Of a DNA stretch of 64,000 bases, positions 1 to 64,000 are shown piece by piece; positions within the stretch are counted from its first letter, which is position 1; each line of letters begins with the position of its first letter. The position numbers were made by a program, and so were the translations under genes. The notes under the pieces are model-generated. The model ran no database searches, was not told the origin of the DNA, and saw only the letters and a list, made by a program, of their open reading frames with translations. Origin of the DNA: Cumulibacter manganitolerans (GTDB lineage: Bacteria; Actinomycetota; Actinomycetes; Mycobacteriales; Antricoccaceae); contig NZ_WBKP01000001.1 in NCBI RefSeq assembly GCF_009602465.1, positions 22,060 through 86,059 on the forward strand. Direction: 5' to 3'.

Positions 1-10
1 TTGCCTTTCA

Positions 11-56
11 CGGTCGTCGAGCGAGCGAAGCCGCTAGGCGGAGCGACGTCGAGACG
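11..56. repeat. Intergenic repeat, type I copy
   Basis: One copy of a short intergenic repeat that recurs through the window. It starts with GGTCGTCGAGCGAGCG, has a central CCGCTAGGCGG, and ends with GACGTCGAGACG. It lies downstream of glpK, where bases 1-159 hold only repeats and no gene. Related copies lie at 14666, 14803, 15859 (inverted), 59596 (inverted) and 59808 (inverted). The central CCGC-TAG-GCGG could form a small hairpin. Confidence 0.8.
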
Positions 57-93
57 TAGTGAGGTGGTGGTCGGCGGCATTGCGCGGTTTCCG

Positions 94-136
94 CGTCTCG
101 ACGTCGGGTTCGTTCCTCGCCCTCGCTCGACGACCG
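94..136. repeat. Intergenic repeat, type II copy (inverted)
   Basis: Second repeat form, inverted relative to the copy at 11-56. It starts CGTCTCGACGTCGGG, has a TTCGTTCCTCGCC middle, and ends GCTCGACGACCG. It shares both outer ends with type I but has a different centre. Other type II copies are at 14503, 14540, 59729 and 59941. The facing pair 11-56 and 94-136 could fold into a long stem after glpK and so might help end its transcript; this is inference. Confidence 0.75.
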
Positions 137-159
137 TTGACCCGGCGCTATCTGGCGCA

Positions 160-1677
160 TCACCTCTCGACGTCGTCGTCGACCCAGTCCAGGGACTTCG
201 TGACCGCCTTGTGCCAGCCGCGCAGCAGCTTCCCGCGCAGCTCGGGATCGATCGTCGGGCTCCAACGCCGGTCCTCGGCCCAGTTGGCGCGGATGTCCTC
301 CTTGCCCGACCAGAACCCGACCGCCAGTCCAGCGGCGTACGCCGCGCCGAGCGCGGTGGTCTCGGTGACCTGTGGCCGGATCACCGATACGTCCAGGATG
401 TCGGCCTGGAACTGCATGAGCGCGTCGTTGGCGGTCATCCCGCCGTCGACCTTGAGCTCCGTCAGCGCGACGCCCTGCTCGGCGGCGTCCGCCAGCATCG
501 CCGCCATCACGTCGGCCGTCTGGTAGGCGGTCGACTCGAGCGCGGCCCGCGCGATGTGTCCCTTGTTCACGAACCGAGTCAGCCCGACGAGCGCGCCCCG
601 CGCGTCGCTGCGCCAGTACGGCGCGAACAGGCCGGAGAACGCCGGAACGAAGTACGCGCCGCCGTTGTCCTCGACCGTCCGCGCCAGCGCCTCCACCTGC
701 GGCGCCGTCTCGATCAGCCCGAGGTTGTCGCGCAGCCACTGCACCAGTGATCCGGCGACCGCGATCGATCCCTCGAGGGCGTACGTCGGCGGCTCGTCGC
801 CGAGCTGGTAGCAGAGCGTCGTCAGCAGGCCGTGCTCGCTGGTGACCGGCTCGGCGCCGGTGTTGATGAGCATGAAGCAGCCGGTCCCATAGGTGTTCTT
901 GGCGTCGCCCGGCGTGAAGCAGGCCTGGCCGACCATCGCCGCGTGCTGGTCGCCCAGGTCCCCGGCGATCGGTACGCCGGTGAGCAGGCCGGTGCGCCGC
1001 CCCTCGCCGTACACCTCCGACGACGAGCGGATGTCCGGCAGCATCGACATCGGGATCCGCAGGTCGCGGCAGATCCCGGGGTCCCAGCGCAGGGTGCGGA
1101 TGTCCATCAGCATCGTGCGCGAGGCGTTCGTGACGTCGGTGACGTGCAGCCCGTCGGTCATCAGCCAGATCAGCCACGAGTCGACCGTGCCGAACAGCAG
1201 GTCCCCGGCGTCGGCACGCTCGCGGGCGCCCTCGACGTTGTCGAGGATCCAGCTGACCTTCGGGCCCGAGAAGTACGTCGCCAGCGGCAGACCGCAGATC
1301 GGCTTGTACCGGTCGACCCCGCCGTCCGCCGCGAGCTCGTCGCAGATCCGCTGCGTGCGGGTGTCCTGCCAGACGATCGCGTTGTACACCGGCCGACCGG
1401 TGTGCCTGTCCCACACGACCGCGGTCTCGCGCTGGTTGGTGATACCGATCGCCGCGATCTGCTCCTTGTTGACCTCCGCGCGAGCGAGCGCCTGCGCGAC
1501 CGCCTCGCGGACGGCGGACCAGATCTCCAGAGGGTCGTGCTCGACCCACCCGGCTCGGGGCAGGTGCTGGTGATGCTCGAGCTGTCCCACGCTGACGATC
1601 GCCCCCGCGTGGTCGAACAGGATCGCCCGCGAGCTCGTCGTCCCCTGGTCGATCGCCAGCACATACTGCTCGGTCAC
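160..1677 (-). CDS. glpK: Glycerol kinase
   Basis: Phosphorylates glycerol with ATP to sn-glycerol 3-phosphate in the cytoplasm, the first step of glycerol use. The 505-aa product has the FGGY-kinase fold signatures: DQGTTSSR near residue 10, NQRET near 80, the GDLGDQ and GTGCF motifs mid-protein, and VDGGM in the C-terminal ATPase lobe. Length matches GlpK. The GTG start at 1677 is chosen because GGGGAG lies just upstream; the reading frame stays open another 110 codons but that part has no GlpK similarity. It follows glpD by 40 bp on the same strand, so the two are probably one operon that supplies substrate directly to the dehydrogenase. No glycerol facilitator gene is in view. Confidence 0.97.
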
Positions 1678-1717
1678 TCGCCGCTCCCCGCTACCCGGTG
1701 ATGGGACGCCTCCCACC

Positions 1718-3484
1718 CTAGAGGGGCTGCACGTGCCGTTCGGGGGACAGCATGGGCACCAGGTCGGGGTGCTGCTCGCGCGCGGCCGCCGCCGACGCGT
1801 CGGTGGCTTGCTGCTCGGCGGCCAGCTCGCCGGCCACCCGGTCGCGATACGCCGCGATCTCGCGCTCGGTCTGCGCGTCCGACCAGCCCAGCAGCGGCTG
1901 CACGATCGAGGCGATCTCCGGCAGGCATGCCGCGCCGCGGTCGCGCATCTCGTAGTCCAGACGCACCCGCTTGCGCAGCACGTCCTCGAGATGCAGGGCT
2001 CCCTCATGGGTGACCGCGAAGGCGACCTCCGCCCGCAGGTAGGCCGGGGCGCCGGCCAGCGGCTGCCCGAGCGAGGGATCGGCGTCGATCATCTCCAGCA
2101 GCTGGGCGATCTCGTCGCCGTACCGACCGAGCAGGTGATCGACGCGTTCGGCGTCCCACCCGCGCTCGCGGGCGATGCGCGGGCCGTTGGCCACCGCTCC
2201 GGCGTACCGGGCGGCACCGACCAGCGGGATCTTCTCGGTCAGGCACGGGCGGTCCTTCAACGCGTCCTTGCCGTCTATCTGGCTGATCGCGAAGTCCACG
2301 GCGTCCTCGGCCATCACCCGGTACGTCGTGAGCTTGCCGCCGGCGATGGCGCACACGCCCGGGGCCACCTCGCTCACGGTGTGCTCCCGGCTGACCTTCG
2401 TCGAGGTCGCGGAGTCCTTCGCCTTCGGCTGCAGCAGCGGCCGGAGTCCGGCGTACACGCCGATGATGTCGGCGCGGCCGAGTGGGTTGGTGAGCACCTC
2501 GTTGGCGTGCTCGAGCACGTAATCGATGTCCTCGGCGGTGGCCACCGGATGCTCCAGGCCCTCGGTCCACGGAGTGTCGGTGGTGCCGATGATCCAGTAC
2601 CGCTCCCACGGGATGATGAACAGCACCGACTTCTCGGTGCGCACGAAGATGCCGGTGGTGCCGTCGATGGCCTCACGCGGGACGACGATGTGGATGCCCT
2701 TGGAGGCCAGCACCTCCAGGCCGTGCTCGGCGCCGGTCAGCTGCTGGGTCCGGTCGGTCCAGACGCCGGTGGCGAGGACGACGTACCGAGCCTTGACCGC
2801 GTAGTCCCTGCCGCCTTCCAGGTCGCGCAGGCTGGCCCCGGTGACCGTCCCGTCGGCGTCCTTCGTGAAGCCCGTGACCTGGGTGCGGCTCGCGGCGAGG
2901 GCGCCGAAGCCGGCTGCGGTACGCACCAGGTCGATGACGAGACGGGCGTCGTCCACCCGCGCGTCGTAGAACCGGATCGCGCCGGCGAGCGCGTCGTCCT
3001 TCATGCCGGGGAAGAGCTCCTTGGCGCCCTCTCGCGAGTAGTGCTTCTGGCCCGGCACGACCCGCCGGCCGCGCGCGCCGATCTGGGCGAGGACGTCGTA
3101 CATCCCGACGCCGACCGCGCTGTAGGTGCGTTCGATGACCGGATTCTTCAGCGGCCACAGGAACGGCTGCGGCTTGACCAGGTGCGGCGCGGTGCGATCG
3201 AGCAGCAGCCCGCGTTCTCGCAGCGCCTCGGCGACCAGCGCGATGTCGAAGTTGTACAGGTACCGCAGGCCGCCGTGGATGAGCTTGCTCGACCAGGCCG
3301 ACGTGCCGCCGGCCCAGTCCTGCGCCTCGACGACCGCCACCCGCAGTCCGCGCGCGGCCGCATCGAGGGCGATGCCCGCGCCCGTCACTCCGCCGCCGAC
3401 CACGAGCAGGTCGACGCCCGCGTCGTCGCACATCGCGCGCAGCGCGCGCTCGCGGGACGCAGCCGTGAGGGCAGAGCTGGACAA
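1718..3484 (-). CDS. glpD: Glycerol-3-phosphate dehydrogenase, FAD-dependent
   Basis: Oxidises glycerol 3-phosphate to dihydroxyacetone phosphate and passes electrons to the quinone pool at the membrane. The 588-aa product has an N-terminal FAD dinucleotide-binding motif ([12 protein letters not shown], about residues 28-40), the [14 protein letters not shown] segment typical of GlpD, and the C-terminal helical domain; length fits the family. A TTG start at 3484 is preferred because GGAAAGAGG sits 7 nt upstream; an upstream in-frame codon at 3538 lacks this. First gene of the glpD-glpK operon. No GlpR-type operator was recognised upstream, so regulation is unknown. Confidence 0.96.
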
Positions 3485-3570
3485 GGGCAGACCTCTTTCC
3501 GATCGCGTGGAAGCCAGGCGCACTCCCCATGGTGCCACTGCAGGCGCACGTCGGTCCCGGTTATGGGGTG

Positions 3571-3607
3571 GCGAAAGGCCCGGCAGGCGAACCTGCCGGG
3601 CCTTCGC
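3571..3607 (-). terminator. Hairpin terminator after tpx
   Basis: Perfect 13-bp stem AAGGCCCGGCAGG / CCTGCCGGGCCTT with loop CGAA (3575-3604), lengthened by five more pairs across a one-base bulge. It lies between the 3' end of tpx and the start of glpD on the minus strand, so it would end the tpx transcript before the glp operon. There is no U-tract, as is common in GC-rich actinobacteria. Confidence 0.7.
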
Positions 3608-3635
3608 GCCGGATCCGACCGGCGGCGCGCACGGG

Positions 3636-4133
3636 TCAGCCGAGCGCGGCGACCGCTGCGTCGTAGTCGGGCTCGGTGGTGATCTCGGGAACCAACTGGC
3701 TGTGCAGGACGGTGCCGTCGGTGTCGACGACGACGACCGAGCGGGCCAGCAGCCCGCGCATCGCGCCGTCGGTCATCGTCACGCCGAACCGCTGGCCGAA
3801 GTCGTCGCGGAACGCCGACGCGGCGATCACGTTGTCGATGCCCTCGGCGCCGCAGAACCGGCTGAGCGCGAACGGCAGGTCCGCCGAGACGTTGACGACC
3901 GCGGTGTTGTCCAGGCCCGCGGCGAGCTCGTTGAACTTGCGGACGCTCGCCGCGCAGACGCCGGTGTCGACGCTCGGGAAGATGTTGAGGACGACGCGCT
4001 TGCCCTGCGTCGAGTCGGAGCTGACCTCCGAGAGGTCGGAGCCGGTGAGTGTGTAGGTGGGAGCCTTGCTGCCCTGAGCAGGAAGCTCGCCGACAGTGTG
4101 AACGGGGTTGCCCCGGAGAGCGGTGGTTGCCAT
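3636..4133 (-). CDS. tpx: Thiol peroxidase (Tpx, atypical 2-Cys peroxiredoxin)
   Basis: Reduces hydrogen peroxide and alkyl hydroperoxides using thioredoxin-type reductants. The 165-aa product matches Tpx length. The peroxidatic cysteine is Cys60 in SVDTGVC, and the resolving cysteine is Cys94 in SRFCGAEG, with the 34-residue spacing usual for Tpx. The conserved N-terminal segment around LRGNPV is present. The ATG at 4133 is chosen because homologues begin MA-T; the 28 codons upstream look non-coding. It is divergent from the GH15 gene with a 59-bp shared upstream region. A hairpin terminator follows at 3571-3607, so it is probably monocistronic. Confidence 0.95.
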
Positions 4134-4192
4134 GCGTACTTTGCTACCACAACCCTTGCCTCCGCGGTGCACGGCGGGGATAGCCTGCTCGC

Positions 4193-6031
4193 ATGGCCAA
4201 CATCGAGGACTACGCACTCATCGGCGACCGGCACACCGCCGCGCTGGTCTCCCGCGAAGGATCCATCGACTGGCTGTGCCTGCCCCGTTTCGACTCCCCG
4301 GCCGCATTCGCGGCGCTGGTCGGCGATCCCGACAACGGGCGGTGGCTGATCGGTCCCATGGGCGACGACATCACCAGCACGCGACGGTACGTCGACGACT
4401 CGATGGTCCTGGAGACGACGCACCGCACGCCGAGCGGCGTGGTCCGCGTCTACGACTCGATGCCGTTCGGCGACGGCCGGCACGACGTCGTCCGGCGCAT
4501 CGAAGGCGTCGAGGGCACCGTGCGCCTCAAGCACGAGTGGGTGGTCCGCTTCACCTACGGCAAGGTGATGCCCTGGGTCTCCCGGTGGCGGGACTACAGC
4601 GACTACGGGTGCGACGAGATCTTGGTCGCGGTGGCCGGCCCGGACCGGCTGACCCTGCGCGGCCCGCACCTGCCGAAGGCCGCCGACCGGCGGCACTGCG
4701 ACGAGTTCGACGTCCACGCCGGTGACGTCCTCGTCTTCGAGACGACCTATACGCCGTCGTACCGGCCGATCCCGTTGCCGATCGACATCCGCAGCCGCGT
4801 GCAGCGCAACCTGCGCGAGTACTCCTCGTGGATCAAGCCGCTGAAGTACGACGGGCCGTACGTCGCCGCGGTCCGCAGGTCGCTGCTGACCCTCCGCGCC
4901 CTCACCCACGAGGCCACGGGCGGCATCGTGGCGGCGCCCACGACATCGCTGCCCGAGGACATCGGAGGCGAGCGCAACTGGGATTACCGGTATTGCTGGC
5001 TTCGCGACGCCGCGCTCACCCTCGAGGCGCTGCTGATGGCGGACTTCGCCGACGCCGCCCTCGCCTGGCGCGACTGGCTCGTGCGAGCGGTCGCGGGCGA
5101 TCCGCAGGACGTGCAGATCATGTACACCGTCGACGGCGGCCGCGAGCTGCCCGAGCGCGAGCTGGACTACCTCTCCGGCTACGAGGACTCGCGACCGGTG
5201 CGGGTGGGCAACGGCGCGGTCGATCAACGCCAGGCCGACGTCCTCGGCGAGGTCATGATCGCGCTCGCGATGATGCGCGACGTCGGGGCGGACCCGGAGC
5301 CCGAGCACGCCTGGCAGGTCCAGCGAGCGCTGATCAACAATCTCTGCGACACCTGGAAGGAACCCGACAACGGGCTGTGGGAGATCCGCGGCCCCAAGCG
5401 CTACTTCACGCACTCGCGGGTCATGGTGTGGGCCGCCCTCGACCGCGCGATCTCCGGCGTGGAGCACCACGGCATGCACAGCGACGTCGACCGCTGGAAG
5501 GAGACGCGAGAGGCGGTGCGCGCGGAGATCATGGAGCACGGCTTCAGCTCCGAGCGCGGCTGCTTCACACAGCACTACGAGACGACCGAGGTCGACTCCT
5601 CGCTGTTGCTCATGGCGGACGTCGGGTTCATCGATCCGCACGACGAGCGCTACATCGCCACCGTGCAAGCGATCGAGCACGACCTCCTGCAGAACGGGCT
5701 CTTGCTGCGCTACCGCACGCAGTCCGGCGTCGACGGCCTCAGCGGCGACGAGTCGCCGTTCCTGGCCTGCTCGTTCTGGCTCGTCTCCGCGTACGCGCTG
5801 ATCGGCCGGCTCGACGACGCCCACGCGTTGATGAGTCGCCTGGTCGGCCTGTGCAACGACGTCGGGCTGCTGTCGGAGGAGTACGACACGAAGGCGCAGC
5901 GCCAGATCGGCAACTTCCCTCAGGCGTTCTCGCACCTCGCGCTCGTGGTCGCCGCCTATGCGATCGAATCGGCGGAGCAGGACGCCGAGGGCGGCGACCA
6001 GGCCGCGCCACGTCCCCGACGCGGCAAGTGA
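4193..6031 (+). CDS. Glycoside hydrolase family 15 protein (glucoamylase/trehalase-like)
   Basis: The 612-aa product begins [17 protein letters not shown] and continues with [14 protein letters not shown], the typical start of bacterial GH15 proteins; an N-terminal beta-sandwich is followed by an alpha/alpha-barrel (about residues 240-600) with [12 protein letters not shown]. Mycobacterial members of this family hydrolyse trehalose; others release glucose from alpha-glucans. The sequence does not decide between them. No signal peptide is seen, so it should act in the cytoplasm on storage or compatible-solute sugars. It is divergent from tpx and ends 4 bp from the convergent idi gene. Confidence 0.9.
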
Positions 6032-6035
6032 GGCC

Positions 6036-6635
6036 TCAGCCCGCGTCGCGGAGGGTTGCCGGCAGTCGCGCGGGGTCGCCCGGCGGCCACTCGCGGGGGT
6101 CGTCGTTCGCGCCGGCCAGCAGCGCGATCTGGTCGGCGAACCATGGCGACACGGCCCGCCGCCCGGTGAGGACGTCGTCGCGCAGCCCGGGCCAGCTCAC
6201 CCACTCCAGCGAGCACACCTCGGACGGGTCGGGGCGCGGCGCGCCGCGCCCGGTCGCGAGCAGCACGGGGCACAGCTCGTTCTCGACCACCCCGCGCAGC
6301 TCGGCGCGGTAGCGGAAGTCCGGCAGCAGGAGCCGCACATCGCCGAGCTCCAGGCCCAGCTCGTGCGCCGCGCGGCGACGTACGGCGCTCTCGAGCGGCT
6401 CCCCGGGCGCCGGGTGGCCGCAGAACGCATTGGTCAGCACCCCGCCGAAGGTCTTGCCGGCCGCCCGGGTGGTCAGCAGCATCCGCCCCGCCGGATCCAC
6501 GACATAGCAGGAGAAGCCGAGATGCAACGGCGTCCGGTCGGTGTGCACCGTCGCCTTCGGCACCGCGCCGAGGGCGCGGCCCGCGTCGTCCACCAGCACC
6601 ACCTGCTCGATGTCCGAGCCGTCCGCGGCGGTCAC
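6036..6635 (-). CDS. idi: Isopentenyl-diphosphate delta-isomerase, type I
   Basis: Interconverts isopentenyl diphosphate and dimethylallyl diphosphate for isoprenoid synthesis. The 199-aa product is a Nudix-fold type I IDI: it has TNAFCGHP with active-site Cys72 and VENELCPV with the catalytic Glu region at 118-120, and a Nudix-like helix around residues 78-97. The start is GTG at 6635, overlapping the TetR gene stop (GTGA), so the two are translationally coupled. Coupling to a repressor gene is unusual for a housekeeping isoprenoid enzyme. No carotenoid genes are adjacent, although an FAD oxidoreductase lies 2 kb away. Confidence 0.93.
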   Translation of the reverse strand: MTAADGSDIEQVVLVDDAGRALGAVPKATVHTDRTPLHLGFSCYVVDPAGRMLLTTRAAGKTFGGVLTNAFCGHPAPGEPLESAVRRRAAHELGLELGDVRLLLPDFRYRAELRGVVENELCPVLLATGRGAPRPDPSEVCSLEWVSWPGLRDDVLTGRRAVSPWFADQIALLAGANDDPREWPPGDPARLPATLRDAG

Positions 6636-7240
6636 GAGGCCGGCTCCCGGACAGGGTCCGGCACAACGAGCGACCCGGCCAGCCAGCGGTCGACGGCGTC
6701 CTCCGCCTCGCGGCCGGTGATCTGGTGCAGCAGCAGGTGCACCGCCAGCCCGTCCAGCAGGGCGTGCAGTGAGATCGCGACGGCGCCGACGGAGCCGGTG
6801 GCCAGCCGGCCGTCCGCGGCGAAGCCGGTCAGCGTCTCGACGAGGAACGAGTGCAGGTCGTCGTACAGCAGGGCCTTCTGCGCCGGGCCCTGGCCGGTGA
6901 CCGCCGCGCCGACGAACGCCAGCCAGGTCTCGAGGTAGGCGCGCGTGTCGGCGGTCAGCGGAAGCGTCGCGAGCAGGGCGGTCCGGAAGTCCTGCACCGC
7001 GTCACCGGTCACGGGCCGCGACTCGATGAAGCGGCGCGCCTCGGCGGCGACCTGACCGGCGGCGAACTCGAGGATCGCCTCTCGGGTCGGCAGATAGTGC
7101 CGGACGGCGCCGCTCGACCACCCGCTGCGCTCGGCCAGTGCCCTGATGGTGACCGCCTCGATCCCGTCGGTGCGGATGATCGACCACACCGACGTCGCGA
7201 GCTCGCGACGCCGTTCTTCGTGGTCGACGATCCGCGGCAT
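6632..7240 (-). CDS. TetR-family transcriptional regulator
   Basis: The 202-aa product has an N-terminal helix-turn-helix (about residues 29-50, VTIRALAERSGWSSGAVRHYL) and a C-terminal all-helical ligand domain of TetR type. The ATG start at 7240 fits TetR architecture. It is divergent from two SMR efflux genes. Three copies of TTAGCACG/CGTGCTAA lie in the shared region, so it probably represses both itself and the efflux genes. It is translationally coupled to idi downstream. The ligand is unknown; cationic or lipophilic compounds would fit the SMR context. Confidence 0.92.
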   Translation of the reverse strand: MPRIVDHEERRRELATSVWSIIRTDGIEAVTIRALAERSGWSSGAVRHYLPTREAILEFAAGQVAAEARRFIESRPVTGDAVQDFRTALLATLPLTADTRAYLETWLAFVGAAVTGQGPAQKALLYDDLHSFLVETLTGFAADGRLATGSVGAVAISLHALLDGLAVHLLLHQITGREAEDAVDRWLAGSLVVPDPVREPAS

Positions 7241-7250
7241 GACCTATGTC

Positions 7251-7315
7251 TTAGCACGGAATCGCTTCGAGACCGCCCAAACGTGCTAAAACAGACAGGA
7301 CATCTATTTAGCACG
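7251..7315. promoter_or_regulatory. Putative TetR operator: three TTAGCACG boxes
   Basis: TTAGCACG at 7251-7258, its complement CGTGCTAA at 7282-7289 and TTAGCACG again at 7308-7315. The second and third form a 9-bp inverted repeat CGTGCTAAA...TTTAGCACG. They fill the 101-bp region between the TetR gene and the first SMR gene, where a repressor would bind. Assignment to this TetR is inference from position. Confidence 0.65.
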
Positions 7316-7341
7316 AATGAGCGATAACGGAGGGAGAGGGC

Positions 7342-7656
7342 ATGAACCCCTGGTTGGCGCTGCTGATCGCGGGCGCGTTCGAGGTCGGCTTCACGACCTG
7401 CCTGAAGCTCGGGCAGCGGCACAAGGCCTGGATCTGGGGCTTCGTCGGCTGCGCGATCGTCAGCTTCGGCCTCCTGTCGGTAGCCCTGCAGGAGATCCCG
7501 GTGGGCACCGCCTACGCCGTCTGGACGGGGATCGGCGCGGTCGGCACGGTGCTGGTCGGCGGCCTGGCGTTCAAGGAGCGGCTCAGCGCGAGGGTCGTGC
7601 TGATCGTCGCGGTCGTGGTGGCGCTCATCGTCGGCCTCAAGCTGACGGGGGAGTGA
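7342..7656 (+). CDS. SMR-family efflux protein, first subunit
   Basis: A 104-aa protein with four predicted membrane helices, the size of the small multidrug resistance family. It carries an early membrane-embedded glutamate (Glu14 in AGAFEVGF) that in SMR proteins couples proton and drug binding, and WTGIGAVGT in helix 3. The ATG at 7342 has a strong GGAGGGAGAGGG site; an upstream ATG at 7317 is in another frame. It precedes a second SMR gene by 1 bp, as in paired heterodimeric SMRs such as EbrAB-type pumps. The pair is likely controlled by the divergent TetR gene. The substrate could be quaternary ammonium or guanidinium compounds. Confidence 0.92.
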   Translation: MNPWLALLIAGAFEVGFTTCLKLGQRHKAWIWGFVGCAIVSFGLLSVALQEIPVGTAYAVWTGIGAVGTVLVGGLAFKERLSARVVLIVAVVVALIVGLKLTGE

Positions 7657-7657
7657 C

Positions 7658-8077
7658 GTGACCGCACCGAAGGCGCTCGCCGGCCACCCCCGTCGCTCGG
7701 GGTGGCTGTGGATCCTGGTCGCCGGACTCTTCGAGGTCGGGTTCACGGTCGCGCTGAAGCTGCAGCAGCAGGATGCCCGCTTCGGCGTGCTGTTCGGGGC
7801 GTGCGCGATCGCCAGCTTCGCGTGCCTCTCGCGCGGCATCAGGACGATCCCGCTGAGCATCGGGTACGCGGTGTGGACCGGCATCGGCAGCGTCGGGGCG
7901 GTCGCGGTCGGTATCGCGGCGTTCGGCGACCCGGCGAGCCTGCTGCGGATCGGGCTGGTGGCCGGCCTGATCGTCGCGCTCGTCGCGCTGAAGCTCGCCG
8001 GCGCCCACGGTGAACCCGCTCGCGATGAGCCGGACGCCGGTGTGGATGCGCGGCTAGAGTCGGAGGCTCGTGGGTGA
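7658..8077 (+). CDS. SMR-family efflux protein, second subunit
   Basis: A 139-aa SMR paralogue with four membrane helices, the conserved glutamate in AGLFEVGFT and WTGIGSVGAV in helix 3. It starts at GTG 7658, one base after the stop of the first SMR gene. It has about 15 extra N-terminal residues and a charged C-terminal tail of about 25 residues that the partner lacks; such asymmetry is common in heterodimeric SMR pumps, where the two subunits take opposite topologies. The strongest inference is a two-subunit efflux pump under the TetR repressor. Confidence 0.92.
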   Translation: MTAPKALAGHPRRSGWLWILVAGLFEVGFTVALKLQQQDARFGVLFGACAIASFACLSRGIRTIPLSIGYAVWTGIGSVGAVAVGIAAFGDPASLLRIGLVAGLIVALVALKLAGAHGEPARDEPDAGVDARLESEARG

Positions 8078-8152
8078 GTGCTCGGACCGTTCACCGGTGC
8101 CGACGCTGATCGCTCGGCCTCGCCCGCCCGCACCCGATCTCGTGGAGGACGG

Positions 8153-8593
8153 ATGAAGCTCAGCATCGATCGCACGGTCGCCTCGCGCCGAAGCACCCAG
8201 GACACCTTCGACTACCTGCTCGACTTCCGCAACGCCGAGGAGTGGGACGCCGGCACGGTGTCGTGCGTCCGGCTCAGCGGTGACGGCTCGGAGGGCACGC
8301 GGTACCTGAACCGGTCCAAGTTCGCCGGACGCGAGGTCGAGCTGCAGTACGTCGTGACGGGGGTCGACCGGCCCGGGACGAGCTTCCAGATCGTCGGCTC
8401 GACCGGCTCGACGACGAGCACCGACGACATCCGCGTCTCGCCGGCCGACGGTGGCTCCTCGGTGCGCTACCGGGCGACCTTCGAGTTCCCGACCGCCTTC
8501 GCGCCGCTCTATCCGCTGCTCGTGCTGCTGCTGAAGCGGCTGGGCGACAAGACGGCGGACCGGCTCGCCGAAGTGCTCGGACGACCCGCCTGA
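8153..8593 (+). CDS. SRPBCC-fold (polyketide cyclase-like) protein
   Basis: A 146-aa protein with the START/SRPBCC pattern: an early DYLLDFRNAEEWD segment, alternating beta strands, and a long C-terminal helix (FAPLYPLLVLLLKRLGDK). Actinobacteria carry many of these; they bind lipophilic ligands or act as cyclases, and the substrate cannot be told. The ATG at 8153 is chosen for the GTGGAGGAC ribosome site; the frame is open 25 codons further upstream without family similarity. The FAD oxidoreductase gene follows 42 bp later on the same strand, so the two may act together. Confidence 0.8.
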   Translation: MKLSIDRTVASRRSTQDTFDYLLDFRNAEEWDAGTVSCVRLSGDGSEGTRYLNRSKFAGREVELQYVVTGVDRPGTSFQIVGSTGSTTSTDDIRVSPADGGSSVRYRATFEFPTAFAPLYPLLVLLLKRLGDKTADRLAEVLGRPA

Positions 8594-8635
8594 CCGGCGT
8601 CCGGACGGACCCGATGACGACGAAGGTGGCCGGCG

Positions 8636-9886
8636 GTGGATCATGACGTGACGATCGTCGGTGCCGGCCTCGCCGGGCTCAGCGCGGCCGTCGCCCTGAC
8701 GCGGCGCGGGTACGACGTCGTTGTGCTGGAGCAGGAGCCCGTCGTCGGCGGCCGGGTCCGCACCGACGACGTCGACGGCTACCAGCTCGATCGCGGCTTC
8801 CAGATCCTCAACTCCGCCTACCCCGCCGTACGGCGGATGGTCGACCTGCCGGCGCTGCGCTGCCACCGCTTCGACTCGGGCATGCTGGTCCGCCGCGACG
8901 GCCGGCTGGTCACCCTCGCACACCCGGTGCGGCACCCGGCACTGCTGCCGCCGACCCTGCGCAGCGGACTGCTCCAGCCCCGCGACGTGATCGCGGCGGT
9001 CCGCTGGCTGGCGCCGGTGCTGGCCGCTCCCCGACGGGTCGTCGCGGGCCCCGATCGCACGCTGCGCGCGGCGTGGGACCGCGCCGGGCTGCGCGGGCGG
9101 CTGCGGTCGCAGGCGCTCGAGCCGTTCCTGGCCGGTGTCCTGGCCGAGGACGACCTCGCGACCTCCGACGCCTTCGTCCGCCTCCTGATGCGGATGTTCG
9201 TCCTCGGTCGGCCGCTGCTGCCCGAGCGCGGGATGCGGGCGTTGCCGCAGCAGCTCGCCGAGCGCCTGGGAGACGCTCGCGTGCACCTCGACTGCCAGGT
9301 GACCGGTATCGACGACACCGCGTCGGGCGACGGGGTCGTGCTGCGCTGCGCCGACCGGGCGCCGGTGCGCAGCCGAGCCGTCCTCGTGGCCACCGGACCG
9401 CGTGCCGCGGCACGGCTCACCGGCGCGCCGTCGGTACCGACGAAGGGGCTGACGACCTGGTGGTTCGGCGCTGCCGTCGCGCCGTCATCGAGCCGGCTGA
9501 TCGCGGTCGACGGGACCCGCTCCGGCCCGCTCGTGAACACCGCGGTCGTGAGCAACGTCGCGCCGGGATACGCGCCTCGCGGGCGGCACCTCGTCCAGGC
9601 CAGCGCGCTGCTGCGGCCCAGGACCGAGGTCTCGGAGGCCCAGGCTCGCGCGCACGCTGCGCGCATCTGGGGCACGGCGACCGACGACTGGGAGCTGATC
9701 ACGCGGCACGACATCCCCGACGCCCTGCCGGAGCAACCGGCACCGTTGCGCGTCACGTCCGCGACCCGCTGGGGCCCGCGTCGGTACGTCGCCGGCGACC
9801 ATCGCGACACGGCGTCGATCCAGGGCGCCCTCGTCTCCGGGCAACGTGCCGCGGCATCGATCGTCGAGGACCTTCGAAGCAGCTGA
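8636..9886 (+). CDS. FAD-dependent amine oxidase/phytoene-desaturase-like oxidoreductase
   Basis: A 416-aa flavoprotein. Residues 4-33 form the FAD dinucleotide motif (TIVGAGLAGLSAA and the acidic end of strand 2), followed by GGRVRTD, the motif shared by amine oxidases, protoporphyrinogen oxidase and carotenoid desaturases. The C-terminal part ends in a second FAD segment (YVAGDH, GALVSG). The GTG start at 8636 directly precedes the FAD motif, leaving no signal peptide. The substrate is unknown; no carotenoid or haem gene is adjacent, and the SRPBCC gene upstream is the only likely partner. It is convergent with the GAF-ANTAR gene. Confidence 0.85.
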   Translation: MDHDVTIVGAGLAGLSAAVALTRRGYDVVVLEQEPVVGGRVRTDDVDGYQLDRGFQILNSAYPAVRRMVDLPALRCHRFDSGMLVRRDGRLVTLAHPVRHPALLPPTLRSGLLQPRDVIAAVRWLAPVLAAPRRVVAGPDRTLRAAWDRAGLRGRLRSQALEPFLAGVLAEDDLATSDAFVRLLMRMFVLGRPLLPERGMRALPQQLAERLGDARVHLDCQVTGIDDTASGDGVVLRCADRAPVRSRAVLVATGPRAAARLTGAPSVPTKGLTTWWFGAAVAPSSSRLIAVDGTRSGPLVNTAVVSNVAPGYAPRGRHLVQASALLRPRTEVSEAQARAHAARIWGTATDDWELITRHDIPDALPEQPAPLRVTSATRWGPRRYVAGDHRDTASIQGALVSGQRAAASIVEDLRSS

Positions 9887-9900
9887 GCGGCCGGCGACGC

Positions 9901-10731
9901 TCAGTCCGCGGCACGCTCGCGGGAGCGATCCGGCGCGGGGTCGAGGGAGTCGGGCGCGGCGTCCCGCGAGTCGGCCACGACGTACCCCATCGACGACCCG
10001 TCCCGCTGGATGGGGTGCGACTCGACCGACGGTTCCTGCTCGGGCGAGGTCGGCAGGCTCCCGGTCTCGACCAGCTGGCGGGCGACCTGGGCGAGCTTGG
10101 TGTTCTCGTGGGAGGAGACCCGCCGCAGGACGTTGAACGACTGGTCCAGGCTGAGCTGGTAGCGCTCCATCAGCATGCCCTGCGCGATGCCGATCGTGTG
10201 CCGGGTGCTCAACGCGTTCTCCAGGCCACTGACGACGCGCGACGCGGCGAGCGCGCTGGAGGCGTGCACGCCGAACATGAGCGCGACCTCGACAGTCTCC
10301 CGATCGGCGAACCGGCCGCGCTGGAGGCTGTAGAGATTGAGGGCACCGGTGCGGCGCTCCTCGGTCTTCAGCGCGACGCTCAGCACCGACAGCACACCGA
10401 GGTCCGCCGCCTCCGCGCCCCAGCGCGGCCAGCGGCCATCGGTGTCGAGATCGCCGCTGCGCACCCACTCCTCGCGCTCGGCCGTCTCGACGGCGGCGCC
10501 CTCGAGCAGGTCGTACTGGTGCTGGTCGACTTGACGCGCGATGTCGGACGTGGCGCCGAGCGTGGCGAAACCGGCACGGCGTGACGCGTTCAGCGTCACG
10601 CTCGCCAGCTGCGCGTCCGGGATCACCTCCACCGCGAGAGAGACGATCGAGTCGACCGTCAGGTCCTCGTCGGTGTCCCGGTGGAGCCGGGCGGCGATCT
10701 CCGCCATGCGCAGACCGTCAGGGCCGTCCAT
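9901..10731 (-). CDS. GAF and ANTAR domain transcription antitermination regulator
   Basis: A 276-aa protein. A GAF sensor domain (about residues 15-160) is followed by an ANTAR RNA-binding domain (about 170-222), recognisable by the pattern with A-G-M-L-M, then LSLDQSFNVLRRVSS. ANTAR proteins bind paired hexaloop hairpins in nascent RNA and stop termination. The C-terminal tail of about 50 residues is acidic and disordered-looking. The ATG at 10731 has a GGAGG site 7 nt upstream. The target is unknown. It is divergent from the MMPL gene with a 214-bp shared region. The ligand for the GAF domain is not predictable. Confidence 0.88.
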   Translation of the reverse strand: MDGPDGLRMAEIAARLHRDTDEDLTVDSIVSLAVEVIPDAQLASVTLNASRRAGFATLGATSDIARQVDQHQYDLLEGAAVETAEREEWVRSGDLDTDGRWPRWGAEAADLGVLSVLSVALKTEERRTGALNLYSLQRGRFADRETVEVALMFGVHASSALAASRVVSGLENALSTRHTIGIAQGMLMERYQLSLDQSFNVLRRVSSHENTKLAQVARQLVETGSLPTSPEQEPSVESHPIQRDGSSMGYVVADSRDAAPDSLDPAPDRSRERAAD

Positions 10732-10945
10732 TACGTGTCCTCCACGTCGCCGCGACCTGTGATGGGCGTCTGCTCCGCCCGGTGGCCGGCTGATGGCAAC
10801 GGTGCAATAGAAATACCATTCGCGCGACGGTGGATCGCACAGGGTGAGCCGATTTCCGGCCCGCACCCATCCGCGGCCGGGCCGGTTACGAATACGCTGG
10901 CAAGGGTTCGTTCGACCGCCGTTATCTCTGGATTGTGGAGCACAG

Positions 10946-13141
10946 ATGCCTGCTACGCCCCCCGGACGCCGCGAGGCGCAGACTCGCGACACCACTCCTC
11001 GTCGGTGGCGCCGCGGGGTGCTCGGAGCGCTGGTGATTCTCGGGTGGCTGGCGATCGCCGGGATCGGTGGACCGACCATGGGCAAGCTGTCCCAGGTGTC
11101 CACCAACGACGCCTCGGCGTTCTTGCCGGCGTCCGCCGAGTCGGTCCGCGCGAGCGAGAAGCTCCGTGAGCTCGACGACTCGGGAGCGCTGCCGGCGCTC
11201 GTGACGGTTCTCGATGCCGAAGCGCAGAAGGCCGCCTTCGGAGGAGCGCCGCCGGCCGGTCCGCCCGGTGCGGCGTACGCCGCGCAGATCGTCGGCAAGG
11301 TGACGGTCGACGGGACCCCGCTCACCGAGCTGCTCGCCGCCAACCAGCCGTCGCTCGCGCTGCCGGCGAACGACGGATCGGGCGTGCTGCTGATCATTCC
11401 GCTGGACTCCTCGAAGATGGCGCAGCTCATCGACGGCGAGAAGACGTATCTGGAAGCCACCGTTGCGGCGTTGCGTGCCCAGGTCCCGGACGCGACCGGC
11501 GCGCAGACGGTGCACGTCACCGGACCGGCCGGGTACGCGACCGATCTCGGCGCGGCGTTCGGCGGCATCGACGGCCTGCTGCTGCTGGTCACCCTCGGCG
11601 TCGTGCTGCTGATCCTGCTGGTCGTCTACCGGTCGGTGATCCTGCCGTTCCTCGTGCTGTTCTCCTCGGTGACCGGTCTCGCGCTCGCCGGGCTGATCGT
11701 GTACCTGCTGGCGAAGGCCGACATCATCGTGCTGAACGGCCAGTCCCAGGGCATCCTGTCGATCCTCGTCATCGGCGCGGCCACCGACTACAGCCTGCTG
11801 CTGGTCTCCCGCTACCGCGAGGAGCTGGAGAAGCACGACCGGCCGTTCGACGCGATCAAGGCCGCGTGGCGGGCGTGCGTCGAGCCGATCGCGGCCTCCG
11901 CGGGCACCGTTATCGCGGGCCTGCTGTGCCTGCTGCTGTCGGACCTCAACTCCAACCGCGGTCTCGGCCCGGTCGGGGCCATCGGCATCGTCGCATCCGT
12001 GGCGGTGTCGCTGACCTTCCTCCCGGCGCTGCTGATGCTCGGCCGCTGGGTGTTCTGGCCGCGCATCTCGCACGCCGGCGAGCACCGCGCGGAGTCCCAC
12101 GGCGTGTGGACGCGCATCGCGGGCAGCGTCGAGCGGAACCCGCGGCGGATCTGGATCACCGTGGGCGCCGTCCTGATCGCCTTCTGCTTCGCCGTCCCCA
12201 CTTTCAAGGCCGAGGGCACCGCGGACGCCGACGTGTTCCTCACCAAGGTGGACGCCGTCGACGGACAGCGCGCGCTGCAGGAGCACTTCGACGCCGGAGC
12301 CGCCGACCCGCTGCGCGTGGTCATCGCCGCGGACAAGGCGCCCGAGCTGGTCGACAAGCTCGGCGGCACGAACGGCGTCGCGAGCGCCACCGTCGGCCAG
12401 GGTCAGACGGACGACGGCCGCACCGAGGTCGTGGTCGTGCCCACCGATCCCGACAAGGCGCAGCAATTGGTGGAGCCGGTGCGCGACGTCGCGCATGCCG
12501 TCGATCGGGACGCCCTGGTCGGGGGCGATCCGGCCGTCAAGTACGACACGAAGGAGACGTCGCAGCAGGATCTGCGGATCATCATCCCGATCGTGCTCAC
12601 CGTGGTGCTCGTCATCCTGATGATGCTGCTGCGGGCGGTGGTCGCCCCGCTGATGCTGATCGTGGCGACGGTGGTCTCGTTCGGGACCGCGCTCGGTGTC
12701 TCGGCGCTGCTGTTCAACCACGTCTTCGACTTCCCCGGATCGGACCCCGCGGTACCGCTCATCGGCTTCATCTTCCTGGTGGCGCTCGGGGTCGACTACT
12801 CGATCTTCCTCATGACGCGCGCCCGCGAGGAGGTGGGCCGCCTCGGCCCGCGTGCGGGCGTGACGCGGGCGCTCACGGTCACCGGCGGCGTGATCACCAG
12901 CGCCGGTGTGGTGCTCGCGGCGACGTTCGGGACGCTCGCGGTCATCCCGCTGCTGTTCCTCGCCCAGCTGGCATTCGTGGTGGCCTTCGGGGTCCTGCTC
13001 GACACCCTGATCGTGCGCACCCTGCTGGTGCCGGCGCTGGCGATCGACGCCGGGCGCTTCACGTGGTGGCCGTCGAAGCTCTCCCACCGCACGCCAGCGC
13101 AGGACGCCGCCCCCGAAGAACGCGAGCTGGTCGACCGGTAG
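10946..13141 (+). CDS. MMPL-family (RND superfamily) transporter
   Basis: A 731-aa membrane protein of MmpL type, with two homologous halves. One membrane helix near residues 23-40 is followed by an extracytoplasmic loop, then five helices (about 185-365) containing GAATDYSLLLVSRYREEL. A second loop precedes five more helices (about 540-705) with the matching VALGVDYSIFLMTRAREE. The paired Asp-Tyr motifs are the proton-relay residues of this family. MmpL proteins export lipids, glycolipids or siderophores. ATG 10946 is chosen because it has GTGGAG upstream and begins a normal cytoplasmic N-terminus. No lipid-biosynthesis genes are adjacent, so the cargo is unknown. Confidence 0.92.
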   Translation: MPATPPGRREAQTRDTTPRRWRRGVLGALVILGWLAIAGIGGPTMGKLSQVSTNDASAFLPASAESVRASEKLRELDDSGALPALVTVLDAEAQKAAFGGAPPAGPPGAAYAAQIVGKVTVDGTPLTELLAANQPSLALPANDGSGVLLIIPLDSSKMAQLIDGEKTYLEATVAALRAQVPDATGAQTVHVTGPAGYATDLGAAFGGIDGLLLLVTLGVVLLILLVVYRSVILPFLVLFSSVTGLALAGLIVYLLAKADIIVLNGQSQGILSILVIGAATDYSLLLVSRYREELEKHDRPFDAIKAAWRACVEPIAASAGTVIAGLLCLLLSDLNSNRGLGPVGAIGIVASVAVSLTFLPALLMLGRWVFWPRISHAGEHRAESHGVWTRIAGSVERNPRRIWITVGAVLIAFCFAVPTFKAEGTADADVFLTKVDAVDGQRALQEHFDAGAADPLRVVIAADKAPELVDKLGGTNGVASATVGQGQTDDGRTEVVVVPTDPDKAQQLVEPVRDVAHAVDRDALVGGDPAVKYDTKETSQQDLRIIIPIVLTVVLVILMMLLRAVVAPLMLIVATVVSFGTALGVSALLFNHVFDFPGSDPAVPLIGFIFLVALGVDYSIFLMTRAREEVGRLGPRAGVTRALTVTGGVITSAGVVLAATFGTLAVIPLLFLAQLAFVVAFGVLLDTLIVRTLLVPALAIDAGRFTWWPSKLSHRTPAQDAAPEERELVDR

Positions 13142-13243
13142 GCCGCGCGGCCGCTGCGGGATCGCGGTGTACCGAGCGAGCGTTCGGCGTCCGCTACGGT
13201 ACGGATGGCGCAGGACGTGGCGCGCCCACCGAGCGGAGGCCTC

Positions 13244-14452
13244 ATGAGCGAGCTGTTGTTTTCCGGACTGAAGGTGATCGACTGCGGCAGCTACATCGCC
13301 GCGCCGGCGGCGACGATGATCCTGGCCGACCTCGGCGCGGACGTCGTGAAGATCGAGCCACTGGGCGCCGGTGACCCCTACCGGCAGGTCCACCGGCTAC
13401 CGGGGAATCCGGCGGCCGACCTCGACTACGGGAGCCTGCTGGACAACCGCGGCAAGCGCGGCCTGGCGATCGACCTGGCCGGGGACGACGGCCGCGACGT
13501 GCTGCGTCGCCTCGTCACCGCGGCCGACGTCTTCGTCACCAACTACCCGATCGCGGCGCGTGGACGTCTCGGCATCGACGAGGCATCGCTCGTCGCGCTG
13601 AACGAGCGGCTGATCTACGGCTCGTTCACGGCGTACGGCGAGAAGGGCGAGGAGGCGACGAAGCCGGGCTTCGACACCACCGCGTACTGGAGCCGCTCGG
13701 GGCTGATGGACCAGGTGCGCACCGACGGCGCCGCGGTGCCGGCGCGGTCGGTCGCGGGAATGGGCGACCACCCGTCCGCGATGAGCATGTACGCCGGGAT
13801 CGTCACCGCACTGCTACAGCGCGAGCGCACCGGCAAGGGCACCGTGGTCCGCTCGTCGCTGCTGGCGAACGGGTTGTGGGCGAACGGCTTCCTTGGAACC
13901 GCGGCGTTGAACGCCGCCCCGTTCACGCCGCGGCCGCCGCGTGAGGAGGCGATGAACGCGCTGACCTGTCACTACCGGTGCGCCGACGACGCGTGGATCG
14001 TGCTCGCCGTGCTGAACGAGGAGCGGCAGTGGCCGCTGCTGGCGGACGGCCTCGGGCTGAGCCACCTCAAGGACGATCCCCGCTTCCTGACCAAGCCCGA
14101 CCGGCTGGCGAGCTCGCGCGAGCTGGTGGCGTGCTTCGACGAGGCGTTCGGCGCGCGGCCGCGGGCGCACTGGGTGGAGGTGCTGCGGGCCGCAGGCATC
14201 GTCTTCGAGATGGTCGCGACGCCGCAGGACATCCACGACGACCTGCAGGCGCGGACTAACGGGTACGTCGTCGACTATCCGGCGCTGCCCGGTGTGCGGT
14301 CCGTGGCGACCCCGTTCTTCGTCGACGGCGTGCCGACCGCGCCGGCGTCGCCGCCCCCGTCGCCGGGGCAGCACACTGCCGAGCTGCTCGCCGAGCTCGG
14401 CTACGCCGACGCGGACATAGCCCGGATGCGCGCCACCGGCACCATCGCCTGA
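13244..14452 (+). CDS. Class III (family III) CoA-transferase, CaiB/BaiF type
   Basis: A 402-aa protein that should move CoA between carboxylic acids. It shows the family start GLKVIDCGSYIAAP, LADLGADVVKIE, the RGKRGLAIDL segment and GMGDHPSAM, which includes the conserved catalytic aspartate. The ATG at 13244 has GCGGAGG upstream; an earlier in-frame ATG at 13205 lies 13 codons upstream without a good site. It follows the MMPL gene by 102 bp. The substrate is unknown; homologues act on formyl-, carnitine-, bile-acid- or arylsuccinyl-CoA. The 3' side is a repeat-rich intergenic stretch. Confidence 0.92.
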   Translation: MSELLFSGLKVIDCGSYIAAPAATMILADLGADVVKIEPLGAGDPYRQVHRLPGNPAADLDYGSLLDNRGKRGLAIDLAGDDGRDVLRRLVTAADVFVTNYPIAARGRLGIDEASLVALNERLIYGSFTAYGEKGEEATKPGFDTTAYWSRSGLMDQVRTDGAAVPARSVAGMGDHPSAMSMYAGIVTALLQRERTGKGTVVRSSLLANGLWANGFLGTAALNAAPFTPRPPREEAMNALTCHYRCADDAWIVLAVLNEERQWPLLADGLGLSHLKDDPRFLTKPDRLASSRELVACFDEAFGARPRAHWVEVLRAAGIVFEMVATPQDIHDDLQARTNGYVVDYPALPGVRSVATPFFVDGVPTAPASPPPSPGQHTAELLAELGYADADIARMRATGTIA

Positions 14453-14502
14453 CCCCGTTCCTACCGCCGCTGAACCGCCTCAGAGGTGCGCCGAGCGCGC
14501 GA

Positions 14503-14582
14503 CGTCTCGACGTCGGGCTCGTTCCTCGCCCTCGCTCTACGTCTCGACGTCGGGCTCGTTCCTCGCCCTCGCTCGACGACCG
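14503..14582. repeat. Two tandem type II intergenic repeats
   Basis: A 34-base unit beginning CGTCTCGACGTCGGGCTCG and ending CTCGCCCTCGCT occurs at 14503-14536 and again, identically, at 14540-14573. The second continues into CGACGACCG as in full-length copies. This starts a 453-bp stretch without a gene (14453-14905) that holds only repeats. A 25-base block AGAGCCGGCCCGCCCCCCG... occurs at 14586-14610 and at 14767-14791. Confidence 0.8.
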
Positions 14583-14665
14583 TGAAGAGCCGGCCCGCCC
14601 CCCGACGGTCATCGAGACGCCCACCGGTCACCGAGCGGCCTCCAACGGTCGCCGCCCCCCCCCGA

Positions 14666-14739
14666 TGGTCGTCGAGCGAGCGGAGCCGCTAGGCGCAGCG
14701 ACGTCGAGACGCCGTGGGTCGCTGGTTCACCGCCACCAC
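14666..14739 (+). repeat. 74-bp direct repeat, copy A
   Basis: A 74-base sequence made of a type I intergenic repeat (ending GACGTCGAGACG) plus a 28-base flank beginning CCGTGGGTCGCTGG. An identical copy occurs at 14803-14876, 137 bp away. The flank is part of the duplicated unit, so this is a local duplication rather than two separate insertions. Confidence 0.85.
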
Positions 14740-14802
14740 CGACCGGCCCCCGCGCGACGACCGGAAAGAGCCGGCCCGCCCCCCGACGGTCGGGCCCCTC
14801 AG

Positions 14803-14876
14803 TGGTCGTCGAGCGAGCGGAGCCGCTAGGCGCAGCGACGTCGAGACGCCGTGGGTCGCTGGTTCACCGCCACCAC
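14803..14876 (+). repeat. 74-bp direct repeat, copy B
   Basis: Second, identical copy of the 74-base unit at 14666-14739. It lies 29 bp past the 3' end of the convergent DUF427 gene. Together with the 25-base AGAGCCGGCC block it shows that about 137 bp was duplicated here and then diverged between the conserved blocks. Confidence 0.85.
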
Positions 14877-14905
14877 GGACCGGCCGCCGCGCAACGACCG
14901 CCTGA

Positions 14906-15751
14906 TCACTCGCCGGACCACGGCGAGCGGGGACGCTCCTGCGGGACGCCGTCCACGCTGATGTCCACGCGCTCGTTGTAGAAGCAGACGAGGTCCTTGA
15001 CCGGGACGGCGTAGTTGTCGGGCTCCTCGTAGCTCCACGCGACGTCGTCGACCCGGGTGCCACCGACGTCGGCCGACCAGTACCGGGCGCGCCCCTTGTA
15101 GGCGCAGATCGACGTCGAGTCGGACGGCGTCAGCAGGTCCATGCGGACGTCGTCGCGTGGTAGGTAGTAGCGCGTCGGCAGGTAGGTCTCGAAGAGCATC
15201 ACCGAGCGGGTCGAGTCGGCGACCGTCTCGCCGGCGATCTGCACGGTGATCCGCCGCGAGCTGCGCCGCGTATCGACGGTCTTGAACGGATCACGTGGAT
15301 GGCCTACCAGGACCTCGTCCTCCTCCCGCCACTCGTCGAAGGCCGCGAAGTCGACGATCACGTAGCCGTCGAAGTCGCCGTCGCCGGGTTGGAACGCAGC
15401 GTCGGCGAGCGTTGCGGTGGCCGTCCGGACGTCGTACGTCGTCCCCGCCGTGGTGTGCATGCGGAAGCCGGTCCGCGGGTCGAGCACCGGCGGACCGTCG
15501 CCCATTCGCACGGCGCGTTCGGCGCCGCCGGCACCCTCGGCGGCCGGTGCACCCTCGACCAGGGAGCCGGCGAGGTCCTCGATCGGGACGGCGTACGACG
15601 GGACGACGCGGCGTGGTTCCCACACGATCCGGGCCCGCGTCGTGTCGATCACCGGCCGGCCGCCGGCGAACGCCTGAATGCGCTTCGCCTCGGGATGCCA
15701 GCGCAGCTGCGGGAGGGCGGCGAACTCGTGATCGGCGAACCGAAGTGCCAT
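14906..15751 (-). CDS. Double DUF427-domain protein
   Basis: A 281-aa protein with two tandem DUF427 domains, about residues 25-130 and 160-270. Each shows the W-E-x-R or Y-x-P strand pattern; the second carries TSICAYKGRARYWS and VAWSYEEPD, typical of the family. DUF427 proteins are small beta-rich cytoplasmic proteins of unknown function common in actinobacteria. The ATG at 15751 opens directly on conserved sequence. It is flanked on both sides by intergenic repeats and appears monocistronic. No role is assigned. Confidence 0.85.
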   Translation of the reverse strand: MALRFADHEFAALPQLRWHPEAKRIQAFAGGRPVIDTTRARIVWEPRRVVPSYAVPIEDLAGSLVEGAPAAEGAGGAERAVRMGDGPPVLDPRTGFRMHTTAGTTYDVRTATATLADAAFQPGDGDFDGYVIVDFAAFDEWREEDEVLVGHPRDPFKTVDTRRSSRRITVQIAGETVADSTRSVMLFETYLPTRYYLPRDDVRMDLLTPSDSTSICAYKGRARYWSADVGGTRVDDVAWSYEEPDNYAVPVKDLVCFYNERVDISVDGVPQERPRSPWSGE

Positions 15752-15858
15752 TCCCCGACTGTCCTCCGCGTGCAGCGGCCGGTCAACAACCGCCGCGCCG
15801 TGGAGCGGTCCTCCCTCACGGTGGCCGAGCCGTGATTCGACGAACTGTCGGCTTGCGG

Positions 15859-15905
15859 CGTCTCGACGTCGCTCCGCCTATCGGCTCCGCTCGCTCGACG
15901 ACCGT
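15859..15905. repeat. Type I intergenic repeat (inverted copy)
   Basis: Copy of the type I repeat in reverse orientation: CGTCTCGACGTCGCTCCG, then CCTATCGG (one base different from the usual CCTAGCGG), then CTCGCTCGACGACCG. It lies between the DUF427 gene and tRNA-Leu, an interval (15752-16024) that otherwise holds no gene. Confidence 0.8.
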
Positions 15906-16024
15906 TGTTTGCCCTGTCGACGTCGTTACCGGCGAGACGTAGCTACCGCAGCGGGCCCGCCCCGGGTGTCGAGGCCCCCGCAGCGGTCGTTGACGTGCGT
16001 GGTAGCCTTGCTCGTCGTAGTCAC

Positions 16025-16110
16025 GGGCAAGTGGCGGAATGGCAGACGCGCTGGCTTCAGGTGCCAGTGTCCGCAAGGACGTGGGGGTTCAAGTCCCCCC
16101 TTGCCCACCA
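16025..16110 (+). tRNA. tRNA-Leu (CAG)
   Basis: Acceptor GGGCAAG (16025-16031) pairs with CTTGCCC (16100-16106), followed by A and an encoded CCA. The anticodon arm is CTGGC-TTCAGGT-GCCAG with anticodon CAG at 16058-16060. A long variable arm (TGTCCGCAAGGACG) marks a class II tRNA, and the T arm GGGGGTTCAAGTCCCCC follows. It reads CUG, the main leucine codon in this GC-rich genome. A TAGCCT box at 16003-16008 is a possible -10 element. A terminator hairpin follows at 16114. Confidence 0.97.
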
Positions 16111-16113
16111 CCT

Positions 16114-16141
16114 AACCGCTCGAGCGACAGCTCGGGCGGTT
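16114..16141 (+). terminator. Terminator after tRNA-Leu
   Basis: Inverted repeat AACCGCTCGAGC / GCTCGGGCGGTT around loop GACA, with one mismatched pair, followed by T-rich CTTGGTTTCT. It begins 3 bases after the CCA end of tRNA-Leu, the expected place for a factor-independent terminator. Confidence 0.8.
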
Positions 16142-16201
16142 CTTGGTTTCTGCGATCGCAGTCGATCACCGGCGGCCGGCGGCGTGGGTAAGGTGGCCGC
16201 T

Positions 16202-16753
16202 GTGCCCGCCTCCGACCTGATCGTCGTCTCCGCCACGCGCGCCGAGGCGAAGTACGTGCCCCCTGGCCTGCGGCTGCTCATCTGCGGGATCGGCAAGACC
16301 GACGCCGCCATCGCCGTCACGCGGGCTGTTCTCGAGGTGGGGCCGACGGCGCGGGTCATCAACATCGGCACGGCGGGCGCGCTCCGTCCTGACGTCAGCG
16401 GGCTGTACCTGCCCTCGGTCGTGCGCATGCACGATGTGAGTGCCGCGGCGCTGCGCTCGATGGGCTACGACATCGTCGACGAGGTGGCCATCGAGGACGG
16501 CGACGGCAGCACCCTCGCCACCGGCGACAGCTTCATCTCCGACGCGGTCGTGCGCGACATCCTGGCGCGCGAGGCGCACATGGTCGACATGGAGGGCTTC
16601 GCGATCGCCCGGGCCTGCGCGCAGCTCGGCGTCCCGGTGCGCCTGGTCAAGCACATCAGCGACCAGGCCGACGAGTCGGCGATGAACTGGCCGCAGCTGG
16701 TCGATCGCAGCGCGCGAGCCCTCGGCGACTGGCTCCGCGACAACGTCGGCTGA
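16202..16753 (+). CDS. Nucleosidase (MTA/SAH nucleosidase-like)
   Basis: A 183-aa protein of the purine nucleoside phosphorylase/nucleosidase fold. It has LLICGIGKTDAA, VINIGTAGALRP, and DMEGFAIARAC with the substrate-binding Met-Glu, then SDQADESA with the catalytic Asp of nucleosidases. It would hydrolyse 5'-methylthioadenosine, S-adenosylhomocysteine or a related nucleoside such as futalosine; these cannot be separated by eye. It is shorter than E. coli MTAN (232 aa), as in the short actinobacterial branch. GTG 16202 is chosen for AAGGTGG just upstream; the frame is open back through the tRNA, which is not coding. Confidence 0.85.
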   Translation: MPASDLIVVSATRAEAKYVPPGLRLLICGIGKTDAAIAVTRAVLEVGPTARVINIGTAGALRPDVSGLYLPSVVRMHDVSAAALRSMGYDIVDEVAIEDGDGSTLATGDSFISDAVVRDILAREAHMVDMEGFAIARACAQLGVPVRLVKHISDQADESAMNWPQLVDRSARALGDWLRDNVG

Positions 16754-16850
16754 GCGAGCCGACCCGAGCCCGCTGCTCGACGGTTCCGGCTGTCGGTCCT
16801 CGGCAGTAGCGTGACTCGTGGCAGGCAAGCAAGCAGGAACGGAGCGAACC

Positions 16851-17252
16851 ATGGCCATCAATTTCAGCGCGTACCTCGCCTTCTCGGGTGAGACTCCCGA
16901 GGCCCTCGAGTTCTACAAGTCGGTGTTCGGCGGCACGGTCGACCTGAACAAGTTCGGCGAGATGGGCGCCGGAGCGGGCTTCGACCCGGACGCCATCATG
17001 CACGGACAGCTGACCACCGACGCCGGCTGGACCCTCATGGCCGCCGACTCCACCAAGCCCGGTGACGAGCTCGTCCGCGGTGGATCCACCCTCACCCTCT
17101 GGGGCGACGAGCACGAGACGATGGAGCAGCAGTTCAAGAAGCTGGCCGAGGGCGGCACCATCGGCACCCCGCTGGAGAAGCAGATGTGGGGAGCGGTGTA
17201 CGGCGACCTCACCGACAAGTTCGGCATCACCTGGTCGTTCAACATCGGCTAG
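16851..17252 (+). CDS. VOC/glyoxalase-fold protein (PhnB-like)
   Basis: A 133-aa protein starting INFSAYLAFSGETPEALEFYKSVFGG, the usual opening of PhnB/3-demethylubiquinone methyltransferase-like VOC proteins, and ending in WGAVYGDLTDKFGITWSFNIG. Most members have no known activity; some bind metals or small toxins. ATG 16851 is preferred over the in-frame upstream start at 16818 because it has GGAGCG upstream and begins at conserved sequence. It is convergent with exonuclease III, 22 bp away. Confidence 0.9.
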   Translation: MAINFSAYLAFSGETPEALEFYKSVFGGTVDLNKFGEMGAGAGFDPDAIMHGQLTTDAGWTLMAADSTKPGDELVRGGSTLTLWGDEHETMEQQFKKLAEGGTIGTPLEKQMWGAVYGDLTDKFGITWSFNIG

Positions 17253-17274
17253 CGGTGCGCCGACCGGCGAGGCA

Positions 17275-18126
17275 CTAGGCCTGCGGCAGCCGTCCGGTCC
17301 TGGCCACGCGCGACGGCGGCGGCACGACGGGTCCGATGTCGCCGTCCGGTGCCTCGTCGAGGTCCACGATCACCGGCGCGTGATCGCTCGGCCGGGTCCC
17401 CTTGCGGGCCTGGCGATCGACCCACGCCGCGCGCACGCGCTCGGCGACCGGGTCCGAGGCCAGCACGAGGTCGATGCGCATGCCCAGGTCCTTGTGGAAC
17501 ATGCCGCCGCGGTAGTCCCAGTACGTGAAGACGCGGCTGTCGGGCCACCGCTCGCGGACGACGTCCCGCAGGCCCGCGTCATGCAGCCGGACCAGGGCGG
17601 CCCGCTCCGGTCCGGTCACGTGCGTGTGCCCGACGTACGCCGCCGGGTCGAAGACGTCCTGGTCGGCCGGCGCGATGTTGACGTCCCCGCACACCACCTG
17701 CGCGGCGGGCCCGGCGGCGACCACTGCGCGCAACGCCTCGAGCCACTCCAGCTTGTAGCGGTAGTGTTCCGAGTCCGGCGTCCGTCCGTTGGGCACGTAG
17801 ACCGAGCGGACGACGACGTCCGCACAGGTCGCCGACACCATCCGGGCCTCTTGCCCCGGGAACCCGGGGCCGCCGGGCAGACCGGCGATGACGTCCGACA
17901 GGCCGACCCGCGACAGGATCGCCACCCCGTTCCACTGCGCCTGGCCGTGCGCCGCGATCTGGTAGCCACGCGCCGTCAGCTCGTCGCCGAGCAGCTCGTG
18001 GAACGCCTCCTCGGTCACCTTCAGCTCCTGCAGGCAGACGACGTCCGGGCCCCGCTCGTCCAGCCACGGCAGCAGCCGATCGACGCGTTGCTTGACTGAG
18101 TTGACGTTCCAGGTCGCGATCCGCAC
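17275..18126 (-). CDS. xth: Exodeoxyribonuclease III
   Basis: A 283-aa endonuclease/exonuclease/phosphatase-fold enzyme that cuts at abasic sites and trims 3' ends in base-excision repair. It shows the family motifs in order: TWNVNSVK, CLQELKV (metal-binding Glu), GWNGVAI-like QWNGVAILSR, VYVPNGR, GDVNIAP (catalytic Asp/Asn), YWDYRGG and the final SDHAPV with catalytic His. The GTG start at 18126 gives the canonical RIATWNVNS beginning, with GGTGGGCGG upstream. It is divergent from ilvD with 141 bp between them. Confidence 0.95.
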   Translation of the reverse strand: MRIATWNVNSVKQRVDRLLPWLDERGPDVVCLQELKVTEEAFHELLGDELTARGYQIAAHGQAQWNGVAILSRVGLSDVIAGLPGGPGFPGQEARMVSATCADVVVRSVYVPNGRTPDSEHYRYKLEWLEALRAVVAAGPAAQVVCGDVNIAPADQDVFDPAAYVGHTHVTGPERAALVRLHDAGLRDVVRERWPDSRVFTYWDYRGGMFHKDLGMRIDLVLASDPVAERVRAAWVDRQARKGTRPSDHAPVIVDLDEAPDGDIGPVVPPPSRVARTGRLPQA

Positions 18127-18267
18127 CCGCCCACCGTATGCCGCCCCCCGGAGTCGGCGCGCGCTCCCTGAGGCGGGGCGCCCGCGGCCGCGACGCGCCC
18201 GGCGGTTGACAAGCAGCGGCCGGGCGTCGATGTTCGAGGTACTGACCGACGACCCGGAGGCATCGCG

Positions 18268-19968
18268 ATGAGCACGGAGAACGACGGCCCGAACGCCGAT
18301 CTGCGCACCCGCAGCAGCACGCTGTACGACGGCAACTCCCGGGCCGCGGCCCGCGCGATGATGAAGGGCATCGGGTTCACCGACGACGATTTGCGCAAGC
18401 CCATCATCGGCATCGCGAACACCTGGATCGAGACGATGCCGTGCAACTTCAACCTGCGCGGGTTGGCCGAGAAGGTCAAGCAGGGCGTGCGCGCGGCCGG
18501 CGGTACGCCGATGGAGTTCAACACGATCGCGATCTCCGACGGCGTCACGATGGGCACCGAGGGCATGAAGACGTCCCTGGTCTCGCGGGAGGTCATCGCG
18601 GACTCCCTCGAGCTGGTCGGCCGCGGCCACATGTTCGACGCCATCATCGGCCTCGGGGCCTGCGACAAGACGCTGCCCGGGCTCGCCCTCGGGCTCGTCC
18701 GCCTCGACGTGCCCAGCGTCCTGCTGTACGGCGGATCCATCATGCCGGGGCACTACAAGGGCCGCGAGCTGACGGTGCAGTCGGTGTACGAGGCGATCGG
18801 CGCCGAGGCGGCCGGCAAGATCGACACCGCCGAGCTGCGCGAGATCGAGAACCGCGCCTGCCCCGGCGCCGGCGCCTGCGGCGGCCAGTACACCGCCAAC
18901 ACCATGGCCATGTCGATGGAGTTCCTCGGGCTCTCGCCGATCGGCACGGCGTCACCGCCGGCCGAGGACCCGCGCAAGGAGGACATCGGCACCCGGATCG
19001 GCGAGCTGATCATCGACGTCCTGCGTCGCGACTACCGGCCCAGCCAGGTGCTCACGAAGACGGCGTTCGAAAACGCGATCGCCGGCGTCGCGGCGTCCGG
19101 CGGCTCCACGAACGCCGTCCTGCACCTGCTCGCCATCGCCCGCGAGGTCGGTGTCGAGCTCAGCATCGACGACTTCGACGCGATCTCGCGCAGGACGCCG
19201 CTGATCTGCAACCTGATGCCGAGCGGGCAGTACGCCGCCGCCGACCTCGACAGGGCCGGCGGCATCCAGCTCGTCTGCCGGCGGCTGATCGAGAGCGGGC
19301 ACATCGACGGCAGCAGCCCGACGCCGTCCGGCCGCACCCTCGCCGAGGAGGCCGCCGAGGCCGTGGAGACCCCCGGCCAGGACGTGGTCCGCAGCGTCGA
19401 CAACCCGATCAAGGCGACCGGCGGCATCCACGTGCTGAAGGGGAATCTCGCCCCGGACGGTTGCGTGGTCAAGCTCTTCGGCTACGAGCCGACGACGATG
19501 TCCGGCCCCGCCCGGGTGTTCGAGAGCGCGCAGGAGGCCACCGACGCCGTGCTGCACACCAAGATCGTCGCGGGCGACATCGTGGTCATCCGCAACGAGG
19601 GCCCGAAGGGCGGCCCCGGCATGCAGGAGATGCTCGGGATCACCGCTGCCCTGGTGGGGCAGGGCCTGGGCGACTCGGTCGGGCTGATGACCGACGGCCG
19701 GTTCAGCGGTGCCACCCGCGGGCTGATGATCGGCCACGTCGCGCCCGAGGCCTTCGTCGGCGGCCCGATCGCGGCCATCCGCGAGGGCGACACGATCACC
19801 ATCGACGTCCCGAACCGGACGCTGACCCTCGAGGTCCCCGACGACGAGATCGCGGCGCGCCTGGCCGACCGCGAGCCGCCCCAGCCGCGCTACCGCACCG
19901 GCGTGCTGGCGAAGTACGCCGCCCATGTGCGGCAGGCGGACGACGGCGCCACGACGCTCCTGGACTGA
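18268..19968 (+). CDS. ilvD: Dihydroxy-acid dehydratase
   Basis: Dehydrates 2,3-dihydroxy-isovalerate and -methylvalerate to the 2-keto acids of valine, isoleucine and leucine synthesis. The 566-aa product has the iron-sulphur cysteines in MPCNFN (Cys59), GACDKT and [16 protein letters not shown], plus the [10 protein letters not shown] and [10 protein letters not shown] segments. Length matches IlvD. The ATG at 18268 follows CCCGGAGGC. No other branched-chain gene is near, so ilvD is separate from the ilvBNC genes, as in many actinobacteria. A palindromic 73-bp element lies 37 bp downstream. Confidence 0.97.
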
Positions 19969-20005
19969 CCGGCTCCCGCCGACCGCCCGAGGTAACCGGG
20001 CCCGT

Positions 20006-20078
20006 CCGGAAACCGTCGCCCTGGCGGCTCGCTGTCCACTCCGGGTGGACAGCCGGCCTCCAGCGCGACGTTCTCCGG
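20006..20078. repeat. 73-bp palindromic element, copy 1
   Basis: Imperfect palindrome with outer arms CCGGAAACCGTCG and CGACGTTCTCCGG and a perfect inner hairpin CTGTCCAC-TCCGG-GTGGACAG (20032-20052). A near-identical copy in the opposite orientation lies at 63511-63583. It sits between ilvD and the thioesterase gene and may end the ilvD transcript. The inner core resembles the hairpin at 33630-33670. Confidence 0.85.
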
Positions 20079-20190
20079 GCCGACGCCCAGCCTTGAGCGA
20101 CGTTCGCCGGACCGGCCCGTGCACAGCCCGCCGTGCAGCGCCCTGCCGGCCTACGGATACGGTCGTGGGCGGACTACAGAGGGGCAGCGT

Positions 20191-20565
20191 GTGGGATATC
20201 GCGAGCTGACGGGCTACACCGTCAAGATCACCGGCGAGGGTACGGCGAGCGGCCGGCTCGCCGTCACCGAGGACCATGAGAACCGCGGCGGCATCCTGCA
20301 CGGCGGCGCGATCGCGACGCTGTGCGACAGCGCGATGGGCCGCGCCGTGCGCACCAAGGTCGACACGGACATGCGGACCGCGACGGCCACGATGACGGTC
20401 AACTACCTCGCCTCGGCCCACCCCGGCGACGTCGTGTGCGTGGAGGCGTCGGTGATCAAGGCGGGACGCACCACCATCGTGGTCGAGGCCGAGGTCTGCC
20501 GGGAGTCCGACGGCAAGCCGATCGCGCGCGCCGTCGCCACCTTCATCCAGTCCTCCCGCCGCTAG
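20191..20565 (+). CDS. Hotdog-fold thioesterase (PaaI-like)
   Basis: A 124-aa hotdog-fold protein with the PaaI-type motif NRGGILHGGAIATLCDSAMG (HGG signature) and the later TVNYLASAHPGD strand. Members hydrolyse acyl- or aryl-CoA thioesters. GTG 20191 is chosen because AGAGGGG lies upstream and because homologues start at this length; an ATG 24 codons upstream would add residues without similarity. It follows ilvD and the palindromic element in the same direction and is convergent with the MBL gene. Confidence 0.88.
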   Translation: MGYRELTGYTVKITGEGTASGRLAVTEDHENRGGILHGGAIATLCDSAMGRAVRTKVDTDMRTATATMTVNYLASAHPGDVVCVEASVIKAGRTTIVVEAEVCRESDGKPIARAVATFIQSSRR

Positions 20566-20603
20566 GCCGAGCCGCCGTCCGGTCGCCCGCCGCAGGGCCG
20601 GCG

Positions 20604-21467
20604 TCAGACGCGCTGGTAGCGGTCCTCCTCACGGACGATGCGGCCCTGCTCGACGAGCTCGTCGAGGTGCAGCTGGGCCATCTTGAGCTCGGACGTGGCG
20701 GCGTACGTCGGCACCTTGCCGGGGCGGTAGACCACGCCGCGGCCGACCAGGTCGCCGGCGGTGGACGGCCGGTCGAGCAGGTCCAGCACGCGGTCGGCTC
20801 GCGCGTCCAGCACGCCGGCGAAGGCGCCCAGCAGCTCGGCGTACACCGCGCGGTCACGGACCTCCTGCTTGTGGTGGTACGTCGAGTACACCGCGGCATC
20901 GATCTGGGAGGCGCGGTGCAGCGAGGAGCGCATGTCGCTGAGGGACGCCCGCGCGTCGCCGTAGAACGGCCCGAAGCTCGACAGGTCGACGTCGGCGGTG
21001 AAGAACACGCCGTCCGGCTCGATCAGGAAGCCGCAGTGCCCGGCGGTGTGCCCGGGCAGGTGGACCGGCACGATCTGCACGCCGCCGAGGTCGATCGCGT
21101 CCTCGCCGAGCGGCGCCGCCTGCGGGATCGGCCCGTGCGCGTACCGCTCGACGAGCTCCTGGCGGAACTCCGGCTCGTCGTAGCCGCCCTCGGCGAAGAA
21201 CGCGTCGAGGTCGCGTACCGCCTCGAGGTCCGCGGGGTGGACGCGGACGTCGAGGTCCGGGCGCGCCGACAGCCCGCAGGTGTGGTCCTCGTGGAAGTGG
21301 CTCAGCAGCACGACGTCGACGTCCGGGATCGGCACGCTGAGCGCGGAGTCGAGCAGCGCCCGCCCGTCGCTGCCCTCGACGAGCAGCGGGTTGCCCCACG
21401 GGTACTTGCCCTTCTCCTCGCCGCACAGCATGGTGGTGTGCCGGCCGAGCGTCCGGCGTTCGGTCAT
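20604..21467 (-). CDS. Metallo-beta-lactamase-fold hydrolase
   Basis: A 287-aa MBL-fold protein. The metal-binding motif HFHEDH lies near residue 57 (LLSHFHEDHTCG), followed by the second-ligand histidine in LPGHTAGHCG and Asp in FFTADVDLS. A C-terminal extension of about 80 residues looks like a winged-helix. The substrate is unknown; glyoxalase II-, lactonase- or RNase-like activities share this fold. The start at ATG 21467 has AGGAGGTGG upstream and overlaps the stop of the upstream DUF1707 gene by four bases (ATGA), so the two are translationally coupled. Confidence 0.9.
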   Translation of the reverse strand: MTERRTLGRHTTMLCGEEKGKYPWGNPLLVEGSDGRALLDSALSVPIPDVDVVLLSHFHEDHTCGLSARPDLDVRVHPADLEAVRDLDAFFAEGGYDEPEFRQELVERYAHGPIPQAAPLGEDAIDLGGVQIVPVHLPGHTAGHCGFLIEPDGVFFTADVDLSSFGPFYGDARASLSDMRSSLHRASQIDAAVYSTYHHKQEVRDRAVYAELLGAFAGVLDARADRVLDLLDRPSTAGDLVGRGVVYRPGKVPTYAATSELKMAQLHLDELVEQGRIVREEDRYQRV

Positions 21468-22117
21468 CGATCCACCTCCTGCTTCGGCCCGGCCGGCTTG
21501 CGGATGATGCTGACGCCGCCCATGATCGCGGCGCCGTTGATGGTGATGACCGGTGCGCCGGGCGGCGGCACCACCGGGGCACCCTTCCAGCGGCGGTCGT
21601 CGACGAAGGCACCCATCACCCCGACGCCGCGCTCGCGGACCGCGACGTCGTCGGGGACGATGATCTCGATGCCGCCCATGATCGCCACGGCGGTGATCGT
21701 CACGTGGTCCGCGCCCAGGTTGGCGTACCGCAGGTCGAGGCTGCCGCCGCCCATGACGGCGATCGCCGTGTACCGCGACGGCACCGTCCACACCCCCTTG
21801 CGCTCGAAGCCGCTGAAGAGGGCGACCGACAGGCTCGGCCCACCGTCACCGGTGACCCGCATGGACGCCGGTGGCTGGAGGTCGGTGGCCGGTGTGTGCA
21901 GCGGCGACTCGGACGTCGGGTCCACCAGGTCGTGGGTGAGCGGCTCGAGATCCTTGCGGTAGACGGCCGACCACGCGGCGGCGGTCCGCTCGTCGAACTC
22001 GGTGATGCTGAGCTGCCCGCGGCCCAGGGCATCGTGCAGCAGCCCCGCGGTACGCCGTCGGTCCAGGTCGCTCGCGCGCATCGGCACCGGCTCGGGGTGT
22101 GGTTCGGGTGAGGTCAT
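21464..22117 (-). CDS. DUF1707 and LiaF-like C-terminal domain protein
   Basis: A 217-aa protein. Residues 13-65 form a DUF1707 domain (MRASDLDRRRTAGLLHDALGRG, then LSITEFDERTAAAW). The C-terminal half has the beta-helical LiaF-like/DUF2154 repeats with three AVMGG or AIMGG turns (about 140-210). No membrane segment is seen, unlike LiaF, which is membrane-anchored. Proteins of this type are linked to envelope-stress sensing in other bacteria, but no two-component genes are near. It is coupled to the MBL hydrolase by a 4-bp overlap. The ATG at 22117 has TAGGAG upstream. Confidence 0.85.
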   Translation of the reverse strand: MTSPEPHPEPVPMRASDLDRRRTAGLLHDALGRGQLSITEFDERTAAAWSAVYRKDLEPLTHDLVDPTSESPLHTPATDLQPPASMRVTGDGGPSLSVALFSGFERKGVWTVPSRYTAIAVMGGGSLDLRYANLGADHVTITAVAIMGGIEIIVPDDVAVRERGVGVMGAFVDDRRWKGAPVVPPPGAPVITINGAAIMGGVSIIRKPAGPKQEVDR

Positions 22118-22175
22118 GGCTCCTACGCTACGAGAGCGGGCACGATTGGGCCACGTTCGGCGGGGGCTATGCATA

Positions 22176-22212
22176 GGGGACGCCCGCCACCCCCCGACTG
22201 GCTGGCGTCCCC
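22176..22212 (-). terminator. Hairpin after the PHP gene
   Basis: Stem GGGGACGCCCGCCA / TGGCTGGCGTCCCC with one mismatch and a 9-base loop, in the 211-bp gap between the PHP gene's 3' end and the DUF1707 start. On the minus strand it would end the PHP transcript. No clear U-tract. The rest of the gap shows no gene. Confidence 0.6.
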
Positions 22213-22328
22213 CACACGGCCGGCGGAACGCCTCGGAATCTTGCGGCAACGATCTCGATGTCCTGCCCTGCATGCTGAGAATAAGCCCAGGTAGTCGATT
22301 ACGACAACTGCAGTAAGAGAATTTTCAT

Positions 22329-23381
22329 CTATTCCGCCCGCTCGCCGCCGGCCCACTCGACCACCCGGTCCACGGGCCAGGTGGTGACGATCCGGTCGGG
22401 GGGCACCCCGAGCCGCTCGGCGCGCTCGGCGCCGTACGCCTTGAGCTCGAGCTGGCCGGGGGCGTGCGCGTCGGAGTCGATCGAGAACAAGCAGCCCATC
22501 TGCAGGGCCATGTCGATCAGCTCGTCGGGGGGATCCTGGCGCTCGAGCCGTGAGTTGATCTCGACCGCGACCCCGTTCTCGTGGCACGCGGCGAACACGG
22601 CCTCGGCGTCGAACGTCGACTGCGGCCGGGTGCCCCGGCCGCCCTGCAGGAGCCGGCCGGTGCAGTGCCCGAGGACGTTGACGCGGGGGTTCTGCACCGC
22701 GCGCACCATGCGGCGGGTCATCTGGCGCTGATCCATCCGCAGCTTCGAGTGCACGCTGGCGACCACGACGTCCAGTCGCCCGAGCATCGCCGGCGTCTGG
22801 TCGAGGGCACCGTCGTCCAGGATGTCGACCTCGATGCCCTTCAGCAGCCGAAAGTCGGGAGCGACGAGCTGGTTGATCGCATCGACCATCCGCAGCTGCT
22901 CCATGAGCCGCGACGCGCTCAGTCCGTTGGCGATCCGAAGGCGCGGCGAGTGATCGGTGAGGACGGCGTACTCGTGCCCCAGCTCCATCGCGGTCATGAC
23001 CATCTCCTGGATCGGCGATCCGCCGTCCGACCAGTCGCTGTGCAGGTGGAGGTCGCCGCGCAGCAGGGCCGTGTAGCTGCTGGCGGTGAGCGGCTCGGCC
23101 TTGCGCTGCAGGTCCGCCAGATAGCTCGGCAGCTCACCGCGTACGGCCTGCCCGATCAGCTCAGCGGTCGTCTTGCCGATGCCCTCGAGCTCGCGCAGCG
23201 AGTCGTCGGCGACGCGTCGCTCCAGCTCGCCGGCCGGCAGCCCGATCACGACCTTCAACGCCGACCGGAAGGCCTCGATGCGGAAGCTGCTCTGCATGTC
23301 GCGCTCGAGCAGGGCGGCCGTCCGGCGGAGAGCCTGCTCGGGGGCGAGCGGGGCGGAGAGCGGCGGTGGAGGGGTGAGCAC
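22329..23381 (-). CDS. PHP-domain metallohydrolase with PolX-like helix-hairpin-helix region
   Basis: A 350-aa protein. The first 100 residues resemble the N-terminal DNA-binding part of DNA polymerase X, with a helix-hairpin-helix LRELEGIGKTTAELI (about 63-77). A PHP phosphoesterase domain follows (about 108-345), with metal ligands DLHLHSDWSDG (His112, His114), LTDHSP, EVDIL, ASVHS and the final SDAHAP. The polymerase palm domain of PolX is absent. PHP domains of PolX act on DNA 3' ends or abasic sites; this stand-alone version may do likewise. The GTG start at 23381 has TTGAGGC upstream, which is weak. Confidence 0.88.
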   Translation of the reverse strand: MLTPPPPLSAPLAPEQALRRTAALLERDMQSSFRIEAFRSALKVVIGLPAGELERRVADDSLRELEGIGKTTAELIGQAVRGELPSYLADLQRKAEPLTASSYTALLRGDLHLHSDWSDGGSPIQEMVMTAMELGHEYAVLTDHSPRLRIANGLSASRLMEQLRMVDAINQLVAPDFRLLKGIEVDILDDGALDQTPAMLGRLDVVVASVHSKLRMDQRQMTRRMVRAVQNPRVNVLGHCTGRLLQGGRGTRPQSTFDAEAVFAACHENGVAVEINSRLERQDPPDELIDMALQMGCLFSIDSDAHAPGQLELKAYGAERAERLGVPPDRIVTTWPVDRVVEWAGGERAE

Positions 23382-23418
23382 GCCTCAAGTCTTCCCGATG
23401 GCGGCCGCGGCCGCGAGG

Positions 23419-24294
23419 TCAGTGCGACTCGGTGCGCCAGTTCTCCGCGGTCTGCAGCAGCCAGAAAACCACGAAGGCGACCATCAGCACGATCTCGATC
23501 CAGATCAGCCAGCCCCCGCCGCCGACCACCACGAACAGCGCGATCGCGGTCAGCACCGCCAGCGTCATGACCGCCGCGAGCACCACGTACGACCGGCGAT
23601 ACACGCCGGGGGTGAGCATCCGGAGCGTCGTGGGATCGCGGCGTCCGGCTCGGTCGGCGTTGATCACCGCCACGCAGGTGATGCAGGCGAACAGCCCCGA
23701 CGCGGCGACATAGTGCGCGGTGACGAGATACCACTGTGGGCGGAGGAGCGCTGCGCCGACGCCGACTATGAAAAGAATCCAGACGGCGGCAAGCCCGGCG
23801 ATGATGGCGCGCTCGCCGGCGCGCACCCGTCGCCACAGGGCGATGGTGATGTACACCAGCGCCGCGAGGACGACGCCGGCGAGCGTGCGCGAGGCGTTCG
23901 AGACCTCGGGGACGAACGAGCGCGGGACCGCGGTCGTCTCGCAGTTCACCACGCCGTACGGCGGTCCGATGGGGCAGACCGGCGTGGGCACGATGGCCAC
24001 GACCATCGCGAACAGACCGGCGAGGTTGAGCAGGTTGTCCTCGGTGCCGGTACCGCCTTGCAGGGCGACCAGCGCCAGGCCGATCGCGCACAGCGCGCCG
24101 ACGAACACCGTCTGCGCAGGGGAGTAGTAGTAGGCGCTGATCGAGCCCCGGATCCGGCTCTCCGAGACGGCGCTCAGGGTGACCGCGACGCCGATCGCGA
24201 ACACTGCAGCGGCCAGCATCAGCCGCACGTAGCGATACGTGATGACCGCGGCACCGTCGCCGTCCGGCGGCGCAGCCAGGGAGGACGTCGTCAT
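23419..24294 (-). CDS. Multi-pass membrane protein of unknown function
   Basis: A 291-aa integral membrane protein with about seven to eight hydrophobic segments from residue 22 onward. Characteristic stretches include SISAYYYSPAQTVFVG after the first helix and a Cys-Pro-rich loop (VPTPVCPIGPPYGVVNCE). The two loop cysteines could form a disulphide outside the membrane. I do not recognise a named family. The ATG at 24294 has CTGGAGG upstream; an in-frame upstream extension of 22 residues is unlikely. It is divergent from the mycothiol-type pair with 64 bp between starts. Confidence 0.75.
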   Translation of the reverse strand: MTTSSLAAPPDGDGAAVITYRYVRLMLAAAVFAIGVAVTLSAVSESRIRGSISAYYYSPAQTVFVGALCAIGLALVALQGGTGTEDNLLNLAGLFAMVVAIVPTPVCPIGPPYGVVNCETTAVPRSFVPEVSNASRTLAGVVLAALVYITIALWRRVRAGERAIIAGLAAVWILFIVGVGAALLRPQWYLVTAHYVAASGLFACITCVAVINADRAGRRDPTTLRMLTPGVYRRSYVVLAAVMTLAVLTAIALFVVVGGGGWLIWIEIVLMVAFVVFWLLQTAENWRTESH

Positions 24295-24358
24295 GCCTCC
24301 AGTCTGCGCGGCCGCGCAAGTGCTGGCCCCCGGGCATCGAAGATGAAAAGGTGCAGTC

Positions 24359-25069
24359 ATGACTGATGCCGCCTCGTCACCACCCGAGCGGGTCGACTTC
24401 CACTTCGATCCGATGTGCCCGTTCGCCTACCAGACGTCGGTGTGGCTGCGCGAGGTCCGCCGGCTCACGGGCCTGCGGATCGACTGGCGGTTCTTCAGCC
24501 TGGAAGAGGTGAATCGCCGCGACGACCAGAAGCACCCGTGGGAGCGCGACTGGGCCTGGGGATGGTCGCTCATGCGGATCGGGGCCTGGTTACGTCGACG
24601 CGATCCCGAGCTGTTGGACGCCTGGTACGAACGAATCGGCCGCGAGCTGCACCTGGACGGCGGTCAGCCGCACGCGCCGGACAACGCGCGCGCCCTGCTG
24701 GCCGAGATCGGCGCGCCGCAGGAAGCGTTCGACGAGGCGCTCGCCGATCCGGTCACACACGACGAGGTACGTGCCGAGCACGAGAAGGTGATCGCCGCCG
24801 GAGGGTTCGGTGTGCCGACGATGTTCTTCCCCGACGGACAGGCCCTGTTCGGGCCGGTGCTCATCGACCCGCCGACCGGTGACGAGGCGCTCGAGCTCTG
24901 GAGGATGACCACGGCCTGGCTGAAGTTCCCGCACCTGTACGAGATCCAACGCCCCAAGTCGCCCGCCGACGAGCGGGCGATCCGGGCGACTCTCGAGCCC
25001 TACCTTCGCGGCCGGGATTGGATCAGCATCAACCGAGGCACCGAGATCACCTTCGAGGAGCGCGCATGA
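24359..25069 (+). CDS. DsbA/GST-kappa-like oxidoreductase, mycothiol nitroreductase family, single Cys
   Basis: A 236-aa thioredoxin-fold protein of the DsbA/2-hydroxychromene isomerase group. It begins [15 protein letters not shown], matching the FDPLCPWCW start of the M. tuberculosis mycothiol-dependent nitroreductase Rv2466c, and shares the cis-Pro GVPTMFF and the FGPVLIDPP segment. The CxxC is reduced to Cys20-Pro-Phe-Ala23, so the resolving cysteine is lost; a monothiol mechanism with mycothiol would be needed. It overlaps by four bases with the next gene, a mycothiol-type isomerase, which supports a shared thiol cofactor. Start ATG 24359 has AAAAGGTG upstream. Confidence 0.85.
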
Positions 25070-25878
25070 GCAACCCGACCCGCGACGAGATCGTCACCGG
25101 ATACCTCGACGAGTTCGCCGCCCTGAGCGCGCTCATGCACGATCTGGGCGACGAGCGCTACGCCGCGCCGAGCATCCTTCCGGGGTGGCGGGTGACCGAC
25201 GTGTTCGCGCATTGCCTGGGCACCGAGTACATGCTGCTCGGCGAGAAGCCGACCGTCGAGGTCGACGACTCACGAGCGCACCTGAAGAACCAGATCGCGG
25301 TCCGTAACGAGCAGTGGGTCGACACCATGCGTGACGACTCACCCGAGCGCATGCGGGAGCGCTGGGCCGACGTCACGGCTCGCCGCACCGCCGTCCTCGA
25401 GGGACAGTCCCAGGAGGACTTCGACGCTGAGTCCTGGACGCCGGTCGGCAAGGGCACGCTCGGTGACTTCATGCGGATCCGGGTGTACGACCTCTGGCTG
25501 CACGAGCTCGACGTGCGCGACAGCATCGGCTCACCCGGGCACGAGGGCGGCCCGGCCGCCGAGATCTCCATCGCCGAGGTCGAACGCGCGATCGGCTACA
25601 TGGTGGGAAAGCGCGCACAAGCTCCCGACGGTTCGCGGGTCAATCTCGAGCTGACCGGGCAGGTTCCCCGCACCTACGGCATCACGGTGGCCGAGGGGAG
25701 GGCGAACGTGGGCGAGCTCGTCGACGACCCGACGGTGTCGTTACGGATGACCAGCACGGACTTCGCACGGCTGACCGGCAACCGGGGCGACATCGACGCC
25801 GTCGCCGCGCGGGTGGAGACCAGCGGTGACGTCGAGCTGGGGCGGCGCATCGCGCGCAGCCTCGGCTACACGATGTAG
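25066..25878 (+). CDS. Mycothiol-dependent maleylpyruvate isomerase-family protein
   Basis: A 270-aa protein. The N-terminal DinB-like four-helix domain (about residues 10-165) carries the metal-ligand pattern: an early His in [20 protein letters not shown], and [12 protein letters not shown]. The C-terminal part (about 180-265) is the SCP2-like domain found in the MDMPI family. Members use mycothiol in isomerase or S-transferase reactions. ATG 25066 overlaps the upstream stop (ATGA), giving translational coupling with the thioredoxin-fold protein. The substrate is unknown. It is convergent with the sigma gene, 1 bp apart. Confidence 0.9.
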
Positions 25879-25879
25879 C

Positions 25880-26695
25880 TCACGCGGCGTCCCCCGTGAT
25901 GGCGGTGCGCAGCTCCGAGAGGATCCGTGTCAGCACCCGCGAGACCTGCATCTGGGTCACGCCGAGACGCTCGCCGATCTCCTTCTGCGTCAGGTCCTCG
26001 AAGAACCGCAGATAGAGGATCTCCTTATCGCGCGGTCCGAGCCGACGTACCGCCGGGGCCAGCATGAGCCGTGCCTCGCTCTCGCGTCCGGGCCCGTCGT
26101 CCGCTCGCACGTACTGCCCGACGAGGGTCGGTCCTTGGCCTGCGGGCTGGTCCAGTGACGCCGGTGCGTAGCAGCTGCGGGCCAGGTCCGTCTCGTCGAG
26201 ATCCTGCTGCGAGGCGCCTGTCTCCGCGCATAGCTCGGCGCGGGTCGGTGGGCGGCCGAGCTCGTGAGCGAGCCGCTCGAGGGCCCGCGTCATCTCCGAC
26301 TGCAGCTCCTGCACGCGGCGCGGAGGCCGGATCGTCCACCCTTGGTCGCGGAAGTACCGGCGTACCTCGCCCCGCATGGTCGGGACGGCGTACGAGACCA
26401 GATCCCGATCCTTGGTGACGTCGAAGCGCAGGACTGCGTGCAGCAGCCCTTCGTAGGCCACCTGGCGCAGGTCGTCCAGCGGTACGCCGCGGTTGCGGTA
26501 CCGGTTCGCGACGTCGTTCGCCACGTTGATGTTGATCATCACCACCTGCCGCCGCAGCCTGCTGCGGAACGGCTCACGGGCGCTCGCAGCGCGGATCAGC
26601 AAGCGCTTGGTCTCGGCTGCGCGCTCCTCGCGAGGAGCTGATTCGGACTGGATGGGCAGTCCCGGTCTGGGCACATCGGTCTTCACTGATTCCAC
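25880..26695 (-). CDS. RNA polymerase sigma factor, SigB/SigF/SigG type
   Basis: A 271-aa sigma-70 family protein of the stress group. Region 2 is seen in DLRQVAYEGLLHAVLRFD and VSYAVPTMRGEVRRYFRD with WTIRPPRRVQEL, region 3 around LERLAHELGRPPTRAEL, and region 4 with the helix-turn-helix LTQKEIGERLGVTQMQVSRVL. No anti-sigma or anti-anti-sigma gene flanks it, so it is an orphan in this window. The GTG start at 26695 is the most likely but its ribosome site is weak. It is divergent from the DUF6328-dehydrogenase unit, whose upstream region carries a matching SigF-like promoter. Confidence 0.93.
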   Translation of the reverse strand: MESVKTDVPRPGLPIQSESAPREERAAETKRLLIRAASAREPFRSRLRRQVVMININVANDVANRYRNRGVPLDDLRQVAYEGLLHAVLRFDVTKDRDLVSYAVPTMRGEVRRYFRDQGWTIRPPRRVQELQSEMTRALERLAHELGRPPTRAELCAETGASQQDLDETDLARSCYAPASLDQPAGQGPTLVGQYVRADDGPGRESEARLMLAPAVRRLGPRDKEILYLRFFEDLTQKEIGERLGVTQMQVSRVLTRILSELRTAITGDAA

Positions 26696-26815
26696 GGGGA
26701 GCCTCGCCAGATAAGGCCGGTTCCAAGTCGCCGGTTTCTTCAGCGGGTGCCGGCGTGGATCTACTTCGACACTACATGCGCAGGCGCAAGGGTGGTACCG
26801 AAACGGAGAACCGAT

Positions 26816-26840
26816 GTTTGGGGCTGCGGTGAGTGGGTAC
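26816..26840 (+). promoter_or_regulatory. Candidate SigF/SigB-type promoter
   Basis: GTTT at 26816-26819, then 15 bases, then GGGTAC at 26835-26840, close to the GTTT-N14-16-GGGTA pattern of actinobacterial stress sigma factors. It points toward the DUF6328 gene and lies 120 bp outside the start of the divergent sigma gene. The leader to the first start codon would be about 180 nt. The rest of the 331-bp gap holds no gene apart from a leader hairpin. Confidence 0.55.
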
Positions 26841-26977
26841 CGAAGACAGCGACGAGGAGTGGGCGGCGCCGAGCAAGCGCTCCTCGGCTCCGGTCCGGGT
26901 GCCGGTCGGTGCTGAACCGGGACGGTACCTTCCTGAGGCGGCGGGGTTGTAGAAGACTACGACCCTGTCGCTTCTTA

Positions 26978-27006
26978 TGCGTCGCGGCTGAGCTCTCCGC
27001 GACGCA
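26978..27006 (+). other. Leader hairpin before the DUF6328 gene
   Basis: Perfect 10-bp stem TGCGTCGCGG / CCGCGACGCA with a 9-base loop, ending 10 bases before the TGGAG ribosome site of the gene at 27027. Position suggests a role in translation start or mRNA stability, but this is inference. It is not an obvious terminator because a gene follows at once. Confidence 0.5.
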
Positions 27007-27026
27007 GCCGATGACTGGAGGCCGGG

Positions 27027-27563
27027 ATGGAGGAGTCGGACGTCGCTGACGACGGACGCCAGGAAACCGCGACCGAGCGCGCTGACCGCAACTGGGACGA
27101 GCTGCTGCAGGAGTTCCGCGTGCTGCAGACCGGGCTGCAGGTCCTGGGCGGCCTGCTGCTGACCCTGCCCTTCCAGTCGCGCTTCCAGCATCTCGACGGC
27201 GTCCAGCTGACCTTCTATCTGTTCCTCGTCGTGCTGGCGACCGTCAACGTCACCCTGATCCTGGTGCCCATCGCGATTCATCGGCGGTTGTTCCGTCAGC
27301 GGCGCAAGCCGCAGCTGGTGGCACTCGGCCAGCGGATCGCCCGGCTGTCCATCGCGGGCATCGCCGTCCTGGTCGCCGGTGTCGCGTCCTTCGTCTTCGA
27401 CGTCGTGCTGGGGCGGACTGCCGGGATCGTCGCTCTCGTGGCGCTCGCGGCGGTGGTGAGCGGGCTCATCGGGGCGGTGCCGTACGGCGCGGCACGATTC
27501 TGGGGCGAGAGCGGCTCTGACGAACAGCGCGACGAGCAGGTTGAGGGGATGAGGGAGCGATGA
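27027..27563 (+). CDS. DUF6328 family membrane protein
   Basis: A 178-aa protein with four membrane helices in residues about 38-160, preceded by an acidic N-terminus. The RNWDELLQEFRVLQTGLQVL segment and LLTLPFQSRF are typical of DUF6328, a family of unknown function in actinobacteria. The ATG at 27027 has TGGAG upstream. The stop overlaps the start of the dehydrogenase gene by four bases (ATGA), so this membrane protein is translationally coupled to the pterin-like cluster. It may be the membrane partner of that cluster or an older stress gene; the sequence does not say. Confidence 0.85.
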   Translation: MEESDVADDGRQETATERADRNWDELLQEFRVLQTGLQVLGGLLLTLPFQSRFQHLDGVQLTFYLFLVVLATVNVTLILVPIAIHRRLFRQRRKPQLVALGQRIARLSIAGIAVLVAGVASFVFDVVLGRTAGIVALVALAAVVSGLIGAVPYGAARFWGESGSDEQRDEQVEGMRER

Positions 27564-28525
27564 CGACCGCGAACGCCTACTGGAACACCGGCCCCCGCCG
27601 CGGGGAGGTGCGTGAGGAGCGGCTGCCCGATCCCGGCCCGGGCCAGGCGCTCGTGCGCACGCTGCACTCCGGGATCAGCCGGGGCACCGAGTCGATCGTC
27701 CATGCCGCCCGTGTGCCTGAGGCGGTGCGGATCTCGCTGCGCGCGCCGCACCAGTCCGGCGACTGGCCCGGCCCGGTGAAGTTCGGCTACCTCAACGTCG
27801 GCGTCGTCGAGGCGGGGCCGCCGGAGCTCGTCGGCGAGCGGGTGTTCTGCCTGTTCCCGCACCAGGACCGGTACGTCATCGACGCCGCGGACCTCGTCGT
27901 GCTGCCGCCGGAGCTGCCCTCGCATCGCGCCGTGCTGGCCGGGACGATGGAGACCGCGGTGAACGCCGTCTGGGACGCCCGACCGGCGTACGGCGATCGG
28001 ATCGCGGTGATCGGCGCCGGCATGGTGGGCGCGATGGTGGCCGGCCTGCTGCGGCAGTTCCCCTTGGCCCGGCTGGAGCTCGTCGACGTCAACCCCGACA
28101 GGGCGGCTCTCGCCGAGGCTCTCGGCGTCCGGCTGGTCGAACCCGGGGACGCGTCGCCGGAGTGCGACATCGTCGTGCACTGCTCGGCCACGGCAGCGGG
28201 GCTGGCGACCGGCCTGCGGTTGCTGGCGAACGAGGGCGAGCTGATCGAGATGTCCTGGTACGGCGACAACGCTCCGGAGGTACCGCTGGGCGAGACCTTC
28301 CACAGCCGCAGGCTCAGCATTCGGGCCAGCCAGGTCGGACAGATCTCACCGACCCGGCGAGGACGGCGCTCCTACCGCGACCGGCTGGAGCTGTCCATGG
28401 AGGCGTTGTGCGACGACCGCTACGAGCACTTCGTCTCCGGTCGGAGCGCGTTCGCCGATATCGTCGCAACGATGGACCGCGTCTGCACGGGGTCCACGGA
28501 GATCTGCCACGTTGTGGACTACTGA
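27560..28525 (+). CDS. Medium-chain dehydrogenase, BchC-like
   Basis: A 321-aa MDR-type oxidoreductase. The N-terminal catalytic fold has LHSGISRGTESIVH, similar to the SGISPGTE opening of the bacteriochlorophyllide dehydrogenase BchC group. The nucleotide-binding motif is IAVIGAGMVGAMVAG near residues 149-163, and the strand-2 acid is VDVN. Cysteine and histidine ligands for catalytic zinc are not obvious, so zinc dependence is uncertain. It overlaps DUF6328 by four bases and is followed 18 bp later by a pterin-synthase homologue. From memory, similar dehydrogenases sit beside PTPS homologues in Streptomyces clusters; the product is not known to me. Confidence 0.85.
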   Translation: MTTANAYWNTGPRRGEVREERLPDPGPGQALVRTLHSGISRGTESIVHAARVPEAVRISLRAPHQSGDWPGPVKFGYLNVGVVEAGPPELVGERVFCLFPHQDRYVIDAADLVVLPPELPSHRAVLAGTMETAVNAVWDARPAYGDRIAVIGAGMVGAMVAGLLRQFPLARLELVDVNPDRAALAEALGVRLVEPGDASPECDIVVHCSATAAGLATGLRLLANEGELIEMSWYGDNAPEVPLGETFHSRRLSIRASQVGQISPTRRGRRSYRDRLELSMEALCDDRYEHFVSGRSAFADIVATMDRVCTGSTEICHVVDY

Positions 28526-28543
28526 GCGATCCGAGGAGGACGC

Positions 28544-28924
28544 ATGTTCAGCCTGACCGTACGCGGCCACATGATGGTGGCCCATTCCCTTCCGCGACCG
28601 GTCTTCGGACCGGCGCAGGGCCTGCACGGCGCGACCTATGTGGTGGAGGCGACCTTCCGTCGCGACGCGGTCGACGAGAACGGGATTGTGCTGGACATCG
28701 GCGCGGCCACCGACACGCTGCAGGAGATCCTCGGCGGGCTGAGGTACACCAACCTGGACGACAACCCTGCGACCGCGGGTCTGCTCACGACCACCGAGAA
28801 CCTCGCGAAATTCGTCGCCGACTCGCTCGCCGAGCAGATGGATATCCCTGACATATCGGAGATCGAGGTCGTCCTCCGCGAGCACCCTGACGCCTGGTGC
28901 AGCTATCGGAGGTCGCTGTCCTGA
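28544..28924 (+). CDS. 6-pyruvoyltetrahydropterin synthase/QueD homologue with altered active site
   Basis: A 126-aa T-fold protein of the PTPS/QueD family by length and pattern: AHSL near residue 13, LHGATYVVEATF, DIGAATDTLQEIL, TTTENLAKFV and a final REHPDAWCSY with the pterin-anchoring Glu113. Key catalytic residues differ from QueD. The HGH zinc motif is HGA (His28, Ala30), the nucleophilic cysteine position is Ala24, and the Asp-His pair is Arg67-Tyr68. It therefore probably does not do normal PTPS or QueD chemistry. GAGGAGG precedes ATG 28544. Its last 22 bases overlap the convergent RibA-RibD_C gene. Confidence 0.85.
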   Translation: MFSLTVRGHMMVAHSLPRPVFGPAQGLHGATYVVEATFRRDAVDENGIVLDIGAATDTLQEILGGLRYTNLDDNPATAGLLTTTENLAKFVADSLAEQMDIPDISEIEVVLREHPDAWCSYRRSLS

Positions 28925-30339
28925 CGACGCAGGGCTTCGGCGACGGTCTCCATGCCCAGCGTCGGCGGCGTCGCGCGGTGGCTGAGGTCGAAGCGCAGGC
29001 AGGTGTCGTTGTCGATGAGCAGCCGGTGCACCGGCGGCCGTAGCGCGTCCCGGACGAGATCCGTGCCCTGGAAGCGGATCCCAGGGACGCCGTCGCCGAG
29101 CAGCGTCGGGGCCACCGTGAGGAACAGGTAGTCGAGGACGTCCGCCTGCACGAACCGGGAGACCGTGCGACCGCCGCCCTCGACGAGTACCCGGTGGAGA
29201 CCACGGGCGGCGAGCTCGCGAAGAATCGCCTCGGGCTCGAAGGTGCCGTCGTGCGACTCCATCGGCACCACCTCCACGTGCGCGGCGGTGGACGGCGTCG
29301 GAGCGGCGGCAGCTGTGCGCGCGTCCACCAGCCACAGGGTGGGCGCCTGGTTGTCCTGCAGGACCTTCGAATGCGGCGGGATCCGCCGGTTCGGGTCGAT
29401 GAGCACCCGGACCGGATTCGGCCCCGGAACCGCCCGCACGGTGAGCTGGCAGTCGTCCGCGGCGACCGTGTTGACGCCGACGACCACCGCGTCCACCAGC
29501 GCCCGCAGCCGGTGTAGGTGCTCGCGGTCGGCGTCCGAGGTCAGCTCCGCACCGTCGCCGGTGCGCGAGGCGATGAAGCCGTCGGCGCTCTGTCCCATCT
29601 GCGCGATCACCAGCGGGCCGTCGTGGCGCACCAGCGGTCCGTAACGGTCCACCAGCATCCTCGACGTCGGGCCCACGGCGACGGCGGGCGTCTGCATCTG
29701 GAGGAGATCGGCCCAGCAGTCGTCCTGCGGCGGGGCGGCATGGCCCATGCGGTTGATCTTGGTGTCGATGTAGCGGGCGTTCTCAGGGCGGCTGGGGACC
29801 CACAAGGGATCCCGTCCGACCACCTTGATGCCGAGGTTGTGCAGCGCGAGGGCCTTGGCCGGGTTGTTGCTCAACAACGTGATCGTGTCGACGCCGAGAT
29901 CGCGCAGGATCCCGGCTGCGGCGTCGTACGAGCGCGCGTCGATCGAGTGACCCAGCTCGACGTTCGCATCCAGCGTGTCCAGCCCGTCGTCCTGCAGCTC
30001 GTAGGTGCGAAGCTTCTCCAGCAAGCCGATCCCGCGGCCCTCGTGGCCGCGCAGGTAGATCACCGCGCCTCGTCCCACCGCAGCGATCTGCGCGAGCGCC
30101 GCGTCCAGCTGCTCGCCGCAGTCGCAGCGGTAGGAGCCGAATCCGTCACCGGTCAGGCACTCCGAGTGCAGACGGACCGTGGGCGGTCCCGCGCCGTTGT
30201 CGTTGCCGAGATCGCCCATCGTCAAAGCGATGTGCTCTGTGCCGTCACCGTCGCGATACCCGAGCATCCGGAAAACACCGTGACGACAGGGGAGGCGCGT
30301 TGCGGCGACGCGGCTGACGGGGGCGATCGATGCGCTCAT
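28903..30339 (-). CDS. GTP cyclohydrolase II fused to RibD C-terminal reductase domain
   Basis: A 478-aa fusion. Residues about 10-205 are GTP cyclohydrolase II, with zinc cysteines in HSECLTGDGFGSYRCDCG (Cys61, Cys72, Cys74), GHEGRGIGLL and the active-site Tyr113 in RTYELQD. Residues about 241-470 are a RibD-type reductase (LVIAQMGQSADGFIAS, VGVNTVAADDCQLTVR, VEGGGRTVS). Together these would open GTP and reduce the ribosylaminopyrimidine. The deaminase half of RibD and RibB are absent. ATG 30339 lacks a strong ribosome site. It converges on the PTPS homologue. No FMN riboswitch was recognised upstream, so it may be separate from the riboflavin operon. Confidence 0.92.
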   Translation of the reverse strand: MSASIAPVSRVAATRLPCRHGVFRMLGYRDGDGTEHIALTMGDLGNDNGAGPPTVRLHSECLTGDGFGSYRCDCGEQLDAALAQIAAVGRGAVIYLRGHEGRGIGLLEKLRTYELQDDGLDTLDANVELGHSIDARSYDAAAGILRDLGVDTITLLSNNPAKALALHNLGIKVVGRDPLWVPSRPENARYIDTKINRMGHAAPPQDDCWADLLQMQTPAVAVGPTSRMLVDRYGPLVRHDGPLVIAQMGQSADGFIASRTGDGAELTSDADREHLHRLRALVDAVVVGVNTVAADDCQLTVRAVPGPNPVRVLIDPNRRIPPHSKVLQDNQAPTLWLVDARTAAAAPTPSTAAHVEVVPMESHDGTFEPEAILRELAARGLHRVLVEGGGRTVSRFVQADVLDYLFLTVAPTLLGDGVPGIRFQGTDLVRDALRPPVHRLLIDNDTCLRFDLSHRATPPTLGMETVAEALRRQDSDLR

Positions 30340-30547
30340 GGTGGACACATTGGCACGCTTTGTGCGTCGTCGCCATCGTCCGACGCTCGGGAGCGTCTCT
30401 TCGCCGACGGCACGCATGCTTTACGCCGTGCTGGGTACTACAGATCCTTGCAGCCGATCAGCACTCAAGGAAGCCGAACACCCCATGTGCTAGGCATGAG
30501 AACGTCTCCACGACTGCGCCGCCAGGCGCGAGCCGAAAGGGAAGCAG

Positions 30548-31033
30548 GTGCGCGAGGTTTCCAGCTATAACCCGATACCACCGAGATCAGCCATACGGCG
30601 CCGACGGCCCCTCGTGCTGCTTCTCGCGGCGGTCCTGGCCGGGGCGACCGGCTGCGCGAGCTCGCCCGACAGCAGCTCCAGCTGGCGTTCGGACGCCGGC
30701 CAGATCGCACACGACGTCGCCGGGCAGCTGGCGATCACCCGGGTGGCTATGCAGGCCCGCGAGCAGGACCGGTTGCCGACGGCGTACGCGACGATGACCA
30801 CCACGAACGCCCAGGACTCCGGCCTGTCGAGCATCGACGACTTCGCCGACCTGTACCCGCCGCCGGAGCTGTTCGACATGCATGACGAGATCGCGGCGCT
30901 GCTGCGGGAGGCGGGCGACCTGCTCGTGCGCAGCCGGATCGCGATGGCCGGGGACGGGGATCCCGCGACGCTGATCGAGCAGACCGCCGACCTGCAGAAG
31001 CAGCTGCTGGACGAGGAGCGCAAGCTGCAATGA
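30548..31033 (+). CDS. Small lipoprotein
   Basis: A 161-aa predicted lipoprotein. Arg-rich residues 13-20 and a hydrophobic stretch lead to the lipobox ATGC (Cys36), after which the chain is polar and helical with a C-terminal coiled-coil-like segment (LIEQTADLQKQLLDEERKLQ). No family recognised. It starts at GTG 30548 and its stop overlaps the NRAMP gene start by four bases (ATGA), so the two are translationally coupled and probably act together at the membrane. It is divergent from the RibA-RibD_C gene; the 208-bp region between them shows no riboswitch. Confidence 0.8.
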   Translation: MREVSSYNPIPPRSAIRRRRPLVLLLAAVLAGATGCASSPDSSSSWRSDAGQIAHDVAGQLAITRVAMQAREQDRLPTAYATMTTTNAQDSGLSSIDDFADLYPPPELFDMHDEIAALLREAGDLLVRSRIAMAGDGDPATLIEQTADLQKQLLDEERKLQ

Positions 31034-32265
31034 AGCTGAAGAAGCTCCTGAGTGTCGCGCTCGGCATCCTCACCGCGATCGGCGGGTTCGTCGACGCGGG
31101 AGACCTGGTGACGAACGCTGTCGTCGGATCCCGGTTCGGCATGTCGCTCACCTGGGCCGTCGTAATCGGTGTGCTGGGCATCTGCGTCTATTCGGAGATG
31201 TCCGGCCGCATTGCGGCGGTCAGCGGGCGGGCGACGTTCGACCTGGTGCGTGAGCGCCTCGGCCCGCGCGTCGGCCTGGCCAACCTGGTGGCGTCGATGG
31301 CCGTCACCTTTCTGACGCTGGTCGCCGAGATCGGTGGCCTGGCGCTGGCGCTGGAGCTGCTGAGCTCGGTGAGCTACCTGCTGATCGTCCCGTTCCTCGC
31401 ATTGCTGCTGTGGGTCGTGCTCTGGAGAGCGAAGTTCGCGGCGATGGAGAACGTCGTCGGCCTCGCCGGGCTGTCGCTGATCGTCTTCGCCGTCGCGGTC
31501 TGGCAGCTCGGTCCCAGCTGGTCGGCGTTCGGATTGGACGCGCTGCTCGCCCGCAAACCCGGCGAGGAGTCGTGGACGACGTACGCCTTCTACTTCGTGG
31601 CCTTGTTCGGCGCGGCCATGACGCCGTACGAGGTGTTCTTCTTCTCCTCCGGCGGCGTCGAGGAGCACTGGAAGCCCAGCAGCCTGGCCACGATGCGCGC
31701 GAACGTCTTCATCGGTTTCCCCCTCGGCGGCCTGCTCTCGTTGTCGATCGCCGGGGCGGCCACCCTGGTTCTGCTGCCGGCGCACGCGTCCGTGGAGAGC
31801 CTCGGCGCGGTCGGCCTGCCGGTGGCGATGGCGCTGGGCAAGGTCGGCGTCGCCATCATGCTGCTCGGGTTCGTGGCCGCGACGTTCGGAGCGGCCTGCG
31901 AGACGGGACTGTCGATCGGCTACAGCATCGCCCAGTATTTCGGCTTCCAGTGGGGCAAGCTGGTACGGCCGCGCGAGGCCGCGGCGTTCCACTCCATCGT
32001 CCTGGTCTCGATCGTGGCGGCGGTCGGCGTCCTGCTCACGACCGTCGACCCGATCATGGTCACCGAGATCTCGGTGGTGTTCTCCGCCGTCGCGCTCCCG
32101 CTGACCTACTTCCCGATCCTGGTGGTCGCCAACGACCGGAGGTATCTCGGCGACCACGTCAACGGAAGGCTGGCCAACGGTCTGGGCGTCGTCTACCTGA
32201 TCCTGCTGACGATCATCTCGCTGGCGGCCCTCCCACTGATGATCATCACCGGCATGGGGAAGTGA
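31030..32265 (+). CDS. NRAMP-family metal transporter, variant metal site
   Basis: A 411-aa membrane protein with about eleven helices and NRAMP layout. The helix-1 motif DPGN is DAGD (Asp22-Ala-Gly-Asp25) within GGFVDAGDLVTN. The helix-6 motif MPHN is TPYE (Thr198-Pro-Tyr-Glu201) within GAAMTPYEVFFFSSG. The Met that favours Mn2+ and Fe2+ in classic NRAMPs is thus replaced by Thr, so the ion may be harder, for example Mg2+; this is inference. It is coupled to the upstream lipoprotein and followed 6 bp later by a PRC-barrel protein. Confidence 0.85.
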   Translation: MKLKKLLSVALGILTAIGGFVDAGDLVTNAVVGSRFGMSLTWAVVIGVLGICVYSEMSGRIAAVSGRATFDLVRERLGPRVGLANLVASMAVTFLTLVAEIGGLALALELLSSVSYLLIVPFLALLLWVVLWRAKFAAMENVVGLAGLSLIVFAVAVWQLGPSWSAFGLDALLARKPGEESWTTYAFYFVALFGAAMTPYEVFFFSSGGVEEHWKPSSLATMRANVFIGFPLGGLLSLSIAGAATLVLLPAHASVESLGAVGLPVAMALGKVGVAIMLLGFVAATFGAACETGLSIGYSIAQYFGFQWGKLVRPREAAAFHSIVLVSIVAAVGVLLTTVDPIMVTEISVVFSAVALPLTYFPILVVANDRRYLGDHVNGRLANGLGVVYLILLTIISLAALPLMIITGMGK

Positions 32266-32271
32266 GCACCG

Positions 32272-33012
32272 ATGACTCGGACGAACCCTGACCGCCACGA
32301 GCTCGATGCCAACCTCGAGCTGCTGGATCGGCAGATCATCGACAGCGACGGGCTGTTCGCCGGGAAGGTCGACGACCTGGAGCTGACCGCCTCGGGTGAG
32401 CGCGAGCTGAGCCTGACCGGGATCCTGGTCGGCGCACCGGCGCTGCTGCCCCGGTTCGGCGGTCGCCGGACGGGTGAACGGTTGCTGCGCGGCTGGCACG
32501 GCCTCGTCCCCGTCCGCTCCGACCGCAACACGCCGGGCCGCATCGACATCCGCGCGGTTCGCGCCCTCGACAGCGCCGTCCACCTCGACCGGTCGCGGGA
32601 CGGCGTGGCGCAGGTGCAGCCGCAGGGAGAGCCGCACGTGCACAGCCTCAACCGGCTGTCGAACCTGCGGCTCACCGGCCCGCAGGCCCGCGAGAAGGAC
32701 CGGATCCTCGACGTCCGGCTCGCCTACAGCGGCTCGACGCTGTCCTCGGCGTATGTCACCGGGCTGATCGTGGGACCGGCCGGACGACCCGGCTCGATGC
32801 TGGGGTACGAGCGACGCGCGGAGCAGGGGCCGGCGCTGCTGGCCGCGGTCGTGGGCCGGATCCATCGGCACGCCCGCTACCTGCAGCTCAGCGAGGCGGT
32901 CCACATCGACTGGGCGGGCGGCCGGATCGACGTCGGCGCGGGGGCCGACTACGGCGAGCTGCGCCCACCGAAGGCCCCGAGACACGTCCGCGAGCCGCGC
33001 CGCGGCGCGTAG
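32272..33012 (+). CDS. PRC-barrel-like protein
   Basis: A 246-aa protein with two PRC-barrel-like segments: ELLDRQIIDSDGLFAGKVDD near residue 17 and a second near residue 200 (LQLSEAVHIDWAGGRIDVG). No membrane segment is seen. PRC-barrels often sit beside ion transporters and sense or tether. In other actinobacteria PRC or MgtE-N-like proteins accompany NRAMP genes, as I recall. It follows the NRAMP gene by 6 bp and completes a three-gene operon with the lipoprotein. ATG 32272. Confidence 0.75.
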   Translation: MTRTNPDRHELDANLELLDRQIIDSDGLFAGKVDDLELTASGERELSLTGILVGAPALLPRFGGRRTGERLLRGWHGLVPVRSDRNTPGRIDIRAVRALDSAVHLDRSRDGVAQVQPQGEPHVHSLNRLSNLRLTGPQAREKDRILDVRLAYSGSTLSSAYVTGLIVGPAGRPGSMLGYERRAEQGPALLAAVVGRIHRHARYLQLSEAVHIDWAGGRIDVGAGADYGELRPPKAPRHVREPRRGA

Positions 33013-33184
33013 CGAGACCGCCCGGCGCCCCGCCAGGTGCTGATCCTGGTGGAGTGGGAGGCGTGCGACCGGCGGCGGGTCGCCGGGAGGGGTGCGACCG
33101 GCGCGGAGGTGCGGCGGACGCCGGCGGCGAGGGCCTCGCGACGTCGGGAATGCGGTCGGCAGCCTGCACTGCCAGACTGTGGGC

Positions 33185-33574
33185 ATGATTGCTCGCCTCG
33201 TCGCGACGGCGCTCGCGACCGCCCTCGCCGCCTGGCTGATACCGGGCATCACCCTGACCGGCAGCTCGGACACCGACAAGATCTTCACGCTGATCGGCGT
33301 GGCGATCATCATCGGGCTGGTCAACGTCTTCGTGAAGCCGGTCGTGACGCTGGTGTCGGGCTGCCTCGTGCTGCTCACGCTCGGGCTGTTCCTGCTCGTC
33401 ATCAACGCCCTGATGCTGCTGCTCAGCTCGTGGATCGCCGGCAAGCTGTCCCTGGGCTTCCACGTCGACGGATTCCTGGCCGCGCTCCTCGGCTCCATCG
33501 TGATCAGCGTCGTGAGCGGCGTGCTGTACGCCGTCCTCAACCGCGGCGGTGACCGCGACCGCCTCGATCGCTGA
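33185..33574 (+). CDS. Phage holin family 4-type membrane protein
   Basis: A 129-aa protein with four hydrophobic helices and the motifs IPGITLTGS and GLVNVFVKPVVTLV, typical of the DUF360/YvlD-like holin_4_2 group. Despite the name these are housekeeping membrane proteins, not phage lysis genes; no phage gene is near. ATG 33185 begins the first helix; no good ribosome site is seen, so leaderless translation is possible. It ends 56 bp before a strong palindrome and is convergent with the OYE gene. Confidence 0.85.
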   Translation: MIARLVATALATALAAWLIPGITLTGSSDTDKIFTLIGVAIIIGLVNVFVKPVVTLVSGCLVLLTLGLFLLVINALMLLLSSWIAGKLSLGFHVDGFLAALLGSIVISVVSGVLYAVLNRGGDRDRLDR

Positions 33575-33629
33575 GCGCGACCGCCTGCCCACATCCCGTC
33601 TCGCACCACCGTTCACCGAACGATCGCGC

Positions 33630-33670
33630 GAGAGGCGCCTTGTCCACTCCGGATGGACAAGGCGCCTCTC
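33630..33670. terminator. Bidirectional terminator palindrome
   Basis: Perfect 17-bp stem GAGAGGCGCCTTGTCCA / TGGACAAGGCGCCTCTC with loop CTCCGGA, between the convergent holin-like and OYE genes. It should end transcripts from both sides. The core TGTCCACTCCGG-TGGACA is shared with the 73-bp elements at 20006 and 63511. Confidence 0.85.
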
Positions 33671-33730
33671 GGGTGACGTCTTGAGGAGACCCTGGGCGGT
33701 CCGAGGCCCCTCGTCGCGGCTCAGCCGGGG

Positions 33731-34807
<1,077 letters not shown>

Positions 34808-34921
34808 CTGAGAGTAGACGGCCCTCGGCGGCGGGTGGGACGCCCTGGTGCTCGGTCGGCTCGCATGGCACCCTGAGAGTTGACACGAGAGTCATATCTG
34901 CCGGACACGAGGAGAGGCCCT

Positions 34922-36454
34922 TTGTACGCAACCGAGCACGCCAGGCGGACCCCCGACAAGCCGGCGATCATCATGGCCGGCAGCGGCCGCGTGTACTCCT
35001 TCCGCGAGTACGAGGAGCACGCCAACGAGGCGGCTCACCTGTTCCGCGAGCTCGGGCTGCAGAACGGCGACACCGTCGCCCTGGTGCTGAGCAACACCCC
35101 GGAGTACATCTTCTGCAAGGCCGCCGCCGAGCGGGCCGGGCTGCGCTTCGTGTGCATCAACACCCACCTGCAGGCCGACGAGCTGCAGTACATCGTGGCG
35201 GACGCCGAGGCCTCCGTCGTGGTGTGCGACGCGACCACGCTCGAGGCCATCCGGTCGCTGCCCGACCGGTGCCCCGGCGTACGGCGCTGGCTGGTGTCCG
35301 GCGTACCCGCCGACGGGGTCTTCGAGAGCTATGAGGCGCTGATCGCGCCGCAGCCGGCGACGCCGATCGAGGACGAGCGGCTCGGTGGCGGCATGCTCTA
35401 CAGCTCCGGCACCACCGGCCGCCCGAAGGGCATCATCCGGCCGATCCCGGACACCGACCCGACGGACAACCTGCCGGTGTACCAGTTCACGAACGCGATC
35501 TTCCAGCTGACGCCGGAGATGACGTACCTGAGCACCGCCCCGCTGTACCACTCGGCGCCGCACAGCGCCCTGCTGGGCGCGGTGCGGCTGGGCGCGACGA
35601 GCGTCGTGATGGAGAAGTTCGACGCCGAGCAGTTCCTCGCGCTCGTGGAGAAGTACGGCGTGACCACCACCCAGGTCGTGCCCACGATGCTCAACCGGAT
35701 CATGCGGTTGCCGAAGGAGACCCGCGACAAGTACGACATCTCGACGCTGAAGACGGTCGTGCACGGCGCGGCGCCGATGCCCCCGCAGCTCAAGCGACAG
35801 GTCATCGACGAGTGGGGTCCGGTGCTGTACGAGTACTACGGCGCCACCGAGGGGCACGGCTTCTGCTGCGCGAGCTCCCAGGAGTGGCTCGAGCGCCCGG
35901 GCACCGTGGGCAAGTCGATCCTCGGCGAGATCGTGATCCGCGATGCAGAGGGCAACGAGCTGCCGCCGCTGCAGGAGGGCACCATCTGGTTCCGCGGGGC
36001 GACGAACTTCAGCTACAAGGGCGATGCAGAGCGCACGGCTCAGCAGCAGTCACCGGACGGCACGATGGCCACCGTCGACGACGTCGGGTACGTCGACGAG
36101 GACGGCTACCTGTTCCTGACCGACCGCAAGTCGCACATGATCATCTCCGGCGGTGTGAACATCTACCCGCAGGAGATCGAGGATCTGCTGATCACCCATC
36201 CCGACGTGCAGGACGCCGCGGTGATCGGCGTCCCGGACCCGGACTTCGGCGAGCAGGTGAAGGCGGTCGTCATCCGGACGCCGTCCGAGCGCAGCGACGA
36301 GGAGGTCGCCTCGGCGCTGATCGAGCACTGCCGGGCGCACCTCGCGCATTTCAAGGCGCCACGCACGATCGACTTCGTCGACGAGCTGCCGCGGACGCCG
36401 ACCGGCAAGCTGCAGAAGAAGCTGCTGCGCCAGCAGTACGCCGGTCGGTCCTGA
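34922..36454 (+). CDS. Acyl-CoA synthetase (AMP-binding enzyme)
   Basis: A 510-aa ANL-family ligase. It has the ATP loop YSSGTTGRPKG, the EYYGATEGHG segment, GYVDEDGYLFLTDRKSHMIISGG and the catalytic lysine near the end in TPTGKLQKK. It activates a carboxylic acid to its CoA thioester; the acid is not predictable. TTG 34922 is chosen because GGAGAGG lies upstream; an in-frame TTG at 34880 has no ribosome site. It fits the fatty or aromatic acid context of nearby OYE, enoyl-CoA hydratase and acyl-CoA dehydrogenase genes. Confidence 0.92.
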   Translation: MYATEHARRTPDKPAIIMAGSGRVYSFREYEEHANEAAHLFRELGLQNGDTVALVLSNTPEYIFCKAAAERAGLRFVCINTHLQADELQYIVADAEASVVVCDATTLEAIRSLPDRCPGVRRWLVSGVPADGVFESYEALIAPQPATPIEDERLGGGMLYSSGTTGRPKGIIRPIPDTDPTDNLPVYQFTNAIFQLTPEMTYLSTAPLYHSAPHSALLGAVRLGATSVVMEKFDAEQFLALVEKYGVTTTQVVPTMLNRIMRLPKETRDKYDISTLKTVVHGAAPMPPQLKRQVIDEWGPVLYEYYGATEGHGFCCASSQEWLERPGTVGKSILGEIVIRDAEGNELPPLQEGTIWFRGATNFSYKGDAERTAQQQSPDGTMATVDDVGYVDEDGYLFLTDRKSHMIISGGVNIYPQEIEDLLITHPDVQDAAVIGVPDPDFGEQVKAVVIRTPSERSDEEVASALIEHCRAHLAHFKAPRTIDFVDELPRTPTGKLQKKLLRQQYAGRS

Positions 36455-36479
36455 GCTCACGCGCTGCCCTGAGAAACGA

Positions 36480-36538
36480 ATCTGCGGGGGTGCGAGACAC
36501 GGTAATCGCTGATTATCGTGTCCCACACCCCCGCAGAT
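36480..36538. terminator. Bidirectional terminator between acyl-CoA synthetase and sodA
   Basis: Long imperfect inverted repeat: ATCTGCGGGGGTG pairs with CACCCCCGCAGAT, then GACACGGTAAT pairs with ATTATCGTGTC, around loop CGCTG. It lies between the convergent ends of the acyl-CoA synthetase and sodA and should stop both transcripts. Confidence 0.88.
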
Positions 36539-36557
36539 CGCAGGGTGGACGCCGGAG

Positions 36558-37181
36558 CTAGCCGACGATCAGGCCCTGGGTGGCCGTGCGCGCCTTGGCC
36601 AGGCGCTCGGTGACGTCGGCCCAGTTGACCACGTTCCACCACGCCTTGGCGTAGTCGGCCTTGACGTTCTTGTACTGCAGGTAGAAGGCGTGCTCCCACA
36701 TGTCCAGCATGAGGATCGGGGTGAGGCCGATCGGGACGTTGCCCTGCTGGTCCCACAGCTGCACGATGATCAGCTGCTGGCCGATCGAGTCCCACGCCAG
36801 GATCGCCCAGCCGGAGCCCTGGATCGTGGTCGCGGCGGCCTCAAACTGGCCCTGGAATGCCTCGAACGAGCCGAAGAACTCGTCGATCGCGGCCGCGACG
36901 TCACCGTCGGGACGGTCGCCGCCCTCGGGGCTCATGTTCTTCCAGAAGATCGAGTGGTTGGTGTGCCCACCCAGGTTGAACGCGAGGTTCTTCTCCAGCA
37001 TCGGGACGGTCGCGAAGTCGCCGGACTCGCGGGCCGCGCCCAGCTTCTCCAGCGCCGCGTTGGCGTCGTCGACGTACTTCTGGTGGTGCTTGTCGTGATG
37101 CAGCTGCATGATCTCGCCGCTGATGTGCGGCTCGAGCGCTGCGTAATCGTATGGAAGGTCGGGCAGCGAGTACTTCGCCAT
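36558..37181 (-). CDS. sodA: Superoxide dismutase, Mn/Fe type
   Basis: A 207-aa Mn/Fe superoxide dismutase converting superoxide to oxygen and hydrogen peroxide in the cytoplasm. Metal ligands are seen as His28 in QLHHDKHH, His in [10 protein letters not shown], and Asp and His in [13 protein letters not shown]. The GGH pattern and DQQGN favour the Mn-type or a cambialistic enzyme. ATG 37181 has GAGAAGGAGA upstream; the reading frame is open 11 codons further up without similarity. It ends at a strong bidirectional terminator and appears monocistronic. Confidence 0.96.
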
Positions 37182-37276
37182 GATTCGTTTCTCCTTCTCG
37201 TCGGACGTCACCATTCTGCCCCACCTGACCTTTTGTGCAATGCGGCTGCCGAGCCGCGGTGGGGCCTGCTCGCAGA

Positions 37277-38551
37277 CTACTTCTGGTAGGGCGCCTTGTA
37301 CTCGTCGGCCTCCTTGGAGGAGAACAGATCGCCGGTCTTGACCAGGCCGGTGGGAGCGTTGGGGTCGACCTTCAGGATGTACGCCTCGCGGCTGGTCGGC
37401 TCGCCGTGCTTGGAGAGGTCGAGCTTGCCGGTCAGGCCCTTGGTGTCGACGCTGGTGATCTGCTCGCGCGCCTTCAGGATGCCGGCGCGGGTCAGGTCGC
37501 CGTTGTCGCAGGCCTTCTTGAGGATCTGCTCGAACGCCATGCCGAAGACGTAGCCCGACGGGATCGCCTTCTCCGGCTCCTCGGGGTACTTCTTCTTGTA
37601 CTTTTCAGCGATATCGACCATCGCGGCATTGTCGGTGTCGCTGTAGGCGTCGACCGAGTTGAGGAAGAGGTAGTTCTGCTGCAGCGCCTGGGACGTCGCC
37701 TGGTCCTTCAGCAGCGAGACGGAGTACGTCGGGTTGTTGCCGATCATCGGCACGTTGAGCCCCTGCGCGACGTTCTGCAGCGCGACCGAGCCGAGCGCTC
37801 CCGGGGTGACCGCCAGCGCGATCGCCTTGACGCCGGCCTCCTTGAGCTTGGTGATCGTCGCCGTCATGTCGGTGTCGCTCGCCGAGACGGTGGCCTCGAC
37901 GACCTCCATCTTGTGCTCCTTGGCGTACGCCTTGGTGCCCAGCAGCGAGTTCTGGCCGTACTCCGAGTCGACGTAGATGTGGCCGATCTTGTCACCGTCG
38001 GCGATCTTGCCTTCCTTCTGCAGGTAGGCCAGGCCGTTGACCATCTCCACGTCGTACGTCTGGCCGATCATCAGGATCGACTCGGAGTCGAGGTTCACCG
38101 ACGCGGTGGCCGAGGGGATGCTGAGCATCTTCTCGTTGGTGAGCTTCTGCTTCAGCGCCGCGAGCACCGGCGAGCCGTTGACCTGGATCATCGCCGCGAC
38201 CTCGGACTTCATCTTCTCGTAGAGCGGCACGGCGTTGTCGGCCTTGTAGCCGTGGTCCTGGACGTTGAGCTTGATCTGGCGCCCGCAGATGCCGCCGGCG
38301 GCGTTGATGTCGTCGACCCACAGCTCGTTGCCGTGGGTGTTGGCCAGGCCGGTGGCCTTGAAGACGCCGGACGCGTCGGTGAGCGCGCCCAGCGTGATGG
38401 TGTCGTCGGTGACGCCGAGGTCGGTCTTGACGTCGCCCTTGCCTCCACCGCTGTCGCCGCCGCCCTGCGCCTTGGTGCTGCAGCCGGTCAGTGCAACGAC
38501 GGCCACGACGGTGGCTGCGGTGCCGGTGAGGAGGGTCTTGCGAACAGTCAT
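37277..38551 (-). CDS. ABC transporter substrate-binding lipoprotein, branched-chain amino-acid type
   Basis: A 424-aa periplasmic-binding-protein type 1 of the LivK group. A signal peptide ends at the lipobox LTGC (Cys22), followed by a Gly-Ser linker. The mature protein has [28 protein letters not shown] and later [14 protein letters not shown], typical of Leu/Ile/Val or amide/urea binding proteins. No permease or ATPase gene is adjacent, so it is an orphan in this window. ATG 38551. A TTACACCCGTGTAA palindrome lies 60 bp upstream and may be an operator. Confidence 0.92.
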
Positions 38552-38611
38552 GTGGAGCACTCCAGAATCCTTAGCGAAGCAAACTTTCCGGTTAGAGCAT
38601 GGCGCGGCCGT

Positions 38612-38625
38612 TACACCCGTGTAAA
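38612..38625. promoter_or_regulatory. Candidate operator upstream of the solute-binding protein
   Basis: TTACAC-CC-GTGTAA, a 6+6 inverted repeat with a 2-bp centre, about 60 bp upstream of the solute-binding protein start on the minus strand. Size and position fit a dimeric repressor site, but no regulator gene is adjacent. The 222-bp gap it lies in shows no gene. Confidence 0.45.
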
Positions 38626-38773
38626 CCGAAATGCCCAATTCTCGGGTGTGACCTGCGCAATGCACAGCGTCTGCACTGGATGGCGGGTGGTCCGAGCAGC
38701 GCGTGCCTGGCCCGATGCCCGGGGAGCGCTGAGACGTGCGGATGCCGGCCGACCCTGGAGCGGGCCGCCGGGG

Positions 38774-39484
38774 CTATGCCTGGCGGCGGGTGAACGCGAG
38801 TGCGAACTCGTTGCGGGTGTCGTCGATCGCCTCGCGCTCGTGCAGGTTGCGCCAGCGGTTGTTCAGCCGCTTCTGCTGCGCGATGACGTGCCGGCTGCTC
38901 TCGGCGGTGCTGGCTAGCAGCGCGGTGCAGGCTGCCTCCGGGTCCTCCTCGATGCGATTGAGGTAGCCGCGCTGCAGCATCAGCTCCGCGTCGTACTTGT
39001 CGGCGGTGAGGACCAGCTCGGTGGCGAGGGTCCAGCCCATCAGCCGGTGCAGGTTGACCGTCTCCAGCACCGAGGGGATGTCGATGCGGACCTCGGGCAT
39101 CTGGAAGAACGTGCCCGGGGCGGCGACGCGGAACTCGGCGGCCGCGGCGATCTCCAGGGCGCCACCGACGACGTACCGGCGCATCGCGACAGCCACCGGC
39201 ACCGGGCAGTCCTTCACGGCCTGGCAGACGTCGCCGAGCCGGGTGATGATGTCGTACGCGCGGTTGGGATCGTCGGTCTCGAACAGCGAGGTGTCCATCC
39301 CGGCCGAGAAGCCCGCGTCGTGGCTCGCGCGCAGCAGCACGCCGCGCACGCCCTCGTCGGCGCCGGCCTGCTCGAGCGCGTCGACGAGCTCGTCGAGCAT
39401 CTGCCACGTCAGGCTGTTCGCGCGCCGCGCGTTGTCCAGCGTGATGATTCGGACGGCGCCGTCGGTCTCGGTCTGGATGCTCAT
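38774..39484 (-). CDS. Enoyl-CoA hydratase/isomerase family protein
   Basis: A 236-aa crotonase-fold protein. It opens IITLDNARRANSLTWQML, has GFSAGMDTSLF where crotonases form the first half of the oxyanion hole, and VGGALEIAAAAEFRVA for the second. The catalytic glutamates of enoyl-CoA hydratase are not clearly in place, so the activity could be hydration, isomerisation or hydrolysis. ATG 39484 has AGGAGG upstream. It lies 52 bp after an alpha/beta hydrolase gene on the same strand, so they may be one operon. Confidence 0.85.
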   Translation of the reverse strand: MSIQTETDGAVRIITLDNARRANSLTWQMLDELVDALEQAGADEGVRGVLLRASHDAGFSAGMDTSLFETDDPNRAYDIITRLGDVCQAVKDCPVPVAVAMRRYVVGGALEIAAAAEFRVAAPGTFFQMPEVRIDIPSVLETVNLHRLMGWTLATELVLTADKYDAELMLQRGYLNRIEEDPEAACTALLASTAESSRHVIAQQKRLNNRWRNLHEREAIDDTRNEFALAFTRRQA

Positions 39485-39536
39485 CGAGCAGGTCCTCCTG
39501 GGGTAGTGGCGCGTGCCGGCGCCGGTCGGATGTGCG

Positions 39537-40169
39537 TCAGCGCGCGGCGGAACGCGGCTGCACGCTGAGGGTGGTGGTCGCGAACTCGGCCACCGTCCGG
39601 TGCCACACCGGCGCCCGCATGAGCATCGCGTGGCCCTCGTTGGGCAGCAGCTCGAGCCGGACGTCGACGTCCCGCGCCCGCAGCCGCTCGGCGTACCGCT
39701 CGGTGAGGGCGGGGTCGGTGATCCGGTCGGAGCGCCCGTGCATGAGCAGCGCCCGCTGCCCAGACTGGGCGTGCACGCCGTCCGATTCGACGATCCACGG
39801 CGCCAGGGCAGCCACACCGACGACGTCCTGCTCGCCGGCCAGGTTGAGCGTGACGCGGCCGCCCATCGAGTGCCCGACCAGCACGATCGGCGTGTCCGGG
39901 TGTGCGGCGCGCACCTGATCGAGTGCCCACCGGGTGCCGTCCAGCGGCGACTGCCGGTGGCCGTTCCAGCCCAGCAGCTCGTTGCGCACGCGTAGCACGC
40001 CGACGCGGGGCCCGGCGGCGCGTCGTACCGCCCACGCGAACGGCAGCATCCGCAGCACGGCCGGGTTCCACCACTGCACCGCCATCAGGCTGGTCTCGGC
40101 GCCGCCGTGCAGCACGACCACGACGCCGTCGCACTCGTCCGGCAGGTAGCCCCTCACCTCAGCAGTCAT
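39537..40169 (-). CDS. Alpha/beta hydrolase
   Basis: A 210-aa serine hydrolase with the nucleophile elbow GHSMGG (VLVGHSMGGRVTLNL), an early VVVLHGGAETS oxyanion segment, LMHGRSDRITDP for the catalytic Asp and NEGHAMLMR for the His. The substrate is unknown. ATG 40169 gives normal family length; a much longer antisense frame through the MFS gene is not real. Upstream of the enoyl-CoA hydratase-like gene on the same strand and divergent from the MFS gene. Confidence 0.9.
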   Translation of the reverse strand: MTAEVRGYLPDECDGVVVVLHGGAETSLMAVQWWNPAVLRMLPFAWAVRRAAGPRVGVLRVRNELLGWNGHRQSPLDGTRWALDQVRAAHPDTPIVLVGHSMGGRVTLNLAGEQDVVGVAALAPWIVESDGVHAQSGQRALLMHGRSDRITDPALTERYAERLRARDVDVRLELLPNEGHAMLMRAPVWHRTVAEFATTTLSVQPRSAAR

Positions 40170-40298
40170 GTGCTCGAACGTACCCGCGGACGCCGCGGCG
40201 CCGCCCGCCGGGCGGCAGGTTCCGGGCACCGCGCGAGGAAGGCGTGCTGGGCACGGATCGGGATGAAATCTGTCGGCCGCTGGTGCCACCATGGACGG

Positions 40299-41891
40299 AT
40301 GACGACCTCGACACAGTCGGCGGGCGACGCGTCGGCCCGACCGGCCTCGGCGACTCAGGAGCCCGACTCTCCGCAACCGTCGGCACCGGCGAGCGCGTGG
40401 CCGGCGCTGTGGGCGATGGTCATCGGCTTCTTCATGATCCTGGTCGACTCGACGATCGTGTCCGTGGCGACCGACTCGATCATGGTCGGGCTGCGTACCG
40501 ACCTCAACAGCGTGGTGTGGGTGACCAGCGCCTATCTGCTGGCGTACGTCGTCCCGCTGCTGGTCAGCGGGCGGCTCGGCGACCAGTTCGGGCCCAAGCG
40601 CATCTACATGATCGGCCTCGTCGTGTTCACCGTCGCCTCGGGGCTGTGCGGGCTGGCGGGGTCGATCGAGCTCCTGATCTTCGCTCGCGTGCTGCAGGGT
40701 CTCGGCGCGGCGCTGATGACGCCGCAGACCATGGCGGTGATCACCCGCACCTTCGCTCCCGAGAAACGCGGGACGGCGATGGCCCTGTGGGGCTCGGTCG
40801 CCGGCGTGGCGATCCTCGTCGGCCCGCTGGCCGGCGGGCTGCTCACCGAGACGCTGGGCTGGCAGTGGGTGTTCTACGTCAACGTCCCCGTCGGCATCAT
40901 CGCGCTCGTCGCCGCTGCCCGGCTCGTGCCGCGCCTCGAGACGCACGCCCACCGGTTCGACTTCGCCGGGATCGCGCTGAACACGATCGGCCTGTTCGCC
41001 CTGACGTACGGGTTGCAGGAGGGCCAGAAGCGCGACTGGGACTCCGTGGTGTGGTCGCTGATCGCGGCCGGTCTGGTGCTGCTGGCCGCCTTCGTGTGGT
41101 GGCAGTCGGCGAATCGTCGCGAGCCGCTGATGAGCCTCGAGCTGTTCCGCGACCGCAACTTCAGCCTGGCCAACATCGGCATCTGCGCGATGGGCTTCGC
41201 GGTCACCGGCATGGCGATCCCGCTGATGCTGTTCGCCCAGAAGTCGATGGGCCTGACTGTGATCCGCTCGGCGATGCTGATGATCCCGCTGGCGATCGGG
41301 TCGATGGCGCTCGCGCCGCTCGCGGGCCGGCTGACCGACCAGCTGCACCCGCGGCTGCTGGCCGGTATCGGCTTCGCCGGCCAGGCGATCGGGCTGTTCT
41401 GGCTGGGCCAGGTCCTCGGCGACAAGACCGCCGTCTGGCAGATCCTGCTGCCCATCGGGCTGCTCGGTCTGAGCGGCTCGTTCGTGTGGGCGCCGCTGGC
41501 CGCGACGGCCAACCGCAACCTGCCCATGCGGCTGGCCGGCGCCGGTTCCGGCGTCTACAACATGACCCGCCAGGTCGGCGCCGTCCTCGGCAGCGCCGCT
41601 ATCGGGGTGCTGATGCAGAACCGGATCTCGCACCACTTCGCTCCCGTGCTCGCGCAGCAGGGCGCGCCGTCGGGCGGCGGTGGCGGTTCGTACGCGTCGG
41701 CGACCGGCGCGCTGCCCGAGCCGCTGCGCGAGCCGTTCGCGCGCGCGATGGGCGAGTCGCTGTACCTCGCGGCGGCCGTGCTCGTCGTCGGCATCGTCGC
41801 GGCGCTGTTCTTCGCCCGGCCGACGCATTCCGGCATGCGGCCGCGGCGCGGTGCCGACGTACCCGCGGAGGCGACCGCCGCACGCGGCTGA
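40299..41891 (+). CDS. MFS transporter, DHA2 (14-helix) drug-efflux type
   Basis: A 530-aa major facilitator protein with about fourteen membrane helices. The first helix has FFMILVDSTIVSVATDSI, motif A is GRLGDQFGPKRIY, and motif C is GSVAGVAILVGPLAGGLLTE, typical of EmrB/QacA proton-drug antiporters. The N-terminal 30 residues are Ser-Pro-Ala rich and cytoplasmic. ATG 40299 opens this; an overlapping ATG at 40291 is out of frame. Followed 18 bp later by an ornithine cyclodeaminase-like gene on the same strand. Confidence 0.93.
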   Translation: MTTSTQSAGDASARPASATQEPDSPQPSAPASAWPALWAMVIGFFMILVDSTIVSVATDSIMVGLRTDLNSVVWVTSAYLLAYVVPLLVSGRLGDQFGPKRIYMIGLVVFTVASGLCGLAGSIELLIFARVLQGLGAALMTPQTMAVITRTFAPEKRGTAMALWGSVAGVAILVGPLAGGLLTETLGWQWVFYVNVPVGIIALVAAARLVPRLETHAHRFDFAGIALNTIGLFALTYGLQEGQKRDWDSVVWSLIAAGLVLLAAFVWWQSANRREPLMSLELFRDRNFSLANIGICAMGFAVTGMAIPLMLFAQKSMGLTVIRSAMLMIPLAIGSMALAPLAGRLTDQLHPRLLAGIGFAGQAIGLFWLGQVLGDKTAVWQILLPIGLLGLSGSFVWAPLAATANRNLPMRLAGAGSGVYNMTRQVGAVLGSAAIGVLMQNRISHHFAPVLAQQGAPSGGGGGSYASATGALPEPLREPFARAMGESLYLAAAVLVVGIVAALFFARPTHSGMRPRRGADVPAEATAARG

Positions 41892-41909
41892 TATCCCGGC
41901 TCTGACAGC

Positions 41910-42824
41910 ATGGCGAGCATGGCCCTGCTGCTCAACGACGACGACGTCAAGGATCTGCTGACCCCGCAGCTCGCGATGCGAGCGGTCCGCGGCGTCATCG
42001 CGGGGTTCGCCCGCGGTGACGTGGTGGCACCCGCTCGGGTGACCGCCGATCTCGGCGCCGGTCAGATGACATACACGACCGGCGCCACTGCCGAGGTGTA
42101 CGGCTACCGCAGCTACGACAGCCTCGCGCCGGGGAAGGTCGACCAGGTGGTGACCTGTCTCGACCGGGCCACCCGACGGCTGAAGTACGTGCACGCCGGC
42201 AGCCTCGTCGGCATCGCGCGCACCGGCGCGATCGGCGGCGTCGCGGTCGACGCGCTCGCCGCTGCGGACGCCACCTCGCTGGCGTTGATCGGGACCGGCA
42301 TCCAGGCGTACTGGCAGGCCTGGGCGATCGCCGCCACCCGGCCGCTGACCGACGTACGCGTCTACTCGCCGACCGCCGACCACCGGGTCGCGTTCGCCCG
42401 GCGGCTGGTCGACCGGCTCGGGCTGCCCGCACGGTCGGTCGACCATCCTCGCGACGCGGTCGACGGGGCGCAGATCGTCGTCCTCGCGACGACCGCCCAC
42501 GAGCCGGTGGTCGAGGCCGGCTGGATCGCCGACGCCGCGCATCTCAGCTCGCTCGGTGCCAAGGTTCCCGGCGCCGCCGAGTACGACGAAGCGCTGCTCG
42601 AGGAGTCGTTCGTCAGCACCGACTCCCTCGCCCAGCTCGAGGCGCTCACGGGCAGCACGCAGGGCGTCGAGCACCTCGGCCACCACCTCGATCCAGGTCC
42701 GGACCGACTGCGCGGACGCCGGCTGACCTTCTTCCAGTCGTGCGGCCTGGGCGGCACCGAGGTGGCGCTTCTCGACGCGCTGGGAGCAGCGGTCGTCGCG
42801 CAGTCGCCGTCCGCCCAGGCGTAG
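41910..42824 (+). CDS. Ornithine cyclodeaminase/mu-crystallin family protein
   Basis: A 304-aa NAD(P)-dependent protein. It begins LLLNDDDVKDLL, has QMTYTTGA and GYRSYDS early, ARTGAIGGVAVDALA, and the nucleotide-binding SLALIGTGIQAYWQAWAI near residue 125. Family members include ornithine cyclodeaminase, alanine dehydrogenase and ketimine reductase; the substrate is not certain. Start at ATG 41910, or 41919. Between the MFS gene and DUF1345 gene with gaps of 18 and 7 bp, so one operon is likely. Confidence 0.9.
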   Translation: MASMALLLNDDDVKDLLTPQLAMRAVRGVIAGFARGDVVAPARVTADLGAGQMTYTTGATAEVYGYRSYDSLAPGKVDQVVTCLDRATRRLKYVHAGSLVGIARTGAIGGVAVDALAAADATSLALIGTGIQAYWQAWAIAATRPLTDVRVYSPTADHRVAFARRLVDRLGLPARSVDHPRDAVDGAQIVVLATTAHEPVVEAGWIADAAHLSSLGAKVPGAAEYDEALLEESFVSTDSLAQLEALTGSTQGVEHLGHHLDPGPDRLRGRRLTFFQSCGLGGTEVALLDALGAAVVAQSPSAQA

Positions 42825-42831
42825 GGCCGAC

Positions 42832-43500
42832 ATGACCATCGAGAAGGAGCGGACGACGCCGCCGTCGCGGGCCGCGCGCACGCCGGCGCGCACCCGGTTC
42901 GCCGCCGGGACGCTGCTCGGCGTGCTGGCCGCGACGGTCACCGGGCTGCTGGCGGACCCGCGGTACGCCGTCGGCGTGGGGTGGTGCGTGGCCTGCCTCG
43001 TCTGGTTGCTGTGGATCTGGATCTCCTTGGGCCCGATGACGCCGGGTCAGACCCGTGTGCACGCGGTGCGCGAGGACCCGGGGCGCGGCACGGTCGACCT
43101 GGTGATGGTCCTGGCGGCGCTGTTCAGCCTGGGCGCGGTCGGCTACTACTTCGCCCAGGCCGGGAAGGCCGACGGGGCCGACCGCGTGGTGGTCACCCTG
43201 CTGGGCGTCGCGACGATCGCGCTGTCCTGGCTGCTGATCCACACGACGTTCGCGCTGAAATACGCCCACCTCTACTACTTCGACGGCGTGCGCGGCATCG
43301 ACTTCAACAGCGAGGACGATCCCGACTACCGCGACTTCGCCTACTTCGCGTTCAACCTCGGCATGACCTACCAGGTCTCCGACACGTCGGTCAGCGACAA
43401 GGCGATCCGGCGCACCGTCCTGCGGCACTGCCTGCTGGCGTTCGTGTTCGGCGTGGTCATCATCGGCGCGGCGGTCAACATCATCGCCGGCCTCGGCTGA
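42832..43500 (+). CDS. DUF1345 family membrane protein
   Basis: A 222-aa protein with five membrane helices and the DUF1345 features: WLLWIWISLGPMTPGQTRVHA, the acidic loop VREDPGRG, THTFALKYAHLYYFD-like HTTFALKYAHLYYFD, and DFAYFAFNLGMTYQVSDT near the end. The function is unknown. It starts 7 bp after the ornithine cyclodeaminase-like gene and ends that unit. Confidence 0.92.
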   Translation: MTIEKERTTPPSRAARTPARTRFAAGTLLGVLAATVTGLLADPRYAVGVGWCVACLVWLLWIWISLGPMTPGQTRVHAVREDPGRGTVDLVMVLAALFSLGAVGYYFAQAGKADGADRVVVTLLGVATIALSWLLIHTTFALKYAHLYYFDGVRGIDFNSEDDPDYRDFAYFAFNLGMTYQVSDTSVSDKAIRRTVLRHCLLAFVFGVVIIGAAVNIIAGLG

Positions 43501-43662
43501 GCAGCGATTCTGGTCGGCTCGGCCTTTCCTGGTGACGCGTACGTCGCTGGTCGACCTCGCCAGAGGATCAGCGGTCACTTGACTAACGTGTCATGTTTCT
43601 ACAGGCTACGGAAGACCGCCCGCCGTCCGCGGACGGCATGCCTGAGTGCAAGGGGATCGATT

Positions 43663-43806
43663 GTGTCGGATGCCGACTCTGGAAGTCTCGTGCAGCGCGA
43701 GGATCAGGATGGCTTGGTGGTGCCGACCGTGACCCGACCGGACAAGCGCGACGCGCTCACCGTCGCGAGATTCCAGCAGCTGCGCTCGCAGGGAAGCAGC
43801 CGATGA
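43663..43806 (+). pseudogene. Truncated crotonase N-terminus
   Basis: A 47-codon reading frame (GTG 43663, with AAGGGGA upstream). The stretch VQREDQDGLVVPTVTRPDKRDALT matches the first strand of enoyl-CoA hydratase-family proteins. It then ends, within four bases of the next gene's ATG, so about 200 residues of a normal 260-aa crotonase are missing. It looks like the 5' remnant of a gene removed by deletion, now serving as a short leader frame coupled (ATGA) to the acyl-CoA dehydrogenase. Confidence 0.6.
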
Positions 43807-45008
43807 ACCTGGACCGGGATCCCGCGCTGGAGGCGTTCCGCACGGAGGTTGCGGCGTTCCTCGACACCGCACCCACCGACGCCATCCGCGAGGCGGGTCG
43901 GCGTACGACCAGCGCGTTCGCGCCGTTCGACCAGGCCATGCAGTGGCAGCGCATTCTGAACGACAAGGGATGGGCCGCGCCGGGCTGGCCGGCGGAGTAC
44001 GGCGGCACCGGCTGGAGCCTCGAGCAGCGGTACGTCTTCAGCGAGGAGTACGCCCGCCGCGATCTGCCACCGCTGCTTCCCAACGGCCTGCAGATGGTCG
44101 GCCCGCTGATCATCGACAAGGGCACCGACGAGCAGAAGAAGCGCTACCTGCCGGGGATCCTCTCCGGAGCGGATTACTGGACGCAGGGCTACTCCGAGCC
44201 CGGGTCGGGCTCGGACCTGGCCTCGCTGCGCTGTTCCGCGGTGCGCGACGGCGACGACTACGTCATCAACGGAAGCAAGATCTGGACGACGCTCGCGCAT
44301 CGCGCGAACCGGATGTTCATGCTGGTGCGTACCAGCACCGACGGGCCGAAGCAGGCCGGCATCACGTTCCTGCTGCTGGACCGGGTCGACTACCCGGGAA
44401 TGCAGATCCGCCCCATCGTCAATCTGGCCGGCGAGGAGGAACAGTGCGAGGTCTTCTTCGAGGACGTGCGGGTGCCGGCGTCCGGTCGCGTCGGTGAGGA
44501 GAACGACGGCTGGGCGATCTCGAAGCATCTGCTGACCTACGAGCGCGGGGCGTCGGTCACCGCGCCACGGATGCGTCGTCACCTCGAGCAGATCCGTGCG
44601 GCCGCGCGGACGGTTCCCTCGCCGTACGGCGGCAACCTCGCGGACGATCCGGTCTTTCAGCGTGACCTCGGGGAGGTCGCCGCGGACGTGATCTCGTTCG
44701 AGTGCGTGGAGAAGCTCATCCACAGCGGTCATCCGATGGCCAAGGATCCGGCGACACCGTCGATGAACAAGGTCCTGGGCAGTGAGATCACTCAGCGGCT
44801 CACCGTGCTGCGAACCCGGGTCGCCGGCGTCGGCGCCGTTCCGCGACAGCTCGAGGCGATCGAGGTCGGGTCCGGCGTGGAACCGCTGGGCAGTGAGTTC
44901 GAGCTGACCGCGATGCCCTGGTACCTCAACAGCCGAGCGACCACGATCTACGCCGGCACCAACGAGGTCCAGCGCGATCTGGTTGCCCGCACGCTGGGCC
45001 GGCGCTGA
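43803..45008 (+). CDS. Acyl-CoA dehydrogenase, first subunit
   Basis: A 401-aa FAD enzyme of the acyl-CoA dehydrogenase family. It shows GWAAPGWPAEYGGTGWS, the QGYSEPGSGSDLASLR FAD/substrate segment, KIWTTLAH and a final TIYAGTNEVQRDLVART. The usual YEGT glutamate is YAGT here; a glutamate in LLTYERGAS may be the base, as in some heteromeric mycobacterial FadE proteins. Its start overlaps the truncated crotonase frame (ATGA). A second dehydrogenase follows 10 bp later, suggesting a two-subunit enzyme of the steroid or branched side-chain type. Confidence 0.93.
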   Translation: MNLDRDPALEAFRTEVAAFLDTAPTDAIREAGRRTTSAFAPFDQAMQWQRILNDKGWAAPGWPAEYGGTGWSLEQRYVFSEEYARRDLPPLLPNGLQMVGPLIIDKGTDEQKKRYLPGILSGADYWTQGYSEPGSGSDLASLRCSAVRDGDDYVINGSKIWTTLAHRANRMFMLVRTSTDGPKQAGITFLLLDRVDYPGMQIRPIVNLAGEEEQCEVFFEDVRVPASGRVGEENDGWAISKHLLTYERGASVTAPRMRRHLEQIRAAARTVPSPYGGNLADDPVFQRDLGEVAADVISFECVEKLIHSGHPMAKDPATPSMNKVLGSEITQRLTVLRTRVAGVGAVPRQLEAIEVGSGVEPLGSEFELTAMPWYLNSRATTIYAGTNEVQRDLVARTLGRR

Positions 45009-45018
45009 CGGAGGAGAC

Positions 45019-46146
45019 ATGGACCTTACCTACACCAGCGAGCAGCAAGCGCTCCGTGACAGCCTGTCTCGCTACCTGGACCGCACGTACACGTTCGATC
45101 AGCGCCAGGAGCTGCTTCGGTCCGACCGCCCGTGGTCGGGTGACGCGTGGAAGCACTTCACCGAGCTCGGACTGACCGCCCTGCCGTTCGACGAGGAGGC
45201 CGGAGGGATCGGCGGCACGATGGCCGACATCGTCGCCGTGGGCGAGATATTGGGCGAGTACCTCTGTGTCGAGCCATATGTGTCCTGCGTGGTTCTCGCC
45301 GGACAGGCGCTGCGCGCCGCCACCGGCTCGGACCCGGCGAGCAGACTGCTCGAGGCCGTCATCGGCGGCGAGGCCCAGGTCGCATTCGCCCATGAGGAAG
45401 GCGCCGGCACGCCGGCCGCCGCGCACGTGGCGTTGACCGCGCGCGAGGGCGCCGGCGGCCACCGCCTCACCGGCCGCAAGGAGCTCGTGCTCGGTGCCGC
45501 GCAGGCGTCGGCGATCGTCGTGACCGCGCGGCTCGACGGCGCCGCCCGCGATCCCGAGGGCCTGGCGCTGCTGCTGGTCGATGCGTCCGCCCCGGGGATC
45601 TCGTTCCGTGAGTACCGCACGATCGACGGTCGGGCCGCTGCTTCGGTGGACCTGCAGGACGTGCCCGCCCAGCTGCTGGCGCAGGACGCCACCGAGGTGA
45701 TCGAGGAGATCATCGCGAACGGCATCATCGCCCTCGCCGCGGAGGCCGTCGGGGCGATGAACGCGCTACTGCGGCAGACGATCGAGTACGCCGCCACGCG
45801 GCAGCAGTTCGGCGTACCGATCGGCAGCTTCCAGGTGCTCGCGCATCGCATGGCGAACATGAAGATGGCGTACCTGAATGCCCGTGCCACCCTGCTCCAC
45901 ACGACCGCGCTCGCAGAGGCGGGGACGGTTTCGGCTGTCGACACAGCGGTGCTCAAGGCTCAGGTCGCGCGCTTCGGCCGGACGATCTTCGAGTCGGCGA
46001 TCCAGCTGCACGGCGGCATCGGCACCACCGACGAGCTGCCGATCGGGCACTACGCGAAGCGGATCCTCGCTTTCGAGCCGATGTTCGGAGATCCGGATTT
46101 CCACCTTCGGGCGGTCGGCGCGGCGGCGGGCGTGCCGGCCCGCTAG
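45019..46146 (+). CDS. Acyl-CoA dehydrogenase, second subunit
   Basis: A 375-aa acyl-CoA dehydrogenase-family protein. It opens DLTYTSEQQALRDSLSRYL, has LGLTALPFDEEAGGIGG, ATRQQFGVPIGSFQVLAHRM and QLHGGIGTTDELPIGHYAKR near the end, which carries FAD-binding residues. It lacks the YEGT-type catalytic glutamate, as in the partner subunit of heteromeric FadE enzymes. ATG 45019 has GGAGGAG upstream. The pair probably forms an alpha2beta2 dehydrogenase for a bulky CoA ester. Confidence 0.92.
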   Translation: MDLTYTSEQQALRDSLSRYLDRTYTFDQRQELLRSDRPWSGDAWKHFTELGLTALPFDEEAGGIGGTMADIVAVGEILGEYLCVEPYVSCVVLAGQALRAATGSDPASRLLEAVIGGEAQVAFAHEEGAGTPAAAHVALTAREGAGGHRLTGRKELVLGAAQASAIVVTARLDGAARDPEGLALLLVDASAPGISFREYRTIDGRAAASVDLQDVPAQLLAQDATEVIEEIIANGIIALAAEAVGAMNALLRQTIEYAATRQQFGVPIGSFQVLAHRMANMKMAYLNARATLLHTTALAEAGTVSAVDTAVLKAQVARFGRTIFESAIQLHGGIGTTDELPIGHYAKRILAFEPMFGDPDFHLRAVGAAAGVPAR

Positions 46147-46214
46147 CACTATCGGCCGGTGAGTTCTCCCGATCTGCAGGCTCGTGCGCTGATGCCGATC
46201 GGTGCACCGGAGCC

Positions 46215-47156
46215 TCAGATGTGCTCGTCGAGGAAGGTGAGCACCTGGTCGACCACGTCTTCGTCGGTGAAGAAGGCCGGGTCCGAGTGACCGACGTCCA
46301 AGGAGATCAGCCCGCTCGGTACGCCGGCCGCCTCGAGCTGGGCGAGCATCTCGTCGGCCTGGTCGTGGGCGACGACGCAGTCCTTCGTGCCGTGCAGCAG
46401 CAGCAGTGGCGCGTCGCCCGAGTCGACGTGGTTCACCGGGCTCGCGTCGGCCGCCAGCTCGGCGTACGGCGCCTCCGTGAGCGGACCGCCGATCAGCTTG
46501 CTCTGGCCCACCTCGCCGTACGCCGACCCGCAGCGGGCCGCTGCCTGGGGCTGCATCGTCGGCAGGTCGTAGGCGCCGAAGAACGACACGGCCGCCTCGA
46601 TCACGCTCGAGCCGTCGCTGGTGCCGACGGCGCCCTCCATGCTCGGCTCGCCATGGGTGGTGCTCAGCAGCGCGACGAGGTGACCGCCGGCGGAGCCGCC
46701 GAATGCCGCGAACCGGCCGGCGTCGAGGTGGTATCGCGCGGCGTGCGTCGAGAGGTAGCGGACGGCCGCCTTCACGTCGTGGATCTGCGCGGGCCAGATC
46801 GCCTCGCCGGTGAGCCGGTAGTTGATCGCCGCGACGGCGTACCCGGCGGCGAGCAGCGAGTCCCTGAACGCCTTGATGTCGGCTCCTGCGGCGCTGTCGA
46901 TCTGGCTCTTGTCGCCGTGCTCCCAGCCGCCGCCGTGGATGTAGATGACCAACGGGAGGGCATCGCCTCCGGCGCGCGCCGGCAGGTAGAGGTCGAGTGC
47001 CTGGCTGCGAGAGTCGCGCGCGTACGCGACGTCGCGAACGACCTGGCCCGTTGCGCCTCCGGAGCCGCAGCCGACGAGCGTCGACGCGGCCAGCAGAGCA
47101 GCGGCGATACCGGCGCGACGGCAACGAGCGGCGATGCGTGATTCGACGGTGCGCAC
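46215..47156 (-). CDS. Secreted esterase/lipase lipoprotein
   Basis: A 313-aa alpha/beta hydrolase of the hormone-sensitive lipase type. A signal peptide ends at the lipobox LVGC, so it should be anchored outside the membrane. The oxyanion motif YIHGGGWEHGD and nucleophile FGGSAGGHL are clear, followed by LLLHGTKDCVV with the Asp and LDVGHSD with the His. GTG 47156 is chosen because GGGAGG lies six bases upstream; ATG 47162 would leave no spacing. Convergent with the acyl-CoA dehydrogenases. Confidence 0.88.
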   Translation of the reverse strand: MRTVESRIAARCRRAGIAAALLAASTLVGCGSGGATGQVVRDVAYARDSRSQALDLYLPARAGGDALPLVIYIHGGGWEHGDKSQIDSAAGADIKAFRDSLLAAGYAVAAINYRLTGEAIWPAQIHDVKAAVRYLSTHAARYHLDAGRFAAFGGSAGGHLVALLSTTHGEPSMEGAVGTSDGSSVIEAAVSFFGAYDLPTMQPQAAARCGSAYGEVGQSKLIGGPLTEAPYAELAADASPVNHVDSGDAPLLLLHGTKDCVVAHDQADEMLAQLEAAGVPSGLISLDVGHSDPAFFTDEDVVDQVLTFLDEHI

Positions 47157-47206
47157 GCGCATCCTCCCGGCCAATCGGTCGATGTCAGAGAAACCGGCCG
47201 GCCAGA

Positions 47207-48073
47207 CTAGCCCAACCGGTTCAGCCGTGACTGTGCGCGTTCCGCGGCGAGCCGCGCCGCCGCTTCGTCGCGTTCGGCACTCTCGTGCTGACGCTCCGCG
47301 TGCTCCTGCGCCTGCCGGGCAGAGCTGAGGTCGCGCAGGAGGTCCTCCAGCTGCTGCTCGAGCCGCTCCCGCTCGTTCTGCAGTCTCTCGCGGTGGCGGC
47401 GCGCGTCGGAGACCGCGTCGGTGGTCACCTTCACCGCCTCCTCCGATCGCCGCAGTTCCGACTCCGCCTCCGCCACTGCGCGTTCTGCGTCAGCGCGGGC
47501 GCGTTCCGCTTTCCTGTCCCTGTGCGGCCCGGATCCCTTGATGCTCGTCGGCGTGGACGCCGCAGCCGTGAGCGGCAGGGCCGTCACACCGTCCAGATCC
47601 ACCGGGGTGAGTCCCGAGGCCTCGAACGCGTCCGTCAACAAGCCGCTCGAGACGGCGGCCCCGGCGTGCGGGTCGGCCATGGCGGCATGCAGCGTCTCCT
47701 CCACCTCCGCGCGCACCTTGTCGCTGACGCCGTGCCCCAGCTCCCGCGCGAGCCCGGTCACTTGCGCGGACAGCGCGTGGATCAGCTGGCGGCGTTGTTG
47801 ATCGAGGGTCCGCAGCTGCGCTCCCTCGAGGTGGCTGTGGGCCTCGCGCAGCTTCTCGCCCAAGGCGATGACCTGGCCGATCTCCTCGCCATGGCGGCGC
47901 ACCAGGACGTTGACCAGCCAGGCGGCATTGGTCGGCTTGCGGAGCCGCTGAATGGCGTCGCCGAGCTGACGGTCACCCGAGGCCCGGGCCGCTTTGGCGC
48001 GTGCGTTCCGCGCCGCGGTGAACTCCGCGGGCGTCAGGCCGTAGAGCTCGGCGGCCACCTCTTCCAGGGTCAC
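47207..48073 (-). CDS. Uncharacterised coiled-coil protein
   Basis: A 288-aa protein of unknown function. The N-terminal part has LYGLTPAEFTAARNARAKAA, then RLRKPTNAAWLVNVLVRRH, a pattern I have seen only in uncharacterised actinobacterial proteins. From about residue 185 to the end it is a charged coiled coil rich in Arg, Glu and Ala. No membrane segment or signal. GTG 48073 is the first plausible start in frame, though without a strong ribosome site; the long upstream frame has no protein-like composition. Divergent from the DUF2236 gene. Confidence 0.75.
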   Translation of the reverse strand: MTLEEVAAELYGLTPAEFTAARNARAKAARASGDRQLGDAIQRLRKPTNAAWLVNVLVRRHGEEIGQVIALGEKLREAHSHLEGAQLRTLDQQRRQLIHALSAQVTGLARELGHGVSDKVRAEVEETLHAAMADPHAGAAVSSGLLTDAFEASGLTPVDLDGVTALPLTAAASTPTSIKGSGPHRDRKAERARADAERAVAEAESELRRSEEAVKVTTDAVSDARRHRERLQNERERLEQQLEDLLRDLSSARQAQEHAERQHESAERDEAAARLAAERAQSRLNRLG

Positions 48074-48350
48074 CGCGGACGACCGACTCGGCGGTGTCCC
48101 GCCCGTTCGCGCAGGTCCTGGCTCATCACAGCAGTATGGACGATCGTCCGGCGCGGAGCCACGACGCTGCGGCCGCACGACGGTCCGGACCAAGGTCACG
48201 GGCGATGCGGCGGTAGCGCTCGGTCGACGCATGGAGGGCAACGTCTGGACCGGCCTGAAGCGTCGCCTGGAAGCGAAGCCCGGTCGACGGAGGACTTCGC
48301 TCATACAGTGAGTGTCGGAGCCAGCAGTCACCACAGGCGAGGAGCGGGCG

Positions 48351-49202
48351 ATGATCGACGCAGTGCGCGGCCGGTTGCGCGATGCGGTCCGCAGCCGCAT
48401 CGCCGGGGACGATGCCGAGAAACGCGCTGCGCAGATCTGGGCGAAGCCGGGTGAGCGCCGCTTCACCGACCGCGACCCGATCTGGCGCGTGCACTCCGAC
48501 GCCTCGATGTTCGCCGGGGGCATCCGCGCGCTGCTGCTGCAGAGCCTGCACCCGCTCGCGATGGCCGGCGTCGCCGAGCACTCGGGCTTCCGCAGCGACC
48601 CGCTCGGCCGGCTGCAACGCACGAGCGACTTCATCGCGCAGACCACCTTCGCGGTGCGTGAGGACGCCGACCGGGCGGTGCGGATCGTCCGCGCCGTGCA
48701 CAAGCGCGTCGTCGGCGTGGCCGACGACGGTACGCCGTACTCCGCCGGCGATCCGCATCTGCTGATGTGGGTGCACGCGGCCGAGATCGACAGCTTCCTG
48801 CAGACCTACCAGGAGTTCGGCTCCGCGGCGCTGTCGGCGCACGACGCAGACCTGTACGTCGCGCAGACCGCCGAGACGGCCGAGGCCCTCGGCGTCGAGC
48901 GTGCGCCCCGGTCGGTCGCCGAGCTCGAGGACGTCCTGGCGTCGTACCGCCCGGAGCTGCGAGCCACCCCCGAGGCTCTCGACGTGGCCCGCTTTCTGCT
49001 GCTGCAGCCGCCGGTGCCGATGCTCGCCCGCGGCGGCTACGCAGGGCTCGCGATCGCGGCCGCGGCGACCCTGCCGCCGTGGGCTCTGGCAATGCTGCGG
49101 ATCCCGCACCTGCGCGGAGTGACGCCCCTCGCCGGGCGCTTGGCCGGATCCATGTCGGTGGGCACACTGCGCTGGATCATGACCGCTCCGCGGACGTCGT
49201 GA
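48351..49202 (+). CDS. DUF2236/MpaB-like oxygenase family protein
   Basis: A 283-aa protein of the DUF2236 group, which includes latex oxygenase-like and MpaB proteins. It shows SLHPLAMAGVAEHSGFRSDPLGRL, RVHSDASMFAGGIRALLLQ and HLLMWVHAAEIDSFL, where conserved histidines could bind haem. Function in bacteria is unknown. ATG 48351 with GCGAGGAGCG upstream is preferred to GTG 48312. It has no close operon partner. Confidence 0.85.
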   Translation: MIDAVRGRLRDAVRSRIAGDDAEKRAAQIWAKPGERRFTDRDPIWRVHSDASMFAGGIRALLLQSLHPLAMAGVAEHSGFRSDPLGRLQRTSDFIAQTTFAVREDADRAVRIVRAVHKRVVGVADDGTPYSAGDPHLLMWVHAAEIDSFLQTYQEFGSAALSAHDADLYVAQTAETAEALGVERAPRSVAELEDVLASYRPELRATPEALDVARFLLLQPPVPMLARGGYAGLAIAAAATLPPWALAMLRIPHLRGVTPLAGRLAGSMSVGTLRWIMTAPRTS

Positions 49203-49330
49203 CACGGCGCTCACCAGGAGGTCTACGCTTTCAAACCGTGCGCTGAACGGTGGCCCGCGGTCAGGGGCCGGCGGCCGGCGTCGGAGCCCGCGGAGTTCGT
49301 CCTGCCCCTCGATGATTGGACACGACCCTC

Positions 49331-50065
49331 ATGATCCAGCTCGGAATCCTGCTCATCATCTTCGGCTTCGGATCGCTGATTCTCCCAGAGATCGGCTTCC
49401 AGTTTCGCCTGATGGAGCTGTTGGACGACGCCCAGCCCGCAGCCGGAATCATCGTGGGTCTCATCGGCATCGCGCTGGTCGGTGTTGCCGTGGCGCAGGG
49501 CGCGAAGAAGCAGAAGGCCGCGACCGCGGGTCAGTGGGTCGGCAACGGCCAGTGGGCGGGCTCGTCGCCGTCCGCCCCGAACACGGCGGGACCCGGCGGT
49601 CCCTCGGGCTGGGGCCAGCCGGCGTCCGCGCCGCAGACGGGTCCGCAGCCGGCGTGGGGCCAGCCGGCATCGGGACCGCAGACCGGATCGCACACGCCCT
49701 GGGGCCAGCCGCCGTCCGCACCGCAGGCCGGCAACCAGCCGCCGTGGGGCCAGGCCGTGTCCGGTCCGCAGGCGGCCAACCAGCCCACGTGGGGCCGGCC
49801 GGTCGGCGGTCCGCAGTCACCGGGCGCGTTGCACGCGCCGGGACAGCCGACCTACGGCGGCCCCCCGCAGCCGCCCACTCAGAATCCGCCGTGGGCGGAG
49901 AAGCCCGAAGAGCAGCCGGGGCAGCCGTACGGCGCGCAGCCGGGCGGCCAGTACGGCGCCCAGCAGCCCGGAGCTCAGCAGCCCGGTCCGGCCGACCCGC
50001 AGCCCGGCCAGCCGTCCCGGCCGCACGACGGTCCGGGCTTCGACCAGCAGCCACCCGCCCGGTAG
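49331..50065 (+). CDS. Membrane protein with Trp-Gly-Gln-Pro repeats
   Basis: A 244-aa protein. Two membrane helices (about residues 2-16 and 38-57) are followed by a long Pro-Gly-Gln-rich tail. From about residue 93 there are five 15-residue repeats of the type WGQP-x-SAPQTG-x-QP, visible as 45-bp periodicity in DNA, then a Tyr-Gly-Ala-Gln-Pro region. The tail is probably disordered and may be extracellular. No catalytic motif. ATG 49331 opens the first helix. Convergent with the MerR gene 6 bp away. Confidence 0.75.
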   Translation: MIQLGILLIIFGFGSLILPEIGFQFRLMELLDDAQPAAGIIVGLIGIALVGVAVAQGAKKQKAATAGQWVGNGQWAGSSPSAPNTAGPGGPSGWGQPASAPQTGPQPAWGQPASGPQTGSHTPWGQPPSAPQAGNQPPWGQAVSGPQAANQPTWGRPVGGPQSPGALHAPGQPTYGGPPQPPTQNPPWAEKPEEQPGQPYGAQPGGQYGAQQPGAQQPGPADPQPGQPSRPHDGPGFDQQPPAR

Positions 50066-50071
50066 GGCGCC

Positions 50072-50395
50072 TCACGATCTCTCGGGACCGCCCTCTTCCC
50101 CGGGCTGCTGCGCCGCGAGCCGGGACTCCAGGTCCAGCACCATGGCGACCCCCGCCAGGTTGAGCCCGGCCGCGAGCAGGTCCCCGATGCGCCGCAGCCG
50201 GTCGAGGTCGTCCGCGCTGTAGCGGCGGGTGCGGCCCTCGGTGCGGGCCGGCTCGAGCAGACCGCGCGCCTCGTACAGCCGCAGCGTCTGTACGCCCATG
50301 CCGACCAGCTCGGCCGCCACCGAGATCCCGTACACCCCGCGCGCGCTGTCGGGCACGGTGCTGGCCGCCGCCTCGCGCTTGTCGGCTGAGCCCAT
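50072..50395 (-). CDS. MerR-family regulator
   Basis: A 107-aa protein with a MerR helix-turn-helix (YGISVAAELVGMGVQTLRLYEARGLL, about residues 22-47) and wing, then a short dimerisation helix. The opening VYGISVAAELVG and size resemble HspR heat-shock repressors. It is divergent from an hsp20 gene, so it probably controls it. ATG 50395 has GGAAGG 7 nt upstream. The classic HAIR sequence was not seen in the shared region. Confidence 0.85.
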   Translation of the reverse strand: MGSADKREAAASTVPDSARGVYGISVAAELVGMGVQTLRLYEARGLLEPARTEGRTRRYSADDLDRLRRIGDLLAAGLNLAGVAMVLDLESRLAAQQPGEEGGPERS

Positions 50396-50452
50396 CGAGC
50401 CGCCTTCCGCCAAGAATTTTCCCGATCAGTGTTGCACGCCACTATGCGCAGC

Positions 50453-50479
50453 GTTATAACAATATCTATAGCCAACAAT
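50453..50479. promoter_or_regulatory. AT-rich regulatory block between MerR and hsp20
   Basis: In the 148-bp MerR-hsp20 gap, a stretch far richer in A and T than its surroundings contains palindrome GTTATAAC (50453-50460) and the direct repeat AACAAT at 50458-50463 and 50474-50479 (16-bp period). It could hold overlapping promoters and a MerR site. This is inference from position and composition. Confidence 0.45.
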
Positions 50480-50543
50480 ACAGATCGGCAGGTCGCCTGA
50501 TCTGGTTCAGCATCGAGAAAGTGAGGAGTTGGAGGTGGTCACG

Positions 50544-50972
50544 ATGCTGATGCGGACCGACCCGTTCCGCGAGTTCGATCGGATTACCCAGCAGATGTTC
50601 GGCACCAACGGCACTCCTGCCCGGCCGACCCTGATGCCGATGGACGCATGGCGTGAAGGTGACGTCTTCCGGGTCGAGTTCGATCTCCCGGGTGTCGACC
50701 CGTCCTCGATCGACCTGGACGTGGAGCGCAACGTGGTCACGGTGCGCGCCGAGCGTCCGCCGCGCGAGGGCGACAGCGAGCTGATCGCCGCCGAGCGTCC
50801 CCGCGGCGTCTTCAGCCGGCAGCTGTTCCTGGGTGACACGCTGGACACCGAGCGCATCCAGGCCAGCTACGAGGCGGGGGTGCTCGCCCTGACGATCCCG
50901 GTCGCCGAGCAGGCCAAGCCGCGCAAGATCGAGATCTCCAGCAACAGCGACAAGCAGGCGATCGACGCCTGA
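50544..50972 (+). CDS. hsp20: Hsp20/alpha-crystallin small heat-shock protein
   Basis: A 142-aa small heat-shock chaperone that holds unfolded proteins. The alpha-crystallin domain (about residues 30-130) has [21 protein letters not shown]-type strands, [14 protein letters not shown] and [15 protein letters not shown], with a C-terminal KPRKIEI where I-x-I mediates oligomer contacts. ATG 50544 has GGAGGTGG upstream. It is divergent from a MerR-type gene that probably regulates it. Confidence 0.93.
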
Positions 50973-51014
50973 GCGGCGACGCCTAGGCCGACCGGTGAGG
51001 TGCACGGAAGGCAG

Positions 51015-51347
51015 GTGAGAACGGTGCAGACCCTCCCTGGCGCGGGCGAGAGGTGCGTCGATCTCGACCCGGAGCTCGCCCTGCTGCTGGACGACCCGCA
51101 GTGGGTACGCGAGGAGTTCGAGGTCCTGATGGCCGCCGAGTGGCCGCAGCGGATAGTGCGCGTGCCGCTCACTCGGACCGCCACCGGAGCCGGGCCGACG
51201 GGTCCCGACGGGCGTCGCCCCGCGCGCGGCGCGCGGCTTCGCAAGCCGCCGTCTCGGGCGCACGCCCCCGGGACCGACGGGTGGGTACGGGAGCGCTCAC
51301 CTCCGCGCGGAGGCGCGCACTCCTCTGATCGACCGAACGAGGCGTGA
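51015..51347 (+). CDS. Small hypothetical protein near hsp20
   Basis: A 110-codon frame. The first 45 residues look protein-like (LDPELALLLDDPQWVREEFEVLM), while the rest is Arg-Pro-Gly rich and low in complexity, so the true gene may be shorter or the frame may be non-coding at its end. GTG 51015 has GGAAGG upstream. It follows hsp20 by 42 bp in the same direction. No family recognised. Confidence 0.5.
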   Translation: MRTVQTLPGAGERCVDLDPELALLLDDPQWVREEFEVLMAAEWPQRIVRVPLTRTATGAGPTGPDGRRPARGARLRKPPSRAHAPGTDGWVRERSPPRGGAHSSDRPNEA

Positions 51348-51591
51348 GACAGGAAAGGCAGGTGGTGTCGGCAGATCCTTTCTTCGCCTTCATGAGTCCG
51401 AGGTGGTTGCTGCCCCGCCCGCACGTTTGTTCCCTTCCTTGGCGTCGGATGCGCAATGCGCGCGACGCGAACGCCGTGGGCGTACCGACTGCAGGCGGGC
51501 CGGGCAGCAACCCTCCTCCACCGCGGCGCCGGCGTACTGCCGGAGCCGCCCGACGTCGCAACCCGCTGCGGAAGTAGAACGAGGAGCAGTC
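51348..51591. other. Intergenic stretch without recognisable features
   Basis: About 244 bp between two small hypothetical genes. A frame of 77 codons crosses it (51344-51577) but is Arg-Pro-rich with no ribosome site and no family pattern. No hairpin, repeat or RNA gene stands out. A GAGGAG site near its end belongs to the next gene. Confidence 0.4.
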
Positions 51592-51843
51592 ATGACGACC
51601 GAACGTGCCGACAGCGCCACCGCCCTGGCCATCGCGCTGGCCAATGTGACCAGCAGCCACCGCGCATTGACCGCCGCCCTCGCCGACGGCGACCTGGACG
51701 AGCACGGCGACCTGCTCGAGTGGAGCTCGGCGGTCACCGAGCTGCTGGGGTCCCTGACCGAGCACGTGCGCGAGCTGCTCGAGAAGCGGGACGGGACCGG
51801 CGTCCCGCAATCCGCCGCGGACACCGCTCCGGGCTACATCTGA
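51592..51843 (+). CDS. Small hypothetical protein
   Basis: An 83-aa protein, Ala-rich and largely helical (TALAIALANVTSSHRALTAAL, then SAVTELLGSLTEHVRELLEK). No membrane segment, signal or known motif. ATG 51592 has GAGGAG upstream, which supports a real gene. It lies convergent to the YciO/Sua5 gene, 33 bp away. Confidence 0.6.
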   Translation: MTTERADSATALAIALANVTSSHRALTAALADGDLDEHGDLLEWSSAVTELLGSLTEHVRELLEKRDGTGVPQSAADTAPGYI

Positions 51844-51876
51844 GCCCTCCGCGCGGGGACGAACCCGTGGACGGCG

Positions 51877-52494
51877 CTACTCGAACGGCGTCGGGTCGCC
51901 CGCACCCACGCGGACGACCTCCGGGACACCGCTGGTCATGTCGACGACCGTGGTCGGCGTGTAGCCCGACTCGCCCTCGATGACCGCGTCGACGACGTGG
52001 TCGAGTTCGTCCTTGATCTCCCAGCCGCTCAGCAGCGGCTCGTCGTGGTCGGGCAGCAGAAGGGTGCTGGAGACGATCGGCGATCCGACCGCCTCGATGA
52101 GCGCCTGGGCGACACGGTGATCCGGGATGCGGACGCCGACCGTCTTCTTCTTGGGGTTCTGCATGACCCGCGGCGTCTCGTGGCTGGCCTTCATGATGAA
52201 CGTGTACGGGCCCGGCGTCGCGTTCTTGAGCGCGCGGAACAGCGAGTTGTCGAACGTGACGTAGGCGTCCATCTGGGAGAAGTCGCGGCAGACGAGCGTG
52301 AAGTCGTGCTTGCTGTCGAGCTTGCGGATGTCACGGATCCGCTGCAACGCGTCCTTGTTGCCCAGCGAGCAGCCCAGCGCGTAGCAGGAGTCGGTGGGGT
52401 AGGCGACGAGCCCGCCGTCCCGGATGATCGCGGCCGCCTTCTCGATGAGCCGCGGTTGCGGATCCACCGGGTGAATGTCGATGTACGTCGCCAT
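51877..52494 (-). CDS. L-threonylcarbamoyladenylate synthase-like protein (YciO/YrdC/Sua5)
   Basis: A 205-aa protein of the YrdC fold. It has GGLVAYPTDSCYALGC, the loop near RKLDSKHDFTLVCRD and PGPYTFIMKA, then TVGVRIPDH. The pattern is closer to the YciO branch than to TsaC. YrdC/Sua5 enzymes make threonylcarbamoyl-AMP for tRNA t6A; YciO has weaker activity and an unclear role. ATG 52494 is preferred; GTG 52509 five codons upstream is possible. Divergent from the PLD-helicase gene. Confidence 0.88.
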   Translation of the reverse strand: MATYIDIHPVDPQPRLIEKAAAIIRDGGLVAYPTDSCYALGCSLGNKDALQRIRDIRKLDSKHDFTLVCRDFSQMDAYVTFDNSLFRALKNATPGPYTFIMKASHETPRVMQNPKKKTVGVRIPDHRVAQALIEAVGSPIVSSTLLLPDHDEPLLSGWEIKDELDHVVDAVIEGESGYTPTTVVDMTSGVPEVVRVGAGDPTPFE

Positions 52495-52606
52495 GCGCCG
52501 AGTATGCACCTCGCTCGCGCACGCTTACCCAGGTGTCGAGGGACCCGGCCGGTGACGGGTAAGCGCGTTGGTCGCGAACGTCGGAGCATTCTGAGAAGCT
52601 GCCGGC

Positions 52607-55600
52607 GTGACCGATGACCTTGTTGACGGCCTTTACGAGACCCTGCGCACCGAGCAGCTCGACCGGCGGCTCGCCGCGCTCTCTCTCGGGGCGCGATTCG
52701 GGCTGGTCGATGACGAGTACGTCGACGAGTTTCTGCTCCAGCACGTCGGCAGTGTCCTTCGCGATCACCTCGACCAGCACACGTCACCTAAAGGCAAGCT
52801 CGCTCTCGTCACGAGGGTCATGAGTGTTCTCGAGCCCAGTTTCCGGACGCTGCGTGACGACGCCGTCGAGCAACTCGAGCAGCTGACCAGTCGGGAGCTC
52901 GACGAAGGATCGCGGGCACGGCCCGAGGTCCCGCTTTCGGAGACCGCGCTATTCACGAACGCCGCCGGCGGCCCACGCCTGCATCTGGAACTCGGCCGGG
53001 AGCTCGAGTCGGCTGACCGCGTCGATTTGTTGTGCGCCTTCATCAAGAAATCGGGCCTGAAGCATCTCGAGGAGGCCTTGATCGACGCGCGCGACCGCGG
53101 CCTACCGTTTCGGGTGCTCACCACCACCTACATGGGAGCGACCGACGCGGCCGCCCTGCGCCGCCTCGTCGAGGACTTCGGGGCAGAGGTGCGAATCAGC
53201 TACGACACCGCGATCACTCGACTACACGCCAAGGCGTGGCACTTCTTTCGCGCCTCCGGCTTCTCCACCGCCTTCGTCGGGTCGTCCAATCTCTCGATGC
53301 CCGCACTCGATTCCGGCATGGAATGGAACGTCCGCCTGTCCCGCCGCGCAAACCCCGGCGTGCTGAGTCAGGTCGCAGCGGTGTTCGAGGGCTACTGGAA
53401 CAGCGGGCAGTTCCAAGATTTCCAACCCGACCGCGACAGCGAACGTCTGGAGCGTGCGCTCGCCGCCGCGGCCGGTCGTAATCGATCCGACGGCGCCGTC
53501 CAGCGCTTTATCAGTTCCCTCGATCTGACACCGCACCCGTATCAGGCGGAGATCCTGGACGCCCTCCGCACGGCGCGTGCCGAACTCGGCCAGCACCGGA
53601 ACATCGTGGTGGCCGCGACGGGCACCGGCAAGACGATGGTCGCGGCGTTCGACTATCGAGATCTCGCGGCCGGTCCCCAACGCCCCACGTTGCTGTACGT
53701 CGCCCACCGGGTCGAGATCCTGGAACAAGCACGAGCGGCCTATCGGGGCGTACTCAAGGACACCTCGTTCGGCGAGTTGTACGTCGGCGGTGAGCGGCCG
53801 ACGCGATGGCGCCAGGTGTTCGCGTCGGTGCAGTCACTGTCCAGGGGACTCGATCAGATCCCATCCGACCACTTCGACGTGGTCGTCGTCGACGAGGCGC
53901 ACCACTCTGGCGCCCGCTCGTGGGCCGCGGTCGTCGATCACTTTCGACCGCTCGAATACCTGGCGTTGACCGCCACCCCCGAACGGCGCGATGGGGTCGA
54001 CATCGTCGAACGAGACTTCGGCGGCCGAATCTCTGCCGAGATCAGGTTGTGGGACGCGTTGGATCGTGGACTGCTCACCCCCTTCGACTACTTCGCGCTC
54101 GACGACGCGACCGATCTACGCGCAATCCGGTGGGTGAACGGTCGCTACGACGACGAGCAACTCAGCGGCCTGTACGTCGGCAATGAGTCTCGCCTACGGA
54201 TCGTCCTCAACGAGCTGGACCGCAAGGTCGAGGACGTCGCGAGCATGCGCGCGCTGGGCTTCTGTGTGTCGGTCGAGCACGCCCACTACATGGCTAAGCG
54301 ATTCACCGATCTCGGCCTGCCGGCGAGAGCCATCACCGGTGAGACCGCGGCCGGCGACCGGGCGGCTTGGGTTGCAGAGTTACGCGCGGGCCGGTTGCGC
54401 TGCATCTTCACCGTCGACGTTTTCAACGAGGGCATCGACATCCCATCGGTCGACACGGTGCTACTGCTGCGTCCGACGCAGAGTTCCACCGTCTTCTTGC
54501 AGCAACTCGGTCGCGGGCTGCGCAAGTACGAGGGAAAGAGCGTGACCACGGTGCTCGACTTCGTCGGGCTCAATCGTGAGGAATTCGATTTCGAGCCGAA
54601 GATCGCCGCGCTTGTGCGTTCGGGGAGCCGAAGCGTCTTCGTCCAGGTCGAGGACAACTCGTACGAGGTCCCGGTCGGCTCGACGATCACTCTGCAGCGC
54701 CAGGTCCGCAGCAGGATTCTCGATCAGTTGAAGGCTCGGATACGCGGCAGCCGTCGTCGTCTCATCGAGGCCGTGCGGCAGACCGGCACGGAAGAGCTCG
54801 AGGTGCTCTTGCGGCAGACCGGAATGCTGCTTTCCGACATATATCGGGGCGCCCGCCCAGCCGACACCTGGATCGGGGCGCTCAACGCCGCCCGATTGAG
54901 CCACGATCAGCTCACGTCGCCGCTGCTGAACCGCGCCCGCGCGTTGACGCACGTAAATGATCGTGAGCGCCTCGAGCTGATTGCCTCCGTTTGTCGGCCA
55001 GACGCGCCGGCGTACCGCGACCTGACGCCGCGGAAGCGAGCGCTGGCGCGGATGCTCATCCACGTATTGCATCGACCGCTCAAGGCGGTCGATGACCACG
55101 ATTACGAACGCGCGCTCGAGGCGGTCCGCGTCGATACGGAGTTCGGTTTTGAGATCGCGCAGTTGACCGGCGCCCTGCGTGTGCGGCTCCGCGAGCAACC
55201 CGTTCCGGTCGACGGGCGGCTTGCCGCGGTGCCCGCGTTGGTGAATGGGTTGTATCGCCGCGACGAGGCGTTGTCCGCGTTCGGGTACACCGAGGGCGGT
55301 CGCGCCACGTCGAGTCATCAAGTCGGCGTTGCGTGGTGTGAAGCGACCCAGACGGACCTGCTGTTCGTGAACCTCCGCAAGTCGACCAAGCACTTCGCGC
55401 CGTCGATCCAGTACCGCGATTACGCCATCAGCCGAGACCTGTTCCACTGGGAGAGCCAGAACTCGACCCCCGCGGATGGCAAGGTCGGGCGTCGGTATCG
55501 GCGGCACGATGAGCTCGGAACCGAGGTCGTGCTCTTCGTTCGTGAAGCCCGGGATGACGCATTCGGCGGCGGAGCGCCGTTTCGCTGCTTGGGCGCCCTC

Positions 55601-55702
55601 GACTACGTCAGCCACGTCGGTGAGAAGCCGATGGCGATCACCTGGAGGCTCCGATCACCGATGTCCGAATCGGTGTGGAAGATCGCTTCCGCGGTCGGAT
55701 AG
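52607..55702 (+). CDS. PLD-helicase-DUF3427 fusion protein
   Basis: A 1031-aa protein. Residues about 110-265 form a phospholipase D-like domain with one HxK motif (RLHAKAW, His207, Lys209) and GSSNLS. Residues about 305-660 are a superfamily 2 helicase: Walker A AATGTGKT (336-343), DEAHH (429-433), TATPER (455-460) and QQLGRGLRK (632-640). The rest matches the DUF3427 region. The single HxK means a dimer would be needed for PLD nuclease chemistry. Codon use is visibly less GC-biased than in its neighbours, suggesting transfer. No restriction or methylase gene is adjacent. It is a strong candidate for anti-phage or DNA-processing function. Confidence 0.9.
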   Translation: MTDDLVDGLYETLRTEQLDRRLAALSLGARFGLVDDEYVDEFLLQHVGSVLRDHLDQHTSPKGKLALVTRVMSVLEPSFRTLRDDAVEQLEQLTSRELDEGSRARPEVPLSETALFTNAAGGPRLHLELGRELESADRVDLLCAFIKKSGLKHLEEALIDARDRGLPFRVLTTTYMGATDAAALRRLVEDFGAEVRISYDTAITRLHAKAWHFFRASGFSTAFVGSSNLSMPALDSGMEWNVRLSRRANPGVLSQVAAVFEGYWNSGQFQDFQPDRDSERLERALAAAAGRNRSDGAVQRFISSLDLTPHPYQAEILDALRTARAELGQHRNIVVAATGTGKTMVAAFDYRDLAAGPQRPTLLYVAHRVEILEQARAAYRGVLKDTSFGELYVGGERPTRWRQVFASVQSLSRGLDQIPSDHFDVVVVDEAHHSGARSWAAVVDHFRPLEYLALTATPERRDGVDIVERDFGGRISAEIRLWDALDRGLLTPFDYFALDDATDLRAIRWVNGRYDDEQLSGLYVGNESRLRIVLNELDRKVEDVASMRALGFCVSVEHAHYMAKRFTDLGLPARAITGETAAGDRAAWVAELRAGRLRCIFTVDVFNEGIDIPSVDTVLLLRPTQSSTVFLQQLGRGLRKYEGKSVTTVLDFVGLNREEFDFEPKIAALVRSGSRSVFVQVEDNSYEVPVGSTITLQRQVRSRILDQLKARIRGSRRRLIEAVRQTGTEELEVLLRQTGMLLSDIYRGARPADTWIGALNAARLSHDQLTSPLLNRARALTHVNDRERLELIASVCRPDAPAYRDLTPRKRALARMLIHVLHRPLKAVDDHDYERALEAVRVDTEFGFEIAQLTGALRVRLREQPVPVDGRLAAVPALVNGLYRRDEALSAFGYTEGGRATSSHQVGVAWCEATQTDLLFVNLRKSTKHFAPSIQYRDYAISRDLFHWESQNSTPADGKVGRRYRRHDELGTEVVLFVREARDDAFGGGAPFRCLGALDYVSHVGEKPMAITWRLRSPMSESVWKIASAVG

Positions 55703-55767
55703 CTCGGCGGTCGATGTAGCAGCGCCGCATGGCACGTGCGAAGCGTTCGGCCTTGACGCCCAGCTGA

Positions 55768-56172
55768 CTAGGACCGTGCCTTACGGGTCTCCTTGTCGTT
55801 CGCCTTCTGGATGGCGTCGACCAGCTCGTCCTTGTCCATCTTCGAGCGGCCGCTGATGCCGAGCCGCTTGGCGACGTCGTACAGGTGGCTCTTGGAAGCG
55901 TTCGCGTTCACGCCGCCGGCGGTGTCACCGCCTCGACGTGCCTTGGCCCCGGACTTCTGGGCCTGCTTGTCCGAGGGTCCCTTCTGGTCCTTGGCCTCCC
56001 AGTGATCGCCGACCTTCTCGAAGCTGTGCTTGAGAGCCGCGAAGGCCGTTCGATGTGCGCGCTCGCCCTCGCCGTACTCCTCGACCGCGGAGTCGTGCGT
56101 TTTCGACCACGTCTCCTGCGCCTTCTTCGGCGAGCGCTGCAGGGTAGAGGGCAGTTCATCCTTGGCGGGCAT
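55768..56172 (-). CDS. ChaB-like protein with Rho N-terminal-type domain
   Basis: A 134-aa protein. Residues 1-60 match the ChaB family (MPAKDELPSTLQRSPKKAQETW, AVEEYGEGERAHRTAFAALKH). The C-terminal part has a SAP/Rho-N-like motif (LYDVAKRLGISGRSKMDKDELVDAI) that can bind nucleic acid, joined by a Lys-Gly linker. Such proteins are common stress-type genes in actinobacteria. ATG 56172 has GGAGGA upstream. Convergent with the helicase gene. Confidence 0.85.
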   Translation of the reverse strand: MPAKDELPSTLQRSPKKAQETWSKTHDSAVEEYGEGERAHRTAFAALKHSFEKVGDHWEAKDQKGPSDKQAQKSGAKARRGGDTAGGVNANASKSHLYDVAKRLGISGRSKMDKDELVDAIQKANDKETRKARS

Positions 56173-56367
56173 TGTGGTTCCTCCTTCGTCGCGTGCAACG
56201 TCGTAGTACCCAGGCGGTACGTGTCCATGCTCGCCCGGAGAGCGGGACCGCACCACCCCACTCTGTTCCTACCCCGAGTATGGCTTCATGGTCGTGACCA
56301 GGTTGGTCAGGCCGGTTCGTCGCGATCGGTTCCCCGCGGGCGGCCCAGGCAGAAGGGATAGCAGTGC

Positions 56368-57243
56368 ATGCACGTGTTCCTGGCGGTCGTTGGCGTGGCA
56401 TTGATCGCGGTCGGCCTGACGGACATGTTCCACACCCTGCTGCACCCCAGCGGGCGCGGGCGGGTCAGTCATTGGGTCTTCGCGCAGGCGTGGAGGGCCT
56501 CGAAGGCGACGGGCCACCGGCTTGGTTCGGTATTGGGGCCGGCTGCGATGGTCGTCGCCATCTCCGTCTGGGTGGCGATGCACGCGGTCGGCTGGGCGCT
56601 GATCTACCTTCCGCACATCACCGACGGGTTCACCTACTCGTCGGGCATCGACCCGACTGCGTATCCGCGGATGGTGCAGGCGCTGTACTACTCGGTCGTC
56701 GTGCTCTCGACCCTCGGTTTCGGTGACGTCGTGCCCGTCGACCCGTGGATTCGCATCGTCACACCTCTCGAGGCGCTCACCGGTCTGGCGTTGCTCACCG
56801 CGGCGCTGACCTGGTTCACCCAGATGTACCCGCCGTTGTCGCGGCGCCGGGCGCTGGCTCTGCATCTGAAGAGCCTGGCGGACAGCGACTATGCCGAGGA
56901 CCTCGCCGCGATCCCCTCGGAGACGGCAAGCCGGGTGCTTGACGAGCTCTCGGCCGAGGTGGGGCAAGTGCGCATCGATTTCACGCAGTACAGCGAGAGC
57001 TACTACTTCCAGGAACGGGATGCGGATATCTCGCTGCCCTGCCAGCTGCCGTACGCGGTACGCATGCGGGACGCGTCGCTCGCGCGACCGGAGATCGGTG
57101 TGTCCAGGAGCGGGCGCCAGCTCGCGATCGCCCTCGAGCAGCTGGGGGCCGTGCTCGAACACAACTACCTGCACACGGACGAGACCCTCGGCGGCGTACT
57201 CGCCGCGTACGCCGCCGACCACGCCCAGAAGACTGCTACCTGA
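56368..57243 (+). CDS. Potassium channel family protein (two-helix pore)
   Basis: A 291-aa protein. N-terminal helices (about 1-22 and 58-82) and a pore loop with filter STLGFGDVVP (Thr115-Asp120) precede the inner helix (about 130-150). The filter is GFGD rather than GYGD, a variant known in some channels. The C-terminal 140 residues are cytosolic, without a recognisable RCK domain. It should pass K+ across the membrane. ATG 56368. The penicillin acylase gene follows 64 bp later. Confidence 0.85.
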   Translation: MHVFLAVVGVALIAVGLTDMFHTLLHPSGRGRVSHWVFAQAWRASKATGHRLGSVLGPAAMVVAISVWVAMHAVGWALIYLPHITDGFTYSSGIDPTAYPRMVQALYYSVVVLSTLGFGDVVPVDPWIRIVTPLEALTGLALLTAALTWFTQMYPPLSRRRALALHLKSLADSDYAEDLAAIPSETASRVLDELSAEVGQVRIDFTQYSESYYFQERDADISLPCQLPYAVRMRDASLARPEIGVSRSGRQLAIALEQLGAVLEHNYLHTDETLGGVLAAYAADHAQKTAT

Positions 57244-57307
57244 ACCACGTCTGCCTGGTACGGCGGCAACCCGTCCTTCGCCGCCGGTCCGTTGCTAGGG
57301 TCGGCGA

Positions 57308-59563
57308 ATGGACCTGGTTCTGGATGCTCTGGACAGCCCCGTCGAGGTGTACTTCGACGAATGGGGGATCGGGCACGCGCGGGCGACGACGGTGCATGAC
57401 GCCTTCGTGGCGCAGGGCTACCTGCACGCGCGGGACCGGCTCTGGCAGATGGACGCCGTCCGGCGGCAGATCGCCGGACGCTGGTCGGAGTGGGTCGGCC
57501 CGCAGGGCCTCGAGGCCGACAAGCTCGCCCGCCGCCTGGATGCGGCCGGCGCCTCCCGCCGCGACTTCGAGGCGATCGGCGACGAGGCCCGCGACATGCT
57601 CACGGCGTACGCGGACGGCGTCAACGCCTGGATCGAGCACGCCGCCACCAACGACCAGCTGCCCCACGAGTACTCCCTTGTCGGGGGCGCCCCGGAACGC
57701 TGGCAGGCCTGGCACTGCATCAGCGCGATGCGTCAGCGCGGCTACCTGATGGGCTCCATCTGGCACAAGCTGTGGCGCGCCGCGGCTCTGCGACACCTTC
57801 CGCTCGACGAGGTCGCCAAGCTCCGGTGGGACGACGGCGGCAACGAACTGCTGATCGTGCCGCAAGGCGAACGGGCCGAGCGCTGGACGGCCGACCTCAC
57901 CCAGCTCGGTCCGGCGATCGACGACCTGATGGCGCTGCGCGATCCGTCGTACACCGGCGGCGGCAGCAACAACTGGTGCGTCAGCCCGCAGCGCACCGCG
58001 ACCGGCCGCCCGATGGTCGCCGGCGACCCGCACCGCAACTTCGAGCTCCCCGGGATGTACGCGCAGCAGCACATCGCGTGCGACGAGTTCGACCTGATCG
58101 GCCTGACGATCCCCGGCTGTCCCGGCTTCCCGCACTTCGCGCACAACGAGAACGTCGCCTGGGGCGTGACCATCGCGTTCATGGACCTGCACGACCTGTT
58201 CATCGAGAAGACCGACGGCGACACGTACCTCTATAAGGACGAATGGCTGCCGATGCAGCGGCGTACGGAGCGCATCGAGATCCGCGGCGCGAAGCCGGTC
58301 GACATCGACGTGCACACCACCTACCACGGCCCGCTGATCGTCGGCGACCCGCAGGACGGCGTCGCGCTGAGCGTGCAGTCGATCCAGTTCGCGCCGACCG
58401 ACTACTCACTCGACTGCATGCTGCCGATGATGCGCGCCCGCACCTGCGAGGCGCTGTTCGAAGCTACCCGCGGCTGGGGCCTGGTCGACCACAACCTCGT
58501 CGCCGGTGACACCAGCGGCACCATCGGCTACCGCACGCGCGCGATCGTCCCGCGCCGCGGGCCGATCAACGGCTGGCTGCCGGTTCCCGGCTGGAGTGGC
58601 GACTACGAGTGGGACGGCGTCGTCCCCTTCGAGGAGATGCCGCACTTCGTCAACCCCGAGCGCGGATTCCTCGTCACGGCGAACAACCGCGTCGTCGACT
58701 CCGACCCGGAGGCCGGCCCCTACCTCTCGACCGACTGCCATCCGCCGCAGCGCGCCGAACGCATCCAGACGCGCCTCGGCGACCTCTCGCAGGCGACGAT
58801 CGCCGACATGGCGGCCATCCACGCCGACGCCGTCTCGCTGCACGCCCCGATGTTCATCGATCTCGCCGGCCGCGCCACGCCGTCCACCGACCAGGGCCGC
58901 GCTCTCGTCGACCTGCTCGCCGGCTGGAACGGCCGGATGGACGCCGACAGCACCGCCGCCACGGCGTACACCGACCTGCGGTGGGAGATGGCCCGCCTGC
59001 TGGCCGAGCGCACCGGTCTGGCCGAGACCACGTCCTCGCCGTACGCCGCCCCGCCGCCCGGATTCGCGCCCGTGACGGAGATGTGGTGGACCCTCGCCAC
59101 GCTGCTGAGGGACGACGACCGCTCCCTGCTGGACGGCTCGACCTGGGAGGCGCTCGCCTCCGACGCCCTCGACGCCGTCGGCGCGCGCGGGACGCCGGCA
59201 CCGTGGGGAGAGCGTCACCGCGTCGTCTTCCAGCACCCGCTCGCCGGCGCGTTCCCCGACGAGCGCAGTGCCCTCAACCCTGCCGGGCAGCCGATCGGCG
59301 GCGACAACGAGACGGTCCTCGCCTCCGGCGCGGTCGCCGCCGGCAACAGCGCGTCGATGTACGGCTCGGTCGCCCGGTACGCGTTCGACGTCGGCAGCTG
59401 GGACGACTCGCGCTGGGTCGTGCTCGCGGGTACGTCGGGCGACCCGCGGTCGCCGCACTACGTCGACCAGCACGAGACGTGGGCGCGGGTCGAGATGCTG
59501 CCGATGACCTACTCCTGGGACACGATCACCGGCTACCCCGACCGGCTCACCCTGTCACCGTAA
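57308..59563 (+). CDS. Penicillin acylase family protein
   Basis: A 751-aa Ntn-hydrolase. The autoprocessing site is GGGSNNW, giving an N-terminal catalytic Ser220 for the beta chain; residues before it form the alpha chain, including GYLHARDRLWQMD. TYHGPLI and GDNETVL segments are also typical. Members cleave penicillins or acyl-homoserine lactones; here the substrate is unknown. No signal peptide is visible at ATG 57308, which is unusual because most such enzymes are exported. A 484-bp repeat region follows. Confidence 0.9.
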   Translation: MDLVLDALDSPVEVYFDEWGIGHARATTVHDAFVAQGYLHARDRLWQMDAVRRQIAGRWSEWVGPQGLEADKLARRLDAAGASRRDFEAIGDEARDMLTAYADGVNAWIEHAATNDQLPHEYSLVGGAPERWQAWHCISAMRQRGYLMGSIWHKLWRAAALRHLPLDEVAKLRWDDGGNELLIVPQGERAERWTADLTQLGPAIDDLMALRDPSYTGGGSNNWCVSPQRTATGRPMVAGDPHRNFELPGMYAQQHIACDEFDLIGLTIPGCPGFPHFAHNENVAWGVTIAFMDLHDLFIEKTDGDTYLYKDEWLPMQRRTERIEIRGAKPVDIDVHTTYHGPLIVGDPQDGVALSVQSIQFAPTDYSLDCMLPMMRARTCEALFEATRGWGLVDHNLVAGDTSGTIGYRTRAIVPRRGPINGWLPVPGWSGDYEWDGVVPFEEMPHFVNPERGFLVTANNRVVDSDPEAGPYLSTDCHPPQRAERIQTRLGDLSQATIADMAAIHADAVSLHAPMFIDLAGRATPSTDQGRALVDLLAGWNGRMDADSTAATAYTDLRWEMARLLAERTGLAETTSSPYAAPPPGFAPVTEMWWTLATLLRDDDRSLLDGSTWEALASDALDAVGARGTPAPWGERHRVVFQHPLAGAFPDERSALNPAGQPIGGDNETVLASGAVAAGNSASMYGSVARYAFDVGSWDDSRWVVLAGTSGDPRSPHYVDQHETWARVEMLPMTYSWDTITGYPDRLTLSP

Positions 59564-59566
59564 GTC

Positions 59567-59990
59567 GTCGGCGTAGTCCGGACGGGCGCTCCCGGCGTCT
59601 CGACGTCACTCCGCCTAGCGGCTCCGTTCGCTCGACGACCATGGTGGGCGGCCGTTCGCTCGGCGATCATGGTGGCGGGCGGTCGTTGCTCGGCGACCAT
59701 GGTGGGAGGCTCCGTGGCGCTGCTTCCACGGTCGTCGAGCGAGGCGAGGAACGAGCCGACGTCGAGACGCCGTACGCCGTCGGCGTAGTCCGGACGGGCG
59801 CTCCCGGCGTCTCGACGTCACTCCGCCTAGCGGCTCCGTTCGCTCGACGACCATGGTGGGCGGCCGTTCGCTCGGCGATCATGGTGGCGGGCGGTCGTTG
59901 CTCGGCGACCATGGTGGGAGGCTCCGTGGCGCTGCTTCCACGGTCGTCGAGCGAGGCGAGGAACGAGCCGACGTCGAGACGCCGTACGCC
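59567..59990 (+). repeat. Perfect 2 x 212 bp tandem repeat
   Basis: Two identical 212-bp units, 59567-59778 and 59779-59990. Each holds an inverted type I repeat (59596-59640 and 59808-59852), short GGCGACCATGGTGGG-like blocks repeated about 3 times, and a type II repeat (59729-59769 and 59941-59981). They fill the gap between the convergent penicillin acylase and lipase maturation factor genes. Perfect identity suggests a recent duplication. Confidence 0.93.
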
Positions 59991-60046
59991 GACCGTGTCA
60001 CCGGCCACGGGCGGTCGTGCGGTGACGTCCGCGGGTAGGGCGGTGG

Positions 60047-61489
60047 CTACGGTCGGGTGGCGAGGCGGCGGGGTGGGATGACCTCGTGCCCGTGCGAGCG
60101 CACCCACCAGGCACCCGTCTGGCGCTTCTCCGCGCGGGTCGAGTACCGGTAGTCGTACTCCATGACGCGGATCCACCTCGGCGGCGCGTCGGGGAACGGG
60201 TTCACCCGGCACATCCGGGTCACCGCCGGCTCGCCCTCCAGCAGCCGCACGGTCAACACGTCCAGCCACGGACCGCGGAAGTACGACGACAGCGCGGCGA
60301 ACCAGAGCTGCCAGCCGAGGCGCAGGTGGTACGGCGCCACCACCGGTGGCCGGTGCGCGACATCGCCGGGCTTGCCGTAGAACTCGTACTCACGCCACGG
60401 CTCACCCCGCTCGGTGCAGCCCTCGACGATCAGCTCGCGACGCTGCTTGCCGATGGTCCCGAACGCGCCGTACGACGACCCGAGCAGCAGCGGGTTGTAG
60501 CGGGCGTTCATCTTCTGCTGCGCCGAGAACAGGTTGACCAGCGGGTGGTACACCAGCGCCAGCGACAGGACGGCGAACGCGATCTGCACGCCGAGCACCC
60601 AGCCCGACGCCGCAGCCAGCTCCGGACGGAAGCCGTCCAGCCCGACCGCGGAATCGGCGACCAGCGACAGGCACAGGCAGATCGTCAGCAGGTTGACCCA
60701 CGCGAAGTTGCCCGACAGCACGAGCCACGCCTGGGTCAGCGCCATGACGAGCGCCGCGTACGAGCGGATCGGCTGCGGCGCCAGAAGAAGGAACGGCACG
60801 ACCAGCTGCACCACGTGGTTGGCGCCGGTCTCGACCCGGTGCAGCACCTTGGGCAGGTGGTGGAAGTACCACGACAGCGGCCCGGGCATCGGCTGGGTCT
60901 CGTGGTGGTAGTCCAGGGCGGTCAGGTCGCGCCACTCCTTGCCGCCGCGCATCTTGATCAGGCCGGCGCCGAGCTCCACGCGGATCAGCAGCCAGATCAA
61001 CGCGGCGATCACCAGCGTGGAGGGCACCTGGTCGCGGGGCCCGATGAAGACGCAGACGAACAGCACCTCGCACAGCAGCATCTCCCACAGGAAGCCGTAC
61101 CACCGCTGGCCCACATTCACGATCGACAGGTACAGCACCCACATCGCCGTCCACGCGAGCATGTGGCCCCACGCCGGCAGCATCGCGGTCAGCCCGGCGA
61201 CCGTCGCCGCGCTGATGAGCACGCCGACCCAGCAGGCGGTCAGGAAGTACCGATCGCTGTAGCGCCAGCGGAAGATGCTCGGGCCGTCCCAGAACCGCGT
61301 CTGCCGCAAGTACGGCTCGATCGGCGTCAGCCCGCGCGCGCCGAGCAGGCCGGGGAACTGGTTGATCGTGCTGATCAGCGTCACCAGCAGCAGCGCCGCG
61401 ACGCCGTGCTCGAGGACCATGCGGCCCAGCCACGCGTCCGGCGCCTGGGCCCACTCCCACCCCGCGGCCACGACGTACGCGGGGGACAT
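60047..61489 (-). CDS. Lipase maturation factor family protein
   Basis: A 480-aa membrane protein with about ten helices. The N-terminal GLLGARGLTPIEPYL, FWDGPSIFRWRYSD, and the C-terminal FYGKPGDVAHRPPVVAPYHLRLGWQLWFAAL and GPWLDVL segments match LMF1-type proteins. In animals LMF1 helps lipases fold in the ER; bacterial members have unknown roles, perhaps in secreted-enzyme folding. GTG or ATG start at 61489. The DUF5709 gene lies 5 bp upstream on the same strand. Confidence 0.9.
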   Translation of the reverse strand: MSPAYVVAAGWEWAQAPDAWLGRMVLEHGVAALLLVTLISTINQFPGLLGARGLTPIEPYLRQTRFWDGPSIFRWRYSDRYFLTACWVGVLISAATVAGLTAMLPAWGHMLAWTAMWVLYLSIVNVGQRWYGFLWEMLLCEVLFVCVFIGPRDQVPSTLVIAALIWLLIRVELGAGLIKMRGGKEWRDLTALDYHHETQPMPGPLSWYFHHLPKVLHRVETGANHVVQLVVPFLLLAPQPIRSYAALVMALTQAWLVLSGNFAWVNLLTICLCLSLVADSAVGLDGFRPELAAASGWVLGVQIAFAVLSLALVYHPLVNLFSAQQKMNARYNPLLLGSSYGAFGTIGKQRRELIVEGCTERGEPWREYEFYGKPGDVAHRPPVVAPYHLRLGWQLWFAALSSYFRGPWLDVLTVRLLEGEPAVTRMCRVNPFPDAPPRWIRVMEYDYRYSTRAEKRQTGAWWVRSHGHEVIPPRRLATRP

Positions 61490-61494
61490 GGCGG

Positions 61495-61923
61495 CTAGAG
61501 CTGTTCGTCGTCCTCGACGACGTGGACGGCGGCCTCTTCAGCCGACGCCGCCGCGCCGTCGATGCCGACGTCGTCGGCCACCGACTCGGGCTCCGTGTCC
61601 GGAGCGATGCCCTCGTCCGGTGCGACAAGACGACCGGAACGGCGTCCGCCCACCTCGCCGTCGTCGAGCTCGTCGTTGTCCCAGGTGTCCTTGTCCGGGT
61701 CGAAGTCCGGCTCCTCCTGAGCGAGCCGCTGATCGAGCGACTCGCCGCGCGCCTCTTCCTCGGCGGTGTTGCCGTAGCCCTGCGCGGCCGACCACCCCTC
61801 GCGCGTCGCGTACCCCTCGTCGAGGACGTCGTCGACGCCGCGGTCGTCCAAGGTGTCCGCCGGTTGCAGCTGGTCGTCCTCGTCGATGCTGTAGTCGCCG
61901 TAGTTCTCGTTCTCGGTACTCAT
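61495..61923 (-). CDS. DUF5709 family protein
   Basis: A 142-aa acidic, probably disordered protein with the DUF5709 core DQLQPADTLDDRGVDDVLDEGY and WSAAQGYGNTAEEEARGESLDQRL. Such proteins are common in actinobacteria; the function is unknown. ATG 61923. Its last codon is 5 bp from the lipase maturation factor gene, so the two are probably cotranscribed. Divergent from the SDR gene, with a palindromic operator in the shared region. Confidence 0.88.
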   Translation of the reverse strand: MSTENENYGDYSIDEDDQLQPADTLDDRGVDDVLDEGYATREGWSAAQGYGNTAEEEARGESLDQRLAQEEPDFDPDKDTWDNDELDDGEVGGRRSGRLVAPDEGIAPDTEPESVADDVGIDGAAASAEEAAVHVVEDDEQL

Positions 61924-61974
61924 GCCGAAATCCTATCGTCGTCCGAACCGGCGCACGGGGCCGCGCGACTACAT

Positions 61975-61995
61975 CGTTAGTGACGCGTACTAACG
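61975..61995. promoter_or_regulatory. Palindromic operator upstream of the SDR gene
   Basis: CGTTAGT-GACGCGT-ACTAACG, a perfect 7+7 inverted repeat with a 7-bp centre, in the 127-bp gap between the DUF5709 and SDR genes. Size and position fit a TetR-type dimer site. An ACTAACG half-site also occurs at 43581-43587 upstream of the acyl-CoA dehydrogenases. Confidence 0.6.
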
Positions 61996-62050
61996 TCGGT
62001 CTGCAACACCACGCGCCGGTCCTGGGCGCGGCCGAACGAGGGAGCTCAGC

Positions 62051-62803
62051 ATGACCCACATCTTCGACCTGACCGGCAAGCGCGCGGTCGTCACCGGCGG
62101 CGGGACCGGCATCGGCCTGGCGATGGCCCAGGCGCTCGCGGACGCCGGCGCCACCGTCACGCTGTGGGGACGCCGCCAGGAGAAGCTCGACGAGGCCGCC
62201 GCCGCCAACGAGAAGGCCGGTTTCCTGACGCAGCAGGTCGACGTGGCGGATCCGCAGCAGGTCACCGACGGCTTCGCCGAGGCCGCCAAGCGGATGGGCG
62301 GCCTGGACATCGTGGTCGCCAACGCGGGCATCAGCGCGGGCCCGAAGAAGCTCGCCGAGGTCACGCCCGAAGAGTTCCGCCGGGTCCTGGCGGTCAACCT
62401 CGACGGCGCCTTCTTCACCATCCAGCAGGCCGCCAACGTGATGAGCGAGGGAGGCTCGATCATCACCGTCTCGAGCCTCGCCTCCATCGACGCGACGCCG
62501 CGCAACTACGCCTACGGCGCCTCCAAGTCGGGCGTCATCGCGCTGACGAAGGCCGCCGCGGTCGAGCTGGCCCGCAAGCAGATCCGGGTGAACGCCGTCC
62601 TGCCGGGCTGGATCCGCACCGACATGACCGAGGGCTCGCAGAACAACGAGAAGTTCAACAACGCCGTGATCCCGCGGGTGCCCGCGCGCCGGTGGGGCAA
62701 CCCCGAGGACTTCGGTGGCATCGCGGTCTACCTGGCCAGCGACGCCGCGGCCTATCAGACCGGCACCAGCACGGTCATCGACGGCGGGTACAGCATCTTC
62801 TAA
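62051..62803 (+). CDS. Short-chain dehydrogenase/reductase
   Basis: A 250-aa classical SDR. It has the NAD(P) motif TGGGTGIG, NAGIS, the catalytic Ser in TVSSLAS and Tyr-x-x-x-Lys in YGASK, and the C-terminal GTSTVIDGG. The substrate is not predictable. ATG 62051 has GAGGGAG upstream. A palindromic operator lies 56 bp before the start. The DedA gene follows 24 bp later. Confidence 0.93.
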   Translation: MTHIFDLTGKRAVVTGGGTGIGLAMAQALADAGATVTLWGRRQEKLDEAAAANEKAGFLTQQVDVADPQQVTDGFAEAAKRMGGLDIVVANAGISAGPKKLAEVTPEEFRRVLAVNLDGAFFTIQQAANVMSEGGSIITVSSLASIDATPRNYAYGASKSGVIALTKAAAVELARKQIRVNAVLPGWIRTDMTEGSQNNEKFNNAVIPRVPARRWGNPEDFGGIAVYLASDAAAYQTGTSTVIDGGYSIF

Positions 62804-62827
62804 TGCAATGAGGCGCAGAATGCCCTG

Positions 62828-63478
62828 GTGACCAAGCTGATCGAGGGCATCCTGAACATCGCACCCGTCTGGGTGTACGTCGTGACGTTCCTGCTGGTGT
62901 TCGCCGAGGACGCGATCTTCCTCGGGTTCGTCATCCCGGGGGAGACCGCGGCGGTGCTCGGCGGCGTCGACGCGTCCCGCGGCCACGCCGTCCTCTGGCT
63001 GATGATCGTGCTGGTCGTCGCCGCGGCCATCTCCGGCGACAGCGTCGGTTACGAGGTCGGCAGGCACATCGTCGGCCCGAAGCTGCTCGATCACCACAAG
63101 ATGACCCGCCTGCGTCCCCGGGTCGACGCGGCTCAGGACTACCTGCGGCGCCGGGGCGGCATGGCCGTCTTCCTCGGGCGGTTCACCGCGTTCTTCCGCG
63201 CGGTGATGCCGGCGCTGGCCGGCGCCTCCCGGATGCCGTACCGCACCTTCCTGCACTACAACGCCCTGGGCGGGATCGTGTGGGGCGCCGGATTCGTCGT
63301 CCTCGGTTTCGTCGCCGGCAACTCCTACCGCACCGTGGAGAAGTACGTCGGCCGTGGCCTCGCCGTCACCATCGCGGCAATCGTTGTCGGCGCGCTCGTC
63401 GTCTGGCACTTCACCCGGCGGCGCCGGGAGCGGACGGCCGGTTCCGACCGCTCGCGATCGGCCGGCGGCAAGCCGTAG
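62828..63478 (+). CDS. DedA family membrane protein
   Basis: A 216-aa DedA protein with about five membrane helices. It shows FAEDAIFLGFVIPGE, GRFTAFFRAVMPALAG with the conserved Arg residues and NALGGIVWG. DedA proteins flip lipids such as undecaprenyl phosphate or phosphatidylethanolamine in the membrane. GTG 62828. It follows the SDR gene by 24 bp in the same direction and is followed by a 429-bp stretch with repeats only. Confidence 0.93.
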   Translation: MTKLIEGILNIAPVWVYVVTFLLVFAEDAIFLGFVIPGETAAVLGGVDASRGHAVLWLMIVLVVAAAISGDSVGYEVGRHIVGPKLLDHHKMTRLRPRVDAAQDYLRRRGGMAVFLGRFTAFFRAVMPALAGASRMPYRTFLHYNALGGIVWGAGFVVLGFVAGNSYRTVEKYVGRGLAVTIAAIVVGALVVWHFTRRRRERTAGSDRSRSAGGKP

Positions 63479-63510
63479 GCCCAGGGGCTTTGACGGTGGG
63501 CGCTCCCGCG

Positions 63511-63583
63511 CCGGAAAACGTCGCGCCGGAGGCCCGCTGTCCACCCGGAGTGGACAGCGAGCCGCCAGGACGACGGTTTCCGG
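63511..63583. repeat. 73-bp palindromic element, copy 2 (inverted)
   Basis: Nearly identical, in reverse orientation, to the element at 20006-20078, with the inner CTGTCCAC-CCGGA-GTGGACAG hairpin. It lies 33 bp after the DedA gene and may end its transcript. The 429-bp gap between DedA and deoC also holds GC-rich runs and a 30-bp periodic repeat. Confidence 0.85.
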
Positions 63584-63717
63584 GGGAGCTGCCGACACCG
63601 TGGGACGTCGGGCGTAGGCCGGTCGGCGGCGGCGCGGCGTACGACGGCCGGTCGGGCGGCGCGGCGTAGGCCGGCCGGCGGCGACGGCGGGCTCGCGCGG
63701 TGGGTTGTGCCCCGCTA

Positions 63718-63807
63718 TCGCGCGTTTAGCGTGGTGTTACCCACCGCGAGAGCTGGAAGCGGGCCAGAACCCACCGCCAGCGTGAGCAGCGTGGCGAAAC
63801 CCACCGC
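63718..63807 (+). repeat. Three 30-bp units ending ACCCACCGC
   Basis: ACCCACCGC occurs at 63739-63747, 63769-63777 and 63799-63807, exactly 30 bp apart. The bases before each are partly alike (AGCGTGG at units 1 and 3). The series lies 100 bp upstream of deoC. Three-turn spacing suggests a regulator bound on one face of DNA; this is inference. Confidence 0.6.
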
Positions 63808-63907
63808 GGGCAGTCGGGTCTCGTCCGCGGCGGCCGCGGCTGCGAGGCGAGCTCCCCGGGGCGTCGAGGCGCTTCTGGCCGGTCGGCGGTTCTGGAACAA
63901 TGGCCGG

Positions 63908-64000
63908 ATGACTGATCTCAGCCGCGCAGACCTGGCCCGTTACGTCGACCACACTCTGCTGAAGGCCGACGCCACCCCGGCGGACGTCGCAGCGCTCGCA
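63908..64000 (+). CDS. deoC: Deoxyribose-phosphate aldolase, 5' end
   Basis: The first 31 codons, cut by the window edge. The peptide has VDHTLLKADAT, the conserved start of DeoC, which splits 2-deoxyribose 5-phosphate to glyceraldehyde 3-phosphate and acetaldehyde in nucleoside use. ATG 63908 is the natural start, although the ribosome site (GGCCGG) is weak. The rest, including the Schiff-base lysine, lies outside the window. Confidence 0.85.
   Translation, partial: MTDLSRADLARYVDHTLLKADATPADVAALA

Follow-up and report, generated by a model that had tools for sequence, protein, structure and literature searches.

The 64,000-nucleotide stretch of Cumulibacter manganitolerans DNA that was analysed (the window) carries a BchC-like dehydrogenase, a PTPS homologue and a fusion of GTP cyclohydrolase II (GCH II) with a RibD_C domain, which together span 27560–30339, as well as a DUF6328 gene and, transcribed away from the unit, a sigma factor gene (Table 1). 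According to the ORF coordinates, the DUF6328 and dehydrogenase frames overlap by 4 bp, 18 bp separate the dehydrogenase from the PTPS homologue, and the fusion converges on the latter with a tail-to-tail overlap of 22 bp. An earlier note on this DNA had described the 4 bp overlap, the 18 bp gap and the overlapping 3' ends.

Table 1. Genes and sites at the locus, with positions in the window.
Feature	Position	Strand	Evidence
SigB/SigF/SigG-family sigma factor gene	25880-26695	-	TIGR02980, 212 bits (below cut-off of 234)
SigB/SigF-type promoter-like site, GTTT-N15-GGGTA	26816-26839	+	Consensus match only
DUF6328 membrane protein	27027-27563	+	Pfam DUF6328, E 2.4e-47
BchC-like MDR dehydrogenase, 321 aa	27560-28525	+	ADH_zinc_N and BchC matches, both weak
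PTPS-IV homologue, 126 aa	28544-28924	+	Pfam PTPS, E 3.9e-24; SCO6650 (PDB 3d7j), E 2.6e-34
GCH II-RibD_C fusion, 478 aa	28903-30339	-	GTP_cyclohydro2, E 2.2e-59; RibD_C, E 3.9e-38; single frame

The dehydrogenase sequence contained a GxGxxG nucleotide site, and the region that usually holds the catalytic zinc Cys read SGISRGTE; loss of the zinc site was judged against what we take to be the standard ADH motifs. The description of this protein as BchC-like held to the extent that TIGR01202 was matched (E 6.9e-11), but the score of 41.8 bits against an equivalog threshold of 291.25 makes it a distant relative only. In the PTPS homologue, residues 21–25 read FGPAQ, with each position kept in 184–187 of 187 PTPS loci, residues 28–30 read HGA (not HGH), residues 67–68 read RY (not DH) and Glu113 was retained. 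The protein therefore lacks the catalytic Cys of canonical PTPS/QueD enzymes (A24 stands in its place), one of the HGH zinc ligands and the D-H diad, which agrees with the rebuilt active site noted before. FGPAQ is the signature given for the PTPS-IV subfamily (COG0720) in PMC5445326, and both domains of the PTPS-IV neighbourhood, PF00925 and PF01872, occur here in the convergent fusion.

In the fusion, the GCH II domain occupies approximately residues 8–207 and the RibD_C domain approximately residues 242–425. The GCH II part has its zinc ligands at Cys61/72/74 and Tyr113 (codon 30003–30001) at the switch position; equivalents of C54/C65/C67, R49, D126 and R128 were present in the numbering of what we take to be the E. 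coli reference, and the T149 position was Ser, which 74 of 81 rows share. Among solved structures, the RibD_C part came closest to the 2,5-diamino-6-ribosylamino-pyrimidinone phosphate reductase 6p8c (E 4.5e-24). A Pfam search found no deaminase domain in the fusion or in the three-gene unit.

A PTPS marker was present in 95 of 298 sampled genomes of the order and a close PTPS match in 47 of 345 sampled genomes of the class. For the order, 61 regions were analysed of the 94 matches besides the window's genome (33 were left out); 35 further places were added from the class sample (G739 was left out), and the named set was the best 80 of at least 539 matches and leans to Arthrobacter. The resulting 187 loci included 4 duplicates by PTPS DNA, leaving 183 distinct loci; counts over 187 include these duplicates. 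Neighbour genes were sought by tblastn with references from four loci, and absences are uncertain where loci stop at contig ends. Within 6.5 kb of PTPS, the 183 distinct loci contained the dehydrogenase in 181 cases, a GT4 glycosyltransferase in 179, GCH II in 110 and RibD_C in 89; beyond that distance the corresponding counts were 0, 3, 0 and 0. This conserved linkage rules out a chance neighbourhood, which the earlier note had raised as a check across relatives. GCH II had no nearby copy in 73 of the 183, and most Arthrobacter-type loci consisted of dehydrogenase, PTPS and GT4 only, so that GCH II must be supplied from elsewhere in those cases. Seven of the 187 loci, all of them distinct, had GCH II and RibD_C fused. 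The cluster GCH IIs fell in separate RibA branches, two of which contained the fusion (the window with L070, L217 and L218; L112 with L120 and L219).

The earlier note had also treated DUF6328 as part of the cluster. The survey did not support this, as 3 of 183 distinct loci (window counted) had DUF6328 at up to 6.5 kb from PTPS and a related genus carried it in the order DUF6328-ferritin-lipoprotein-Nramp-PRC with the trio absent. DUF6328 is probably a resident neighbour and not a pathway member, possibly co-transcribed with the dehydrogenase here. Of the 183 distinct loci, 4 (again counting the window) had the sigma factor gene at most ~10 kb from PTPS. The pattern GTTT-N13-17-GGGTA, modelled on what we take to be the SigB/SigF consensus, occurred once in the window (at 26816, with the DUF6328 start codon ~190 nt further downstream) against 0.25 expected from 20 first-order shuffles, and this single consensus match is what suggests that the unit may be under stress-sigma control. 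No such site was found upstream of DUF6328 in the related genus. When the pattern was relaxed to GGGWA and the search confined to the 700 nt before the dehydrogenase, a range that does not reach the window's own site, 4 of 139 loci had a match against ~1 expected, and given these numbers a conserved promoter is not claimed.

Two familiar functions had to be weighed for the PTPS homologue and the fusion. A QueD-type role for the PTPS homologue in making preQ0 or 7-deazapurines would account for the Pfam PTPS domain and for a weak QueD match, but that match reached 36.5 bits against a cut-off of 89, and the Ala at the catalytic Cys, HGA for HGH and RY for DH all speak against it. The best-scoring 21 loci among the distant PTPS matches (L014–L034) were ruled out as a QueD control, since 18 of them had the dehydrogenase nearby and 16 a GT4. 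They comprised 18 FGPA-HGH loci, two QueD-like loci (L026 and L032) and a contig-end fragment (L024); the dehydrogenase was present in 18/18 of the FGPA-HGH loci, whereas the two with the Cys motif had neither dehydrogenase nor GT4 within 1.5 kb. We therefore consider a QueD role very improbable. The fusion, for its part, could be an additional enzyme of the riboflavin pathway that raises flavin synthesis under stress and stands beside PTPS incidentally, as GCH II and RibD_C are both riboflavin enzymes and a sigma factor gene and promoter-like site are close by. However, that site points towards DUF6328 while the fusion is encoded on the other strand, the fused protein lacks a deaminase domain, and the genome has separate rib genes. 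Riboflavin genes had been called absent, which is true within 26816–30339 and not of the genome: contig C70 carries frames with RibA (RibBA-length) and RibD domains and, on reading by eye, neighbouring frames that resemble riboflavin synthase and RibH. This RibBA-length frame in a separate rib operon is a second RibA, and the fusion as sole ribA, under which it might simply have served riboflavin synthesis, is ruled out. Among the class genomes, 5 of 345 had the fusion, 4 of these with dehydrogenase and PTPS homologue beside it (in one, G719, the PTPS homologue was divergent, at 33% and E 6e-9); the fifth, G925, had no PTPS in the stretches examined and was not among the 47 class genomes with a close PTPS match. 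Taken together, a flavin-boosting role is quite unlikely.

The domains of the trio instead suggest a route that starts from GTP and probably yields a pterin-like or pyrimidine product, in line with the candidate GTP-derived small-molecule cluster first proposed. We infer that the Tyr-switch GCH II would convert GTP to 2,5-diamino-6-ribosylamino-4(3H)-pyrimidinone 5'-phosphate, itself releasing the formate, and that the fused RibD_C would then reduce the ribosyl to a ribityl group. As the unit has no deaminase domain, the 2-amino group would be kept and the route would leave that of riboflavin at this point. No RibD_C lay within 7 kb in 41 of the 51 loci that have both GCH II and a creatininase-family gene, so this second step is unlinked there. 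The remaining steps and the final product are conjecture: the apparently Zn-less dehydrogenase might oxidise a side-chain hydroxyl (C2'), PTPS-IV might hold the 2-amino-4-oxo ring via Glu113 and help to close a reduced pterin ring, and a GT4, here encoded on contig C23, might add a sugar. Jointly with these four steps, we regard it as fairly probable that the trio is the window's share of a conserved actinobacterial PTPS-IV/SCO6650-type pathway. Less probable than not, in our view, is the further idea that the clusters represent a second, GCH I-independent pterin route in Actinobacteria. In it, GCH II (or a formate-retaining GCH II with a creatininase-family deformylase), RibD_C and a Zn-less BchC-like dehydrogenase would turn GTP into a ribityl diaminopyrimidine, and PTPS-IV would help its oxidised side chain to close on the 5-amino group. 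The resulting pterin, a cofactor or pigment, would carry a sugar, would also be methylated where the cluster is larger, and might there be handled at the membrane.

By a further explanation, a larger cluster of the Streptomyces type has been decaying here, and the three genes are what is left of it and no longer make a product. GT4, methyltransferase and LPG_synthase_TM had no match in the window; genome-wide, LPG_synthase_TM was not matched either (in a search without a positive control), and there was no convincing methyltransferase (best match E 2e-4). These absences and the unlinked GT4 favour a remnant, but the frames are open, the residues are conserved, and 41 of the 45 rows in the window's starred set likewise have no GCH II, RibD_C or creatininase in the stretch covered; decay seems unlikely to us. 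In a tree of 21 of the 176 cluster GT4s with four GT4s of the genome's own, the one on contig C23 belonged to the cluster's clade, in a starred set of eight rows with Micrococcaceae and fusion-bearing clusters, and it is likely a partner gene of the cluster encoded elsewhere. The locus itself is a shortened version, as had been suggested, but its clade is mostly short too and the genome keeps a GT4 of the cluster's clade. About as improbable as decay is a deazaflavin/F420-like or other ribityl cofactor as the product. In favour of such a product, a ribityl diaminopyrimidine precedes the F0 precursor. A link of PTPS-IV to archaeal F420, given as an unpublished note in PMC5041015, also favours it. 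Against it, the three-gene unit has no deaminase domain, and the partner genes for GT4, methyltransferase and membrane proteins are not known to belong to F420 synthesis.

The preferred reading, a shared PTPS-IV pathway, places the window among clusters of a type already known; the window is a compact variant with the first two enzymes fused. The suspected kinship to Streptomyces gene sets was borne out, with SCO6650 the best solved relative of the PTPS homologue. In S. coelicolor we take the set to be SCO6650–SCO6655. The window shares with the SCO6650-type set a PTPS orthologue (3d7j) that adjoins a BchC-like dehydrogenase, and the named Streptomyces loci L107 and L108 have this adjacent dehydrogenase, with GCH II also part of the cluster. 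These two loci and the genomes of family f5/genus g8, which we take to be Streptomyces, differ in having a GCH II of the Met type accompanied by a creatininase-family gene, whereas the window has a Tyr type fused to RibD_C and no creatininase, and in having linked GT4, methyltransferase, LPG_synthase_TM and CDP-alcohol transferase, whereas the GT4 of the window's genome is on another contig. Toxoflavin-type clusters also divert a riboflavin precursor by GCH II and RibD-type enzymes; PTPS-IV and a dehydrogenase of this kind are not known from them. In the AGeNNT network, cluster-node 62, assigned to PTPS-IV, has the same FGPAQ and the same PF00925 and PF01872 neighbourhood; the section that describes it labels PF00925 as GTP cyclohydrolase I/FolE2 and, as far as that section goes, has no fusion, switch residue or creatininase link (PMC5445326). 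The marker is widespread in order and class, yet no product of the gene set is named in the literature searched, mainly open-access papers.

At the equivalent of E. coli Tyr105, the 110 loci with GCH II had Tyr in 57 cases, Met/His/Leu/Gln in 51 and Ser in 1, with 1 unaligned. A creatininase-family gene, sought with a single Streptomyces query (E 1e-6), was found in 0/57 of the Tyr loci vs 51/51 of the Met/His/Leu/Gln loci. Loci added after this prediction was recorded gave the same pattern (21 of 21 non-Tyr, 0 of 7 Tyr). Switch residue and creatininase are thus associated, through few evolutionary events and with no count of independent ones: the RibA tree implied 2 changes of the switch and 1 of the creatininase, the core tree 3 and 3. 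Only 1–2 starred independent pairs were available, which carries no significance; one pair ran in the same direction and one, present only with L112 and long rows kept, showed no difference. The window's GCH II has Tyr113 and the query had no match anywhere in the 64 kb, so it does not share the non-Tyr/creatininase feature of the SCO6650-type cluster. For SCO6655, we assume a formylated product and a switch residue at Met120.

According to PMC9478397, the creatininase-family protein BrbF deformylates a formylated GCH II intermediate in the BrbF/ArfB route, which parallels the non-Tyr clusters. BrbF serves riboflavin; in the window, the GCH II is of the Tyr type with no such partner nearby. 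The cluster creatininases share the Pfam family of BrbF. By this analogy, a Tyr-type GCH II alone and a non-Tyr GCH II with creatininase would probably converge on one diaminopyrimidine. With the pairing of switch residue and creatininase, the way in which GCH II splits up its reaction could be examined simply, using two enzymes. It may also help to trace where the formylated intermediate comes from in BrbF bacteria, a question that PMC9478397 leaves open. Being one protein, the fusion would be a handy means of producing the predicted ribityl intermediate. Among the GCH II sequences, L207 was a partial match, and in L112, which has Ser at the switch, several GCH II positions look degenerate.

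Reading frames and domain searches bore out the four genes, spacing and domains described for this cluster in the earlier note. The best solved relative of the window's PTPS homologue was Streptomyces coelicolor SCO6650 (3d7j; E 2.6e-34). Aligned to 6-pyruvoyl tetrahydropterin synthase (1b66), the homologue had HGA for HGH, R-Y for the D-H pair and Ala24 at the catalytic Cys position, and retained Glu113. Glu113 and His28 were invariant over 187 PTPS loci, and every position of FGPAQ was retained in 184–187 of them.

Coordinates of the genes discussed (window positions unless a comparison locus is named)
Feature	Position	Strand	Remarks
DUF6328 membrane protein	27027-27563	+	
BchC-like dehydrogenase	27560-28525	+	
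PTPS-IV homologue	28544-28924	+	
GCH II-RibD_C fusion	28903-30339	-	single open frame, 478 codons, starts at 30339; GCH II ~residues 8-207, RibD_C ~242-425
Flanking block	30548-33012		lipoprotein-like gene, Nramp-family transporter, third gene
L079 sulfatase-like gene	6097-7977		
L112 GCH II-RibD_C fusion	13953-15500		
L227 orphan GT4 (contig C23)	9470-11926		

The 187 loci comprised the window, 3 fusion loci, 80 named loci (the best 80 of at least 539 PTPS relatives confirmed by contig scan) and, from the phylum, order and class samples, 8, a further 60 and 35 loci, respectively; 4 were duplicates, and a recount on 183 distinct loci shifted counts by at most 4 and altered no ratio in kind. 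PTPS matches below E 1e-29 occurred in 9 of 396 phylum-sample genomes, the window's counted, and matches at E 1e-3 in 100; with E up to 1e-20 and an alignment criterion, matches were found in 95 of 298 order-sample and 47 of 345 class-sample genomes. The order-sample search returned no PTPS match in any of the four same-genus or same-family relatives sampled (G397, G423, G411, G432), so the trio is patchy close to Cumulibacter manganitolerans.

The neighbourhood check proposed in the earlier note revealed, within 6.5 kb of PTPS, the dehydrogenase in 181 of 183 distinct loci, a GT4 glycosyltransferase in 179, GCH II in 110, RibD_C in 89 and a creatininase-family gene in 51, as well as LPG_synthase_TM (132), CDP-alcohol transferase (119) and methyltransferase (114), partner Pfam names being assigned from single loci. 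Past 6.5 kb, in the stretches examined, each partner was seen in 0–4 loci, a scarcity taken as the chance control for linkage. A gene at L079 with a weak sulfatase-domain match, whose tblastn relatives lie close to the cluster in many loci, may be an additional partner.

SCO6655 reportedly halts at the formylated intermediate because Met120 replaces Tyr (Spoonamore, 2006). The switch residue (equivalent to E. coli Tyr105; Tyr113 in the window's fusion) and CREATININASE were read in the first 149 loci, 81 with GCH II, giving Y 49, M 15, H 15, S 1 and gap 1; a creatininase-family gene was present at 30/30 M/H loci and 0/49 Tyr loci. The prediction that non-Tyr residues accompany creatininase was recorded before the next regions were fetched, and these had creatininase at 21/21 non-Tyr loci (M 14, H 3, L 3, Q 1) and 0/7 Tyr loci, a count that leaves out 3 further Tyr loci, the fusion loci seen earlier. 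Pooled over distinct loci, creatininase was present at 0/57 Tyr, 51/51 non-Tyr, 0/1 Ser and 0/1 unaligned loci. Because the trait is clustered on both the RibA tree (2 switch changes, 1 creatininase change) and the core tree (109 rows with both traits; 3 changes of each), this is a strict association resting on few events; starred independent pairs numbered 1–2, one concordant and one with creatininase unchanged. PMC9478397 describes creatininase-family BrbF as removing the formyl group of the GCH II intermediate. On a simple reading, a deformylase would accompany deformylation-defective GCH II and would be unnecessary for Tyr-type enzymes such as the window's. RibD_C adjoined GCH II in 56 of 57 Tyr loci; among the 51 non-Tyr loci, 10 had RibD_C within 7 kb and none had it adjoining GCH II. 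Six putative Streptomyces genomes each had 11–15 RibD_C matches among the matches listed, so a distant reductase could serve non-Tyr loci.

Judging by the RibA tree, GCH II appears to have been recruited to the cluster repeatedly; cluster proteins spread over several branches (quick method, several long branches, placements unsure), including Tyr and Met/His branches of 46 and 30 rows, respectively, and a fusion branch in which the window and Tersicoccus L070 form a starred pair, and L112, L120 and L219 lay close to the window genome's own RibBA. Fusions occurred at 7 of 187 loci, over two branches. At L112, the GCH II part of the fusion looks degenerate at several conserved positions and RibD_C looks intact. 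Fusion-length matches were found in 5 of 345 class-sample genomes: dehydrogenase and PTPS adjoined the fusion in the window's genome, G904 and G858, a dehydrogenase and divergent PTPS did so in G719, and neither gene was found in the stretches examined around the G925 fusion. With the fusion as query against 31 genomes (29 of named loci, G008 and G925), GCH II matched at E 1e-50 in 28, at fusion length only in L070's genome and G925. All 8 unlinked GCH II loci read had Tyr at the switch position.

RibA- and RibD-domain frames sit together on contig C70 of the window's genome, so the fusion is not its sole ribA, the circumstance under which it might simply have served riboflavin synthesis. Steps 1 and 2 would convert GTP to a ribityl diaminopyrimidine phosphate, as conserved residues and established enzyme families indicate; PTPS-IV-aided closure of the ring via a C2' ketone and a later glycosylation are conjecture drawn from the genes present. 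Earlier papers report PTPS-IV with PF00925 and PF01872 neighbours (PMC5445326), link PTPS-IV to F420 as an unpublished observation (PMC5041015) and mention SCO6655 once (PMC2853524); our literature search found no publication on the cluster's product or the switch/creatininase link.

Among distant PTPS loci of other actinobacterial classes (L014–L034, PTPS at ~1501), 18 of 21 had FGPA with intact HGH, with a dehydrogenase (18), GT4 (15) and RibD_C (10) within 1.5 kb; the order RibD_C-dehydrogenase-PTPS-GT4 was seen at many of L014–L034. These 18 loci suggest that the catalytic Cys was lost earlier than the third zinc His, and FGPA-HGH PTPS is a possible evolutionary intermediate.

In a FastTree tree of dehydrogenase plus PTPS, the window grouped with L070, L217, L218 and Micrococcaceae rows in a starred set of 45 rows. 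An orphan GT4 on contig C23 of the window's genome matched a Micromonospora cluster GT4 (45%, E 8e-44; next best 3e-18) and lay inside a starred GT4 set with Micrococcaceae and fusion-bearing clusters, in a tree that used 21 of 176 cluster GT4s. It adjoins a polysaccharide-deacetylase-like gene with a 61% homologue next upstream of DUF6328 in G411 (same family, other genus), a shared neighbour hinting that GT4 and trio once adjoined.

DUF6328, which the earlier note had counted in the cluster, probably does not belong there: it lay within 6.5 kb of PTPS in only 3 of 183 distinct loci, and G411 has the DUF6328 block and no PTPS match. The order in G411 is DUF6328, ferritin-like, lipoprotein, Nramp and PRC, and the window's trio is placed between DUF6328 and lipoprotein; DUF6328 is therefore probably the older resident, judged against this one comparison genome. 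The flanking block is conserved in G411. At L073 (Sinomonas albida), dehydrogenase-PTPS-GT4 is preceded by a GTTT-N15-GGGTA site, with DUF6328 and a SigF-like gene also upstream.

What the first reader, a model, noticed from the sequence alone, without database searches (positions are those of the whole stretch)
52607..55702. Solitary PLD-helicase-DUF3427 protein, possible defence gene
A nuclease-like domain joined to an SF2 helicase in one 1031-aa chain, with codon use less GC-biased than its neighbours, sits alone between housekeeping-type genes. This pattern fits horizontally moved single-gene anti-phage systems, though no methylase or second subunit is present.
Basis: partly seen in the sequence, partly recalled or inferred. 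Interest (0 to 1): 0.6.

Follow-up and report, generated by a model that had tools for sequence, protein, structure and literature searches.

The report
Enzyme that likely cuts methylated DNA
This lone gene almost certainly encodes a one-protein restriction enzyme of the known SauUSI type, which recognises chemically marked (methylated) foreign DNA and cuts it; it is a new member of a known kind, and related genomes carrying it carry fewer cytosine-methylating enzymes than expected.

Summary
In detail: one 1031-codon GTG-started ORF (52607-55702, +) encodes a PLD nuclease, an SF2 helicase and a DUF3427 domain. [quoted passage not shown] PADLOC's mREase_IV model covers residues 102-1030 at 850 bits. 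SauUSI (PDB 7clg) is the best sequence and fold match and is colinear over four domains. The modelled C-terminal domain matches SRA-fold readers of 5-methyl/hydroxymethylcytosine, and the two SauUSI base-reading residues that map best (Asp858, Trp868) are invariant here.

I added a genomic test. Across 399 genomes of the order, carriers have fewer cytosine-C5 methyltransferases than expected (odds ratio 0.42, P 3e-4). Within one genus of 160 species the ratio is 0.33 (P 0.001), or 0.28 for intact copies. Adenine methyltransferases show no effect (1.0 and 1.2). This is what a 5-methylcytosine-directed nuclease predicts.

The gene is accessory: absent from both congeners, where other genes fill the site, and present in 25% of the order. 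Phylogeny does not settle horizontal transfer (AU P 0.051). Two loose ends: this copy is the most diverged in the tree, and its own genome holds four C5-methyltransferase matches, at least one full-length. New member of a known kind.

The parts
52607..55702 (+). SauUSI-type Type IV restriction enzyme, 1031 aa, whole ORF
52607..52966 (+). N-terminal helical extension (residues 1-120), absent from SauUSI and from the Pseudoalteromonas homologues; low-confidence model; no Pfam family and no convincing structural match
53063..53398 (+). PLD nuclease domain (PLDc_2, residues 153-264)
53225..53233 (+). HxK catalytic motif H207-A-K209, invariant in 27 homologues
53279..53323 (+). GSSN (N228) to E239, further conserved PLD residues; invariant in 27 homologues
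53525..53986 (+). SF2 RecA1 / ResIII domain (307-460) with Walker A 337-343 and DEAH 429-432
54236..54523 (+). SF2 RecA2 / Helicase_C domain (544-639) with motif VI QQLGRGLR 632-639
54677..55192 (+). Alpha-helical coupler (about residues 691-862), equivalent to SauUSI coupler 618-805
55199..55699 (+). C-terminal target recognition domain (865-1031, core of DUF3427), predicted SRA fold
55418..55450 (+). D938 to W948, equivalents of SauUSI Asp858 (base-specific contact) and Trp868 (5mC pocket)
51877..52509 (-). TsaC (L-threonylcarbamoyladenylate synthase): conserved upstream anchor, not part of the system
55768..56256 (-). ChaB/Rho_N-like gene, also absent from both congeners; shares the accessory segment, no functional link shown

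Best explanation
It is a stand-alone Type IV restriction enzyme of the SauUSI kind. The C-terminal SRA-fold domain recognises DNA carrying 5-methylcytosine (or 5-hydroxymethylcytosine) by base flipping. Binding switches on the SF2 ATPase, which translocates along the DNA. Two PLD nuclease domains of a dimer then cut when a translocating enzyme meets one bound at another site. This destroys methylated incoming plasmid or phage DNA and spares unmodified host DNA. Inferred from SauUSI (PMC7913695): translocation, dimeric cutting and shredding. Not known: the recognition sequence and activity in this host.
For: PADLOC mREase_IV: 850 bits, E 5e-256, residues 102-1030. SauUSI 7clg is the best PDB match by single sequence (E 5e-80) and by family profile (E 6e-125, colinear 121-997 against 31-919), and the best fold match (E 7e-43). 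SauUSI Asp858 and Trp868 align with D938 and W948, invariant in the 27-row alignment. PLD residues H207, K209, N228, E239 and Walker A lysine are invariant. Carriers are depleted of C5-methyltransferases: order 40 observed against 55.9 expected, OR 0.42, P 2.9e-4; one genus, full-length-type matches, 28 against 38.2, OR 0.33, P 0.001, intact enzymes OR 0.28, P 2e-4. Adenine methyltransferase controls: OR 1.01 (order) and 1.22 (genus), both not significant. 4 of 6 broken enzyme copies in that genus lie in genomes with a strong C5-methyltransferase, against 24 of 88 intact (P 0.06).
Against: The window's own genome has four C5-methyltransferase matches, one full-length (536-aa ORF), so an unselective 5mC nuclease would harm the host; its site would have to differ from theirs, or one side is silent. 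Two SauUSI pocket residues are not conserved (Tyr831 to V908, Met829 to V906). The copy is the most diverged in the tree (end branch 1.73, median 0.16) and differs at 23 near-invariant positions, including S931A and T934I near the predicted base-contact loop. The acidic residue of SauUSI's HxKx4E is not kept (F214). The co-occurrence tests do not fully remove phylogenetic dependence. No activity data exist.
Confidence: 0.87

Rival explanations
1. Same architecture, but the reader has moved to another mark or context (for example 5hmC, another cytosine modification, or a narrow 5mC site), so it tolerates the host's own C5-methyltransferases.
For: Own genome has C5-methyltransferase matches; longest branch in the tree; changes near the predicted base-contact loop; V908 and V906 in place of SauUSI Tyr831 and Met829.
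Against: D938 and W948 are kept, and the fold matches cytosine-mark readers. V908 is common to the family, not special to this copy. The host methyltransferases may be inactive or hit other sites; host methylation was not measured.
Confidence: 0.12
2. A classical restriction enzyme that cuts unmodified DNA with a methylase encoded elsewhere (CglI/NgoAVII-like or Type I/III-like).
For: PLD plus SF2 helicase also occurs in CglI/NgoAVII (PMC7913695). In three of four inspected Streptomyces plasmids a solo coupler-DUF3427 protein lies within 4 kb of a cytosine methyltransferase (the fourth has none).
Against: No methylase beside this gene. No C5 DNA-methylase family among the top-25 Pfam families of 264 flanking ORFs of relatives (rarer families are not listed). 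Carriers lack C5-methyltransferases more often, not less. CglI/NgoAVII split nuclease and ATPase into two subunits with a B3 reader; here one chain with an SRA fold.
Confidence: 0.04
3. A DNA-repair or housekeeping helicase (RadD/XPB-like) fused to a PLD domain.
For: Helicase core matches RadD (105 bits, E 4e-25).
Against: RadD score is far below its cut-off of 720 bits; only the helicase core matches. Found in 25% of the order and absent from congeners, unlike housekeeping genes. SRA reader and PLD nuclease present.
Confidence: 0.03
4. A decaying, non-functional copy.
For: Long branch and 23 deviations at near-invariant sites; broken copies exist elsewhere in the family; coexists with C5-methyltransferases.
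Against: Full-length ORF with all catalytic motifs intact and mostly conservative deviations.
Confidence: 0.08

Closest known systems
SauUSI (Staphylococcus aureus; PDB 7clg; PMC7913695), ATP-dependent Type IV enzyme for S-5mC-N-G-S
   Same: One chain: PLD nuclease, SF2 ATPase, helical coupler, SRA reader in the same order; HxK, Walker A, Asp858 and Trp868 equivalents kept
   Different: About 30% identity over the core; about 100-residue N-terminal extension; acidic residue of HxKx4E and pocket Tyr831/Met829 not kept; recognition site unknown
[quoted passage not shown]
   Same: 850 bits over residues 102-1030
   Different: The profile does not cover the N-terminal extension
ScoA3I (Sco2863, Streptomyces coelicolor), called SauUSI-like (unverified) in PMC6212794 and listed for m5C in PMC3874153
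   Same: Actinobacterial SauUSI-like enzyme listed as acting on 5mC
   Different: Sequence not compared here, so whether it is in this subclade is not known
TagI / SRA-HNH and AbaSI / MspJI enzymes
   Same: SRA-type reader of modified cytosine
   Different: Different nuclease; no helicase
CglI / NgoAVII restriction systems
   Same: PLD nuclease with SF2 ATPase
   Different: Two subunits, B3 reader

Membership tests
SauUSI-type Type IV restriction enzyme | Single chain: PLD nuclease, SF2 ATPase, coupler, C-terminal TRD in this order | tested here: met
SauUSI-type Type IV restriction enzyme | PLD catalytic residues (HxK, Asn of GSxN, downstream Glu) | tested here: met
   H207, K209, N228, E239 invariant in 27 sequences; the Glu of HxKx4E is replaced (F214)
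SauUSI-type Type IV restriction enzyme | TRD with SRA fold | tested here: met
   predicted model, pLDDT 87; top fold hits are SRA domains; profile match to the SauUSI TRD
SauUSI-type Type IV restriction enzyme | Base-reading residues of the SRA pocket | tested here: inconclusive
   Asp858, Trp868 and Phe841 equivalents kept, Ile842 to Val; Tyr831 and Met829 both replaced by Val
SauUSI-type Type IV restriction enzyme | No cognate methylase encoded with the gene | tested here: met
   none beside the gene; none among the listed families of relatives' flanks
SauUSI-type Type IV restriction enzyme | Directed at 5mC/5hmC DNA | tested here: inconclusive
   indirect: C5-methyltransferase depletion in carriers, adenine controls flat; biochemistry not testable here
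SauUSI-type Type IV restriction enzyme | ATP-dependent translocation, dimer, cleavage | not testable with these tools
   Known for SauUSI (PMC7913695)
CglI/NgoAVII | Nuclease with B3 reader and ATPase on separate subunits | tested here: not met
   one chain, SRA fold
RadD repair helicase | NCBIfam equivalog cut-off 720 bits | tested here: not met
   104.7 bits
Type I restriction subunit R | EcoAI-type HsdR equivalog cut-off 550 bits, with HsdM/HsdS | tested here: not met
   92.9 bits; no partners beside the gene

The most novel reading that the evidence does not exclude
This most diverged actinobacterial SauUSI-type enzyme has changed what its SRA domain reads (another cytosine mark or a narrow context), which lets it live beside C5-methyltransferases that most carriers of this enzyme avoid, with the N-terminal extension adding a new control step.
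Probability: 0.12. Interest if true: 0.5.

Novelty: new member of a known kind. Interest (0 to 1): 0.3.

Why it matters
It places this gene in a mechanistically understood class and gives a genomic sign that the actinobacterial branch, of which only ScoA3I is mentioned in the papers read here, is directed at 5-methylcytosine: carriers avoid C5-methyltransferases at order and genus level while adenine methyltransferases show no effect. In practice, this host and about a quarter of its order may destroy Dcm-methylated plasmids, so DNA for transformation should come from dam-/dcm- strains. The exceptions, carriers that also hold C5-methyltransferases such as this genome, are the informative cases for finding recognition sites.

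Tried and rejected
N-terminal extension against PDB: only E 0.14. Defence-island or conserved partner in relatives' 5-kb flanks: scattered defence genes, none recurrent. Mobile-element traces at the site: no tRNA near it and no notable repeats at 51800-56400. Promoter and terminator scan uninformative. Vertical against horizontal by tree: inconclusive, AU P 0.051 with long branches. HNH gene in the congener's slot as an SRA-HNH Type IV enzyme: suspected, but no PDB hit; only HNH models match. The original SauUSI paper (PMC3141236) is not held.

Full report
What is there. The ORF 52607-55702 (+) is as described: GTG start, 1031 aa. Pfam gives PLDc_2, ResIII, Helicase_C and DUF3427 above their cut-offs. 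Catalytic motifs are intact: HAK 207-209, GSSN 225-228, E239, ATGTGKT 337-343, DEAH 429-432 and QQLGRGLR 632-639. GC3 is 0.809, against 0.88-0.97 for most neighbours; only the adjacent ChaB-like gene is similar, at 0.828. It is a single-copy gene in a 3.9-Mb, 136-contig genome.

What it is. [quoted passage not shown] SauUSI is the best solved relative by single sequence (E 5e-80) and by a 27-sequence profile, colinear over 121-997 against 31-919 (E 6e-125). It is also the best fold match of the AlphaFold2 model (mean pLDDT 75; E 7e-43). The published SauUSI structure has a PLD nuclease, an SF2 ATPase, a helical coupler (618-805) and an SRA-fold reader (806-953) (PMC7913695). That DUF3427 binds modified DNA has been predicted before (PMC7159879; PMC3874153).

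A profile of 54 homologous C-terminal domains matches only the SauUSI TRD significantly (803-918, E 6e-6). The domain modelled alone has pLDDT 87 and pTM 0.86. Its best fold matches are SauUSI, AbaSI, TagI, MspJI, SUVH6, KRYPTONITE and UHRF1/Np95 SRA domains, all modified-cytosine readers. By the alignment, SauUSI Asp858 and Trp868 fall on D938 and W948, both invariant in the 27-row alignment. Phe841 falls on F920 and Ile842 on V921. Tyr831 and Met829 fall on V908 and V906, so part of the pocket differs.

The nuclease. H207, K209, N228 and E239 are invariant in the alignment. The glutamate of SauUSI's HxKx4E motif is not kept: F214 stands there, with H in many relatives.

A test of what it targets. 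A 5mC-directed nuclease should avoid hosts with C5-methyltransferases. In 399 genomes of the order, 100 carry the enzyme and 223 a C5-methyltransferase; 40 have both against 55.9 expected, odds ratio 0.42, P 2.9e-4. Adenine methyltransferases (PF02384) as control: 58 against 57.9, odds ratio 1.01. Within the genus of G018 (160 genomes), for matches of E 1e-40 or better, 28 have both against 38.2 expected, odds ratio 0.33, P 0.001. Counting only intact enzymes the ratio is 0.28, P 2e-4. The adenine control gives 1.22, P 0.6. Of six broken enzyme copies in that genus, four lie in genomes with a strong C5-methyltransferase, against 24 of 88 intact (P 0.06). Limits: E-value thresholds were chosen by me, several were tried (all point the same way; any-match in the genus gives P 0.03, and E 1e-30 gives P 0.07 for all copies), and relatedness within the genus is not modelled.

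The exception at home. The window's genome has four C5-methyltransferase matches. One is a 536-aa ORF with canonical PCQ and ENV motifs, and its best PADLOC model is DruM2. Three look phage-type, and at least one of these seems truncated. So its site must avoid the host's methylation, or one partner is inactive. This copy also has by far the longest branch of the tree (1.73, median 0.16). It departs at 23 of about 210 near-invariant positions, none of them catalytic.

Distribution and movement. Both congeners lack the gene. The flanking markers are conserved (TsaC at 82-84% DNA identity upstream; penicillin acylase, LMF-like and further genes downstream), but the segment between is replaced by other genes (YhhN, FMO-like, DUF222-HNH, HNH_2, TrkH/TrkA). 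The ChaB neighbour is also missing there. Two of five genomes of the family have the enzyme, and 25% of the order in 28 of 85 genera. Relatives occur in Acidimicrobiia, Planctomycetota, Myxococcota and Gemmatimonadota, on plasmids and in viral or virus-labelled contigs. A clade with the only family member that has the gene costs 20 log units, AU P 0.051: not decided.

Mechanism. Steps inferred from SauUSI (PMC7913695): reader binds a modified site, ATPase is activated, enzyme translocates, convergence on a bound enzyme triggers double-strand cuts by the PLD dimer. None of these was tested here.

Verdict. A new member of a known kind. The methylase it missed is not needed.

Noticed in passing
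In three of four a DNA cytosine methyltransferase lies within 4 kb. They could mask methylated sites from Type IV enzymes or sense them.
   Followed up: partly
G000:C12:84946-86154 (L056), G000:C3:62603-62956 (L057), G000:C21:48445-48810 (L058), G000:C2:105104-105457 (L059): Four C5-methyltransferase matches in the host genome, one full-length, in tension with an m5C-directed nuclease.
   Followed up: partly
window 52607-55702: This copy has a branch about ten times the median length and 23 deviations at near-invariant sites, with motifs intact.
   Followed up: partly
L012:11853-12746: In congener G002 the same slot holds an HNH_2 nuclease that matches PADLOC restriction-type HNH models; both congeners also carry DUF222 proteins there. 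The slot may be a turnover site for nucleases.
   Followed up: partly
L016 and L019 (Mycolicibacter acidiphilus contig NZ_JAHCLR010000044.1): Two copies of the enzyme about 10 kb apart on one 21-kb contig.
   Followed up: no
window 36001-39000: A GC dip to 0.65 with strong AT skew, unrelated to this gene.
   Followed up: no
window 52607-52966: The N-terminal extension (residues 1-120) is shared by most actinobacterial homologues but missing in Pseudoalteromonas and SauUSI; function unknown.
   Followed up: partly
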